From Punica granatum (Eukaryota > Streptophyta > Magnoliopsida > Myrtales > Lythraceae): 64,000 nucleotides of DNA. Under the pieces are notes generated by a model. It had not been told where the DNA came from and searched no databases. It saw only the letters and a program-made list of their open reading frames with translations. Below are positions 1 to 64,000 of the stretch, one piece after another (the first letter of the stretch is position 1; each line of letters starts with the position of its first letter). The position numbers were made by a program, and so were the translations under genes. The stretch covers positions 1,736,001 to 1,800,000 of the forward strand of contig NC_045132.1 of assembly GCF_007655135.1 (NCBI RefSeq), in the 5' to 3' direction.

Positions 1-30
1 AGAAATAAAATAAAATAAAAATCATTATTA

Positions 31-213
31 CTATGGTTAGTCCAATTGATTTGATGCTTGTTCTCCTTAAACAAGGTCTTGGATTCGAGTTTTGTAAATA
101 GAGAAAAGTCAAACTAGGAGAGCTTTACCTCTTAGTAGGCCGATCCGTCTCGAACCTGGATCAGTCGGAGTCCACTAGGCTTCTGAATACTGGGGTACGG
201 ACCGAAAAAAAAA
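31..213 (+). mobile_element. tRNA-derived SINE, plus orientation
   Basis: The left end has a degenerate A-box-like stretch (TGGTTAGTCCAATTG) followed about 40 bases later by a B-box-like GGATTCGAG, the layout of a Pol III promoter in a tRNA-derived SINE. The body includes GAGCTTTACCTCTTAGTAGG and ends in a run of nine A at 205-213. The same body recurs near 44782-44900 (plus), 44226-44393 (minus), 26493-26617 (plus), 25243-25425 (minus) and weakly at 21160-21240. No target-site duplication is visible because the left flank is A-rich. Confidence 0.6.
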
Positions 214-438
214 TTGTTATTAGTACCTTATGGGCTTCAATTTCTCCGACTTTTGAGACCTTAATCAGTCGTCCGTACCCATATTTAAGGGAAAAATATT
301 CTGATGTGCTACAATATCTTTAATTTTATCGGTGCCCCTTTTTTTATTATTTTTATTTTTCCGGTAGATTGTCTCCTTTTTTATTGGGGGAAATTTGAAG
401 ACAAATAAGCACATGGGCTTTCACGTTTCTTTCTGTAA
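214..438. repeat. Dispersed non-coding repeat, related to 44455-44700
   Basis: The stretch 215-360 matches 44461-44585 by eye, sharing CAATTTCTC..GACTTTTG, CCCATATTTAA and ATAATATCTTT-like blocks in the same order and strand. In both places the segment lies close to a copy of the same SINE. It carries no open frame. It may be part of a longer degenerate mobile element whose family I do not recognise. Confidence 0.45.
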
Positions 439-2416
439 CACTACAAGAAAATAAAGCATTAGTGACGGATTCTTTGACGGAAAGATTCCGTCCACAACCT
501 ATGATGGATTCGTGACTGACTCATGATGGAATAATATAGAAAATATTAATAGCTATTTTTGATAGAAAAGTGATGGAAATTCCGGCACTATTCCATTACA
601 GTATTGTGATGGATTTTTTATGGAACATTATATAGAATTGTCATGGTGTTAAATCAGAGAGTTTCAGTTAATTATCTGTTACTAAAGCGTCACAATCTTT
701 GTGATGGAGTTGTGACATAAGTATTTTGGGTATTTCGAAGGAGTTGTGATGGAAGTTTTCGTCTTAAACTTAGCACATCACTATGCTGTCACATTTTAGT
801 TTTGGACCTTTTTTTTTCAAGTTCCAAATAATTCGATTGATTTTCTCATAAACCTAAGAATGACTTTCCCTCCCTAACTTGTCTCTTCACTCTTCTCCTT
901 CTGATACCATCGACGCCACAGTGCTGCCTGTTCATCGCCACCGCACTCACTTGGACGCCCAAGGACTCACTCAGCCGTCAACTTGTTGCTTGTTCAAGCC
1001 CTAATATGCGCGGACGGGCTTCCCGCTGAGGTCGAATTCTTCTCCTTTTGTAGCCACTGCGGCCCTTTGCGACTTTGCATGGACGAGCTCTAACTCAGGC
1101 CTCTCCCTGATTCCTACCCTAATCTGTCGCCCCCTTCTTACGTTCTCACGCCCTAAGGGTAAATTGGAAGAATTTTTGCTTCGTTCTTACGTTCTTATGC
1201 TCTAATTTACTGAATTAACTATTTTTTTTGGTTTCATTATTACTTCTCACGCCACTTCTTATTTCTTACGTTTGCCATTCTCATTGTACCATTCTCATGC
1301 CCTAATTTAGTGGAAATTTTGTTCCATTTTTGCCATTCTCAGTTCGATTACTTCAGTGTTTCCTAGTGCTTGGTTGCTTCAGTGTTTCTTCGTTGCTTCC
1401 CTGTCATTCGGTTGCTTAAGTGAGCTCCTGCATTTTATTTTGCCTGCTAAAGTTCAATTTTTCGAAGAATCTGTCTTTGGTTTTAATGAATTGGTTGTTA
1501 AATTGCTTTGATGGATGTATCTTTCAGAGCATGTTTGGGGACGTGCTCCTCCACCTTAATAAAGTGATCATTTAAATACTTTAAAGTCATGGAGCATCGT
1601 TTTGGTTTGACTCTAGGAGATTAGGTTGTTATTTGAATTTCAATAATAGCTCATGACTTCTATTGAATAGTTTAGTGGTATTTTCAGTAGAAAGATGCTT
1701 AATTATGTTTATGTAGGCATTTCTTCTGATTAGATGACTATAATGTGATGGACATATTTTGTTGAACAGATCCTTCTTATCGATTTGAATAGGTCGCCAT
1801 TATCAAATTGGGAACTTCCATTTTGTGACAAATTTGTGACAGATGTGCCACAAATCCGTTAGAGTATTGCCACAAATACTTTATAATCCTATCACGAATC
1901 CATGATAATAATATTTTATCACAAATTCTGTCACATAAATCATCACAAAGTTCGTCACGAAGTTCAGTCACAAAGTTCCATCACGAACTCAACACAAAAC
2001 CGTTAATATTCTAGCACAATTTCATCAGAAATTTATTTACAAATGGTCACTAATATGACACAAAACTGTCTACAAAAAATTTATCACTATAATTTTCATG
2101 AATCTATCCCAAATATTCCGTCGCAAATCTATCACAAAATCACAGTCACAAATCTATCACCAATCCATCATTAATTGTGACGAAAAATATGACTTGGATG
2201 AGTGCTATTTGTGACAGATATAAACGTACTTTGTAACGAAAAATATCCGTCACAATAATTGTAATGGAAAAATTCCATCACAAATATCCTTTTGTAACGC
2301 GGGTATTTGTGATGAACTGTACCTGTCAAAAATCCATCACAACTAACTTACAGTGACGGATTTCCTGGTTGTTGTGACGGAGTTTTTCTTCATTAATGCT
2401 CTCTTTTCTTGTAGCG
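439..2416. mobile_element. CACTA (En/Spm-type) DNA transposon, non-autonomous
   Basis: The left end reads CACTACAAGAAAATAAAGCA and the right end, reverse complemented, CGCTACAAGAAAAGAGAGCA, so the terminal inverted repeats match over about 28 bases with one change in the terminal CACTA. Both ends are flanked by the 3-bp duplication TAA (436-438 and 2417-2419), as expected for the CACTA superfamily. Subterminal zones (450-780 and 1820-2390) are crowded with GTGACGGA/GTGATGGA motifs and their complements, the typical transposase-binding arrays. The roughly 2-kb interior has no transposase-length frame. A C-rich block at 880-1160 looks like a former untranslated leader. Confidence 0.88.
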
Positions 2417-2985
2417 TAAATATAATTTTAACCGCGTCTGAATTTCATTAAGGAAAAAAAAAATTCGCCCAAAGAGATTATATAAAACCTGCTATCTGGT
2501 GGCGATTTACATAGACACTCATATGATGTAGCAATCTATATATTCTATATCAACTACTTTGGTAGTAATGTGAATTGTCATGACAATTCAGATTACTGAT
2601 AATATAAATTTTAGTGCAACGCCGAATATTGCAATTTTGTACATTCAAATAATTTAAATCGACATTTCTAGTAATTTGCAATTTTGTAGATTCAAGTAAT
2701 TTAAATCGACGTTTTTAGTCAGTTGGATATTTCAAATACAGAGATAGAAGAAAAATACTTCAAATGTGAAACTCGATAAGAAAAACACTTGGTCCAAGAG
2801 ATTATAAAAAATATACTAACTGCATCTCCCTCTTTCTTCCCCCCAAATTTTTTAATAAATTTCAAATATGTATGTCTTGTCAGGAGATTAAAATTTTCAT
2901 TTACAAATTTGAGATAATTTATTTTGGACTTTTTTTTAATGGCGGGGCATCTAGACTTACGCGTAACTAATTTTTCGGGATCTAG
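2417..2985. repeat. AT-rich spacer with a 47-bp tandem duplication
   Basis: No gene is visible. A 47-bp unit starting GCAATTTTGTA occurs twice in tandem at 2631-2677 and 2678-2724, with a few differences. The remainder is low-complexity AT-rich sequence up to the edge of the LARD-like fragment. Confidence 0.5.
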
Positions 2986-5900
2986 GAACCCAGAGCGACG
3001 CTCAGATCCAGCAAACGTCCCAGAAATGAAATGTCGATGACTGTGCGTACCCGAATTTCGTCTCGTCGGGGCACGCATGCGCGCGCCTAAATGCAACGCG
3101 GCTTGGGAGTGTCCACCTTCTCGGGGAAGCGCGACGGACGCAAGTAAGAAGGAGTCGCCACTACCTGTTTACGACTCGAGGGTCGAGGGCCGGTGAGTCG
3201 CCCGGGTCTAGGGGTACGAGGTACACCTAATTGCTAAGGCATATGGTCTGTACGGAACCGAAAGTTCCGAATTCGGGGGTTCTATTACGTGTGAGCCTAT
3301 ATCCCACACGCCCTTTCGGTACTCTAGTTTGTTTAGGCTTGCCATTTTAATTTAATTACCACTTAGTTAAGTTTCGCTCATCTTATGCGTTTTGACACCG
3401 TAAATTCGAAGAAACACTCTGACCGTCCACTCTCCGACTGGGATTTTACATGAATATATGTATAATATAAAACCTTACATTGTTCTCTCAAATAAATAAA
3501 AGATAAGCTACAATGACTAAATCCCGGTTGGTTTGCATTCGGCCATTATTTCACTCATACTCACCGTGTGGTTTTGGAAAAAACCGAAAATTTAATTAAA
3601 TGCGCACTCGGTGTATGGGAGCATTGGACCCCGTGATCGACGGTTATGGGCGTTGGACCCAGTGTGAATCGAGTCCTAAAGGATCGGGCTCGATCCGCAT
3701 AACAAACAAGTGCAAAAATGTAACGAGTAAGCTTAAATAAACAAACAATGATATTTTGTTATTGTCGAATTTACGTGAGTTAATCAATTATTATCCGGGG
3801 TATCTTGACATACAAATCCTACCCTAAATAAACAAATAGATTGATGGATAGGGTATGTAGCATTCGGCATTATTTTAAATGGACCCGATAGACAAGACGT
3901 CTGTAGACAAGTCTCGAATGTGTGAGTTATATTTAAATTATTCTGTACCATGACGATGTGGCTTTTACAAATTATGACAAAAATGTTTTCGCCTAAAAAC
4001 CCAAAATCTATCCAATTTTGCCTATTTACCCGTGTTTGATTATGCCGAATGCACAGTTAGTCAAATTCTGCATTTTATGACAGAAGAACTTGTTCTTAAA
4101 TTATCGACGTGGTTACCGATAATTTATCAATTTATGCATTTTGCTTAAAGCCGAGTGATTTATTTAGCCCAATTACACGTCTCTTTCCCCGTACGTGGAA
4201 TTATTGAGTTTAATTAAAATATGCCGAATGCTTTAGTTTGCGAGTTTCGAGCCATCGAGCCAGTCATTGGTGGACCGTCCGACAAAAGCTCTAATTCTCG
4301 ACTATCCTGAATTTAAATTCAATTTTTAAACTGAGTTTATATGATTAATCCAAATTTGTGTGAGATTTTAATTAAATTATCAAGGAAACATCCAGACACA
4401 CAAATCACGGGCACACAATCATGTCAAGCTCATCGAATTCACTCATCGAACATCGAAAGACCTATCGCATGTTACTAAGATGGAGATTTATAACTGATTC
4501 CAAGAGATTCTCAGGATGAGCTAGCTCGGAAGATCCTTGACTACCACGGACCGGGGCGGCCTTCAAGTCGAGACTCAACCTAAGCCTAGGTAAGTCTCCA
4601 CGTCTTGGAGCTCCATTGGCATTGGCCAAATATCTTCTTATATCTCCCCTTTCTTCTCCTCTCGTGAGACATGCAAGACAAGAAACAAATGCGAGGGGAG
4701 TACGGAAGAAGAAGAACACAACGAGGAGCGCCTACTGTGAAAACAAGACTTCCAAGGCAAGAACATAGCATCACAAGATCACTCCTATAATTTGGGAGGC
4801 AAATGGCACAGAAATAGAAGAGATCCTATCCAAGTAAAACGCTGCTAGGCGTAAGCAAAATGAAGCCAAGGAATGCATGCTCATGGACGACCAATGGATG
4901 ACATCAATCTTTATTTAATAACTTTCAAAGACACCGAATAAATCATGCCAGCCAATCAGCCTGCTACTAGATCAAGTGTCTTTTTTCAAATTGAACTGAA
5001 GCTCAAAAGCCTATAACACTAAATTCGGATCAGAACTGTCACTAGGGCAAAATCAGCTTGAAATCAACAAAAATTATATTCCTTCGACTATAATCGACAT
5101 CCCGTAACCAAACATGGAAAAACAACCCCGAAGAGATGATATAACATTCACTTCAAGCCACAATGGGACCAACAAACCTCTACTTATAGATCAGCCACAA
5201 AATCGGACATGATGATAACTTATCGAACTCGAATAAAACATCTCAAGTCGCATAAAATTCACTAAATAATATCATGAACCCATCTCCAAGTCAATCACAT
5301 GAATGGCCATCCCTCGTCTCGGCCATTCTTCGTGTCATTCATTCTCTGCATTCAAGGAAATATCACCGCTTAGCACATCCCATTGAGCTACACATTCGGG
5401 CGTCATCAAACTCATGCAAAAAAAATCCTAAATCGAAGAAAATAACAGCTACACAAATCAGCTCTTATATTGTACATATTCTTGGATTAACAAGATCAAA
5501 GAAATGCGCTCTGATCCCTCAAATGCGGCCAATCAGCTCAGCCCATACATTAAACGTAACGCGTTCTCATCAAAACCATGTCAAACATACTCAAAGTGAT
5601 CAAGAGAATGCACACAACTCAGCTTACATGAGATATATGTTCTGGAGTCATCAAGATCGTATGGATTGACCCAAAATCAATCGAAGTGTCAGCATGTAAC
5701 TCAGCCACATACTTACATGCAACATTGAATCATCAAAATCATGCCAAACATGCTAATATTGACCATGAATCATCACTCTACTCAGTCCGTAGTTCTAGTA
5801 CCATCTCATCCCAACAAAATCAAATGCAATGACCATAAATCGAGTAGAAAACTTTAACTTGCATCTCAGCCATGCACTCGGGTGTCACAGTAAGTACACG

Positions 5901-7512
5901 AAATCTACTTTAACGAGATCAAAACGACATGAGAAGCAAAGGGAAGGTGTCCTTAAAACATCTAGACATGAAGGCGATTCATTTCGTGAGGTAAAGATGA
6001 TTAAAACAAATCTCTTAAGGCTACAACCCAATGCTGCCCAGAGTATAGAGGGAACGGGAAGAAAACTTAGCTCTCGAGAAGAAGTCGACGGTGTTGAGAG
6101 AGAAGAGTGAGAGGCAGCTGAAGGTTTCAGGGCAGTGGCGACAAAGACTGAAGTCGAGTAGGGCAGTAACTCGGTGGGTGCAAGGGAGGAGCACCGGCGA
6201 TCTGTGTTGTCCTGGCCGCGAGAAGGAGAGAGACTCCGGGAAAACCAAAGCTCCGGTCCGTTGAGAGGGAGAGAAGACTGAGCTGAGGGTTCATTCGGAT
6301 CAGAGTCAAGCTGAGGGAGTCCAGCCGAAGGAGCTCGAGGCGGCGTGAGGGAGCTGGAGGAGCCTCTAGGGTTTTCCTCTTCTTTCCTTTTTTTCCCTCG
6401 AGCCTTAGGGTTTTTTTTCGTTGCCAGCTAAGGGAACGTCAGCTGAGAGTGAGCTGGAGGTTTTTTCTTTCTTTTTGGACCCCCCGAAAAAAGAAAAGAA
6501 AAGAAAAGAAAAGAAAAGAAAAGAGAAGAAGAACCAGAAGAGGAAATGGGGGCAGCGGGGAAAAAAGGGCAGGAGAGGCAGAGCTGTGACCATTGGTCCA
6601 TGGGATGACCCGAACATCCGGAATTTTCCTGAATTTCTCATGAACCTTTCGGTCTATGTGATATTTTTCCTTGATCCCTACATGAGCTGGGCACATCCTT
6701 GTAAAATTTGAAGATCGTTCGACCTCGGGAAGTTCTCGAAACAATTTTTCTTCAATAGCTGGCCCGAACCGGGAAATTTGGTCCTTATCTGTGAAGAGAC
6801 CCTTAATTCTGTACTAATCTAGCCAAAAATGCATCCCCTTTTTCTTGATTTTCTGAATCTCCAGTGAATTGGGAATCCAATGCCGTTGGCCATGCTCGAA
6901 GACGCGAAGAATTGAATTGCTTATGGATTTTCTCCCTCGATTGGTAGAGTCTGTCCCGGTTTAACAGTTTCGGGCATGGTGCGCTCAAAAATTCATAACT
7001 CTCTCTCCGTATTGAGTATTGGAATGAACGACCCATAAAATTGAACCTAACTCGATTTCCTAGGTCAAGCATATGGAATTCACCCTTTTAGGTTCAGGAT
7101 TGACCATGATATGATGCGTCGAATCCCATGCTCGAGCTGCTGTATTCACTGTTTGGGCACCCCAGCTCCCACGAATTTTATCTTTTTGCTCGAAAGGGCT
7201 CTCGACGTGATTTTTGCATTGAAATGTCCCCAACTCACCAAACCTTGATCTAAAAATATCGAACTTAGTTCTAGAATCCACGAAGATAGTCGTTCTCACC
7301 GAAGAAAATGATACAGAGACGTGATTTCTCTTTTGTCCACTGCCTTCGGTTCGAATATTGATAATTCGTGCCTTACTCTTCGGGATCAATTGTGTATGCT
7401 GCAAAATTTCATATGTTGCCGTCGTCATTTTTTTGTTAGAGTTGTGGAACCCTAGTCAGAAGCCTTGTTGATGTCATATCCTAGAGCCGGTGGACCAAAA
7501 TGGGGTGCTGAC
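2986..7512 (-). mobile_element. LARD-like LTR retrotransposon fragment, minus orientation
   Basis: Read on the minus strand it begins at 7512 with TGTCAGCACCCCATTTTGG, a TG start typical of an LTR. It runs through a GC-rich leader-like zone (about 7450-6010), a long non-coding interior, and a conserved block at 3120-3400 containing AGTCGCCACTACCTG. The same order (TGTCAGCAC start, GC-rich zone, conserved block) recurs on the plus strand at 53855-56790. No gag or pol is recognisable, so I call it a large retrotransposon derivative. The internal frames around 4462-4774 and 5274-6110 are not conserved-looking and are not called as genes. An (AAAAG)n run lies at 6486-6525. The distal boundary near 2986 is uncertain. 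Confidence 0.6.
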
Positions 7513-7605
7513 AATGACCTCAAGGGGGTTCGAACCCGAAATCAGGTGGATACTGGAGCTCCTTCATACCACTAGGTCAACTCCTTGAGGTTATCATTCA
7601 AAAGT
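7513..7605 (-). mobile_element. tRNA-like SINE head fragment
   Basis: On the minus strand this stretch has a good A box (TGACCTAGTGGTATG) and a perfect palindromic B box (GGGTTCGAACCC), spaced as in tRNA-derived SINEs. The part after the B box runs straight into the LARD-like LTR start, so only the head is present. It lacks a cloverleaf and CCA-proximal stem, so it is not a tRNA gene. Confidence 0.45.
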
Positions 7606-7718
7606 ACAATTCATCCAATTCCAAAATTTCACAGATTGGGTTCTACCAAAAAAAAACAAAAAAAAAAGTTGCCTCTTGCGCCAAATTAATCAATTAGTTA
7701 TAATATCTAAAAGCTGGA

Positions 7719-7932
7719 AAGTGGAGATGTGGTTGCACCATATAAGTCAAATCGCAAATTCTTAACTCCACGTTGATTTTTCAATTCCAAGTGGAGATGT
7801 GGTTGTGCCATATAAGTCAAATCACAAATCCTTAGCCCCACATTGATTTTTCGATTCCAAGTGGAGATGTGGCTGCACCATATAAGTCAAATCACAAATC
7901 CTTAATTCCACGATAATTGACTTTTCGATTCC
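7719..7932. repeat. Three-copy 70-bp tandem repeat
   Basis: Units start with AAGTGGAGATGTGG at 7719, 7789 and 7859. The first two are exactly 70 bp and the third about 74 bp. Each contains CCATATAAGTCAAATC and ends near TTTTTC.ATTCC. Divergence is about 10 percent, mostly single substitutions. No coding potential was seen. Confidence 0.85.
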
Positions 7933-8914
7933 AATTAAATAAACTTTTAGTACTTTTCATTTGCGTTATATTCAATATATTTCAGATATTTACCTATATC
8001 CTTTATATGTAATATAACTAACATATAATAAAAGAATATTTTGAAAATAAAAAGTTTTCTTAATTATTTAAAGATTCTTGAGACATATTGTGATGTTTAA
8101 ATTCAGTGTGCTAAATATTCTATAAATGGGGAAGTGCATTTTATTCTTTATCTTTCTACCGATCACTATAGTTTTCCCTATATTATAACCTCTACGACTA
8201 CGTGATATCGTTTATTGTTCGTTTGTATCTACATATATGTTACATATTTTTTAAGTAAATAGAATTTCTATTTTTTACAAAACATTATTTCATTTCCATA
8301 GGACTATTATACATATTTATTTATCATCGTCATGATTTATAATTCTATGACTCTCATTCACAAAATATTTTTAATGTACATTCGATAGAATATATAGTTT
8401 TAACGTCATTGCTCTATTTATATTAACTTGTATGTTGACATATGTGTTAATGATTTACTTTGTGATATAAAAATTAACAAAGAGTTATCGCGCAACGTAC
8501 GGATGTCAATTTCTTTTATATTTAACTCCAGTCTATTGCGCCTCAGTAGGACTTTTCCTAAATCATGTTATTATTTCTCCTTCCTCGAGTGCTTGAGAAA
8601 TTCTCCAATGATCCTATCTGCTATGTGGCATACCAAGAAACGTCATTAGAATTGCAACAAAAAGATGAAAGAGTAACACACGAAGATATTGGACCGTGAA
8701 TTTTGCAGTGAAATAATTTGGTTGGCTCATCATCACCGTATAAGGAAGTACTATTTAAGATTTTTTCTTTATCTCCTATCAAGCCATTATATTGTAACTG
8801 AAAAAAAAATGGAAATTATTATTGATAGGAGGACTGAAGTAGCTCACACTCTAAAATACAAAGGACTGAATCGGGAAAAATTACAACCATCTCAAGTTCA
8901 CAGCCCGTATAGGA
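7933..8914. other. AT-rich non-coding spacer
   Basis: Very AT-rich. Two short frames (8428-8649 and 8689-8943, plus strand) show no recognisable domain and biased composition, so they are not called as genes. A GCGCAACGTACGG motif near 8490 resembles the pre-terminal part of Helitron-like ends seen elsewhere in the window, but no terminal CTAG follows. Confidence 0.4.
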
Positions 8915-9640
8915 TACTGTCGGATCAATCTTTTATGACATGATTTCCTGCCCTTAGAAAATGGTAGAAGTTCTCCTAAATTGGGCGTAGGACTTATTAA
9001 TTTGGTCCCACAAATGAATGAAAAAACGGGGGGAAAAAAAACACATCGGCCAACTAGCTAGCTAGGACAAATGCTTTTCTACACTTAATAGGTTGGTCCT
9101 GGACAATCATCGATCCCATAAATTAAACACAGCAACGGCTTTCCCTTAGCCGGGAGATTCCTATCAAGCTTTCTTAACCAAATTAATCGATACATCAAGT
9201 TGTGAAATAAAATTTCCATAGCTTTCATAGGAAATAGAAAGTGAAAGAGATTGCAAAGTGGGAAAAGTTATATAGTCATATTTGCCTTAACATATTCACC
9301 AAAACAAAAAAAAATTGCCTTAACGTGGGAAAAGACCAAACATCTTAGACGACGGGGAGCCTTCGGAGTATCCAATTAATTGAGCAGACTTCGACTTGGT
9401 GAGATTCCCCATGGTATATAATAGAGGCACATTAAGTTTCTACCAGACACGACTCAAAAGTATTTTATGTTCGACGGAGTAATCAATTGGTCGAATCATC
9501 ACCAATATAAATATGAAAAGTTTTCCTTATAATGAGATGTGATTTTCTGATAAAATCAGAAATATTATTGATTTAATATATGCTTGTTGAGAGAATGCAA
9601 TTTTTTTAAATGAATTATGATGATTTTTAATTAAAATACA
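8915..9640 (+). repeat. Duplicated promoter-like segment, copy 1
   Basis: This segment aligns by eye with 45580-46430 in the same orientation. Shared blocks include GCTAGCTAGGACA, ATCATCGATCCCA, CACAGCAACGGCTT, ATCGATACATCAAGTTGTG, CGGAGTATCCAATTAATTG and a TATA-like GGTATATA at 9413-9420. The matched blocks extend past the TATA-like element, yet no coding frame follows in either copy. It may be a duplicated upstream region of a gene that is absent here, or part of an unrecognised repeat. Confidence 0.6.
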
Positions 9641-9823
9641 TTAATAATAGGAGATAGATGTAGATAGATATAGCGAGAGACATTTGATTGGCACGCTTAT
9701 TGGACGACCATCCAATTTTTTGTTTATTTTCCATTTTTCATTTTTCAAGGACAAAAAAGGTACGTAATATACATAGTAGTACTGGTAGCCAGAAAAATAT
9801 AGTATATGGTACTGATATAACAA

Positions 9824-10633
9824 GAGTAAACTGGCAATTTCGTCCCTGACTTACGCAAATTACATCATCTGGGTTCCTGAAAAAATGTTAAATCGAATTC
9901 TTCCCTGGTCACATCGAAATCGTCCTTGGTCACATCGAATTCGTCCCTGGTAACATCAAGTTCGTCCCTCGTCACATTAAATTCGTCTCTGGTCACATCG
10001 AATTCGTCCCCGATCACATCAAGTTCGTCCCTAGGCACATCGAATTCGTTCCTGGTCACATCAATTTGGTCTTTCGTCACATCAGTTTGGTCCTTGGTAA
10101 TATCAAATCCATCCTACGTCCTTTGCCGTTATGATTCCGTGAGAGGCCCAGATTGATGAGTATAAAAAAGGTCCTTATGTTACGAACCAAAGATAAGAGG
10201 GAGTGACAAAAAAAAGGGAATAAATTGAATAGTTACATAGAAGGACAATATTGATGAATACGATGTTTTCCGTCCAGTGTTAACTATAGATATGACGGTG
10301 GGATGAATTTGATGTTATCAAAGACCAAACTGATGTGACGGATGACCGAATTGATGCGCCCATCGACGAATTCGATGTGCCCAGGGATGAACTTGATGTG
10401 ATTAGGGACGAACTTGATGTTACCAGGGACGAATTTGATGTGGCCAGAGATGAATTTGATGTGGTCAGGGACGAATTTGATGTGACGAGGGACGAACTTG
10501 ATGTTACCAGAGACGAATTCGATGTGACCAGGGATGACTTCAATGTGACCAAGGACAAATTCGATGTAACATTTATTTAGAGACCCAGATGATGCAATTT
10601 GCGTAAGTCAGGGACGAAATTACCTGTTTACTC
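9824..10633. mobile_element. Foldback element with 21-bp repeat arms
   Basis: The ends form an inverted repeat: left GAGTAAACTGGCAATTTCG and right (reverse complement) GAGTAAACAGGTAATTTCG, continuing through CCCTGACTTACGCAAATT. Inside each end lies an array of 21-bp units: about ten at 9908-10117 (type GTCACATCGAATTCGTCCCTG, with one base of variation per site) and about twelve in opposite orientation at 10311-10562. The unique centre is about 190 bp. Because 21 is a multiple of three, both arms stay open and mimic acidic repeat proteins, which I regard as an artefact. No clear target-site duplication was found, so the superfamily is unassigned. Confidence 0.75.
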
Positions 10634-11463
10634 ATCACAAGCGTAAAAGAAATATAAATAGACTCTAATAACTTTTTAGACCAAAGTTGAATAATGCCTC
10701 TGCTCTGCTGAAACTAAATGTAAGATACGAAATTAACGCACGCGCATAAACAACATTAATCTTAGAACTATTATATAAACTAGACAAAACACCCGCATAT
10801 ATGCACTGGCTAGAGTCGTTAAACATATTGAAAAGACTGGTGATCATTTTTGTAATAATCGTGTAAGTAACATAAAATATTGGTTGCCTACTTGTAAAGG
10901 TTTGTCTGTGGACACCTCAAGAGGTTCGCCCGTGACCACCTTAGCAGTGTTTCATCCCTAAAAATGTTAATTGTTTAAATTTTTTATTTTGTGACAGCGT
11001 ATTTGATTAAAATTTATCTCTTATTAATCATATTTTAGTAAAATAGATTAGTCACTTTTCTACCAGTTGAATTTTTGCATCTTCAATAAAAATTGAAGTT
11101 CCTACAACTTGCACAATAAGAGCTTTTGTTATGATATTGGATGATGAGGGCGTGTAATGCACAAATAATGGTTTTTTTTTTAAGATTATATATAGAGGAT
11201 CTTTTATTTTCATAAGACCATTGGAGTTTCATGATGGTGTGACATGATTAAAAGATGTCATTTGTCGCTTTGTGATTTTTGAGAACCTCAAAAGTCACTC
11301 AATAACAAACTATCTACGTCTTATGTAGCAACGTCTAATGCATTGCTTCCGCTTTTATTATTTATATAGATATAGATACATAAATGTAATAACCACTTAT
11401 GTATTATTGCAATTTGGGGACTGCCCCTTTCTCATTGCAGCATATCAATAGATGGCAAATTAT
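10634..11463. other. AT-rich non-coding spacer
   Basis: I see no gene, repeat array or convincing element end here. Short frames such as 10665-10847 (minus) lack any domain signature. Confidence 0.4.
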
Positions 11464-11642
11464 TGGATCCTGCGGTTGAATATTCAACTGTACGAAATGT
11501 TTTCGTACAAAATATCAGTCAACTAATTCGTACACGCAATCGACTGATGTCTTTTACGAGACATTATTCTCCTTTTACGAAACGTTATTATCAAAGTACG
11601 AAAACATTTCGTACGTCTGAATATTCAGCCGTTGGACTCAAG
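11464..11642. mobile_element. Short foldback MITE
   Basis: A near-perfect palindrome of about 180 bp. The left half carries TGAATATTCAACTGTACG then AAATGTTTTCGTAC, and the right half, reverse complemented, carries TGAATATTCAGACGTACG then AAATGTTTTCGTAC. A 78-codon frame across it is a by-product. Target-site duplication is not resolvable in the AT-rich flanks. Confidence 0.7.
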
Positions 11643-11893
11643 ATTTCCCTCGTAATCTATAGTTTGCCCGATTATATTTTCTTTTATGTTGCTAATTAAT
11701 TAATGCCACCCCTTGTTTATCTATTTATTTATTTATTTGGATTAAGTCCATATATTGTATTTTCAGTTTATTGGTTGAGACTAATTTGCTTAGGCATTGA
11801 CTTGACCCTGATTACATGGTGCTAAGTCGAAGTCCCAGGAGGATTGGTCTTAATTAATATGCTAAGAAATTGTTGGGGATTTATACCTGAGGG

Positions 11894-12449
11894 CATTGTT
11901 ATCAGAACCGGACCGGACCGGCCTGTTCGACCGGTCGGACCGGGAACCGGCACCAAGTCCGGTCCGGTTCGCCTAAAAACCGAAATGGCAGCTTTGAACC
12001 GCCGGACCCATTGAACCGGCCGGTTTTAAGCAAAATTTCATTAAACCGGCCGGTTCTATGGGTTTTTATGGGTTTCCTATTTAATGTAAAAATTGGTTGG
12101 TTGTGTAAAGATTTGAACTCATGACCTCTTACTTTTCATATTAGCATACTACCAACCAAGCCACCACCACTTTTTTGTTCTTTTAACTCTACTTTTAAGT
12201 ACTTATTAAAATAAAATATTTATTTTGAAGTAAGAAATATTAAATATAGATACTTTCTTATACTATTGTTATATTTCTTTAAAATCATCATACTTTTATC
12301 TTAATTATCATAATTTTTTTAATAATATGAATATTTATTTTATTTTAAATAAACGAGCGGTCCGACCCATCGAACCCCCGGTTGGACCCATAAACCCATG
12401 ACCCCGTACCCCTTCCGGTTCATCATCCGGTCCGGTTCTGATAACACTG
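11894..12449. mobile_element. hAT-type element inserted in the Copia LTR
   Basis: Perfect 8-bp target-site duplications CCTGAGGG flank the element (11886-11893 and 12450-12457). Terminal inverted repeats are CATTGTTATCAGAACCGG on the left and CAGTGTTATCAGAACCGG (reverse complement) on the right. The paralogous right LTR at 16041 has a single CCTGAGAG with no insertion, confirming the boundaries. Subterminal zones are rich in CCGGTCCGG-type motifs. At 556 bp it encodes no transposase and is non-autonomous. Confidence 0.92.
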
Positions 12450-13056
12450 CCTGAGGGCAAATGGTTCAGAGACGAAGTCGGAATCAAATTCGGATTCGGA
12501 GAAGACGAATTTAGGAGACGGTCGAAGAAGATGATGTTGATCCCGAACTCGGAGTCGAAAAGATAACCAACATGATCTTCGATGTTGTCTAAATGCTTCT
12601 AGACAGTAATAACCGCTTTTCGAAAAGAGTTATTTGCCTCCGCACGAAGTTGTTATTAAGTTTATGTGATTATCTTCGAGAACACAACAAAGTTTCTGTG
12701 TGTACTGCGATTAGTAAACTCGTAAAATACCCTAATTCTCTCCATCAATATTCTTGAATTGTTTTTAATAATCTCAATGATTTTGGACAATAGAGCCTAT
12801 ATTTATTTGTTTTCAATCGACATTGTTGGGGACAAAAGGCGTCTTTATTTTAGGGCGTGTCCGATCGAGGGATCTTTTTATTTGCCGCCAATTATCTAAC
12901 GTCATATTTGCATGCAAATAACCGCTCAAGATGACAAGTGTCGGTCAATAAATTTTGACCGCTTAATATATATGGAGATACATACATATATTCGGTCAAA
13001 ACCATTTCCTCAATATACATGTATGCACATATATATACATATTGTGTATATATATC

Positions 13057-13402
13057 AGGGGTATTTACCTAAAATGGCCTATGGTTTGTCCGTTTTGTCA
13101 AATATATCACATGTTTTTTTTGTCAAATCTATCCCATGGTTTACATTTTACATCAAATCTATCCCGGTGTTATCTTTTTTGTCGACATCTAACGGCCGTG
13201 CTGACGTGGCGCCCACGTGGCAAGTGTGGCCCACTATCTTTCCACGTACCACGTCAGCATGGCCGTTAGATGTCAACGGAAAAGATAACGCCGTGATAGA
13301 TTTGATACAAAATGTAAACCATGGGATAGATTTGACAAAAAAAAACATAGGATAGATTTGACAAAACGGATAAACCATGGACCATTTTAGGTAAAAACCC
13401 CT
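13057..13402. mobile_element. Long foldback MITE inserted in the Copia LTR
   Basis: Nearly the whole 346-bp element is one inverted repeat. The left begins AGGGGTATTTACCTAAAATG and the right, reverse complemented, AGGGGTTTTTACCTAAAATG, with matching internal blocks GTCAAATCTATCCCATGG and CATCTAACGGCC. It sits in a TATATAT tract. The right LTR at about 16630-16640 shows the uninterrupted site (TATATATTAAA), which confirms the insertion. Frames crossing it (12912-13355, 13148-13492) are by-products. Confidence 0.88.
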
Positions 13403-13508
13403 ATATATTAAACTCCAATTTTTATCCCGTCCACTAAATACACGAATTACACCGAATAATTTACAGAAAATATGAACCCAATGAATTTGCAATATGCAAT
13501 TCTCATTA

Positions 13509-14928
13509 ATCCCCTACTCGATTGCACATTCTAGAAATAAAAAGATAACGATCATGCATAAAGAGTGAAATCATTAGATTTAAATCCTCTATTAGTGTAA
13601 ACCTTGAAGGTATCAATAAAGTGATTGGTGACTAATCGCTTAAACCATCACTCTTACAATCGATACCAAAAAAGTTACACACACAACCATTAAATAATTT
13701 GAGAAAGAGTTTCTATGCTTCAGCACCATTATGGCCATGTGCTCATCCCGTTTTCATGAACATGTACGAGAGAGGAAACTTTGAGAAAAACTCTCGTTTG
13801 AAGTGGCACCACTTCATGTCTATATAGGTGGATTACTCGATAACTAATACCGAGTACTAATCCATTAAGAGTTACAACTCATCCTCTTAAATTCAGCCCC
13901 TAAATCCTCGTTTTGAGTGCATATTTGTCATTCAATAACCTATTATTACCTCTTAAACCTCGAACAAGCTTTTGGCTAGAAGAGGTAGGGTTCCATTATC
14001 AATAAAGCGATTAATGATTTATTATACTTCTAGCAATGGTACCTATGCCAAATCTCTCAATTTACCTCTCATTGATGAGATCGCTAAATTCTTACATATT
14101 TACATTTCAAACTTTAATATCAAATTATTATATCTGGACCCTCGAAATATACTTAGTAATACGCTTGAGACATGATCAACATCTTCATTACTCTATACGG
14201 AAACGACAACTTATGTTGTGGTCTCAACTTTAGTTTGATCACTAAAGATTATGTGTTCGGACTCGTATTGTCTCACCTTTAAAATTTTCCTTGTATCCGT
14301 AACCACATATTCACAAAGACATCTTTTAGTTTGATCCCTTGTGATCAAGCGTTCGGAATCATGTTCCAAATCTATTAAATTATTATTAGTTTGATAACTA
14401 TAGATAAGTTTTTAAACTCATACCCGAATCGATTGACCATCGAAAAACTTATTTTCAATGATCACACTTTCCTTATTTCCATTCAATTATCATATTTGAC
14501 ACCAAGCCAAAAATTGATGAATCGTAAGATTTCGGGCATATTTAACGAGTACACCTGCGATGGCTATTAATCCCACTTGGGTCTTCATTGACTGAGAATA
14601 TGATATGATGCCAAACACCCCACATTTTGAAATATTCCGAAATCGCTTTTCTACCTTTACATAACTCATCTGGAGGATATTTGACAATTTTTGGCGGTAT
14701 CCTATTATGGATGTAACACATAGTAAACAATGCTCACAACATTAAATTAAACATATCCACTAAGGTATGGTATTTTGTTTCGATTGAATATAAATTGACA
14801 TTTATCCAGAGAATCATCACTAATTAAAATGCAATTGTTCATTTGCATGTATTGAACAAACTTAGAATAAATTGTGCAAACCTCGCACATCTCACAGAGA
14901 ACACAAATTAACGTCATAAGCAAATGAA
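13509..14928 (-). pseudogene. Decayed Copia pol interior (integrase-like remnant)
   Basis: On the minus strand the stretch 14730-14490 reads, in pieces, MFTMCYIHNRIPPK then ELCKGRKAISEYFKMWGV. This is the layout of the Copia integrase C-terminal region, where an asparagine-arginine motif is followed by a kinase-like glycine-arginine-lysine and an aromatic-tryptophan-glycine stretch. Two overlapping frames are needed to follow it, so it is frameshifted. The minus-strand frame 14747-15088 lies directly upstream but runs into the nested hAT. The rest is degenerate and I cannot place gag, protease or reverse transcriptase. Family assignment rests on this short motif and on the LTR context. Confidence 0.5.
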
Positions 14929-15944
14929 TAGGGGTGGCAAGTCGTGTCGTGTCGTGTTTATATGTGTCTTGTCTAAACAGATTCGTGTCATTGAAGTCAT
15001 AACCCGTACACAACACGATTATTAAATGGGTCAGGTTTTGGAAACCCGTACACGACACGTTTATATTTGTATCAACCTGTTTAGACACGTTTAAACCCGT
15101 TTATCAAAACGTGTCATAATAGGTACACGTATACACGACACGATTATAACTGTTATCTGAACACGTTAACACGACTTGTTTATCCGATCAACCCGGTTAC
15201 CTAGACACATTAACACGACTTGTTTATTCGATTAACTCGTTTACCCGAACACGTTAACACGACATGTTTACACGTTAACACGGAGATTGAGATGGAGGGG
15301 AGGGGGATGTGGATGGGGAAGAGGTGGTAGCCGCATCCGAGGGAGGCAGCGACGGCGAAGATGAGATCGAGCTGTGAGACGCATTGGCAGGAGTGGGAGC
15401 CAACGAAGCGGTGGGTTTCGAAGGGGAGATGGTGGGAGTGGAGTCGGCGGCGAGCTTGGGAGCAGGGGAGGGCGAGATCTGAGGTGGATTTGCGGATAAT
15501 ACGAGGTTCACGGAGAGGAGAGCAATGAGAGCGAAGAAGCAGAACTTCGCCATTGATGGATGAGAAGAAGGAAATCAAATCGCAGATGAAATATGAGGGA
15601 GGGTAGTAGAGAAGTAGAACTGGAAGTGCAGTTGTGCTATTTTGGATTGAGTGAAAGAAAGGAAAGGAAATTAGGTTAGAGACTTAGGAACTTAGGATAA
15701 CATAAGGATATTTTGGTAAATCCAGATACATAAACGGGTTAACGGGTTACATGATTATAGTAACACGATTAAACATGTCTAAATAAACAGGTTTAATCGT
15801 GTATAATCGGGTTACACAGGTTCAACCCGGTAAGACACGCTTATTAATCGTGTTTAAATGGGTTGGACCCGTTTAGACCGATTATCAAAAACGTCCAACC
15901 CAAACCCATTTAACTCCGTGTCGTGTGAAATATTACCAGCCCTA
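14929..15944. mobile_element. hAT-type element carrying a host gene fragment (Pack-hAT)
   Basis: Perfect 8-bp duplications CAAATGAA occur at 14921-14928 and 15945-15952. The termini are TAGGGGTGGCAA on the left and, reverse complemented, TAGGGCTGGTAA on the right, typical hAT ends. Both flanks (14940-15270 and 15720-15930) are filled with CGTGTCGTG, ACACGTTAACACG and GGGTTAACGGG motifs that look like subterminal repeats. Between them, about 15283-15710, sits unrelated GC-richer sequence holding a signal-peptide protein start. The element is inserted in the Copia interior. Confidence 0.9.
15275..15553 (-). pseudogene. Captured arabinogalactan-protein-like gene fragment
   Basis: The 92-codon frame starts MAKFCFFALIALLSVNLVLS, a good secretory signal peptide of about 21 residues. 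A Pro/Ser/Thr/Ala-rich tail follows with many SP, AP and TP pairs, the hydroxyproline-glycan pattern of classical arabinogalactan proteins, which act at the plasma membrane and cell wall. There is no C-terminal hydrophobic GPI-anchor signal. The frame stops where captured sequence meets the transposon repeat (CCGTGTTAAC), so the 3' part of the gene is missing. About 150 bases of CT-rich 5' leader-like sequence (15554-15710) were captured too. Another secreted proline-rich protein is possible. It is unlikely to make a functional anchored protein. Confidence 0.7.
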
Positions 15945-16025
15945 CAAATGAACTATGTTTAACAGTTTCATTACTTATCTCGAACTCAACATTAGCCTCC
16001 ACAACCATCTCAAATAAATTTTGAT

Positions 16026-16718
16026 TGTTAGGGATTTATACCTGAGAGCGGATGGTTCGAAAACGAAGTCAGAATCGAATTCGGATTCAGAGAAGACGAA
16101 TTTCAGAGACGGTCTGTTGATCTCGAATTGGAGTTGAAAAGATGACAAACACGATCTTCGATATTGTGCAATTGTTTGAAGCACAAATTAACGCTTTCCA
16201 AAAAGAGTTATTCGCCCCAAACGAAGTTGCTTTTGGTTTCGGACGAATCTTTTCGAGGATACAACGAAATCTCTATATGTTCTTCGATTATTAACAAACT
16301 CGTAAAACACCATAATTCTCTCAATCAATATTCTGGAATTGTTATTAATAATCTCCATGATTTTGGATACCAAAACTTCTATTATTTGTTTTCAATGGAC
16401 ATTATCGAAGAAAAAAGACTTTTCTTTTATTTTGAGAGATCTTTTTGTTTGCCGCCAATTATCTAACGTCCATATTTGCATGCAAATAACCGCTCAATAT
16501 GACAAGTGTCGGTCAATACATTTTGACCGCTCAATATATATATATGGAGATGCATACATATATTCGGTCAAAACCATTTTCTCAATATTCATACACACAC
16601 ACACATATATATATATATATATTGTGTATATATATTAAAGTCCAATTTTGATCGGTCCACTAAATACACGAATTACACCGAATAATTTTTTTAAAAAATA
16701 TGAGTACAATTCTCATCA
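16026..16718 (-). repeat. Copia 5' LTR (right), uninterrupted
   Basis: Starts TGTTAGGGATTTATACCTGA and ends TCTCATCA. It contains all the shared blocks of the left LTR and preserves the empty sites for both elements inserted there. It has its own AC/AT dinucleotide run at about 16596-16622. No convincing tRNA primer site was seen next to it. Confidence 0.7.
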
Positions 16719-16723
16719 GAAAG

Positions 16724-19110
16724 CATGTGGTCTTCATAAGTAGACCCCGTCCTGACAGCAGGGCATGTTGTCTCTTTAGAAAGTGAAAAATTATCGAAAG
16801 TGAAGGGTAACAACGAAAATCATGGGAAGAAGTTGAAACCTACTAATTAAAAGCATTTTGTGACCCATTCCAAACTAATGTTTGAGCGGAATATGATGCT
16901 CATGCTTTGCCATCCTCGCTCTCAGCCTCGCTGGTGAGGCACGTGACGGTATTGACGTCTTGAATGGGTGCACCACTTATCCAAAAAAAAAAATTGTTTG
17001 AGACGAAGACTGACCTAGACTGAAGCGAGAGAAATTAAATTGCGTCTAAAGCATTGATCCCAACCCATAGAAGTGTCTGAAATTACTAATAGATATTTGG
17101 TTATTGGTACATTTTTACGATTTAAAAGCACGATTTTAACGACCTTGATTTGGTACATTGGCTTGTATAGTGAAGACTAAGCCCACCAATTAGTACTTGC
17201 ATATGACCTTCGTCAGTAAATTGTCTAGAAAGGGACAGTCCTTCCCTCCTTGGATGTGGGACTAGTGACAACTATATCGACGGGGCTGCCCTAAATTAGT
17301 ACTTATATTATCGTCAATATCGAACGTTCCAACCTGTCAGTTTGATGCAGTGGGACACACATGGCATCGTGCGTGGAGAAAACCGACGGACCTTAAAGCT
17401 CTAGGGTATACACAGCTATGATTGTTGAAAACTGCCGTTGCGGCAATGCTAGTTAGCTATCAGTTCTCTTGAAATAAAAAAACGATGCAGATGCTGAAAT
17501 AGGCCAAACATATAGAACCCAAGCTCAAAGTCGACTGACTGTTCCAGCTTTATTATATATTAAAAGCGATATATCTGGCAGGTAAACACTCTTATAATTG
17601 AGAGTGGAGTTCAGTGCTCTGATTCTATCCCTCGACTCGACCTGGGATATCGAGATATCTCGGTCGAACTTCCCACGCCCTTTTACTGTTTTTTCTTTCC
17701 CCTATTACGAATCAGCAGCCATGAAGTATTGGCGTTCCATATAACTAAAATGAAAACAAAATGCGTTTAGAATTATTGTCAGTGATATATGACAAACACA
17801 CGGTTAGGTTAGCCATACCTTATCTCCCCTGAAATTCAAACTCTCTCTCTCTCTGTTTTTTCTTTTTTCTTTTTTTTTTTTTACAAAGGAGGTCAAACTC
17901 TATCTTTAAGCAACTATTAATAAGTAAAGTTTCACATCGTCGTCTGAATATTACTCATGGATTGGTCATTTATTATAATCTTAGGGTGCTCTCACCTTCC
18001 GAAAGTCTACAACAATCTCATTCGATGCTAATAGATACGAGGAGCTTCATGTAAGTACCACATTGGGCATTATTTCTTCGGGAACTAGTGCACGATGGAT
18101 GGCAATATGACTGTCCTGAAGAAGGATTCACTATATTTGCCATGGATCAGATTCATCTGAATGCCCGAATCTCATGAATACGAAATAGCCCCGACCTTCA
18201 TCATGAGTGAGCGAACACATCCACACCATGACCATCCAATAATTTCTCAGGTTTCCGCCAAGTGAGTGAGATCGAGGCCAAGCCGATTGGCCCCGTTTGG
18301 CCACCGCCCCATAGACGAGGTTGCTTGAGACCAGAGTGGAAGAGAGAGGAGGGGTAGTTTGGATCGGGGATCTCACCTTTGGCTAGTGCCCCCGACATAC
18401 TAGGTCAATGGAGGCCCGATTGGCTTTCAGCAACCCAGTCCGTGGGGGCTGGGGGGCCGGTGGCTGGCGGGAGGTCCCACCTTTCTTCATTGGAAGCTCA
18501 CTAAGTGGAGAAAGCTTTATAAATAACGGTTATATATATTGCGTGGAAATATCACAAATTAATAATGGTTCTCTGGTTTCTCTTGATATTTAGAAATATC
18601 AAAAAAAAAATATTGACAAAAATAGATTTTTTTATGCGTTTGGTAATAATGTTACATGATATACCCGTTACACACAGTGTGATCAAGTGATGGAAAGGAA
18701 GAAAGTATTAGGGTATATTATCTGTATTAGAAATGCTATTCTCTCATTCTGTATATATGGTCACCCCTTAGAGGGGTTAGGGTCATTTTAGAAATGAAAG
18801 ATTAGGATGTGATCAATTTGAAAATAAGATCTTTCTAGGGTCAAAATTGACTGTTTACTTAAATAAGTCTCTTAATCTAATACGTTATGGACCCAAATAG
18901 GTCCCTCTTCAACTTAACGGACGCGGATGGAAGGACCTCTACAAAATGTAAGAGACCCAACTAGTGTGGGACCTACCTAAACAGGCAAGGACTCGACTGA
19001 TATAATTAGAGACCTATATGAAATGTCAAGGACTAACTTATGTAATCAGGTATCTAATTGTTGAAAATTTGGCTATATCAGGTAGCCGAGCGTGGAAAAA
19101 TGGAGAATGG
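16724..19110. other. Non-coding spacer
   Basis: No gene is recognisable. A CT run lies at about 17845-17858, followed by T-rich sequence. A GC-richer block at 18220-18490 gives overlapping short frames on both strands with no domain. A stretch at 18770-19040 contains a run of loosely related AGGGACCTA/AGGACTAA-type motifs, possibly a decayed MITE. Confidence 0.4.
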
Positions 19111-19358
19111 CTTAGGTTCCGTTTGTTTACGACTTAATTAAATAACTATTTAAAAGTTAGTTACATGGAAAATGAATATAAGAAAAAGAGAAATATGAAA
19201 GATAATGGTCATATCTACTTAATGGTTGAGTAAAAAATAACTTAATGAGTGAGCAAAAAATTTTAACTTAATGAAATAAGTCATTTTTCACTTATTGGTA
19301 CTCTCTATCACCCATAAAATATTTTCTCACCCTTATCATTCATATTTTCTTCCCTTTC

Positions 19359-20576
19359 AAAGCTCTAGGGCCAGATGGCTTTCACGCATACTTCTATCAA
19401 ACGAATTGGTCACTAATTGATCACCAAGCCGTTGAGTAGGTTGGCGACATTTTCGATGCGAAGAGATTTGCTTAGGAGATCAACGAGACACTGCTCATGC
19501 TTGTCCCGAAGGTGACCCAACCGGAGGTAATTCATCACGTTCGTCCAATAACCCTGTGTAACGTCTCATATAAGATGGTGACTAAGATAATAGCAAATTG
19601 GTTGGAGCCCCTCATGCCGTCATGGGTTGCTCCGAATCAAGCAAGTTTTGTCCCCAGGAGGCAAATCCGAGATAATCGTATTGTTGCAAAGGAACAAAGG
19701 CTTTATGGCAATGAAAGCGGACCTTGAGAAAGCTAGTCTAGCTTGGGTGTTCATTGGGGATACCCTCTCTGCTTTGGATATCCCACGTAATTTATGTGAG
19801 GTTATCGTAGATTGTATTACAACCCAGTCGCTCCAAGTCATGTGGAATGGTGAGGCGACCGATGCCTTCTCAATGGGCTGTGGAATCCGGCAAGGATGTC
19901 CATTATCTCCGTACATCTTCGTCCTATGCATTGAGCGATTGGGTCACCTAATTGCGCAGAAGGTTACCGGGGGGTGATGGAGACCAATTCGTGTCGGAAG
20001 GGATGTGCCGGAGGTATCCCACTTGATGTTTGCAGACGACTTGCTACTATTCGCTGAAGCTTCTGTTGGACATATACAAGTGGCGACGGAGGTGATGAAA
20101 TGCTTCTACGAGGCATCGGGGCAGTGGATTAGTGACTCAAAAATAACGATGTTCTTCTCGAAGAATGTCGGTAGTGAGCTGCGGCAGAACATCTAGGGGC
20201 TATGTTCTTTCATGGTAACAGATGATTTGGGGAGGTATCTGGGTGTTCCAATCTTGCATGGAAGGGTAACTCGACACACTTACTACAGAATTCTTGAGAG
20301 GGTGAAGGTGCGGCTTTCTGGGTGGTCGGCTTCCACTCTTTCAATGGCGGGCAAAGTAACACTAGTCAAATCAGTGTCAACCTCGATTCCTTCATAAACC
20401 ATTCAATGGACGAAAATACCATACGGGATTCTTGACGAGATCGAACGACTATGTCGGGAATTATGTTTGGAGATATTGTAAGGGCCATTATGCTTCGTTT
20501 ATGTATCCGTCAATTTTCGTTTAATGCATTTGGGCCTAGCCCCGTAATTTCACCCAAAAAAGAAAAAAGAAAAAGA
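19359..20576 (+). pseudogene. LINE L1-type reverse transcriptase pseudogene
   Basis: Translated pieces follow a plant L1 reverse transcriptase in order: GPDGFHAYFY (19368), VRPITLCNVSYKMVTKIIANWL (19530-19600), NQASFVPRRQIRDN (19630), MKADLEKA (19708), GIRQGCPLSPYIFVLCIERL (about 19880-19940), SHLMFADDLLLFAEA (about 20020-20065, the catalytic FADD box) and DDLGRYLGVPILHGRVTRHTY (20220-20285). There are in-frame stops near 19437 and 19473, a frameshift near 19690, a stop at about 19975 and others beyond. The 5' part with the endonuclease is missing, and the part after about 20480 is cut to a short 3' tail ending in A-rich sequence at 20553-20580. It cannot make an active enzyme. Confidence 0.9.
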
Positions 20577-20580
20577 GAAG

Positions 20581-21530
20581 TGATATATTCCCAATATCAT
20601 ATCTCCAACAGTAACTAGCTAGTCTAGGTTGGTTGTATACGGGGCGGGATGATTTAATTAAATCTTATTTGTTATAATAGCATAAGCTTGATGCATAACC
20701 AGTGCGTGGCGTAGTTTGCCGATCTCATCTTGAGGAATACGGATCTGGTCTTGCTGGTGAGTTTTAACGCCTTTTCCCAGGGCAACATTTACCAACTTAC
20801 CCTTAGACTCACAGGCGTTGAGTACGCGAAAGGCCAGAAAGTCTCGCCCAGGGGTAAGCCTCTTGGGCTTAAGGAGAGGGTCGCCTATAATGTGCTAACT
20901 CTAAAGCTTAGTGAGGGGGTTGCCTTGGATATATTATTATTAGGGCACTTCGGAACTCGTTATGTAGTAAGGTTGATTAGATGTGGCTTTGGAGTGTCAA
21001 GACTGGATAGCGAAAGTCGATTTGTTATTATATTGGAGGACTCGCGTTTGTTGTATTGCCGTTATGATATGTTTGCAGGGAACGAGAATTCTAGATTACT
21101 AAAGAGAAGAAGGGTACTAACGTGAGTTGGTTTGAGCGATTCGACACTTATGCCCTCTAAATAAAAATCTCAATTTCAAATCTTGTGAATTAAAAAATTT
21201 GATAATTGGGAGACTTTTACCTCTTATTGGGTTGGCTTAGCTTGAGCAAATGATAATTTGGCCTCGTCGGTGAAAAATGGAAGTTTATTATATGCATTCA
21301 GGGGAGGGTCCCAACTGGGTAAAAGGACTAGGAGTGTAATAGCCACAGAGAGCTTGGTTCTTAGTTAAATCAACATTGACATCACGCAAAGATGCTATCA
21401 TACAAGCTGACAGTCTAGATATACACGCTACCGGGTCTAGGTTAGAAACTTGTAACAACTGTCAAAGGATGAATCAGAAGAAAGGACCGATTAGGTGCTT
21501 GGCCCTCTCCACATCCCTTTCTCTAGGCGG
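20581..21530. other. Non-coding upstream region of the MYB gene
   Basis: A 131-codon frame at 20730-21125 (plus) has no recognisable domain and I do not call it as a gene. A weak SINE-body match lies at 21160-21240. Nothing else is supported. Confidence 0.35.
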
Positions 21531-21586
21531 TATATATGCGAATTGGGGCATTTAATGCATGCTAGATCCCTCTCTCACTCTCTACC

Positions 21587-21592
21587 TATAAA
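21587..21592 (+). promoter_or_regulatory. TATA box of the MYB gene
   Basis: TATAAA in the context CTACCTATAAAACTCC lies 71 bases upstream of the start codon, so transcription would begin near 21615-21620 and give a short leader of about 45 bases. A second TATATAT at 21531-21537 is less likely to be used. Confidence 0.6.
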
Positions 21593-21662
21593 ACTCCTCC
21601 TCCCCTAAAACAGCCATTGGAGAGAGACCTCCAAACCCAAAGAAAGAGAGAGGCCAAAGAAG

Positions 21663-22868
21663 ATGGGAAGAAGGAGAAGCCATTGCTGCCCAAAGGAGAG
21701 TACGAATGTGAACAGAGGGGTTTGGTCCTCTAAGGAAGATGAGATCCTCACCAACTATGTCAACCTCCATGGTGAAGGCAAATGGAGAACTGTTGCCCTA
21801 AATGCTGGTACAATTTATATATGCATATTCATGTATGTATACGTATGTATGTATGTGTAAATATATCATCATGCCTCTTCAAATAATGTACTCTTATGGG
21901 GTGGTATTGCTCTTGCGGTAAAATTAGGGTTGAACAGATGTGCAAAGAGCTGCAGGCTTCGATGGCTGAACTACCTAAAACCCGGCATCAAGAGGGGTAA
22001 CATCTCTGAGGACGAGGAGGAACTCATCATAAGGCTACATTGCCTTCTCGGGAACAGGTAATTTTATCAATTCCGTGAAATACTATGTTTATTCTAAGCT
22101 CATCTAAAAGAGTCGATGAGATGATGATGGACAAGATAAAGGTTTTACGAGAGTGATAATTTACTCGTTTGTATATATATAATTGGAAATGGTTCCGAGT
22201 GTGCGTTAATTCTTGCATCCGAAATCATGAAAAGGTGGGCACTGATAGCTGGGAGGCTTCCCGGGAGAACGGACAATGAAATAAAGAACTACTGGAACAC
22301 GATCCTCGTCAAGAAGTCGCACAAACATCCACGGACCGCACTTCGCCCGAAATCAGTACCACCAAACTCTTTGGAGGAACATTTTTCTCCCAACAATGAG
22401 GATGATGCCATGAACTTTGATAATAATCATAGTATCCTGAATGCCCGTCATGAGGCTTTAATTGGCCTTGCTGATCAAGCTGATGATGGTGAGAAGCAGA
22501 AGTATGGGCCAGGGTCGGGGCCAGGGCCAGGGCCATTCACATTCTCTCCTACCGTCGCCCCAGAAGGCACTGGCAATGATGACCTAGGCTTCATGATGGA
22601 TGAATCTTATGGCTCGGAATCACTGTCCGGGAATCTTAATGAAGTCGTGCCAGAGGACATCCTCAACTTGTCTCCTTCCTCTACTTCGCCCGGCAGTGGG
22701 TCTCTTTTCTCTGGAGATGATCAAGCGATGATGATCAACAAGTTTGAAAACGAGATCAATAATTGCAGCAATACTACTATAAGGGAGCCAACGCTTGATG
22801 TGGAGCTGAAGAAGTTGGCCTCTTTTCTTGATTTAGAAGATGAGTGGAGGGAACTACTAAAGATATGA
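21663..22868 (+). CDS. R2R3-MYB transcription factor (flavonoid/trichome type, bHLH-interacting)
   Basis: Three exons, 21663-21807, 21928-22057 and 22235-22868, joined at GT/AG sites, give a 302-residue nuclear DNA-binding protein. The 130-bp second exon and the intron phases are the standard plant R2R3-MYB pattern. R2 spans residues 18-68 and R3 about 70-119, with the regularly spaced tryptophans in place. Residues 80-99 fit the bHLH-interaction signature [DE]Lx2[RK]x3Lx6Lx3R exactly (E80, L81, R84, L88, L95, R99), known from MYBs that act with bHLH and WD40 partners in anthocyanin, proanthocyanidin or epidermal programmes. The start MGRRRSHCC matches the family N-terminus. The C-terminal part is acidic and ends in a leucine-rich [13 protein letters not shown] element suggestive of activation. 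One oddity is CAKSC in R2 where CGKSC is usual. A TT2/MYB5-like role is inference. Confidence 0.93.
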
Positions 22869-24026
22869 AGAGAATCTACAAATTAGAAGGGGAAAGAGTA
22901 TGCTATTTTTCAATTTTAAATAATATATGTATTTATGCATGCGTGTATTTGAAACTAGTCTAGATCTTCTGTGGTTCTTAATTATATGATGGAAAATATA
23001 ATGATCAGTGGTAGTTTTCTTTTTCTTTTTCTTTTTCTTTTTCTTTTTTTTCATTACGAGAAAGATCATCACTCTAATAAAGAAAATAAAAAAATTAGGA
23101 CTAATAAATGCATAAATCCTAAAATTACGCACAAAATTAAATATAAGTTCTAAATGTATCGGTTTGGGCAACTATTCCTAAACATTTAGTCCATTAGACA
23201 TTTTCGGTTCCAAACTGTAAGTAAAAGTTAACGTCGTTAAATCGGTTCATTTAGGACTTAAGTTTAACTTTTCTCATTGTTTTGGAACTTTTGCGTTCAT
23301 TTAGCTGAAAACTTAATAAAAAAGTACAGATATTACAAGAATTGAATTTGAAATTTCTAAAGTTAACTTGCGGGTACATGTTTCACTGTACTATTGCCCT
23401 TTCTCTCATCTGTCATAGTTTATAATTTGGGTACAGAATCTTTATCTCAAAAACCAAGAAGAAAAACAAAAAAAGGGTACAGAATTTTTATGAAGCATGC
23501 AGGATTTGCTCATGTCAATTGTCACTATTAGGGACTTCAATGAAAGCTCCAAATGTTTGGTCTATTTTCCTGTACCAAGATAATAAAAAGCTCCCCATCG
23601 AAGTCGAAGTAATTAAACGGTACAGAAATTGCATCAACTTAATGCAAAAATTGTTTGGTGGGTGTGTATTTTTTTATTCTCACTATATGTAACGTGAAGA
23701 TATATGCATGAGGGAGTTGCAAATTTGGAGAAGTTTGGCTAATAGTTTGAATAAGTAAAATCTCATTGTCGCTACAACAATGGCCGTAAATGTACATAAA
23801 TAAATGAATTTATAACTTCAGAGATATTATGCTTACAGCACCGGTCTTTGATCCGATTGTATGGGTTAGGCAGCCAAGATGCCGAAGAGTGGCAGTTTCA
23901 ACTTACAGTACACACGTTCACATTATTAAGAGCCAACTTGTGTTGACCGTATCATTAAATAAAATAAAAAAATTGATATAAAGTTTCGACATGAAAATGT
24001 ACTCTTTATATCGATGCTCTCCCTTC

Positions 24027-24027
<1 letters not shown>
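22869..24027. other. MYB 3' flank and AT-rich spacer
   Basis: The probable 3' UTR follows the stop at 22868; no clean AATAAA is seen. A (CTTTTT)n microsatellite lies at about 23019-23048. The rest is AT-rich with no gene or clear element end. Confidence 0.4.

Positions 24028-24065
<38 letters not shown>
24028..24065. repeat. 38-base poly(C) tract
   Basis: An uninterrupted run of 38 C, preceded by CTCCCTTCA and followed by AGTATAAAA. Such long G/C homopolymers are rare in plant nuclear DNA, can form i-motif or G-quadruplex structures, and are prone to replication and sequencing slippage, so the true length is uncertain. Confidence 0.9.
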
Positions 24066-24447
24066 AGTATAAAAAATTACTGTGCTTTAACGAGTGAAAG
24101 CGGCTCACCCCAAAAAAAAAATTGTTGAAATAAAAAATGACAATAGAAAATGCAAGTACCTTTTCGTTATTTCAATGCTAGTATATCCCTTTGCTAGTCC
24201 TTCTTTTGCTTGAATCATACATGAGTCATAGCATATATAATATATTAATTAATTTTTAAATAATTTGATTAATAAATAAAAAAAGGCAGAGAAAATATAG
24301 TTTGGGAGCAAATAAATAAATAAATATATAAATAGAATGTTTTGAATAAAAAGAGTAATGAGGAAGAATTTGGTATATGTGAGGGTTTGGGATATTCACT
24401 AATTAGGGGAAGAGGAAGAGTCTCAAAAGCGGAGCTAATTTAGCATA

Positions 24448-24977
24448 TGATTAATTATTAAAAAATATAATTTTTTCACATTTTATAAGTTCTAGCATTA
24501 ACTTTTTTCTTGACCTAAAAATACACAAACTATCAAATTGATATCAATATTACTACAACGTCATCATTTTTTATCAGTGAAGCATCAACGGCAGTCACCG
24601 CCCCTCAATCCAGATCACTTGTGACGACATATGTCGCCGCCGACCAGTGGGGTGGTGGTCGTCGACGAGGCTCCCACCCCCCGACCCCTCTTCCTTCCAT
24701 TCTCGAAGTTACTTTTTTTTTTCTTTTTAAATTTGGGCAATAAGGGCCTCATCGGAGGCCACCACCGCCTCTATAAAGTTGCTGGGGACTACTGAGATTG
24801 TGAGTACCTCGATCAAGGATGTTGGCCAACAATTCCCTATTTAAATTAACGAAAAAAAGTTGGTGCGTGGTAATATTGATATTGAATTGATAGTTTGCGT
24901 ATTTTTAGATCAAGAAAAAAATTCATACTAGAATTGGTAAAATGTGAAAAAAAAATAATTTTTTTGGTAATTAACCC
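24448..24977. mobile_element. Mutator-like element with GC-rich cargo
   Basis: Perfect 9-bp duplications TTTAGCATA flank the element (24439-24447 and 24978-24986), the hallmark of Mutator-like transposons. Terminal inverted repeats are about 130 bp, with shared blocks TTTTTTCACATTTTA, CTTGA.CTAAAAATAC and CAAACTATCAA. The centre, about 24585-24690, is GC-rich (GCCGCCGACCAGTGGGGTGG) and unlike the AT-rich arms, as in Pack-MULEs that carry host gene pieces. I could not assign the cargo to a protein. Confidence 0.88.
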
Positions 24978-25242
24978 TTTAGCATAAGAATGAAGAGTTA
25001 AAAGCTGAAAGAAAATTAAAATATAGATTGGAAATATGTATTTATTCATGTAGAATAGATCCATATTTGTAAATTTTTTAATCTATAGATGGCCATTATA
25101 AGATCCTTAAATAAACTAAATCTCTTGCACATTATGCTATGTGGCACTCCCATAATTTTTCTTTTCTTTATTTTTAATCTTTTTTATTTTTTCCCAAAAA
25201 ATAAAAGGGAATTGTCGGAAAAAAGGTTTTTCTTTTTTCTTT

Positions 25243-25425
25243 TTAAGCCAAATTAATGTGATGAAGAGGAATGAGTCTTAGTGTAGCAATACAAAGCGTT
25301 GACATAGGCTCGATTAATCTAGGTTTGAGCAAGGTCGGTCCATTCAAGGGGTAAAGCTCTGTCATAGTGGATTTCCTCCTATTACAAGACTCCCACTCGA
25401 GACTTCTCTTTAGGGGAGCAAATAT
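25243..25425 (-). mobile_element. Degenerate SINE copy, minus orientation
   Basis: On the minus strand the stretch contains GTCTCGAGTGGGAGTC and AGAGCTTTACCCCTTGAATG, matching the body of the SINE at 31-213, followed by ACCTAGATTAATCGAG. The A-tail and ends are blurred. Short frames crossing it are not genes. Confidence 0.45.
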
Positions 25426-25953
25426 GGAATCATCTAAAACCAACCCATTAGTAAAAACTCTATTTCAATTTATCACTAATTTTAGTAGTCACTTTTTATT
25501 TAATGTTAAATTTTGGAAATGTCCTTATCTTTTATTTTTTCATAATAAGATTGTAGTTCGAGAAATATCCTTATTTTTTTCAATGAAATGCAAGGCTACG
25601 CTGATTACAAAAATGCTTTTAATAAATATCAAACCCCTATAACAACCAAAGTTTATATACTTAAAATTAGTACACCACTCAAGGCCTATTATATTGTGAT
25701 CATGGTCTAATTGAAAACACTGAGAATTTAATTTAAGATTAACACAAAGAAATATCAGCTTTCATACCATATGAAATATTAACTAGTACATTCTTTTGAA
25801 AAATTTGAATAATTTAGTATCAATCGATTGTTCATAGTGCTACACATAAATAGTTTTATCATTAGTTTCACTTATGCTCTCTCTCTATATATATTGGTTA
25901 TTACACAAAAGTATCACGATAAAGCAAAAAAATTAGTAAAAGAATTTTCAAGT

Positions 25954-25980
25954 CCGTGGTATCGCACGGAATAATACTCT
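25954..25980 (+). mobile_element. Possible Helitron-like 3' end
   Basis: CCGTGGTATCGCACGG can form a stem of CCGTG with CACGG, followed by AATAATACTCT. The terminal CTAG expected of Helitrons appears mutated. The assignment is weak. Confidence 0.25.
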
Positions 25981-26148
25981 TGTTTTATATTAAATACTTA
26001 TGTAATAATTCTTAGGAGTGAGCAATGAAGACCTTAAAATAGGAATATAACAATGTGACAAATAGTAAGAATTAAAATTCATCACTGCACCAACGGGAGT
26101 TTATTTAAATGATTTGACTTCTATTTTTCTTAAATAGAATCTCGAGTT

Positions 26149-26492
26149 TGTTAAGAGTGGTCAATCCCACATTGAAAATATATAAAGAAGTCATTGAATT
26201 TATATAAAACTGGGTGTCACAACATATTAACTCAAACTTATAAGTTGGAGTAGGGCCTAGCTGTCCATAGGTCTAGTGAAATTTTACATAGTATTAGAGC
26301 GAGTTATACTTTTGTGTGCTCGTGTAGGCTCTCACACCATGCCAAGTTCAATTTTGAGGCAACCAAAAGTGCGCTTCTAGTTAGGCCCATGGTGGACCAT
26401 GCGTTGTCACACGAGAGCGGATGTTGAGAGTTGTCACTCCCACATTGGGTTGGAGTTGACCCAATTGTGTATAGGCTTAGTGAAATTTTATA
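26149..26492 (+). mobile_element. TRIM (terminal-repeat retrotransposon in miniature)
   Basis: LTR-like segment 26149-26288 starts TGTTAAGAGTGGTCA.TCCCACATTG and ends GTGAAATTTTACA. A primer-site-like TAGTATTAGAGC (26289-26300, close to the tRNA-Met complement TGGTATCAGAGC) follows directly. A short interior ends in ACACGAGAGCGGA, and a second LTR-like segment starts at 26422 with TGTTGAGAGTTGTCACTCCCACATTG and ends at 26492 with GTGAAATTTTATA. The second LTR is shorter (about 71 against 140 bp) through internal loss. Small LTRs, a Met primer site and a non-coding interior fit TRIM elements. Confidence 0.75.
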
Positions 26493-26617
26493 GGGTTCGA
26501 GTCTAGTGATGGATAATTTTCACGTTGGGAGGGTTTTATTCTTAATGGGCCGACTTGACTCAGACTAAATTAGCTGGGGTCTTTTGGTCTTCCTGATACT
26601 AGGGTGTACACCGAAAA
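26493..26617 (+). mobile_element. SINE fragment
   Basis: Begins at a B-box-like GGTTCGAGTC and continues with ATAATTTTCACGTTGGGAGG and GGGCCGACTTGACTCAG, then TGTACACCGAAAACAC, matching the SINE body. The A-box half is absent. It directly abuts the TRIM. Confidence 0.5.
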
Positions 26618-27805
26618 CACTTTGTCACGATACATTAAAAGGATTTAGTCTAGATAGTAGTTGGAATCTAAATATAGAAAAAGGAACTAAAATTTGTTTA
26701 AATACACTACAATTGTAAAAAGTGCTTTTTTTGGTCTACGAATTGTAAAAAGTGCTTTTTTTCTGGGTCTGCAAATTGTAAGAAGTGCTTTAGATTAATC
26801 AAAGGAGAGTACCATATGAATCAAAGTATGTCTAAAATACATAAAAAAATGTAAAATATAAATTGCAAGAAATGGTGAAATACTTTTATAGTTTCATACT
26901 TTGATAATATAACTAGGTAAATTTGCCCGCACGGTACTGTGGAATAAGACGGTCAATAATATAATAAGCACATGTACACTTGATAAATATACCTTTTAGT
27001 TTCAATATAATATACATTATTCTTACATATAAAAAATTTTATTGCTCATAAAATCTTTGAACTCGCAAAAAGTACGTAGATACTGACTATAAGAAGAAAG
27101 AAAATATTTCACGCTATTTGCTTTTATTTTGGTACCATGCTTAATTTTCAATTAGGTCAGGGGCATTGTGCAAAATTTTAAAAGTTAGGGGCTAAACCTA
27201 AAAACACCCCCCCCCCCCCATAGTTCCTCTCTCTCTCTCTCTCTATATATATATATTAGATATGTAATACATTCGAAAGCAAGACATTAAATTACAATAT
27301 AATGATCTTTATATCAAAATAGATGGAACCATCTAATTTTAAAGTTGCTTTAATTTGGAGCATATACATAAACATGGAGGAAAAGCAAATAATGAACTTA
27401 ACCAAATGATATGTTAAGATAAGTAAAAACAAAAAAAAAAGTAGAAGTTTGTATGAAAACTTAAAATTAGTGAGTAAATAGTTTCTATATGGAAGGGAGA
27501 TAGAAAGTAATGGAGATGAATGTGTTCGAATAGAAAGTGCAAAATCAAAAGCACCAAAATGAAAAAAGTTAAAAGATTATAAGTTATAGAAATTTAAAAA
27601 GTTGTAATGCCCCCCCCCCCCCCTAAAAAAAAAGAAGGAAAGAAAGGAGGCCGTGTGGCTTGATGAGATGAGGACGGACGAGGTTTAGTTGTTTAAATGT
27701 AATTTTGATGTAAAAAAAAGGGAGGAGGAAGGATCCTTATTGACCATCCCACTATATATTTAATGTATATGGCATATTCAAAAAACCACCAACTATGTGA
27801 ACCAT
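26618..27805. other. AT-rich spacer with poly(C) tracts left of the viral locus
   Basis: The spacer holds a possible Helitron-like 3' end on the minus strand at 26913-26942 (terminal CTAG beside GCCCGCACGGTACTGTGG), a C13 run at 27207-27219, a (CT)n(AT)n microsatellite at 27227-27256 and a C14 run at 27610-27623. A near-tandem AATTGTAAAAAGTGCTTTTT repeat lies at about 26710-26765. No gene is seen. Confidence 0.5.
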
Positions 27806-27908
27806 TTCCTCCAGAGATCTATACGTAGGGGATAATCATGGAATACAGGAAGAACATGGATCTGATATGCATAGACTGTCAAGATATATATGAGATCGAC
27901 ATGGAAGA

Positions 27909-27914
27909 TTTATT
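27909..27914 (-). terminator. Viral polyadenylation signal (component A copy)
   Basis: AATAAA on the minus strand, about 250 bases downstream of the TATA element. Caulimovirids place the poly(A) signal downstream of the transcription start so that genomic RNA is terminally redundant; this spacing fits. The equivalent in the other copy is at 34777-34782. Confidence 0.55.
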
Positions 27915-28165
27915 CAAACACTTAGCCCATGATGGGCTGAAGGGAGTACATGAGTTTGAAACAAACAAAAGAAAAAGACATTAAAATAAAAGGAAAGAGT
28001 CTGTAAGGACTCAATCCATGCTTACACTGGAACTTACACACAGAAAGGGGGTTGGAGGATCCGGGTTATGTGAGCCGGATGTTTACATATGGGAAGAGAT
28101 AAGAGAGGAAGAGAGAATTATGTGTTGCGGGTGTGTGTCCTCCTCGATGCTGGAGGAAGAGCACT

Positions 28166-28171
28166 CTTATA
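28166..28171 (-). promoter_or_regulatory. Viral TATA element (component A copy)
   Basis: On the minus strand the context is CACTGCCTATAAGAGTGC, resembling the TATA region of caulimovirid genomic promoters. Upstream in viral sense lie two perfect 20-bp repeats at 28317-28336 and 28411-28430. Transcription would start near 28135-28140. No functional data. Confidence 0.5.
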
Positions 28172-28316
28172 GGCAGTGGTGGATGCCTTGTCGCTGTGCA
28201 GCTTTACACTGTGCACTCACATGCGGGGTATTGTCGAGCTCAGTGGAAGAACTGTAGCTACAGTGCCTTTTTAATCGCAAAAGGTGACAGGAGGCTGCTT
28301 TATGTCGGGCACGCTC

Positions 28317-28430
28317 GCCGAAAGGTTTTTTGTCCGTTATGGTACCACTGTGAGTAGTGGTGGGACGCTTCCGGAGATTGCGCTGATTATGTCGTGGCAT
28401 AGCCTGTCGAGCCGAAAGGTTTTTTGTCCG
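28317..28430 (-). repeat. Paired 20-bp upstream repeats in the viral promoter
   Basis: GCCGAAAGGTTTTTTGTCCG occurs at 28317-28336 and 28411-28430, and again at 35184-35203 and 35278-35297 in the other copy of the common region. The position upstream of the TATA element suggests enhancer elements, but this is inference. Confidence 0.6.
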
Positions 28431-28488
28431 GTAATGATCCACGTGTCTGAAACAGTGGGCGGACGTTCTCGGTTGCTGGGGCTAGCAA

Positions 28489-29379
28489 TCATTCTGATGA
28501 GAAATCACTGTCGCCTTGATCCCTGTGGGACTCTGAAGCAGACGAAGCAGTGTTCAATTCTTTGAGCTCCAGGAGGACCTGGCTGAGTCGCCCTATGTAA
28601 TCCTCATCAGTTTTTGCTGCTGAGAGGAAGGACGAGGCGCGGGCTTTGACCTGGAGAAAGCTTTGGTGGTCCACTTGTGCTTTGTCTGAGACAAGAGCAT
28701 TTTTACGGAACCAACTGAGAACAAATTGGGAGTCAAGATGGTCTACCTTCAGCTTAACCCACCATTTGCATTTGAAGATCCTGGCCAGTGTCTGCAGGCC
28801 TGTCTGTTGATCAGGCTTGTATCCGAAAGACCAATTATGAACCCATGATAATCCAAAGATCTGGTAGAACTGGAGAAGCACGGGAAAAATGGTTTGGTTC
28901 CCTTGAGGTTTAAATCGGGAAGCGAACATGATGTAGCCTTCATGGATTATGGGAGGCAGTATGTCTGGAATGGGACCCCAGATAGACCACCAGTGGGCGA
29001 ACCAAAAGGGAAATATGGCTATATCTTTAGAATGGAAAAAGATCAGCCAAGTGTGTCTGAACTCATGGTTTTGGTACAAAAATGCATTGTACCATGCTTG
29101 CTGGTAATCCCAGTAGGAATACATGGCATTATGGGGGAGATCGGACGAGAACCGGGCTTGGAATTTATGGATTTGGTATGGTTTTCCCTCATTCCATTCT
29201 CTCGGGTGGATCACTCTGAGTATTTTGGCTGTAGAGTGGGATATGGTGTTTGAGGAGCCAGGGACGAGGTGGTGTTTGAACTCAACTGAACCTGTATCAC
29301 TCAAAATTTTCTCATAATATTCCCGGGTTTTTGAAATGTCAAATGGCCGGAAATACCAGTTTTCGGGAAACAATTTCAT
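28489..29379 (-). CDS. Component A ORF3: aromatic-rich viral protein, function unknown
   Basis: 296 residues, starting MKLFPENWYFRPFDISKTRE. Its ATG overlaps the stop of ORF2 in an ATGA. Residues about 80-215 are strikingly rich in Trp, Phe, Tyr and His (for example SYWDYQQAWYNAFLYQN and FWFAHWWSIW), and the C-terminal 60 residues are Ser/Glu-rich and probably flexible. I see no catalytic motif. The last gene of some caulimovirids encodes a translational transactivator, but I cannot show homology. The frame is complete with no stop, unusual for an old insertion. It is followed at once by the common region. Function unassigned. Confidence 0.8.
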   Translation of the reverse strand: MKLFPENWYFRPFDISKTREYYEKILSDTGSVEFKHHLVPGSSNTISHSTAKILRVIHPREWNEGKPYQIHKFQARFSSDLPHNAMYSYWDYQQAWYNAFLYQNHEFRHTWLIFFHSKDIAIFPFWFAHWWSIWGPIPDILPPIIHEGYIMFASRFKPQGNQTIFPVLLQFYQIFGLSWVHNWSFGYKPDQQTGLQTLARIFKCKWWVKLKVDHLDSQFVLSWFRKNALVSDKAQVDHQSFLQVKARASSFLSAAKTDEDYIGRLSQVLLELKELNTASSASESHRDQGDSDFSSE

Positions 29380-29927
29380 GCAGCGAAGAAGGGGTTTTCA
29401 TGGTAAAAACCTTCTTCCATTATCAAAACAGTTTGAAATAATGATTTTGGAAACCATGGTGCTGTTTTTGAAGAGCTGGTTTCCTTATCGGAAAATGTGG
29501 TGAGACTTTTTTCTGCTCTTTTGGCGATTTGCCTAGAGCTCTCTCCCTTGCCAGTCTCCAGCTGAGGAGGAGATATTCCAGATAGCACTTGTGCTATTTC
29601 TGGTTTATCTTTTAAAACAGTAATCCATTGCTGGACTACAACATCATTATCGAGGGGAGAGGAACTCTGTTTTGCAAGAGTTTGTTTCTCCTTTTTGGGT
29701 TTAGGAATTTTACCTGGCAGAGTCTGCATGCAGCTCTGCTTATCGATCTCCTGTTGGAGAGTCTGTCGATAGGTTTTTATCTGGCTATCAACAGTGATCT
29801 GCCCAATGGATGGTTGGCCAGGGGCCTTATGGTGCGAGGATTGCTCCTCATTTTTTATCGACTGGCTGGGAGCCAGCTGTTTTGAGGCCGCAGCCTCTTT
29901 TTTCGAGGAACGAGTCCTCATGCTCAT
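29376..29927 (-). CDS. Component A ORF2: basic, disordered viral protein
   Basis: 183 residues, starting MSMRTRSSKKEAAASKQLAP. The start overlaps the ORF1 stop (ATGA) and the end overlaps the ORF3 start (ATGA), implying coupled or re-initiating translation from one polycistronic RNA as in many caulimovirids. It is rich in Lys, Gln, Ser and Pro with low hydrophobicity, has a probable helix near residues 90-120 and a Phe/Trp patch near the C-terminus. Small basic proteins in this family can be virion-associated or nucleic-acid binding, but I see no diagnostic motif. No counterpart is evident in component B. Confidence 0.75.
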   Translation of the reverse strand: MSMRTRSSKKEAAASKQLAPSQSIKNEEQSSHHKAPGQPSIGQITVDSQIKTYRQTLQQEIDKQSCMQTLPGKIPKPKKEKQTLAKQSSSPLDNDVVVQQWITVLKDKPEIAQVLSGISPPQLETGKGESSRQIAKRAEKSLTTFSDKETSSSKTAPWFPKSLFQTVLIMEEGFYHENPFFAA

Positions 29928-32900
29928 GTTGGTACCTGCAGGAATTCTCTTGTCAGGAAGTCAGGGAGACTGTTAGTCTCACCTTTTATGAATTCAATGT
30001 CAAAATCAAATACACTCAAGATAGCTTGCCAACGGGCAAAAATCTGTTTTGATGCAATGTTTTGAACATCTTTTTGAAGAACCTCTTTTGCAGATTTGCA
30101 ATCAATCCGAAGTAAAAACCTTTGGTTTAAAAGATCAGATTGAAATTTAGAAATGCAAAGGACCACAGAAAGAATTTCTTTTTTTATTGTTGAGTAATTC
30201 TTCTGGGTAGGGTTCCAATGTTTTGATGTGAACTGAACAACCTGTTCATGTCCATTTTTGGATTGTTTCAAGATTCCTCCGTATCCTTCTTCAGAGGCGT
30301 CCGTTTCAACAATCTTTTTTGCGGAAGGATCTGCCAAGTGCAAGCAAGGCAGAGTTTTGATTTGAAGCTTGATTTGCTTCACAATTTTGGTTTGTTCATC
30401 CGTCCATGGTGGAGGAGAATTCTTTAACCTGTTATGGAGGGGTTTGCAAAGCTTACTTAGGCCAGGGAAGAAATCTACAACGTAGTTTAGACTTCCTAAG
30501 AACCTTTGTAGCTGTTTTTTATCATGGATTTGATCAGGGAACCTATCAGCAAACTGGATTGACCTGTTAATGGGGATTATGGTGCCCCTGCTGATGTTGT
30601 GCCCTAGGAATCGGATTTTGGTTTGGAAGAGGCAGACTTTAGTCGGGGACACAGTCAAACCATTTATCGAGGTGACTCTCATAAAATGCTTCAGATGTCT
30701 GAAATGAGAATCAGGGGTTTTGGAAAATATGAGAACATCATCGATGTATACAATTATGAAATCGGAGTATTCACCAAAGATGTCATTCATGATTTTCTGA
30801 AATTCAGATGGGGCATTTTTGAGCCCAAATGGCATTACATTCCATTCGTACTGGCCAAACGGAACTGTGAATGCAGTTTTGTATTTGTCCTTTTCGGCGA
30901 TTTGAATTTGCCAAAAACCTGACTTCATGTCGAATTTTGAAAATATTTTTGAATCATGAAGTCTTTGGAGCAAATCTTTTTTGTTAGGTATCGGGTACCT
31001 AATCCACCTTAAGGCTTGGTTCAAGGGCTTGTAATTGATTACTAACCTGGGGACTCCTCTTTCAAGCTCAGCGTTTTTGTTCACGTAGAAGGCTGAACAA
31101 CTCCAGGGAGACTTACTAGGCCTAATCAATTTTTTGTTCAAGAGGTCTTGGATTTCTACCTTGCAGTGTTTTTCCAACTCTTGATTCATCTGAATGGGTC
31201 TAGCTTTTGTTGGGATATTTTTCTCATCAAAGTCCTTTTCATAAGGTAAGTCGATGACATGTTGCTTCCTATCCCAGAAAGCGTTTGGGGTTTCTCCACA
31301 AACTGACTCCTGAATCAGCCTGTCGAGATTATCGATTTTTTGTTTCCAATCTGGTTTTTGGAGCAGATTTTCCACATTATGGTGAGAGATCTCATCTTTT
31401 ACCCAACCTATTTGCCTCTCAGCTGCCTGTATCATGTCCAGATTTCTGGTTACAGGTTTTGTTATGAAAGGGAAAAGGGTTTTGCTTCCTAAGTACACCG
31501 TTTTTATGCCTGAATTGGTGAGTAGGAAGGGTTTAATGAGCTGAATGAATGGGGTTCCTAGTATGACTTCATTTTTTAAGTCTTGGACAACTAGGAAACC
31601 AGTTTTGTATGTTGAATCTTCATTTTTAACTTCTGCTTCTGCAATTTTATGGGTGATTTTCAATTTATCGTTGCTGGCAGAACGTAAAGATTCATGGGTC
31701 AATTCGCAGTATTTTTTAGGGATTATTCCCTTCCTCACACAATTGGCGTCTGCACCTGTATCCAACAGGGCAGTTACTTCCACTTGGAAGTCGTTCACCT
31801 TGATTGTAGGTTTTAGGAGGTATTTCTGATGGGTGAATTCCTGGCTTTTACACTCAGGTTTGGGTTCAGCACCGTCAATGGTCTGAACCAGCTTTTTATC
31901 ATTTTTCAGAGTTATTACTTCTTTATGGAGCTCATTGAGTTTTTGGCGAAGTTTTAACTCTGCTTGAAGTCTTTCTTTTTCCCGGTTTTCATGCTCTTGG
32001 GCGCGGGTATTCCTGATCATCATGTTGAGTAACCTAAGGTTTTTGGTTTGCTCAGGTTCTTTTGGCTCAACATATTTTGGAGGGGGTTTTGAGGAGACTA
32101 CGGTTTTATTAAAAGGTAGTTTCCAAGTTATGGTATTTTCAGTGAATTTGAGAGCCTTTTCTTCCATGAAGAATTGGTAAAACCATTCCCAGAAAAGGAT
32201 GTTTTTTCTATTTTCATTCATCCAGTAGATCCAACTGTTTTGCATTATGGTCTCTACGTATTTTTTTGTAAAGACATCATACAACCAGTTTTTTCTTTTT
32301 TCATTTTCTTTGGAGCAGAAGTCATTCCTAAGGATGGCTGAGGCTATTGAAAATGATTTCTCAATAACATAGATCTCAGGATTAGGATTGATTCTGGTTG
32401 CATCGGTTATGGATGAGAATGTGGGTGAAGGTGGAGCTGACTCAGTTTCATCTGTGATGGGGGCAGAGTATACTGGTCTAGGGATATCGGTGGCGACACT
32501 ACTTATTCCTCTAAGGTTGGCAGTCCTAGGAGGGATATCAGTAGCTGTTTGGAAAGTGTTAGCCGATGGGGCAACACTGAATGATCTCCTTCTAAGCTCA
32601 GGGCTTCTAAAGGAAGAATTTATCGAGGGTGTTGAGGTTGACTGTATGTCGACTGATCTCCTATGGTGAAAGCTTATGGAAACTCTCCCATCTTGGAACT
32701 GGCTCACTCGACTAAGTTCCTCATTTTGAATTTTTTCAGGGGCAACTGCGTCTTCTAAGACCCATTCTTCAGGAAGAGTTACCTCATTCCACCTAATTGG
32801 TCTAGGGACTACAGTGTTTGACCTGGCAATATCAGTTTGGAAAAGGAGGGTTTCTCCTTTGGGGCTATGGTTGAAGGCTTTGGTTGCAAACGCTGAGACC

Positions 32901-33505
32901 ATCGTTTTGTAATGGACTCTGTACACAAGGGCTAAAGGGATGGAGCCTAAAGCAATCTTGTAATTGTGCGTTTTGATTTGCAGGGTCAAGCCATGAGTTA
33001 TGTTTTGGTCTTTGAGGGACATGGTGAAATTTGGGAAACAGTTGAAATGGACTGGCCCGTCACACAGACTAGTCTCTACCGTCCCAAGGATGGATTCATG
33101 GTAATTCAGAAGCCTAGCATCCCTAAGCACTAGGAGCACTGAGGTATCTAAACCTTCTCTGGTCTGGGGTTTTATGCCCACTTGGACAAGCCCTATATGG
33201 ATGAAATTGTATTTATCGTTGTGTTTTTTCAGGGACTCTTGGTTCAAGAGTTTTATGGTTTGTGAAGAGTTTTTTAGGGGAATGTCCCGCTCTTCAGTTG
33301 TTATGGTGTAATCGGTTTTTGAGAAAATTTGTTGGAATTTTGAGTTTTTATAAATCTGTTTTGAAGCGATTCTTGGGATCTCCCAATCATCGATAGATTT
33401 ATCAAAACATTCCAAATTGACCTCTTCTCTGTTGAGAACAGAATCATTATCGAAATTATTTTCAGAAGGACATGTACTCGAAGAACTTGCTTTAAACCAA
33501 TCCAT
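29924..33505 (-). CDS. Component A ORF1: movement protein-protease-RT-RNase H polyprotein
   Basis: An uninterrupted 1193-codon frame. Domains in order: 30K-type movement protein, residues about 100-205; a variable linker; a spacer domain (380-463, with NILFWEWF) that also occurs in component B; a coiled-coil-like Glu/Lys/Leu stretch (498-540); retropepsin-type aspartic protease with DTGAD at 582-586 and EVILGTPFIQL near 646-656; reverse transcriptase about 750-990, with FDMKSGFWQI (Asp859) and YIDD at 920-923; and RNase H about 1063-1190 with the first catalytic Asp at 1069. No capsid core or CCHC knuckle is present, unlike usual caulimovirid polyproteins. The start codon lies exactly at the end of the shared leader. 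All key catalytic motifs that I can check are present. Its last codon overlaps ORF2. Confidence 0.93.
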   Translation of the reverse strand: MDWFKASSSSTCPSENNFDNDSVLNREEVNLECFDKSIDDWEIPRIASKQIYKNSKFQQIFSKTDYTITTEERDIPLKNSSQTIKLLNQESLKKHNDKYNFIHIGLVQVGIKPQTREGLDTSVLLVLRDARLLNYHESILGTVETSLCDGPVHFNCFPNFTMSLKDQNITHGLTLQIKTHNYKIALGSIPLALVYRVHYKTMVSAFATKAFNHSPKGETLLFQTDIARSNTVVPRPIRWNEVTLPEEWVLEDAVAPEKIQNEELSRVSQFQDGRVSISFHHRRSVDIQSTSTPSINSSFRSPELRRRSFSVAPSANTFQTATDIPPRTANLRGISSVATDIPRPVYSAPITDETESAPPSPTFSSITDATRINPNPEIYVIEKSFSIASAILRNDFCSKENEKRKNWLYDVFTKKYVETIMQNSWIYWMNENRKNILFWEWFYQFFMEEKALKFTENTITWKLPFNKTVVSSKPPPKYVEPKEPEQTKNLRLLNMMIRNTRAQEHENREKERLQAELKLRQKLNELHKEVITLKNDKKLVQTIDGAEPKPECKSQEFTHQKYLLKPTIKVNDFQVEVTALLDTGADANCVRKGIIPKKYCELTHESLRSASNDKLKITHKIAEAEVKNEDSTYKTGFLVVQDLKNEVILGTPFIQLIKPFLLTNSGIKTVYLGSKTLFPFITKPVTRNLDMIQAAERQIGWVKDEISHHNVENLLQKPDWKQKIDNLDRLIQESVCGETPNAFWDRKQHVIDLPYEKDFDEKNIPTKARPIQMNQELEKHCKVEIQDLLNKKLIRPSKSPWSCSAFYVNKNAELERGVPRLVINYKPLNQALRWIRYPIPNKKDLLQRLHDSKIFSKFDMKSGFWQIQIAEKDKYKTAFTVPFGQYEWNVMPFGLKNAPSEFQKIMNDIFGEYSDFIIVYIDDVLIFSKTPDSHFRHLKHFMRVTSINGLTVSPTKVCLFQTKIRFLGHNISRGTIIPINRSIQFADRFPDQIHDKKQLQRFLGSLNYVVDFFPGLSKLCKPLHNRLKNSPPPWTDEQTKIVKQIKLQIKTLPCLHLADPSAKKIVETDASEEGYGGILKQSKNGHEQVVQFTSKHWNPTQKNYSTIKKEILSVVLCISKFQSDLLNQRFLLRIDCKSAKEVLQKDVQNIASKQIFARWQAILSVFDFDIEFIKGETNSLPDFLTREFLQVPT

Positions 33506-34361
33506 GTTTTAAAAACAATAAACCTTCCAGTCTATCAAACATTTATCAAGACTTTCTATACTTTTGCATATCAGTTCCCTATCCTTAAGGTATTCCATAC
33601 CTATCCTAGACGAAAGCTCTACAGATTTAATAGAACCATTAGCCTAGAAAGTAGTTCAAAGATGCTATACCGTAACAGATACTCCTACCCAGCTTCTCTC
33701 AAGATCAAGATCGGATCTAAGACGTACCTTACTGGCAGAAATCCCACCTCACACAGTGTTTCCCTGCAGCATACCTTAAACATACCTTGCCCAACTGCTG
33801 TACCTGGTTTTAACAATAATAGTAGACAGACAAACTCAGCATGACTCTCTATAGATCTATCTCCTATCCCAACTGCTGTACCTAGACGAACGATAATGCA
33901 AAGGATAACTCTACTCCAGTCGATAACCTCCATCTACTTAGACGGTGCTCGTAACACTACCGGGACTCTTTCCAATTTTTACCCTGAAACTGCCCTAACC
34001 GTCGGGACTTACAAACGGGTACACCTTAGGACTTCCCCCCGGGTTACTACAAACGGTGAATGTGTAGGGTCCATTAGAGCGACTGGATGGACATTAGAGC
34101 CTATTGCATTACTTCTTATGCTAGCATCAGTTCATTGTGATGTTGGATCTAGACTTCTACAGAGTCCTGCGCTATGGCTGCCTAATTACTATGTTTACCA
34201 GCTTCAGTTCATTGTATAGGATATGCAAGAATACACTATTGGGAGAACGCTACATGAGTTTCTACCAGCCATGAAGGCGGTCCTAGATGATATGATCTAC
34301 GAGATCTACATGGATCTAAGTACCTTAAACGGAATATACATCCTATCCCCACCTACTCTTG
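33506..34361 (-). promoter_or_regulatory. Component A leader between primer site and ORF1
   Basis: From primer site to start codon (34373-33506) this is 868 bases, the same length as in component B (40444-39577), and I count only two substitutions by eye, at about 33626 and 33839. Long structured leaders with short frames are normal in this family and support ribosome shunting or re-initiation. Short plus-strand frames (33662-33844, 33896-34219) and their duplicates in the other copy are antisense by-products. Confidence 0.75.
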
Positions 34362-34647
34362 GCTTTGATACCATTTCCTCCAGAGATCTATACGTAGGGG
34401 ATAATCATGGAATACAGGAAGAACATGGATCTGATATGGACCGCCTTCATGGCTGGTAGAAACTCATGTAGCGTTCTCCCAATAGTGTATTCTTGCATAT
34501 CCTATACAATGAACTGAAGCTGGTAAACATAGTAATTAGGCAGCCATAGCGCAAGACTCTGTAGAAGTCTAGATCCAACATCACAATGAACTGATGCTAG
34601 CATAAGAAGTAATGCAATAGGCTCTAATGTCCATCCAGTCGCTCTAA
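34074..34647. repeat. 210-bp inverted repeat of viral leader sequence
   Basis: Arm 1 is 34074-34283 and arm 2 is 34438-34647 in opposite orientation. They match at 209 of 210 positions by eye (one C/T change near 34171). The 154-bp spacer holds the component A primer site and pre-primer sequence. Arm 1 is the normal leader of component A; arm 2 is an extra inverted copy placed between the units. RNA started at the viral promoter near 35035 would read arm 2 then arm 1 and could fold into a long hairpin. Confidence 0.92.
34362..34373 (-). promoter_or_regulatory. tRNA-Met primer-binding site, component A
   Basis: The minus strand reads TGGTATCAAAGC, one change from TGGTATCAGAGC, the complement of the initiator tRNA-Met 3' end used to prime minus-strand synthesis in Caulimoviridae. 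It marks the conventional origin of the viral map. Confidence 0.85.
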
Positions 34648-34660
34648 GGCGGTAGTCTAT
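34648..34660. other. Filler at the component B/A junction
   Basis: Thirteen bases (GGCGGTAGTCTAT) lie between the inverted leader arm and the extra primer site and belong to neither in order. AGTCTATGC is the reverse complement of pre-primer sequence nearby, suggesting template slippage during end joining. Confidence 0.6.
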
Positions 34661-34672
34661 GCTTTGATACCA
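34661..34672 (-). promoter_or_regulatory. tRNA-Met primer-binding site, extra copy at the junction
   Basis: TGGTATCAAAGC on the minus strand, preceded in viral sense by the full pre-primer sequence. It closes component B's circle: B measures about 5772 bases from the site at 40433-40444 to here. Confidence 0.85.
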
Positions 34673-35349
34673 TTTCCTCCAGAGATCTATACGTAGGGGA
34701 TAATCATGGAATACAGGAAGAACATGGATCTGATATGCATAGACTGTCAAGATAAATATGAGATCGACATGGAAGATTTATTCAAACACTTAGCCCATGA
34801 TGGGCTGAAGGGAGTACATGAGTTTGAAACAAACAAAAGAAAAGACATTAAAATAAAAGGAAAGAGTCTGTAAGGACTCAATCCATGCTTACACTGGAAC
34901 TTACACACAGAAAGGGGGTTGGAGGATCCGGGTTATGGGAGCCGGATGTTTACATATGGGAAGAGATAAGAGAGGAAGAGAGAATTATGTGTTGCGGGTG
35001 TGTGTCCTCCTCGATGCTGGAGGAAGAGCACTCTTATAGGCAGTGGTGGATGCCTTGTCGCTGTGCAGCTTTACACTGTGCACTCACATGCGGGGTATTG
35101 TCGAGCTCAGTGGAAGAACTGTAGCTACAGTGCCTTTTTAATCGCAAAAGGTGACAGGAGGCTGCTTTATGTCGGGCACGCTCGCCGAAAGGTTTTTTGT
35201 CCGTTATGGTACCACTGTGAGTAGTGGTGGGACGCTTCCGGAGATTGCGCTGATTATGTCGGGGCATAGCCTGTCGAGCCGAAAGGTTTTTTGTCCGGTA
35301 ATGATCCACGTGTCTGAAACAGTGGGCGGATGCTCTCGGTTGCTGGTGG
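34673..35349 (-). promoter_or_regulatory. Component B 3' non-coding half of the common region
   Basis: Nearly identical to 27806-28488. It begins right after the stop of component B ORF3. It contains the TATA element (35033-35038), the paired 20-bp repeats (35184-35203, 35278-35297) and the AATAAA signal (34777-34782), all on the minus strand. In this array it lies directly upstream of the inverted leader piece and component A, so it could drive RNA through both. Confidence 0.8.
35033..35038 (-). promoter_or_regulatory. Viral TATA element upstream of the hairpin and component A
   Basis: Same CCTATAAGAG context as 28166-28171. It is the only complete viral promoter copy located upstream of coding sequence in this array, because component B at the right end lacks its own promoter. 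Confidence 0.5.
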
Positions 35350-36939
35350 CTAGATGCCGTATTGGCGGTGATCGCGCTGAGCCTCTAGCAGGAACTCCTC
35401 TTCGAATTTGTCAATCAGGAAAGCATGTCTTGTGCTGAACCCTGGTTGAGCTGGTAGGTCGACGAGAGAGATGTGCAGGAAGACTCTTTGGCAGTTACCT
35501 GAGAACTGGAGAACATGCTCTGGGTATTTACGCCAGTGCCATTCGTTTACCTGAACCCAGGCTCGCCAGTCGCTGATCTGGTTTGTTATCGGTCCATCTG
35601 CTGGCCAGAACTTTACCTCCGGGGTGAGAATGCTCCTCGAACTTACCGGAGAGATAAAAATGTAATGGATAGCAGGTTGAACTTTTATGGGGGAGATCCA
35701 CTCCGGTGGAGAGGATTCTATGCTGATGAAGAGGCTGGACGATCGATGCAGGGACCTTTTGATTAATCCCCAAGCATTATCTCCGAAAAGAGACTGGTAC
35801 TCCGGTCGATGTTCATCCTCTGGTCTCAGAATTATGGATTTGAGAACTCCGTATTTCAGGAGATCACAAAAATCAAAATGGTGATTATAAAATTTATCTT
35901 TTAATGGAAAAACATAAAAACTTATCCTGGGGATCGAGAATTCCAGGATATGCCTGCAACCGTTCATGAGTAGGATGTCAGTTCTTTCAAAATCATCATC
36001 TTCCTCGTGTTGGTCACAGGGTTTTGGAAAATCATTTTGAAAATGGTTTTTTCTTTCCCAATTCCAAAACCATCCGTCAATTCCTTTTTGTGAACATGCA
36101 CAGAAATGAAGGAGTTTTTTGAAAAAGGAAATGGTGGTTGTAGTAAAATCCTGGAGACTTGTCTCAGAAATTTTTAAGACGATATCTTCAGGAAGTTTTG
36201 AAAGGAACAGGATTTCTCCTGCTCGGGGGAAGACGCCACTGAGAGTTACTTCAATGGGTTTTTCCCAAAACAGTTTTTCAGTCTGGTTTCCGATGAGGGG
36301 AACCACAGACTGATTTATCGATGGAGTTGATATGGACTCCAAATCCTGCTTTAATTTTTTATTTTCATTATCAAGAGCGTCTTTTTCCCTGAGGCAGGAC
36401 TCAGAAAACTCCAAGACTTCTATTCTTTCCGCACAGAGGCTTTCTATTTCTTTTTTGAAGCCTTCATTTTCTTTTTCGAGAATACCTCTCCTTTTTTCGC
36501 TCTTTTTCAATTTTTTCAATAGAGCATGATTTTCTCTTTGCATTTCTGCAAAGTGCTCTGTGAAATTATCGAACTCTACTAACCTGTCTTGGAGGAAAGC
36601 TTGAGTCTGAGCTTTTTGGAGGGATAGCTCTTGTTGCAGCGAATCGATTTTCAGGCAAAGTTCCTGCTGCAAGGACGCTTTGCTGTTGCTTTGTTCCTCC
36701 ATGTGGAGAACCAATGCATCCATGGATTCCTCACCCTTTTGAGGATTCTTTACGGAAGACCATAAATCATCCAAGATGAGTTGTTGCCTGTGATCAGGCC
36801 GCCAAGCCGTGAGGCTGGACTTTATGCAGAATCTCTTTTTTGGGGGCAGATCCTGATGTTTATGGGTTTTGTTCCTGGAGGAGGAACCTTTATCGACCTG
36901 GTCAAACCAGGGGAGATCCATGTTCCTGTAATGTGACAT
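35350..36939 (-). CDS. Component B ORF3: long coiled-coil viral protein, function unknown
   Basis: 529 residues, starting MSHYRNMDLPWFDQVDKGSS, uninterrupted. Residues about 75-205 form a strong heptad-type coiled coil (Leu/Glu/Lys-rich, for example LQQELCLKIDSLQQELSL). A folded-looking domain follows at 225-529 with many aromatic residues (DGWFWNWERKNHF, DWRAWVQVNEWHWRKYPEH). No known catalytic motif is visible. Coiled-coil proteins in this virus family can be virion- or inclusion-associated, which is only a hint. There is no counterpart in component A. It lies 10 bases after ORF2 and ends directly at the common region. Confidence 0.8.
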   Translation of the reverse strand: MSHYRNMDLPWFDQVDKGSSSRNKTHKHQDLPPKKRFCIKSSLTAWRPDHRQQLILDDLWSSVKNPQKGEESMDALVLHMEEQSNSKASLQQELCLKIDSLQQELSLQKAQTQAFLQDRLVEFDNFTEHFAEMQRENHALLKKLKKSEKRRGILEKENEGFKKEIESLCAERIEVLEFSESCLREKDALDNENKKLKQDLESISTPSINQSVVPLIGNQTEKLFWEKPIEVTLSGVFPRAGEILFLSKLPEDIVLKISETSLQDFTTTTISFFKKLLHFCACSQKGIDGWFWNWERKNHFQNDFPKPCDQHEEDDDFERTDILLMNGCRHILEFSIPRISFYVFPLKDKFYNHHFDFCDLLKYGVLKSIILRPEDEHRPEYQSLFGDNAWGLIKRSLHRSSSLFISIESSPPEWISPIKVQPAIHYIFISPVSSRSILTPEVKFWPADGPITNQISDWRAWVQVNEWHWRKYPEHVLQFSGNCQRVFLHISLVDLPAQPGFSTRHAFLIDKFEEEFLLEAQRDHRQYGI

Positions 36940-36949
36940 GAAACAATGG

Positions 36950-37339
36950 TTATGGCAGATTTATGTTTAAATGGACTCTTACAGGAGCCTGTAAGGCCAG
37001 GTGGCCTAAGAATAGCTCATAGTCCTCCCGGGTTTTTAAAGTGGAGTTGATGTGCTGAAAACAAGGTTTTGTATTGCATCGAGGGATTTCTTTGCAATGC
37101 TTGTTAAAATAGGCACACAACACATGGGATACAGGATGATCGATGAGGGCACAGATTTTGTAGATGTATGTAGTGAATATACGATCCATAGAGTCTGTTT
37201 CCCCGTCCTGTATGTCCTTTTGGATTTTCTCAAGACTTTCGTCTTGCCACAGTTCTAACAGCCAATGGTGTAACCACTCTTGAGCAGACTCCACAGCCAT
37301 TTCCTGCGCAAAATACATCAGTCTATCTTGTAAATGCAT
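36950..37339 (-). CDS. Component B ORF2: small viral protein, function unknown
   Basis: 129 residues, starting MHLQDRLMYFAQEMAVESAQ. The start lies inside the end of the protease frame (22-base overlap) in another frame, and the stop is 10 bases before ORF3. It is mostly helical-looking, with Trp/Leu/His clusters at residues 22-31 and several Cys and His in the second half (HPVSHVLCAYFNKHCKEIPR) that do not form a standard zinc knuckle. I do not recognise the family. The compact arrangement with its neighbours argues that it is a real viral gene. Confidence 0.65.
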   Translation of the reverse strand: MHLQDRLMYFAQEMAVESAQEWLHHWLLELWQDESLEKIQKDIQDGETDSMDRIFTTYIYKICALIDHPVSHVLCAYFNKHCKEIPRCNTKPCFQHINSTLKTREDYELFLGHLALQAPVRVHLNINLP

Positions 37340-39576
37340 TTGTCAGAGACAAAACAGAATTTTATTTTGTTTCCAAGCCTGTGCGTTTCGATGCCAGATG
37401 CTGTGACAAGAAACGGTTTTAAAAGCTGGATGAATGGGGTTCCTAGGATGACCTCATGATTAAGGCTTTTCACTAGGAGGAATGACGTTTTGTATCGGAC
37501 TCTATTTTGTTCAACTTCACCTTCGCTCAACTTATGCTGGATGTCGAGCTTAGTACCACTAACCGAAGAAAGTGATTCAGTTGTTTTTTCATAGAATCTG
37601 ACAGGAATGAGTTGTTCACGAATGCAGTTTTCGTCTGCACCTGTGTCAAACAGAGCAGTTGCATCAATAAACAAATTATGGTTTATGACAAGCTTGATTT
37701 TGATCAGCCACCTGTTAGGAGAAGGCTCCCCTATCATGGTTAAGGCTTTCTGCTGGTCATTTTTTTGTTGGTCCAGGGCCAGAGTGTCCTCTGGGTTTTG
37801 ATCCTAGGTCATGAGGACTTGTCTAGAGCTTCCTGCTTCTGCAAAGAACTCTTCGAGCCGTCCAATTATGGTGGAGTGCTGCTGTTGTTCAAATTTGAGA
37901 CAAGCAATATCACTCCTGAGATTATCGATTTCTTTTTGGGCATCAAACGAGGTTATGTGAGCTCGTTTTTTGCCATGTCTTTTCAGGATTTCCGACAAGT
38001 TATAATTAGGGGTTTTGGTCTCGGTTTCGAGAGTGCCCTGATTTAACTTCTCAAGGTATTGTGTTCTTAACAAAGGGTTTTGGATTTCTCCTGCTATTTC
38101 AAGCAGGAATTCTTGGTCCTTAGTTAAGACGTTTATCGATTACAGAAGCTCTAGGTTTTTGTCTTTGAGGTGAGAGGGGTCTCCTACGAAGTGTTGGGAG
38201 ATGGCAAAGACTAGAGTTGCTACGGCGTCAGGGATGTCTTCGTTGTTAGCATCCCAGATGATCTCACCAGATTCATCTGTCTTGACGCTGGTCAGGATTT
38301 CATTTTGTTGGAAGGGAGAAAGGTAGTTGTCCCACCATCCCTTCAATTGGCCTGTGAACCCTGCTATGAGCATGTGCGCTATGGCTGGGTCCGACAATCG
38401 GGTCTGGGTCTTGTAAGCATTTGATACCATCGTCATTTGCTGTAAGACGCTGAGTATGTTATATTCAGACTGCCCGTCTATGTTCCACTCATAGATGGCA
38501 TTGGCACTATACCTATTCTGGACAATGTTTGGTTTTTCTTCCAAAACTAGGTCTGGTGCACTTATGGTAGTGTAGTAGGGTTTTTGGGGTTCCTTCCACA
38601 CTAATGCTCCTAAATCTCCAGAATTATGGATGGCGTTGACGACATTCGAGCCCTGGGACTCTTGTGTCTTGATTTTTGTTGCTCTTAATGGGGTTCCTGG
38701 CTCTTTTTCTGAAAGAGGTGTTTCCGGGATGACCATTTTTTGCAAGTTTATGGATGGGGAATTTTCTTGGAGATTTATGGATTTTAATCTTCTATCTATT
38801 TCCTGCCTAAACTCTTGTTTCCTAGAGATAGGAATTTCATGAGGTTTAAAGGGAGGTTTTTTGAGAGACTCTATGGGTACAGGTTTCAATTGGTTCGACT
38901 GACTAGAGGTCCCTACCTGGTTGACAACAGGCTTGGTGACTTCTTGTTCTATCCTATCCAATTGGGAACCTATGGTGTGGAGACACTGGTTTGTGAAATT
39001 ATTTTGTTCAAAGATGTTTTTTATGTCTTTGGGTTCCAGTGAATTGTCCACTTTCATTTTGAAGGGAGAGGCCTTGACCTCTGCTTTTTGATGGGTTATT
39101 TGGATGGTTCCTAAAGGCGGATGTGTGGACTCAACCGGGTCTGCATTCGCAAGATCCCACTTTATGGTTTTCTGAGTTACACATACCATTCTTTTAGGTG
39201 CGAAATGATTTTCAAACCAATCCCAAAATAGGATATTGTTGGAGTTTTTTAGCACGAATGCTGTCCATTCTACCCTGATATGAGATTTGGTATATTCTTC
39301 GGAGAATGTCTCGTGGAGCCATCTCCTTTTATGGTCATTATGGGGTGCTAGGAAATCACTCCTAAGCTTATCGTAATCTATCTCAAATTTTTTGACTACT
39401 GTGTCTACCCTAGGGACAACTGACACAGAAAGTGCTATTTGAGATCTACATTCAGCTAATTTTTGGTTTATTCTATCCTGAAAAGAATCTCTATTTCTTT
39501 TGTTGATAGAATAATTATCGTTTATGTGATGAGAACCTACGCGTGCAAGTAGAGGAAAATTTTTAAAAAGACCCAT
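37318..39576 (-). pseudogene. Component B ORF1: capsid-like plus protease frame, broken by two stops
   Basis: One reading frame of 753 codons interrupted in phase by TAA at 38140-38142 and TAG at 37804-37806, giving segments of 478, 111 and 161 codons (the last with its first Met at 37737). Segment 1 has a spacer domain (residues 60-142, NILFWDWF) homologous to the one in component A, a disordered middle, and a caulimovirid capsid core at about 355-470 (HMLIAGFTGQLKGWWDNYLS). Segment 2 is helical. Segment 3 carries an aspartic protease with DTGAD and EVILGTPFIQL. There is no CCHC zinc knuckle, normally C-terminal to the capsid core, so an internal deletion near 38140 is likely as well. There is no movement protein, RT or RNase H. 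Confidence 0.85.
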
Positions 39577-40432
39577 GTTTTAAAAACAATAAACCTTCCA
39601 GTCTATCAAACATTTATCAAGACTTTCTATACTTTTGCATATCAGTTCCCTATCCTTAAGGTATTCCATACCTATCCTAGACGAAAGCTCTACAGATCTA
39701 ATAGAACCATTAGCCTAGAAAGTAGTTCAAAGATGCTATACCGTAACAGATACTCCTACCCAGCTTCTCTCAAGATCAAGATCGGATCTAAGACGTACCT
39801 TACTGGCAGAAATCCCACCTCACACAGTGTTTCCCTGCAGCATACCTTAAACATACCTTGCCCAACTGCTGTACCTGGTTTTAACAATAATAGTAGACAG
39901 ACAAACTCATCATGACTCTCTATAGATCTATCTCCTATCCCAACTGCTGTACCTAGACGAACGATAATGCAAAGGATAACTCTACTCCAGTCGATAACCT
40001 CCATCTACTTAGACGGTGCTCGTAACACTACCGGGACTCTTTCCAATTTTTACCCTGAAACTGCCCTAACCGTCGGGACTTACAAACGGGTACACCTTAG
40101 GACTTCCCCCCGGGTTACTACAAACGGTGAATGTGTAGGGTCCATTAGAGCGACTGGATGGACATTAGAGCCTATTGCATTACTTCTTATGCTAGCATCA
40201 GTTCATTGTGATGTTGGATCTAGACTTCTACAGAGTCCTGCGCTATGGCTGCCTAATTACTATGTTTACCAGCTTCAGTTCATTGTATAGGATATGCAAG
40301 AATACACTATTGGGAGAACGCTACATGAGTTTCTACCAGCCATGAAGGCGGTCCTAGATGATATGATCTACGAGATCTACATGGATCTAAGTACCTTAAA
40401 CGGAATATACATCCTATCCCCACCTACTCTTG
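39577..40432 (-). promoter_or_regulatory. Component B leader between primer site and ORF1
   Basis: Near-identical to the component A leader (33506-34361) right up to the start codon, after which the two diverge completely. Both read CATGTTTTAAAAACAATAAA on the plus strand across the boundary. Confidence 0.8.
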
Positions 40433-40444
40433 GCTTTGATACCA
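40433..40444 (-). promoter_or_regulatory. tRNA-Met primer-binding site, component B
   Basis: TGGTATCAAAGC on the minus strand. About 80 bases of pre-primer viral sequence continue to 40523 before similarity is lost; the viral promoter is not present at this end. Confidence 0.85.
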
Positions 40445-40523
40445 TTTCCTCCAGAGATCTATACGTAGGGGATAATCATGGAATACAGAAGAACATGGAT
40501 CTGATATGCATAGACTGTCAAGA

Positions 40524-40578
40524 GTAGGTTTGACATGAGATTTGATATGAGATCTTCCATGTCGATCTCATATATATA
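40524..40578 (+). repeat. Right viral edge with an inverted viral scrap
   Basis: After the pre-primer sequence ends at about 40523, a short filler is followed by 40552-40577, which is the reverse complement of viral sequence found at about 27884-27910. The host flank then begins in a TATATATATA tract. This is a rearranged end-joining junction. Confidence 0.7.
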
Positions 40579-43500
40579 TAAAAGTAAGACAATTTCGGTC
40601 GTGAGTAAGATTTGTAATCAGCTCTTTATAAAAATAAGAAAAGCATTCTTTCTAATTGTATGATCTTACACGGCAAACGATTCAATGAACGAACATTATT
40701 CATACCGCTATAATAGAGAGAACTAAGATAGCCCTAACCTACTGGGGGAGGAATTCTTCTCATAATCATGAAAATTTTTGCCAGTTTCAAGTTAAAATTA
40801 TTTCGCAAACCCACTTTGGAAGAATCTCACCCTCAGTATGACTGGCGAAAAAAATGTGAAGCAAATTTATGAGAAGCAAGTGGCTATGTCTCAAGAAAAA
40901 TATAAAGAGCTATGCCCCATCTTGGAAGACTCAATGTGCCAATTAAATAGATTAATTATAAGTTTGTCTTTTCATATTCTTGTGAAAATCATTTTGGTTT
41001 TGAAAAGCGACGTGGTATCACAATATTGCACGACTTGTCACGTTACTAGTGATGATATCACGAAAGGTCATGTAAGAGAACCCTCATTCGTCCCACGTGG
41101 TGCTTCTCGATGCGTCGCTGTAGCTTTTAATATTGTATATAAATAGATGCTTGTCTTTATAGTATCTAGAAAAGATACCTAATTAACGCTTTATATGATT
41201 TTAGGTAAATTCTACATTGTAACGTCAAATTATATTTCAAGGTGGAATGCTAGTTTTTTTTTAGTCCTTTTAAAATTAAAGACAAAGTTTTGACCCATAG
41301 ATCTTTTAATGGCGTCATAAATTCATCAGATCACATGTAAAGTACAATAAGATTAGATGATCGCTTAGGTGTTGATGACGTGTATATAAATTAAAACCGA
41401 CTTACATATCAATGACGTGTCGCTAATGTGTCCGGCTTATATTAGACTGGTTTTCTTTAAAAATCGATTTTTACAGTCCGATTTGGTGACGTGACTTTTT
41501 TCGATAGTTTTTCCTTAATTTTATTTATTTACCTTTTTCATTTTATGTTTAAAATTGGTAGTTTCAACAAATATTTGTTTCTCCTACATTTGCTATTTTT
41601 CTCCTCTCACACACACTCTCGCGTGCACGTTCTCCTGTTCTTTTTATCTTCATTTTATTTATCCTTTTCATCTTTTTATCTTTTCATCTTTTTATCTTTT
41701 TATCAAAACTCAACTCAACTCAACTCAAAATCCAAACACACTCTAATTGTCTCACGCTTAACTTCTATTTTATTTTAAAAACCCTTCATAAACGACACGA
41801 AATATACAATGACATGGATAAAATTCAATACATATAAAGAGCACGTTAAAAATATACTAAAAATTTCACATATATATATATATATATATATATCAAGCAT
41901 GAATATCCCCATTCTAAAGTGAACAAAAAATATGTAATTCCGCACATAGTGCGAATTAGTAATCTAGCTCAAATTAAATATCGGGTTCTTTTTGTCCTAC
42001 ACCGTTGTTTTCTATTACAAAATCAATAATACGAACATATTGAGAGAATAAGCAATTAATAATCTGGCCCTAGCCTGATTAATTAAAGGGGACCAAATAA
42101 AGAAAGCATTGTCTCATCAAATTATATCAAGAAAGTGACAACAAATCGATTGTATCCGACGGATGAATTTTGGTTATTCGTATTATTTTTTAGAGTTTCA
42201 AGTGAGAGGGAATCTTATGTTCTATTCGACATAATAAATCATATTTTTCACGGGCATAGAGCTGAGTCTCAAGACATGAGAAAAATACAAACATGACCAC
42301 AGAAAAGATGAAGATGCAAGAAAAAGACTATATATGATGAGTATTCTTTTCATGCATAGGGACTGTCGAAGATCGAACGGACCTGAAGCAGTTTTGCATC
42401 AAATTGGGATTACCTCATGCAGACTTATACAATTTGCAGGACCACGAAATAAGTGTCAGCTCGTACGTGTCATTTAAGGGCTCTCGTGGTCCATCGTTAC
42501 CAAACAATTGGTCAGAAGCCCTGCTCTTGTATCATTTAATGATCGGTTAGTTAATTATTCCTAACTACGTATATATTCCATTTTTCTTTTATTTTCCCCT
42601 TTGTGAAGATTATATGTGCTAGAGCGTCAGCTGTGCTAATGCATGATTAAACATAACTTTTTGTAATTGAGCTTGATATTTAATTAGACTCTCTAGTCCC
42701 ATGCTATGTGCGTCAAATTTTCAATTCTTTTCATATTGAATTTTCCTTAAAAAGGTGATTTCAAAAGAAAATAGAATTTAGACGACTTAAACGGGAAAAA
42801 AAGAAGAAGAGTGTTATATTAAAGTTAAAAAATTGATTTATTCACTCAAAGTAAACAAAGAAAAAGATAAGGATGAACGTTGGCACAGAAGCAACGACAT
42901 TGTGGGTAGAAAACCTTTTTCCTCTTTACTTTTCCCTTCCGAATTAGATAATTAATTAATTTTTATCATATATATGAGTCCTTGGGAGTTAATAAGTTTT
43001 ATGAAAAAAATTAAGGACGGCCTGTTTATAAAAAAAAAAATCACTATATCAATGTTGTTACTCTCTTTTTATCCAGTGTTGTTACTTTAACCATTTTTTC
43101 CTCTATATCAATGGTGGTAAATTTAAAATGATATTTTTTAATGGGTACAATTGGGAGAAAAAGTTCACATCAAATTCCTTCTTTTCCCTTTAATTAATAT
43201 AGATAAATAGTTGTACAATAGATGGCTCTGATTAGTTCAGTAATTATTTTGACACGTACGATATGTTTTACACTGTAATCGTCAAAGAGGACATAAGCAG
43301 CATATATGTTGTACTTCAATTAGTGTGGAGTGGGCCATAAACTCACCATTTTTTGGTCAATTAGCATAAAATTAGGCGCGACCTCGTGCGCATTATGCAT
43401 ATGCAAGAAAAGATTAACCAAATATAATTCATATGATATTTATGGAAAAACTTTTCAATTTATTGATACTTTTTTTTTCAGATTGCTTTTATAATTTATT

Positions 43501-44225
43501 CATAAATTGGTAAATTTTTTAATTTTTAGGAAAATATTTTATATTTATTTAAGAATTGAGAAGTTTTTTATGTATATTTTTAAATTTTTTAGTATAACAA
43601 TTGAGAATGTCATAATTTCGTCGGTAACATTATAATCTAGCTCTAAGCAGTCAACAAAGGCAATCAACCACGCGCTCTGATTTTCAAAAAGAGAAAAAGG
43701 TGTTGTCTTGGCACACTTCCTCATATTGCTCTCCTGTTTTTGTATATTATAATTAATAATGATTGATCCAAATTGTTTGTGCATTCTTGGACGGCTAATG
43801 ATTCATCTGTACTGTACATGTATGGCATAAATGAGGACCTTGAGGTTTCTTATTAAAATAAGAAAATGTCAAATGCTAACGCCAGTTGGGATCAAATTGA
43901 AATGAAAATATTGGAAAAGATTAGTCACATATATCCGTAATTTTCTTGGTAATAAAATTAAAATGGAATTCTTGTCTTCGAACCTATAGTCTTAGGACTA
44001 ATTCCATGTTTTTAAGAATGGTAATATTAGTTAAGATGAAAACTAATTATTCTCCAAATCTTATTTTCTTATATTTTTTGGGTGAAATTATTTTCTTATC
44101 ATTGATGGATAAATATTTTATCAAAATTGATTGGACAAATTTTATTTTCTAAACTAATAACGTCTAATGGCAAAAAAATATACATATGTTCATATTTTAC
44201 AGATTATGCTAGCTTTTTTGAGCGT
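40579..44225. other. AT-rich spacer right of the viral locus
   Basis: No gene is recognised; the frame 40838-41146 (102 codons) has no known domain. The stretch holds pyrimidine-rich sequence at 41580-41705 ending in an ACTCA tandem (41708-41727), a (TA)n run at 41871-41893, and a possible Helitron-like 3' end at 41941-41967 with a perfect CGCAC-ATA-GTGCG hairpin followed 10 bases later by CTAG. Confidence 0.45.
41941..41967 (+). mobile_element. Possible Helitron-like 3' end
   Basis: CGCACATAGTGCG is a perfect 5-bp stem with a 3-base loop, then AATTAGTAAT and CTAG. A short GC hairpin about 10 bases before a terminal CTRR is the known Helitron 3' signature. No 5' end was located. Confidence 0.4.
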
Positions 44226-44393
44226 GTATCATGGTATTCAAAAGTTCAATGGGTTTCATCCTATCCAATTCAAGCCAAGTGGACCAAGAGATAAAGCTCT
44301 CCCAACATGAATTTTCTTCATCCACAAGACTCGAATCGAAACCTTATTTAAGGAAAAATAAATGCCGAACCACTTGAGCTAACTACATTGGTT
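44226..44393 (-). mobile_element. SINE, minus orientation
   Basis: On the minus strand: A box TAGCTCAAGTGG, B box GATTCGAGTC, then body GGGAGAGCTTTATCTCTTGG, the same family as 31-213. This copy has the best-preserved Pol III boxes of the family in the window. Confidence 0.65.
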
Positions 44394-44454
44394 TCGAATT
44401 ATGCTTCTCAATTTACTTTTGTTGTTTTTCGTTTTTGTTTTGTCATAGCTGCCA

Positions 44455-44700
44455 GTAAAATCTATTGTTCCTCCCTGGCGTCAATTTCTCCCGACTTTTG
44501 GGACCTCAGCTGGGCCCATATTTAATAAAAAATAAATTCAACGTGCTATAATATCTTTGATTATTGGTCCCCCATATCTTACTGGGGCCAATATCATATT
44601 GCTCTCAAATTTCCTTGTATAAAAATTTGTTATTGGTCCCCCTTTTCTTACTGGGGCCAATATCATATTGCTCTCACATTTGCTTGTATAAACATTTGAA
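44455..44700. repeat. Dispersed repeat with internal 69-bp tandem duplication
   Basis: The segment 44461-44585 resembles 215-360. A 69-bp unit starting TTATTGGTCCCCC occurs at 44561-44629 and 44630-44698 with about six differences. It lies between a SINE on the minus strand and a SINE fragment on the plus strand. Confidence 0.75.
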
Positions 44701-44781
44701 CCGCATGCAAAACTCGTTTTTTTTTTTTGGTAAACTCGTTAAGAATTAACTATATAGGAAATATAAAGAAATGAAATCTTA

Positions 44782-44900
44782 TGAATGGGAAAAATTTATA
44801 CTGGAAGAGATTTACTTTATTAGTGGGTCTGTCTAACTCGAACTAGATTAGTCGAGTCCATTCAGCTAGTTTCCGAATACCATGATACACACTGAAAAAG
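44782..44900 (+). mobile_element. SINE 3' body fragment
   Basis: GAATGGGAAAAATTTATACTGG, then GAGATTTAC, AGTGGGTCTG, ACTCGAACTAGATTAGTCGAG and a CACACTGAAAAAG tail match the SINE body. The Pol III head is missing. Confidence 0.5.
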
Positions 44901-45579
44901 AATATAAAATAGAAAAAAAAGAAGAGAAACAATAACTCCAATATATAATTTAGAACCATTTGATTGGCCTCTTATTTATTTATTTTTTTAAATTCCAAAT
45001 GCCTCTAAGTAGGAGGTTAATTACGATTTTTCTTATGGATTTTGATGATTTTTTTTCTTTTTTTGGGTGAGATCACATGTTATTTTCAGCTTATTGGCTC
45101 CATCTGGACTTTTCCCTAGCAAGCTATGAGATTATTTAGTTTGAACTATCTATGGCGTGGCTAGGAAAAGCTAAAGTTTATGCATCATCAATGAATAGTG
45201 ATGACAGTGTTTGGACACTATATGTTAATTTCGTTCGTTGTCATGGGTCATATGTCCTATTTGATAATTTTCATCCTTTAGCTTAGGATGTTATGGACTT
45301 GTTTAAGTCCGTCCTCTTATGCTTGAACACGTTTTGAATTACATTAAATCAGGTTACGATTAACCTTTCGCAAATATGGCACCACGTTGTGTTTCCATAA
45401 TATACACGAACATGCATGTTTTATATAATCCTTAAGTCATTATAAATTAACCGCCGAAAAGAAAGTCATTATAAATTTCTATATAACTGAAAAAGTCTGA
45501 GATCAACTTATTTCATTTGAAGAGCGTAAAAGATTTACCCCATGCACATAATATCATATTTAACTCTGCTCTCAATATT

Positions 45580-46430
45580 ACATAGTCAGATCAACTTTTT
45601 ATCACAAATTGGCTTGCACTGTAAAAAGATAATTCAAATAAGGTACATGCATCACGAAACGTCGCTTTAAGAAATAGTAAAAGTTCTGCAATATCCAGCC
45701 TAAAAAATGTATATGACTTATTAATTTTGATCCCACAAATGAATTAAAAAGAAAAAAAAAACGTGGGCCAGCTAGCTAGGACACTTGTTCGGTTTTCTAC
45801 AATTAATGGGTTAGCAAATTTTAGTGTCTGGTCCTGGAAAATCATCGATCCCACGGATTTCAAGAGGGCTACGAAAGAGAGAAAATAGACACAGCAACGG
45901 CTTGCCCTTAACCGGGAGGTTCCTGTCAAGCTTTTTATACTACATTAATCGATACATCAAGTTGTGAAATAAAATTTCCGTGGCTTTCATGGGAAATAGA
46001 AAGTGAAAGAGATCGCAAAGAGGGAAAAGTTATTCATTTTTGCCGTAACATGGAAAGGACCAAACTGCGTACACGGGGACGCTTCGGAGTATCCAATTAA
46101 TTGAGCAGACTTCACTTGGTGAGCTTCCCTGCGGTATATATGACTGAGAGCACGTTATTTAAGTTCACACCAGACATGATTAGCTCGACGGTGATGTACT
46201 TAACGTATCTGATTTACGCTCGACAACTATAAGCAATCAATCAATCATCAATATAACATATGAGAAGTTATCTTAAGAAGATGTATAAATAAATCTTTGA
46301 GTGAGTTCATGTGATAAAATCAGAAACATTGTAGACACACCTATGTCATGAGTTGATGTAATTAAATTCTTCAAGAAAAAAAAAACTGAACTATGATGAA
46401 TTTTTTTAAAAAAATTAAGATTCTTTTGTT
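45580..46430 (+). repeat. Duplicated promoter-like segment, copy 2
   Basis: Aligns by eye with 8915-9640 in the same orientation over several hundred bases, including ATCGATACATCAAGTTGTG and GAGTATCCAATTAATTGAGC, and a TATA-like GCGGTATATATGAC at about 46131-46144. This copy has an extra insertion-like stretch around 45810-45890. No coding frame follows. Confidence 0.6.
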
Positions 46431-47639
46431 TTTTTTAAATTAAGATTCTTTTTTTAAAAAATTTTATAACCCATGGCAATATCATTAATAAAAGAATCTG
46501 GCAAAGAGCTAGCCAATGATTCACATTTTACAAAAAAGAATGACATTGGAAAGAAATTACCGAAGTACATATAGCAACACCATTGGAACAAAACTGCAGA
46601 GCTTGTTTTGTTGATGTTGATTTTTTTTTCCTGCGAAGCATATCCCCAATGCCTAAAGAGTAAGAAAAAGGTTAAGAAATACAGATCGAGGTAAAGAGAT
46701 TCCAGAGATATTGCTATAAAAGTGATCTAATACTAAAAAGGAATATTTTTTTTTTCTTCAGCAAAAAAGGCGAATAGTCGAAGAAGCAAGTGTGGCCCAA
46801 GGAACATGCAGGTTCAACGAGCCAATTAGCTTGCACAAATATGCCCCTCCCTACGGTTTTGTTGGATCGCAACATGCTAATCTCTCACAAGTATCCGTCT
46901 GTTGGAGTCGACTACCGAAGTACTATAAATGGAGCACAAGGCCCCATCCCCCGACATGATTTTAGGAAAATATAACAACTTTTAGGATGATATTGTCATT
47001 ATTTCAAACAGGAATGACACCTAAAGTTTAGGCATTTTTGGTGGAAAAAGTTTAGGTCCTTTTATTTAAGTTCATCTAATTTAATATATTTTTATGACCT
47101 AATCAACCTCATATATTCACAAGATATTTTTATAGTTGTTTGGTTCGATACCTAAAGTTTGCGGATCGGTTAGCTAAATCAGGAGTTAATAGAACCTCTG
47201 ATTTTTTTGGTTGCATGTGATCTCTCTACTTGTAATCCTCATATCCTTGCGTCTTCTCCGCTCTTTCCAATTCCATCCTCATATTTTGGTTTTTTGGTTG
47301 CAGGAGTTATTTTAGGGTTTCATCTTCCAAAAGTATTAGCCAAGGCCAAAAGTTACTTTCGGATTTCATCGCGACTTTACAAAGTAATGCATCTAAAATG
47401 ATCTCTTTATGTCACTAATTTGCATTCCAGAGTGCTATAGATGAGGATCGAGTCTGATATTATAAGTAACATATATGTATCCATATTCTAGAAGTACTAA
47501 TACCCGAAGATTCTTTAAAAATAATCCACCTAAAAAAAAAGAAAAAGAAAGAAAACAATGTATCATCACTCTATCGAAGAATCAATGATTTCTAATGAAT
47601 CGACTAATATTTGAAAAATGAATTGAATAAGTGGAATAT
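46431..47639. other. AT-rich spacer
   Basis: No gene is supported. Two short plus-strand frames (46790-46975 and 47207-47401) have no recognisable domain; the first ends in VDYRSTINGAQGPIPRHDF, which could be a relic, but I cannot place it. Confidence 0.35.
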
Positions 47640-49760
47640 ATAATAAGTCATTGCTATCTCCGCCCAGAAATTCTCATGTCATGGATTCTATACCGACCAC
47701 TCTGGAAGGTTTCCAATGCCCTTTTGTCCTAAAAAATTTCTAGTTTTATTAAGAGGGCTCATGTCATATATATGATCTACACAAGACAGTCGTGACGAAC
47801 TTTTCATCGAATCATCTTTCCTTTCAAATATCAAAGAAGTAGCTTTAACATGACTCTTTTGATTAGTACCGACTTTAATTTCTTTTTTTAGTAGACGTGT
47901 TTTAATTAATTCACATTTGAGTGTGAACTTGATCTTGATTATGAGATAATTCTAATGGAATTCACACTATATGTAAAGTTTCAATGATTTATCTAATATT
48001 TAATATTTGCAATGTTCATGCACATTGACGTGTTAAGATTTAATCCGTGCTTTAAGATCTATCTCAAGTTCATGACAAAATATAAAGAACCACAAGTCCA
48101 TGCATGCAATAATTTCTTCTAATTAGCATGCTTGTCCTTTTCTTGAGGAACATTTCTAACATTTTTTTTTGGCTGTCAACGGTGTCCGGTGCCGTAGCAA
48201 CTGACTAGTCCACCGGACAATATATTGTACGGCCTAGGGCCCACTATTAAACTCCATATGCCGACCCCCGAGAGAATCGAACCATGAACCAAACTACTGT
48301 TTATTGTCAGTTTACCAGTGAATTCAATCCGTTATTGGTAACATTTCTAACAGTAGCCTCCTTGGATTGGCAATTATTATCAGCTTCAGCTAGTTTATTG
48401 AAGGATGTCAGAACACATTTTTTTTTTGTCGTTGTCACTCTATAGTATAATAAGAGTCCTAGAGTGATTCGCGGCCGTCACCGTTCACACTTGATTGCAG
48501 CCATCGGACCATTCGATCACAATGCATTAATCGAGATTGGGATTGCGTCATATCATGGCCGTTGGATGTCCTCTTTGTGAATCCATTATTGATGTGCCAT
48601 AGTACGTAATACCGTGTTATCTTAGAATTTTTTTTAATAATAATTAATCAAATATTGATTGTATAAAAAAAAAACAAGAAGAAGAAGATTCCAAACGGAC
48701 ACGTGTACGGATGTTAAGACATATCGTTTTTTTTTTAAAGAACTGTTGTGTGGTGGACGATGAGAGTCGAATCAAAGCCCAAGACATATTTTTGAGGACT
48801 TCTTTTCATTGTTTATTACTTTGAGATCATCATTTTCAAAGTTTGTTTTTATTCGGTTACGAGAATGTTTAAAGATTTAATATTATGAAATAAACCTTTT
48901 AATATAGTTAATAAAAGAATATTGATATATTTACTATGAGAATCAAATATATAATCTCTTGATTGATAGACTAAAGTACCATTATAACGTACTCACTTGC
49001 TCTTTGTTTATAAAGGTAACTAGGAGCTGACAGTCATTTGGACCCAAACATTAGCACAAAATCTCATACCCATAACCTAAAATTTAAAATTTGTTACCAG
49101 TGTACGAATTGAAAGAGAAAAGAATCATATTTGATTTGTTCAGTGTTCAGAGAATCAGAATCAGTCATGAAATTTAAAATATAGTAAGAGAATTTCTCCT
49201 TAGGCTCCGTATTGTTCATCAATATGTGTAGGCGCGTACCCTCCCTAAGTGAATTCTATTATCAGCTTTTTATAAGTAATATTTTTATTAATTTATTGAT
49301 TTAATACATGAATTCTATAAATGTAATTAAGGATTTATATTAAGCCAAATTCATTACCATAAAAAAGTATATGTATAATACCTTTCCTTGTGACCATTTT
49401 ACAATAAAATTTAAGTAAATTGATTAATTTATAAAATAGTCAAATGAATAATTAAATAAATGGAAAATTTTGAAGAAACTGATGTTAATAAGAAAGAGGA
49501 AGGTGTGATAGTGGAGAGAAAATAGAGGATATGAGATGGGTGGAAAAGAGAGATGGTGGGTGGTGGATAGTTACATTTTATCATTTTACCATTATACCTT
49601 TCATCCAATGATTATTGTAAATTCAAACGTTTGCAATAAGGGTAATATCCAAAAGAGAAAGTTAGTTGGAGAATTTTCTTCTCACATATAGTAATAATAG
49701 GTATATAATACGAGAAGGAGAGATCAGTGGCTCTTCATCTATATCTTTCATTCTTGGGTT
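47640..49760 (+). repeat. Diverged segmental duplication, copy 1
   Basis: Blocks match 61020-62120 in the same order: CTATCTCCGCC, CAAGACAGTCG, a TGGCAATTATTATC.G.TTC block, CTTTGAGATCATCA and CAGAATCA.TCA. Copy 1 is longer through insertions, including the SINE at 48162-48339. No coding frame is conserved between copies. Confidence 0.6.
48162..48339 (-). mobile_element. SINE with 13-bp target-site duplication
   Basis: Flanked by perfect direct repeats AACATTTCTAACA at 48149-48161 and 48340-48352. Read on the minus strand it has a B-box-like GGTTCATGGTTCGATTCTC, a GC-rich 3' body (GGCCGTACAATATATTGTCC) and an A-tail (the T run at 48162-48170). It differs from the family at 31-213. The paralogous sequence near 61600 lacks it, so insertion followed duplication. 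Confidence 0.85.
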
Positions 49761-52140
49761 GGATCATTCGAAGTAAAACACTCCAATCTATCTGTATATA
49801 GTAATTTAGACTACTATCGCAACAGCTCTCTCTTTTTTTATAAGAGCCATCCACGTAAGCTTATGGAGAGAACTTTTCTCTATGATTTTGATTTGCACCA
49901 TTTGATATTCAGAAACTCAATGGGTTCTGACAAATCTAGGTTCAAGTCTGGGTGATCTTCAAATATATTAGTTACATGGATGTATATGCTTTCTTTATAT
50001 AAAACTTCTTTTGGGTAACGAATGGACATTTTGTTGTGAGAAGAGCGATTTCAAAATTTACATTTTGCAATGGTCTAAATAGGTGGACATGCGTAGGTAA
50101 GGTATGTCCTAGAATGATTATGATGGGTTGATATAGATGTGAGTCATTGAAGAGAACTTTTCAGCATTTCTGATGAATTATTGTCTACAGAAATTTCATC
50201 TACGATGAGTTCAAGAGTTTTTTACAAAATATTCATAAGAATTCCATCTGACTATATGTCAAAATATTTTATAAATAAGATATTGTTCAAACAACTTACG
50301 AATGAAAATTTTGTCAGAAATAGGCTAGAAAGTTCTCGCCAAAAATATTTTTTAAAAATGAAAATATTTGTTGATGAAATTTCTATCGGAAACATTAAAC
50401 AAAAATAGGACTCATGAATTTGTATTTTTCTTGCAGAAAATGAATTTCTTGGAATAAGGTCACTCACCATCAGGTTATTTAGTACAATTTCCAACATTAT
50501 AATTTTTTAAACTATAATTTCCAACAAAATGCAAATTCTATTTGACTTCACAAAATATTCAAATTAGGAAAACCAAATATTTCGCCAAAAAAAGTAGAAA
50601 TTCATTTTTTTCTTTTTCGAATATTTTTGAAAATTTTATATTTAAAAACTAATTATTAGTAAGATTTTCGAGAGAAAAAAAAGTGGGGATATCCAACGGA
50701 ACATTCAAAAAAAATATATATAATTCATGAAAAAGAGGAGACTACACTGATCATTAAAATAAGGCCAAATATTTCCTTTTAGTCCACTAGCTTTAACTTC
50801 TTTTATGTTTTCCTTCACTTTCTTTATTTTTTTTTTCTTATTTCGGTTCGCTGCCTTTGGTATTTTTTCTATCTTCATCTTTGAGTAACTTTTACCATTA
50901 ATTATGTTGAGATGGCGATCCATGTCAAATGACACGTGGTAATTTTGTGTTCTCATTGAAGCAAACGGACTAACGAACCGACTCTATTTTATGTCCGGTT
51001 CAGAGCCCTATAACACTCGTAAGATACATTTACCACTTCTCTTTCACACGATCAGAATTTTCCCTGTTCAATTGGTCATCCTTTTTGTGGTCGACGCTCC
51101 TCCCCTTGAGGTCTTCGGAGTTCCAGTAACAAGGTCAAATCAAGACGACATATATGATAACCCCCCACCCCCACCCCCACCCCCACCCCCCTCCCTCTCG
51201 AAGCACGAAGTACCTTGCAAGACCGAGACCAGAGAGGTAGAGGATCACAAAAAAAACATGGAGGAAATCAGGAACGAGAACAAATAGAATGAATGAATGA
51301 TATGTTTTGACTTTGCTTCCATGGTTGTGAATCGAGATTAGGGTTTTAAATGGGTTTAAGGGTAAAAAACTGGGGGATCTTGATTGATTTCAAGCCTTTC
51401 TTCTTGACAGGACTTTCGCTCTGTGGTAGAGTTATTTGGGCGTGATTATAACAGAGCACGAATTCTCCCTTCGTTTTGGGGTTTTGGGTCTGTCTTAATG
51501 CCCAACTTAGCCAAAGGTTCTTCATTTCGCTGCTTGCTCAGCACAAACACATATACACACACACACGCATATATATTTGATATATTATTAATGTCCGCCA
51601 TATTCAGATCCATACCAACCAAATGCCTGAGCTCAAGATTGAGATGCTGTCGGTGGGTTCCTCTCAGCCTCAGTTCCGGCGAGCAGAGGAGCGAATCTTA
51701 GAGCAAATTAAAGAGAGCCAAAATCACCAACTTCAGTTACTTAATCGGGTCAAACTCTGCCTTTCTTTCTTTGATTTTTATCCTAAAAAACACCCCCGTA
51801 AAGTGCTCACAGCAGCTGCGAATTCCTTCTCCCAAAACTTTAATCTTCTCCTGTGAATCCCCAAATTCTCATCCAACAACAGAGCAATTAAGACCGAGAT
51901 CTACCTTCCCAGCATTCGAAAATCTCCCAATTGCTAAGATGAAGAAAAATAGACCATGAATATCAAGGAGCAGATCTGTTGAATAGAGTCACCTACCTCC
52001 AGTATATAATAAAAAAAGCTCCCATTGCCTCCTCGTGTTATACCGTTTTAGTTTCCATCACGCTTACTCAATTTTATCGTTATTTTTCATATTATTCCAC
52101 GTACCTATTTCTATATTTTATATAGAAGTATGATAAGTTT
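49761..52140. other. Spacer with unresolved gene-like exon candidate
   Basis: Mostly AT-rich. A C-rich (CCCCCA)n run at 51163-51191 could form G-quadruplex or i-motif structures. At 51623-51749 a plus-strand frame reads MPELKIEMLSVGSSQPQFRR followed by a charged helix and ends at CGG|GTCAAA, a possible splice donor. I cannot link it to a family or find flanking exons, so it is not called as a gene. A (CA)n/(TA) run lies at about 51551-51580. Confidence 0.35.
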
Positions 52141-52149
52141 TTCTAATTT

Positions 52150-53260
52150 TTAATATTTTAAAAATGACCATGTTCTCTCGTGACTTTTTCTTGCACATTT
52201 TCAGCTCGTGAATTATATATATATACCGGTTCCTTCTATTCAATGTTCATTTTCGACGTTTTATTGCCTCACATATCTCTTAACCAAGTTAGCCTTTCAT
52301 CACAGGTACGTTAGTTCTATTATTATTTTATAACGATTTAAAATTTTAAAATTTCGTTGCACCATATATTCGTTTTCAACGTTTTTTGTCCAAACATGTT
52401 CATATATTTTTTGTCTCATCACTATAAATCATGTGACTATTTTCAAAATTTCTTGTTTCCTCAAATTTTGTTCAAAAAATACTTGTATCCTTCGTGAATT
52501 TCTACCTTTCGTTTCAAATCTTTTACTCGCACACATTTGGTGTGTTCTGTTAGTATGACTTTTTCTCACACACTTTCGACTCTCTATTCATCGCTCATTC
52601 ACAACATTCATTGCCTCACATGTTCTATCATATATTGCCTCAGTCGAGTTAAATTTTGTACATCTCTTCTAAAGTACGACCCTTCCTTAAGTGTTTCTTT
52701 AACATTTTTTTTTCTTTTTTGCCCTTGGTAAATTAATAATAATATTATTTGACCCTTTAATCGAATAATACGAATACTACTAAACATCGTATATTTTCAA
52801 TAGCATGGCATCCTTTCATTCGTTTTAATAGAAAAACTAACTTTCGATTTCAATGTACCATTTTCACACTTCTTTACTATAAAAACTAGCTAGCATGGTT
52901 TTTTTTCATAATTATTCACTCTGGCATACACATGAAATATCTTCTCCATTTAACGCTCATAGTTCCCCTATCCTCTTTCCTATTTACATTTGTAGCTTTT
53001 TCTATTTTCTCTTTCGATTTTTAATTACTTATCCTTTTAATTATTCTTATTCTTTGACATTGCTAATCGTTGGAAAAAAATTTCTCGCATTCTCTTTCTA
53101 GGCACCATTTCATATTTTTTTCACTATAAAAACTATATAGCATGTTCTTTCTCATAAGTATTCATTCTAATGAACGTATTAAATATGAAATAACTTCTCC
53201 ATTTAACGCTCATAGTTCCTCTTTCCCTTTTCCTATTTACATTTGTATCGATGGATTTTA
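52150..53260. repeat. Diverged tandem duplications
   Basis: The stretch 52857-53000 is repeated at 53103-53247 (blocks TTCACTATAAAAACTA.ATAGC, CTTCTCCATTTAACGCTCAT, CCTATTTACATTTGTA). Looser copies of a TTCATTTTCGACGTTTTATTGCCTCACAT-type motif recur near 52245, 52370 and 52590, suggesting an older array with units of roughly 150-300 bases. Confidence 0.6.
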
Positions 53261-53854
53261 AAAATTTATATTAAGAATTTTTAAAAATTTATTTCATAGA
53301 TGGATATTTTTTATGAGCTATTGACATATATCCTATGATTAATTCCTTTCAAAAATATCGAAAAAATTCAAACAATTTTTCGATGAACTTTTCAAAATTT
53401 ATATTTGTTTATTCAAAAAAATTATCTAAGCTATTATGTCATCAATAACTTGTTTCAAAGTCTCAACGAATTTTTTTCTTGGGGTTTTATGGATACAAAA
53501 GTATACATTTCGGAGAATAAAAAAGAAATAAAAAGTAGAATAGTTTCAAAGAAAAAAGATACTATATCATTAATTTCTTTTTTAAAATTTTTTTTTCTTA
53601 TCTCAGATTTCTCCTTCTCTCCCCATTCATAGTCTCTGCTTTTTCTTTTGTCCACAGACATCAGCTACCGTTATATCCATTGCCACTATAGTGTCTGCCA
53701 TTACCACCTGCTAACGATTTTTCAAAAGCTTAGAGTCATCATGCTGTCAATGTCCTATCTTCAGCTCTAAGTACATTTTCATTCTTACTCCTCAAGGGTA
53801 TGTTCGTAAAAAGGGATAGATAAGTTACTTCCAATGTAAATCTAATATCGATTA
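53261..53854. other. AT-rich spacer
   Basis: No gene or element boundary is supported apart from the LARD-like LTR start at 53855. Confidence 0.4.
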
Positions 53855-56790
53855 TGTCAGCACTCCGTTTTGGCCCACCGACTCCAGGGAGGGCAGAATC
53901 GTCATTTTGTCACCCATATGAGGGAAGTATTCCCGGTTAATTGCTCGCACATTCATGACTTCTAAAAATGGGGCATTTTCCTAATTTAACACCAATTTTA
54001 TGATTTTTCAAAAAATAATACTACTTGGGACGGACTTGGATTTCGCGTACATCGATGTCAATTTTCAAAATTTGAGATGAAAACTCGAGGTCAAAAAATA
54101 TTTCATTGCACGATATTGATCTATAAATTTTTCTCAACGCAATGCCGGTCTCGGATCATTTTTCTAACACCTAATTGAGAAGACGAGAATTCTACGGTTT
54201 ACGCGCGTCAATTTCAATTCTCAATTCTAAAAAAAAAAGAAAGATCAAATCATAGTCAGACCGGATTGACGCCGGTCAGATTTTCTAATCGTTTCATTTC
54301 GCCCCTGTTCTTTCTTCCTTTCCATTATCCTCCCCTCTTCTTTTCTTCTTTTTCCTTTCCGCCCCCGCCTTCTTTTCTTCTCTTATCTTCTCCCCCCTCT
54401 TATTTTCTTCTTCTCTCATCGGCATCCCTCTGCCACCTCCGACACACCGCGGTTGCCTACCCACCGCGACGCCTGCCACTGTTGACACACTCTTCTGCCA
54501 CGGCACCGCTCGCTTTCCCTTCACGCTCCCTCGCCCGCTGTCCCTCTCCCTCTCTCTAGGTCTTCTTCTACCCCGAGCCGGCTCCCCCCCGAAGGAAAAA
54601 GTGGAAATCGACGCCTAATCTCGCTCTCTCACTCTCGGTTTTTCTCCCCAATCGATCCGCGTCACTCCCCCGCTCAAAATCCCTCCATTTCCTTCTCTCA
54701 ATTCCCCCGATTTCCGGCGGTTCAACTTGAAAATTTCTCGCCAGAAAAACTGTAAATTCCGCCGGAATAAAACTCGAAATCCGTCCGATTCCGATTGTCC
54801 CGAGTCTCGTGACGCTCGTCTTGAGCACGGCGCAGCCCAGGCGGTGCTCGCCGCCATCTCCCACGCCCTCTCGCGCCGTCGCCGAAGCGCCCAGAAGCGG
54901 GAACCACTGTTTGCGGCCGCCGGAATCCTCTCTTCCACCCGTCCTTCGTCTTCTCCGGTCGTCCTCTCTCTCACAAGCTCGACCCATTTTTTGGTTTGCG
55001 CAGGTCTAGTCCAGTCGATTCAGCCCGGCCCGTTCAGTCCAGTCCAGTTCGACTGAGACGATCCGACCCAGTCCGGCACCCGACCCGTTTCGTCTCACCC
55101 GAGATCCGGTTTGGAACGCGTGGCCCAACTGCTCCCCCCTGCAGCCCAGTTCCCTTCGTAGCCCTACTCCCTCCTGTGGCCCAACTCCTTTCGCGGCCCA
55201 GCTCTCCTCCACGGCTCAGTGCCTACGCGTTCGGCCCAGTTCGCCGTGCTCTGGCCCAGCACCCGTCCGCTTGACCCAGCTCGCCGACCCAGCTCCTGTG
55301 CAGCCGGTCTGCACTGTTCAGACAGTCTCCAATCCGGTTCGACCGCACTGTTTCCACCTTAAATCGAGACTAGGTATATTATTCCGACTTAGTGACATGC
55401 ATAGGACTCAATTTGTGAATAAATTCGATAATTGCGATGATAATTTGTGATTGTTGTGTTAGAAAAAAATTGGATAAAAATTGAAAAATGAGGAAAAGAG
55501 GGGAAAAAAACAAATAATTGTTGTTTTAATTAAACCAACGAAAGCACGAATTGGAATATTTTTAATTACTCGACATTAAAACCGGTCATTTGAAGCGAGA
55601 ACGAACCCACACGAATCAATTTCATGTTCACTCGGCTTTAAAGGAGTTAAATCGATTAAATACATCAAAATTGGTTTAATTAATTATCCAGATTTAAAAA
55701 TTGATAAAATTAAATTCCGTCGTGATTAATTTTGCTTATTCGCATGTGCATGTGAACAAACGAATGTGTTTTGATTGAAACCCCGAATGAACCGGATAAA
55801 TCACGTAAACTCGACGCTTAATTCACAATCTGCATGTAGTCCTCTGTTTTTATCTGCTTTTATCCGTTTGTGCCAGTTGTGCATTTTTTGTTTGTTTTAT
55901 CGCGGTTCGAACCCTAGCCATAGGTCGCGATGCACGTGGGGTCCAACGCCCCACACTATCTATCACAGGTCCAATGCCTATTCACATCGAGTGCGCGCAA
56001 CCCGAGTGCTGAATCGAGTCTTGCCTCGACTTACCGCTTCGCTCCTAGTAGTGTCTATGTGGAAGACGACTCGGATTGGGGAGGTAAGTTGTGGCCGGAT
56101 ATGACCCGGGAGCTCAACCGATCACTCGGCTACCAAGAGAGCCAAACGACTCTTTTGTTATTCGACGGTTCGGTTGGACCTGACCCTCGGCTCTCTGAGC
56201 CCGCGTTGCCTTAATTTCGGTTTCGGTCATTTAAAATCACAATATGAGCACGAGTTGAATATTTGGCCTGATGCGAGCCGACTAGGTCCATGTATGGTGT
56301 CGCGTCTGTATTTCTATATTTATTCGAGAGCACACTGTAAGGATGTCTTTCTGTATTTATATTCAGTCGTTGTAAGGATCCTTGTTGGTGAGTAAGCGGT
56401 ATGAGTGTTTTTTCGAATTTACAATGTTAAAACGAGCGAGATGAGCAAAACTTAAATCAAGTGGTAAATAAGTAAAAAATGGCAAACCCTAGACAAACTA
56501 GAGTACCAATAGGGTGTGCGGGATATAGGTTTGCACGTAACAGAACTCCCGAATTCAGAACCTCGGGTTCCGCAAGACCATATGCCTTAGTAAGTAGGTG
56601 TACCCCGTACTCCAAGACCCGAGCAACTCACCAGCCCTCGACCTTCATGTAGTAAACAGGTAGTGGCGACTCTTCCTCACGCGTGTCCGTCACACGTCCC
56701 TACGAGAATGTGGACACTCCCAAGCCGTGCGATTGCGCACGCAAGCGAGCATCCACGAGATGAAATTCGGGTCCGCATAGATTATCAATA
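53855..56790 (+). mobile_element. LARD-like LTR retrotransposon fragment, plus orientation
   Basis: Starts TGTCAGCACTCCGTTTTGGC, matching the minus-strand start at 7512. A GC-rich leader-like zone follows (54260-55350, with many GGCCCAGCTC-type repeats), then AT-rich sequence, then a conserved block at 56460-56770 (GGTAGTGGCGACTC, CACTCCCAAGCCG) matching 3120-3400 on the opposite strand. The many overlapping frames in the GC-rich zone lack domains and are not genes. No gag or pol was found. The 3' end near 56790 is a truncation. Confidence 0.6.
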
Positions 56791-58284
56791 CAACTTATCG
56801 GTTTGCAACTGAAATTAAATTTACTCTTGTGCCTTAGGTGGGATCTAAAGTATATTGTTTATTTTCTTATTTTATTTATTCAGTATAAATTATAATATAT
56901 AATATGAATTACTAAAACAAATTTATATATATATATAAAATCGGGTCCGATCAACTTTCTTCCAATTTTGTTTCTTGAAAACTTAAACTGGACCCTTTAA
57001 GGTCTTTAATTTTCGATTATGGTTGTCATTGCTACACTATTTGTGAAAATTATATTTCTGTTAATTATTTTGGAAACTTTTATTGTAAATTTGAATTCAC
57101 TTCTCTAATTTTTTTTAGGATATTCTATTGAAATGAAATACTTATGGAAATATTTTTTGGAATAAATTGTTTTTAATTGCATTAATTTCATTTTTCTAAA
57201 AATCGTTTCTATTATTTTAATCATGCTTATCAAATTTAGATTATTCATACACTAGATTATATACCAGTGCTACGTGCATTGTGAGAAAAAACACGATGCC
57301 TCTGTATTTTCATCATTATATACTATTTGTAATTCTATATAGTTGTTCTATTAGTAAAAAAATTTTAAAAATGTGATAAAATTGAACAAAATAATTTTTT
57401 AGTGAAACAAAAGAAAATTAACTTAGGTTGAGATAGAGATAGAGATACAGATGAGTGGGGGTTGAAGAGAAATAAGCAAAAAGTAGAATGGAAGATGACT
57501 ACGTGTAATTTGATGGACGAATGATATAAGATAAATGAGTTTAAAATTTGAGCAGTTTTATAATTTTATTCTTTCATTTATTAAAGTGAAAAATCATGGG
57601 GATACTTTCGTAAAATTGTACAAAAACTGATACATATAGTTAGATATAATGATTTGTTATTAGTATGCTAATTTTGTATATACTTTTTTATGCTACACAT
57701 ATAAATACTATAATCAATATATATACAAATATATGTTTCCATTAAAATTAATATAATTTATTTGTTTTATTAAATTACATAAAATATTTTTTTGTGAATA
57801 TTATTAGTTACTTTTAATAAATTTTTAATTTAATATTTAAATATCCATGGGGTCCACTCAGTAGATTTCCATGTGCCATGTTTGCAATATTGAGTCTGTG
57901 CTAGAAAAATCCATTAAAATTGACAGGAAAGTGATGTTATGCTAGATATGATACGAAACTCATAATTTGTAATTTTTCATGCAATTGCAAAAATTTGTGA
58001 TAGAAATAATAAGAAGAGCAAATTTTTCGATTTTTTTGGGTCACCAACCCTTATAGATATTATTAACTATTTTTTTATTTTATTTATTTATAACTTAAAG
58101 TAAGAAAAGATTTCTAATTAGAAATTGTTATAAATCCATTCAAAATGAGATACTATTAAGTTACTTATAATTTATATATTTCTTTTTTTAGAAGAGTTTT
58201 CTTGATTTTGAACTCATGAATATCTTGTGACCCATTAATTCTTGTATCCTTTTACAAGAATATATTATTGATGTGGATATTCTC
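56791..58284. other. AT-rich spacer
   Basis: No gene. A possible Helitron-like 3' end on the minus strand lies at 57252-57285 (CTAG at 57252-57255 next to CCAGTGCTACGTGCATTG). The GATAGAGATAGAGATA run at about 57431-57447 is a short microsatellite. Confidence 0.4.
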
Positions 58285-59600
58285 GATATCACAAACCTGC
58301 AAGTATACAGATCGTATCAAGTAATATAAAAATGAGTAGAGTATCGTTCCCACGGAGAATTGATCCAAAATTATTGCTAAGCACTAAAATAAACACACTC
58401 AATAGAAGTCAAGCAAATCGGTACTAATGACAGATGTAACTAACGAAAGTAATATTAATTAGTAAGATTACTAAAGATTTATGTGAAAAATCTATGTCTA
58501 GAAGACCTAGGGTCTCGATTCCCTCGATGTTCATTAAGTCCTTTTCTACTCTATTTCTCTTTTCTTTAAATGAACAGAGTATATTACCCCAGGATTGGAC
58601 GATCTTCCCTAAGTATCTCTCGACTTGCTTAGGAAAGATATCTCCTCAAACCAACATCCTATATCTCTATGGATATTGCCATTTATGGAGACTCATTAAG
58701 AACCAATCTCGATTTAGGGTGCCTAAGGCGAGCTAGTATATCTTATCTAACACGCGAAACAATTCAACTTTCTTGAGTGGTCGAAGTCGAACATAGGCTA
58801 AGGCTATTTCGATCCCATCTAAATCTTACTTATTCCATCAAGTTCATGTAGATTACCACATCAATATAGTTGGTGATCAAGCAACCATACGCATTAAGTA
58901 TAGATACGAAATAAGTACCATGATTCATTCATCAAAAAGATTAAGAGAGTATCAAGAGTTAAATATACAACAAGTTCATCGAAACCCTAGAAACAAGCTT
59001 AGTTCATGGTCAAAAGATACATCATCTCAAAAGCAACTTTCATGTTCAACAAGGGGAAAGGAAGTAGAAGGGTGAAGGGAAGAGCCCGGTTATTGTCGAT
59101 TTCTCGACTTGATGCCGATTCCTTCTCTTCTCCACGAGTTGCTGCAGCCTTCCTTCTTGGTCTGCTCAGCTCTGTTTTTTAGCACTCCTTCTCTCCTTCC
59201 CCTCTTATGGACAAGAGAAGAAGAAAGATGATGATGAATGTGATGTGCTCTCTTCTTCTCTCTATAAGCTTCACATATAGAGATAACACTCCCATAAGTT
59301 CCTTGTTTTTACCCTCATTAATAAGGGCTTATCAAGTGTGCAAATTCTCCGATTGATCTCCAAAAGAGCCTACAATTGTTGATTAACCAAAAAGAAAGTG
59401 CGGCCATCCAGTGTCGCAAATTCCAAAAGTCAGTACTGTGACATTGAATCTACTGACTTCTTCTCCAGCTCCAGAATTGCAACTCTGAAAAGCAGGCGTT
59501 GCAACATTGAGCCTACTGCCCAATTCTCCAATAGGCACTTACCATTGCCAAAACGAGACCAAATGAGAGCTAAAATTACCAAAACACTAACAAAAGACTT
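58285..59600 (-). mobile_element. Probable non-autonomous LTR-element remnant
   Basis: The sequence from about 58290 (ACAAACCTGCAAGTATACAG) onward, with CGATCCC-like and GTTCCCACGGAG motifs and a long non-coding body, resembles a repeat type common in plant genomes that I believe derives from gypsy-like non-autonomous retroelements. Orientation and ends are uncertain. Frames at 58494-58736 and 59398-59652 have no domain. Confidence 0.35.
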
Positions 59601-59602
59601 AA

Positions 59603-59833
59603 GGGCCTATTTGGTTTCAACATTATATTTTAAAATCACAATTCTAACTTAACTCTACCAACTACAAAATAAAATAACTCATGCAAAGTCAAAGAGTGAG
59701 CCCTATTTATATCACTTTTTTCCACAACAAAACAACATAATTCATATAAAGTCAAAGGGTGGGCCTCATTTATTCCACTCAAAATCAAAATCAAAATCTG
59801 ATTTTAAAATCCTACTATGAAACCAAACGCAAC
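59603..59833. mobile_element. Tourist-like (PIF/Harbinger) MITE
   Basis: Flanked by TAA duplications (59600-59602 and 59834-59836). Termini are GGGCCTATTTGGTTTCA on the left and GGTTGCGTTTGGTTTCA (reverse complement) on the right, followed by matching ATTTTAAAATCA stretches. Length 231 bp and no frame fit a Tourist-type MITE. Confidence 0.85.
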
Positions 59834-59836
59834 CTA

Positions 59837-61019
59837 AACATCTCCATGACATTATAACTGATATAAAAACTATCTAATAACACTAATTTCATTGATGAAC
59901 TAGCCATATTCATGCACAAGGAGGAATAATAAACACGCAAGATCGAGAGTTATCAATTATGTTGTTTGAGTATTACGTGAAAGTTTTACATGCAACGCAT
60001 GTGTAAATTTATTGATATATCTTAAAATTGTAATATCTTTTTAAAGTAAACAAGTTTATGAAGTGATTTAATTATATATAAGAATAATATGGTTATTGCA
60101 TCCATTATAAATTTTTTATCATATTATTTACTTATAACTTATAATATATATATATATATATTACGTATAAACACGTGGAAGAGACACGTGCAATATGCTG
60201 TTGAGTTTCCTGGAATTTTAATCAACTGGTTCTTTAATTCTAAGTCAACAGTAGCTCAAATTAGTCAAACTAGAATTTGACTAATATGAATGGGACACGT
60301 GTTGGCGGAAAATGGAGAAAAAAGAAGGATAAAAAAATTGATCCTAGGAAGTCAAGGCGTAGCAGAACCATCTTACTACTTGAATCAATGTCTTCTTCAC
60401 GTCTTCTTGTGTCACAGGCAACATTTAAACGTTTTCATTATTTTAAAGAGAAAAAAAGAAGAGACACTCGTAAAATATGTAGATTGGACACATAGCCACC
60501 TCGATTTGCAGAAAGATATTTTAACTATTTCAAGTACTAATTAGATCGTATTTTTAAGCAAACTTTCTGTTGAAAGTTATAATAAACCAAACTAATTAGC
60601 TAGTCACGGATTAAAACAGCTAATCTTAGATTTAAGTGCCGTTCTTTTTTTTTTCAATTCTTTTGAAAATTTAAAAATAAATTTTACTTGTAAAGCTACA
60701 TATAACTTAGATATTTCATTAATTTGCATATAAAAACCACGTGCAAGAACGGCACCACAGAATGTCAGAAGTATGGAACGTATATATGTTGAGAAAATTC
60801 TACCATTTATGTTATGGACTGTTCATGAGAGCCTAACTGCAAGCCATTCAATCGACATTTGGAGAGTAGAACCATGTTGGATCTGATCTAATTGCAAAGA
60901 AAGTATCCGTTCATGTCACGAACCGTAGAATTTCCAGTATCTTCAGTGCTAAACTGAAGAATCAATGCATTGTTTCAGTTTCTAGTAGATATAGCTTCCT
61001 AAGATGACTTAGAGATAGG
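59837..61019. other. AT-rich spacer
   Basis: No gene is supported. Plus-strand frames at 60089-60280 and 60277-60544 have no domain. A (TA)n run lies at 60147-60160. Confidence 0.35.
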
Positions 61020-62120
61020 TATAAAAGTCTTGGGCCTATCTCCGCCTAGCAATTCTATATATTCACTTAATGGAAGAATCCATATGTTTCCTATGCCTTT
61101 TTTATCTTGAGAAATTATTAGTTGTTCTAAGAAATTTCATGTCAGATATGGTTTGGGCAAGACAGTCGAAGATCAACTTTCTATCGAAGTATCCATCCAT
61201 TTCTAACACAAATTACAATTGGCATTAATATGACTCAATTATTTTAATCATAATTGGCGCTAGCTTTTCTTTTTTATGTGAAACCACAAGGTGTCTTAGT
61301 TAATCCATGTTCAAACATCAACTTTACCATGATTAGGAGATGCTTTCTATGAACTATACAAAGCCCAACACTAAAGATAAAATCTTACTTTATTTTATAA
61401 TATTTAATTTTTGGAAAATGGGCATATTCATCTACGTTGAAATTTATACTCACTTTCAGCTATCGACTCAAGTCCATATTAAGATAGGAAACTGAGTCCA
61501 AGCAAGAATTTCCTTTTTTTTCTTCAGTAATTTGCAATAATCTCTTCTCAATTTGTCCTATTCTTCAAACACTACTATAACACGCATTCATGTATTGGCA
61601 ATTATTAGTTCATGGATAAGTATTGGCAATTATTATCGGTTTCGGCTAACTTTTTTGAGAATCGCAAAACACATGTTTTTCGTGGTTATCGCTCTAATAT
61701 AATAATAATTAAATGATGATTGTGAAAGAGAGAGAAAGAAAAGCAGACGATTTTAATGGGTATATTATATTGGGATGTTAACTAAGATCAGTCCTTGGTA
61801 TTTTTTTAATTAAATTTTTTTTGGTGTGTGGGGGACAACGGTGTTGTCGGATCGAAACGTAGATGATATTGTATTCTTTTTTCTTCCCTTGAGATCATCA
61901 ACCATAGGGTTAGTTGAATCGAGGCCAAGAGAATAGCCAATTGAACCCAAAGATTGTTATAATATCCAGTGATATTTATTTAGAAAAGAGTATCATATAT
62001 GATTTGGTCAGCGAATCAGAATCAATCAAGGAATTCACAATTTAGTGAGAGAAGTAGAGATGATAATCAGTCACTCTTTATCTACAATTAAACAATAATT
62101 TCTTTTATTCTTCTGTTGGA
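61020..62120 (+). repeat. Diverged segmental duplication, copy 2
   Basis: Counterpart of 47640-49760 and shorter. It lacks the SINE at 48162-48339 and several AT-rich expansions. Within it ATTGGCAATTATTA appears twice (about 61602 and 61622). Confidence 0.6.
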
Positions 62121-63537
62121 GAAATGAATTCAGAATTCCCATTTGATGTAAATTAGTCAAATAAAAGAAGCTCTAGTTTATCAACTTTGATGAAAATCTT
62201 ACCTACTCTGCGAAGTTGCTTCTAAACATTTTTTTTTAAACCTTGGTAGCCAAAGCCTAACGAAACCCCGACTAATGTAGTTTGAACCGACTCCATAATT
62301 CTAAGCTCTTTTAGACTTTGTAAAAGTGCACATTAATTAATATATTTCAAGTCTATTGCTTATAGGAAATTTAGTGCTTTGAATTTGAAAAATTATCACG
62401 TATCCTGATGAGATATTTTAAATTATTGAGAAAACTTGTAATTTTTCAAAAGAACACATAATTATATATTGATATATACAAATAATATGAACATATTTCA
62501 AAAATTCAATGAATATGATTGCAAATAAAATATCGAAAAAATTCATTTAATTGGAATTAAAAAGTCAAATGCATGAATCTCCACACTAGAAATTAAGTTC
62601 GTAGAATATGATAACAAAGTGCATGAATTTGGCAACGTGAAAAGATATTCATTCACAGTTGAGCTTTCTCTAGACAACTACACGAATCTCTTTGGGAAAA
62701 TTAAATTCTCCGAGTAAATCCAAAAGAATACTAACCACGAGCTGAGGGTTTTCAAAAGATGAATTCTCATAGTGCTTGCCGGCTTTTATATATTATAAGT
62801 GATTTTTACGTACTGAATTTCCTATAAACAGTAGACTTTAAAATTCAAATTACATGTGTGCCTTTTTTCTTAGTGTTTCCTACACCTTACTCTTACACGA
62901 TATCCTGGGTAGAATTAATTTATATATATGTATACGCTGTTGTGTTTCCATAAAATCAGTGTAAGTACTTGTTTCTTTCTATTTATTAGCATCATATGTA
63001 TTTGATTGGAGAAGAATTTGTAAAACACTATCGACAATGTGCGGGTATAACCTAGTCAATACATAATATATAAAAGCCGATACACAAAATATGATAGCCC
63101 TATTTGATAACCCTCAGCTCTTGATAAGAAATACTTGAGTGCTCGAAGTACCATTTGATAACTCTAAACTCCACGTGAATTGACTTTTCATTTTTAGTTA
63201 GATGAACTCAGACTGTATTTTATTGATTTTAAATTAAACGAATGTTAAAAATTTATTTAGATTAGTTGCATATAATAATATATAATTAATTGTTTTTAAA
63301 AAATTAAAAGTTTCTCAATAGTAAAAAAGAACTCATCGGAATACGAGATATGCTTCAAGTTCTATATGCTAAATTCTCTTTAAGTAATTCATTTTATCAA
63401 TCGTCTTTCTATTTGCTATGCTTTTTTGTAAGCCTTATACGTATTATAAGATTGCAGTCACTCTATAAGCATATTGTTCACTTTATATATATAGAGTACG
63501 TGTTTGTTATTGTAATCATGGTTTAACTTATGTGACC

Positions 63538-63574
<37 letters not shown>

Positions 63575-63840
63575 ATATTCATTTATAAGTAACATGCGTT
63601 GATTTTCTATTTTGTAAAAAAAAGATGAAAAATTACTGCGCAACGTACATGAATCAACTAGTATTAAATAACGGAGATTCAAAGAGTCAATAAATGAGAA
63701 TGCCCGAAAAACCTATGTGGAGTGCTCTCGTAGATCAACTATATTAAATTTTTTGAGTTTATACAGACTTGAACTTATTTTCACTTGAAAGCTCAAACAG
63801 TTAAGTGTGTATCCAACTTACATATAAACCCATTGGATTA
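62121..63840. other. AT-rich spacer with a TA microsatellite
   Basis: No gene. A (TA)n run lies at 63542-63571. Two Helitron-like 3' end motifs are possible: GTGCGGGTATAACCTAGT ending about 63056, and GCGCAACGTACATGAATCAACTAGT (63638-63662 region). Confidence 0.4.
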
Positions 63841-64000
63841 CTCTTAGGTTGTGTTTGGTTTAGAGTTGAGTAGAGTTTTAGTTTTGATTTTAATTAATTT
63901 GTAATAATTGTGTTGTTGAATATGAGAAAAAGTGTGAAAAAGTAATGAATAGTCGAGAGAAAGTAATTGTTGTATTGTTGAATTGTGGAAAAAGTAATGA
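63841..64000. mobile_element. Start of a Tourist/hAT-like MITE, cut by the window edge
   Basis: TTAGGTTGTGTTTGGTTTAG at 63845 resembles the terminal repeat of the MITE at 59603-59833 (GGTTGCGTTTGGTTTCA). The right end lies beyond the window. Confidence 0.45.

What the first reader, a model, noticed from the sequence alone, without database searches (positions are those of the whole stretch)
27806..40578. Endogenous pararetrovirus captured as two distinct genome components (A and B) in one array
Seen: two adjacent units with different genes but the same non-coding region, each bounded by a tRNA-Met primer site. A (about 6.57 kb) has movement protein, protease, RT and RNase H but no capsid; B (about 5.77 kb) has capsid and protease but no movement protein, RT or RNase H. 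Each lacks what the other supplies. Known: Caulimoviridae normally have one circular genome, and a bipartite organisation has been proposed only for some florendoviruses. Inference: this locus is a near-complete fossil of a bipartite reverse-transcribing virus with both segments side by side.
Basis: partly seen in the sequence, partly recalled or inferred. Interest (0 to 1): 0.95.

Follow-up and report, generated by a model that had tools for sequence, protein, structure and literature searches.

The report
Two-part pararetrovirus fossil in pomegranate
Pomegranate chromosomes carry many copies of an ancient plant virus whose genes were divided between two DNA molecules sharing one control region; divided viruses of this type were known from grape and grasses, but here the genes are shared out differently.

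Summary
The two units are real. A (27801-34373, minus strand) has MP, protease, RT, RNase H and two further ORFs, and no coat protein. B (34673-40444) has protease but no MP, RT or RNase H. Their leaders are 99.8% and their tails 99.1% identical. One point is wrong: this B copy has lost 705 nt holding the coat domain and zinc knuckle. Ten of ten other fetched B copies spanning that stretch keep it.

Genome-wide, A and B recur at 103 clusters (lower bounds): 23 A only, 46 B only, 34 both. None of the 94 best coat rows has a found RT row just downstream. Protease trees separate A from B. Common-region trees mix them (AU p = 3.6e-54; 2.5e-72, one leader per locus). Both units show purifying selection. 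Citrus and other plants carry predicted proteins joining MP to coat, so a monopartite ancestor is likely.

Best reading: a two-component caulimovirid dependent on trans-complementation. Geering 2014 and Chen 2017 described such pairs, so the kind is known. New here: the host, MP on A and absent from B, two ORFs private to B. Florendovirus placement could not be tested.

The parts
27801..28488 (-). A: 3' non-coding tail of the common region; viral sequence ends at 27801 inside the primer site
   Evidence: 99.1% identical to the B tail
28489..29379 (-). A: ORF A3, 296 aa; five Citrus predicted proteins carry a 29-36% similar stretch behind the coat domain
   Evidence: dN/dS 0.04-0.27 in 13 rows
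29376..29927 (-). A: ORF A2, 183 aa; 35% similar stretch in one Citrus protein
   Evidence: dN/dS 0.10-0.56 in 16 rows, one undefined
29924..33505 (-). A: ORF A1, 1193 aa polyprotein: MP 32756-33505, middle part with weak DUF7588 31826-32755, protease 31406-31810, RT 30536-31225, RNase H 29927-30505
   Evidence: given to database searches in pieces
33506..34373 (-). A leader with primer-binding site at 34362-34373 and many short upstream ORFs
34374..34672 (.). rearranged 299-nt piece: start of a tail, a 210-nt inverted leader fragment (34438-34647) and a second primer site (34661-34672)
34673..35349 (-). B: 3' non-coding tail of the common region
35350..36939 (-). B: ORF B4, 529 aa; 11 database hits, 10 of them Punica; no similarity to A2, A3 or RT detected
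   Evidence: dN/dS 0.17-0.22 in 7 rows
36950..37339 (-). B: ORF B3, 129 aa, unknown
   Evidence: dN/dS 0.09-0.36 in 10 rows
37318..37737 (-). B: aspartic protease with DTG motif
   Evidence: (RVP 1.6e-9), (46% to the A protease over 146 columns)
37738..38139 (-). B: linker of the same polyprotein; an in-frame stop inside it in this copy
38140..38142 (-). B: junction of a 705-nt deletion that removes the coat domain and zinc knuckle in this copy and makes a stop
   Evidence: no coat row lies at this locus
38140..39576 (-). B: ORF B1, 478 aa, DUF7588 and DUF7746; the part before the coat domain
39577..40444 (-). B leader with primer-binding site at 40433-40444
40445..40577 (.). right end: about 80 nt of tail start, short unmatched stretch, 26-nt inverted tail fragment, then an (AT)n run

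Best explanation
This is an integrated A-B array of a two-component plant pararetrovirus (Caulimoviridae) in Punica granatum. Component A supplied movement protein, reverse transcriptase and RNase H. Component B supplied the coat protein and two further proteins. Each kept a protease, presumably to process its own polyprotein. Both RNAs were probably primed by tRNA-Met at the same site, copied by A's RT and packed in B's coat. Recombination or template switching between the two kept the control region alike while the genes diverged. Shown: the layouts, their recurrence, shared control regions, diverged sister proteases, purifying selection on most genes. Inferred: trans-complementation, encapsidation, function of B3 and B4, and capture of the DNA during break repair in TA-rich host DNA.
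For: Layouts: where enough of a unit was fetched, A and B keep the same gene order; truncated and rearranged copies also occur. Of 28 leader-to-ORF junctions, 15 lead to MP and 13 straight into B's N-terminal part at the leader end, leaving no room for an MP; one of the 13 is an A/B chimera. Genome-wide: 103 clusters, 23 A only, 46 B only, 34 both; 0 of the best 94 coat rows have a found RT row within 3.5 kb downstream. Control region: A/B labels interleave in a 25-leader tree (7 changes, 6 forced by well-supported branches, AU p 3.6e-54), also with 15 hand-chosen leaders, one per locus (p 2.5e-72). Protease: A and B each one clade, 100/100; together they are sister to 6 Citrus and Eutrema rows, 100/99. 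Selection: dN/dS 0.05-0.17 MP, 0.06-0.26 RT, 0-0.07 DUF7746, 0.07-0.35 B protease, 0.17-0.22 B4; coat 0.14-0.31 in 9 near-full rows, 0.08-0.55 in all 12. In other plants MP and coat parts occur in one predicted protein.
Against: No particle, transcript or episomal circle was examined. A helper virus cannot be excluded: among the weaker coat rows (30-50% identity; some are only frame-shifted ends of good copies) at least one, L036, is a different, older caulimovirid whose layout is unknown. Genome-wide counts are lower bounds: 74 of 3882 candidates were scored, 89 of 267, 150 of 267, so an RT near a coat row could have been missed. Genome-wide MP, B4 and A3 searches never ran. No strict TATA box or purine tract of 11 or more was found in the control region. 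B1's N-terminal part (dN/dS 0.29-0.43), A2 (0.10-0.56) and A's middle part (0.21-0.97) evolve faster.
Confidence: 0.8

Rival explanations
1. A and B were both dependent (satellite-like) elements that used an unseen complete helper caulimovirid. The shared control region let the helper's proteins act on both.
For: A divergent older caulimovirid exists in the same genome (L036). Chen 2017 (PMC5491270; abstract, sections 6, 8, 9 and passages read) describes a commensal pair with an autonomous partner in rice.
Against: Together A and B already hold MP, coat, protease, RT and RNase H. No complete unit of this lineage was found (0 of 94 coat rows; the RT list is a lower bound). Both components show purifying selection on those genes, which a helper-supported element would not need.
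Confidence: 0.13
2. Simple deletion derivatives of one complete virus made at this locus after integration.
For: A and B are roughly complementary subsets of the gene order seen in Citrus predicted proteins. This B copy does carry a local 705-nt deletion.
Against: The same layouts recur at many loci. The A and B proteases are 46-53% identical although the control regions are about 99% identical or more. B3 and B4 have no counterpart detected in A.
Confidence: 0.02
3. Two initially separate viruses that came to share a control region by recombination, instead of one virus that split.
For: B3 and B4 have no counterpart detected in A. Protease divergence is large, about 1.2 nucleotide changes per site between the clades.
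Against: A and B proteases are sisters to the exclusion of 6 Citrus and Eutrema rows, 100/99. Few outgroups were available; two of the six fill under half of the columns, one is long-branched, and no grape or grass bipartite component was included.
Confidence: 0.15
4. Assembly chimera.
For: Repetitive, near-identical arrays are prone to misassembly.
Against: 34 of 103 clusters on several chromosomes hold both components. A-only and B-only loci also occur. The two control regions here differ at a few positions.
Confidence: 0.02

Closest known systems
Bipartite florendoviruses VvinBV and VvinDV (grape), OsatBV (rice) and SbicV (sorghum), components A and B; Geering et al. 2014, PMC4241990 (sections 6, 12 part 1 of 2, 24 and passages read)
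   Same: Two components of 5.5-6.9 kb, near-identical intergenic region, A lacks coat, B lacks RT, compound A+B insertions, many copies, frequent TA repeats at insertion sites.
   Different: There, component B carries MP, coat and protease and ends in a stretch homologous to ORF2 of A. Here B carries no MP, and B3/B4 show no detected similarity to A2/A3.
ePVCVL and ePVCVL2 of grasses; Chen et al. 2017, PMC5491270 (abstract, sections 6, 8, 9 and passages read)
   Same: Complementary non-autonomous pair, IGR 99.3% identical in rice, proteases dissimilar, IGR trees mixing the partners, an unknown domain where RT is missing.
   Different: In rice MP is on both components (95.3% identical); in sorghum and switchgrass MP is on the coat component only. 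In pomegranate MP is on the polymerase component only.
Predicted caulimovirid polyproteins of Citrus sinensis, Vitis, Cephalotus, Gossypium and others
   Same: Same domains: MP, DUF7588, DUF7746, coat domain, zinc knuckle, protease; A2/A3-like stretches in some Citrus proteins.
   Different: MP and coat parts lie in one protein, as expected of an undivided genome.

Membership tests
Caulimoviridae | 30K-type MP, aspartic protease, RT, RNase H, tRNA-Met primer site, no integrase | tested here: met
   no integrase match in the Pfam scan of the ORFs (B's linker not scanned)
Caulimoviridae | coat protein with zinc knuckle | tested here: met
   met by other B copies: coat-domain and zinc-knuckle probes match in 10 of 10 spanning copies; Punica protein P0034 has a coat domain (5.1e-6) and a sub-cutoff zinc-knuckle match (0.0079) with the motif in its letters. 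Not met by the window copy
Florendovirus | RT places inside the florendovirus clade | not testable with these tools
Florendovirus | ORF2, 45-58 kDa, downstream in another frame | tested here: inconclusive
   A2 and A3 lie downstream and overlap, 479 aa together. A3's own search found one Punica protein; similar stretches were seen in Citrus proteins fetched by B1, but Geering 2014 (section 6) notes a citrus petuvirus-like element with a florendovirus-like layout
Bipartite caulimovirid (Geering 2014; Chen 2017) | two components, complementary essential genes, near-identical intergenic region | tested here: met
   the coat gene is broken in the window copy
Bipartite caulimovirid (Geering 2014; Chen 2017) | component B carries MP | tested here: not met
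   0 of 13 B-type leader junctions lead into MP; a genome-wide MP search never ran

The most novel reading that the evidence does not exclude
A pararetrovirus whose essential genes were fully divided: movement and replication on A, coat plus two private genes on B. The assignment of MP is the reverse of that in sorghum and switchgrass. The pair was kept long enough for its proteases to diverge by about 1.2 changes per site while the control region stayed common, possibly from an origin independent of the grape and grass ones (untested).
Probability: 0.6. Interest if true: 0.75.

Novelty: new variant of a known kind. Interest (0 to 1): 0.6.

Why it matters
Divided genomes are very rare among reverse-transcribing viruses and have been inferred only from fossils. 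A further lineage in a host of another plant order, with MP on the opposite component and private genes on B, helps tell which features of a divided pararetrovirus are necessary (shared control region, a protease on each part) and which are free to vary. With about a hundred clusters found, pomegranate is a good place to test concerted evolution of the control region.

Tried and rejected
Monopartite unit in the same genome: five B1-to-RT row pairs lay close on the same strand. One (C4, L029) is a B fragment joined to an A unit through control-region pieces. The other four belong to two loci on C3. The one mapped (C3:14.07 Mb) is an A/B chimera, B's N-terminal part in front of A's middle part; the other (C3:14.13 Mb) shows the same pattern of rows but was not fetched.

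Homology of B3/B4 to A2, A3 or RT: none detected (BLAST; hhalign for B4, with a shallow profile).

Spliced-RNA origin of the 705-nt deletion: junction flanks do not show GT-AG.

Relatives in viral contigs: none. Structure of B4: never ran. Solved structures for B1: none. Rfam at gathering scores: none.

Papers: the sugar beet paper cited for bipartite elements (Schmidt 2021, PMC8389469) is not held, so its layout is unknown to me. Pomegranate searches (1, 0 and 2 papers) listed none that by title or abstract deals with these elements in pomegranate; the listed papers were not opened. CAULIFINDER (PMC9719215), the 2023 review (PMC10377300), PMC5766536 and PMC9794742 were seen in passages only.
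Full report
WHAT IS THERE. The window is G000:C6:1736001-1800000 of a 320-Mb plant genome. On the minus strand lie A (27801-34373) and B (34673-40444). A1 (1193 aa) holds MP (1.6e-23), RT (3.1e-35) and RNase H. Its protease is a sub-cutoff Pfam match (0.0042), supported by a DTG motif and by 53% identity over 116 columns to B's. A2 (183 aa) and A3 (296 aa) follow. B holds B1 (478 aa, DUF7588 and DUF7746), a protease (1.6e-9), B3 (129 aa) and B4 (529 aa).

COMMON REGION. The two 868-nt leaders differ at 2 positions; the tails are 99.1% identical over 675 nt, with 5 mismatches and one gap. Seven mismatches in about 1540 nt set a rough upper limit of 0.3 million years on this insertion, if the rate was 7e-9 per site per year (a recalled rate; inference). 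Differences already present at capture would make it younger; later gene conversion could make it older. The left viral end lies inside the primer site. The right end carries a small inverted fragment and then an (AT)n run. Between A and B a 299-nt rearranged piece holds a 210-nt inverted leader fragment.

THE COAT GENE. No zinc knuckle occurs in any frame of 27.5-41 kb. Relatives order the domains MP, DUF7588, DUF7746, coat domain, with a zinc knuckle and protease behind in those that reach so far; Punica protein P0034 carries DUF7746, a coat domain and a sub-cutoff zinc-knuckle match. In the window copy DUF7746 runs straight into the linker: a gap of 3 nt against 690-708 nt in 10 of 10 other fetched B copies that span the stretch. 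The missing piece is 705 nt, and its junction makes a stop. So the component had a coat gene, but this copy lost its core. No coat row lies at this locus.

GENOME-WIDE. RT gave 88 rows (74 of 3882 candidates scored) and B1 92 rows (89 of 267 scored). With these alone there were 97 clusters: 29 A only, 40 B only, 28 both. Adding the best 94 of 150 coat rows (56 lower rows dropped) gives 103 clusters: 23, 46 and 34. None of the 94 coat rows has one of the 88 RT rows within 3.5 kb downstream on its strand. In 28 leader-to-ORF junctions of fetched loci, 15 lead to MP and 13 to B's N-terminal part, one of the latter a chimera with A. Truncated and rearranged copies are common, for example an inverted end of B4 in L033.

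CO-EVOLUTION. In a tree of 25 leaders (13 A, 12 B; one leader without an assigned ORF dropped) the labels interleave and one clade is rejected (AU p 3.6e-54). I repeated this with 15 leaders chosen by hand, one per locus: p 2.5e-72. Clades with 95-100% bootstrap support hold A and B leaders from different loci. In contrast 28 protease rows fall into one A (17) and one B (11) clade, 100/100. With 6 Citrus and Eutrema rows added, A and B are sisters, 100/99 (two of these rows are short, one is long-branched, and no grape or grass bipartite component was available). This is what a divided genome with a homogenised control region predicts.

SELECTION. Pairwise dN/dS against the window copy (my own Nei-Gojobori script; codons with stops skipped): MP 0.05-0.17 (14 rows), A protease 0.04-0.21 (17), RT 0.06-0.26 (17), RNase H 0-0.42 (15, one undefined), A3 0.04-0.27 (13), DUF7746 0-0.07 (13), B linker 0.13-0.31 (10), B protease 0.07-0.35 (10), B3 0.09-0.36 (10), B4 0.17-0.22 (7). 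Faster parts: B1's N-terminal part 0.29-0.43 (13), A2 0.10-0.56 (16, one undefined), A's middle 0.21-0.97 (11). The window copy lacks the coat core, so coat was measured against another copy: 0.14-0.31 in 9 near-full rows; three partial rows gave 0.08, 0.13 and 0.55. Some difference in each pair arose after integration, so these values overstate the viral dN/dS. Genes of both components were therefore in use while the lineages diverged.

ANCESTRY. Of 133 proteins held (two of them the window's own), 61 join an A-type stretch (MP, A2, A3 or RT) with a B-type stretch (DUF7746, coat or linker). The script printed 59 of the 61; none printed is from Punica, of which 15 named rows are held. Five Citrus proteins carry an A3-like stretch (29-36%) and one an A2-like stretch (35%) behind the coat domain. 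A3's own database search had found only one Punica protein. Gene models can be truncated or fused, so this is supporting evidence only. B4 has 11 database hits, 10 of them Punica and one an unnamed fragment (only the 7999 candidates sharing most words were scored).

COMPARISON WITH WHAT IS KNOWN. Geering 2014 described bipartite florendoviruses in grape, rice and sorghum, with compound A+B loci in grape and rice. Chen 2017 showed concerted evolution of the intergenic region in the grass pairs. In those accounts component B carries MP; in rice both do, and in sorghum and switchgrass only B does. In pomegranate MP is on A only. This is a new variant of a known kind. I could not read the sugar beet report, so priority of this layout is not claimed beyond the searches, of which I opened only the papers named in this report.

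OPEN. RT placement, a possible helper (weaker coat rows at 30-50% identity, some only frame-shifted ends of good copies; L036 is a different caulimovirid with coat and a protease trace but no RT found in 4.5 kb), the roles of B3, B4, A2 and A3, and whether anything is still expressed.

Noticed in passing
window 9824-10633: 297-nt inverted repeats (81%) built of 21-nt tandem units, 216 nt apart; looks like a foldback or Mutator-type DNA transposon.
   Followed up: no
window 24460-24963: 97-nt inverted repeats, 85% complementary, 310 nt apart; MITE-like.
   Followed up: no
window 24028-24065: Run of 38 C.
   Followed up: no
window 22227-22868: 213-aa ORF beginning with the end of a Myb DNA-binding domain (5.3e-8), probably an exon of a host gene.
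   Followed up: no
L024-L025 (G000:C3 around 14.07 Mb): Chimera with B's N-terminal part in front of A's middle part, protease and RT: recombination between components outside the control region.
   Followed up: partly
L036 (G000:C8:12416501-12421000): Fragment of another, older caulimovirid; its highest-identity match among the held proteins shown is a Vitis protein (52%).
   Followed up: partly
window 34374-34672: Rearranged piece with a 210-nt inverted leader fragment between two primer sites; gaps of about 80-230 nt beside the leader at some other loci might be alike.
   Followed up: partly
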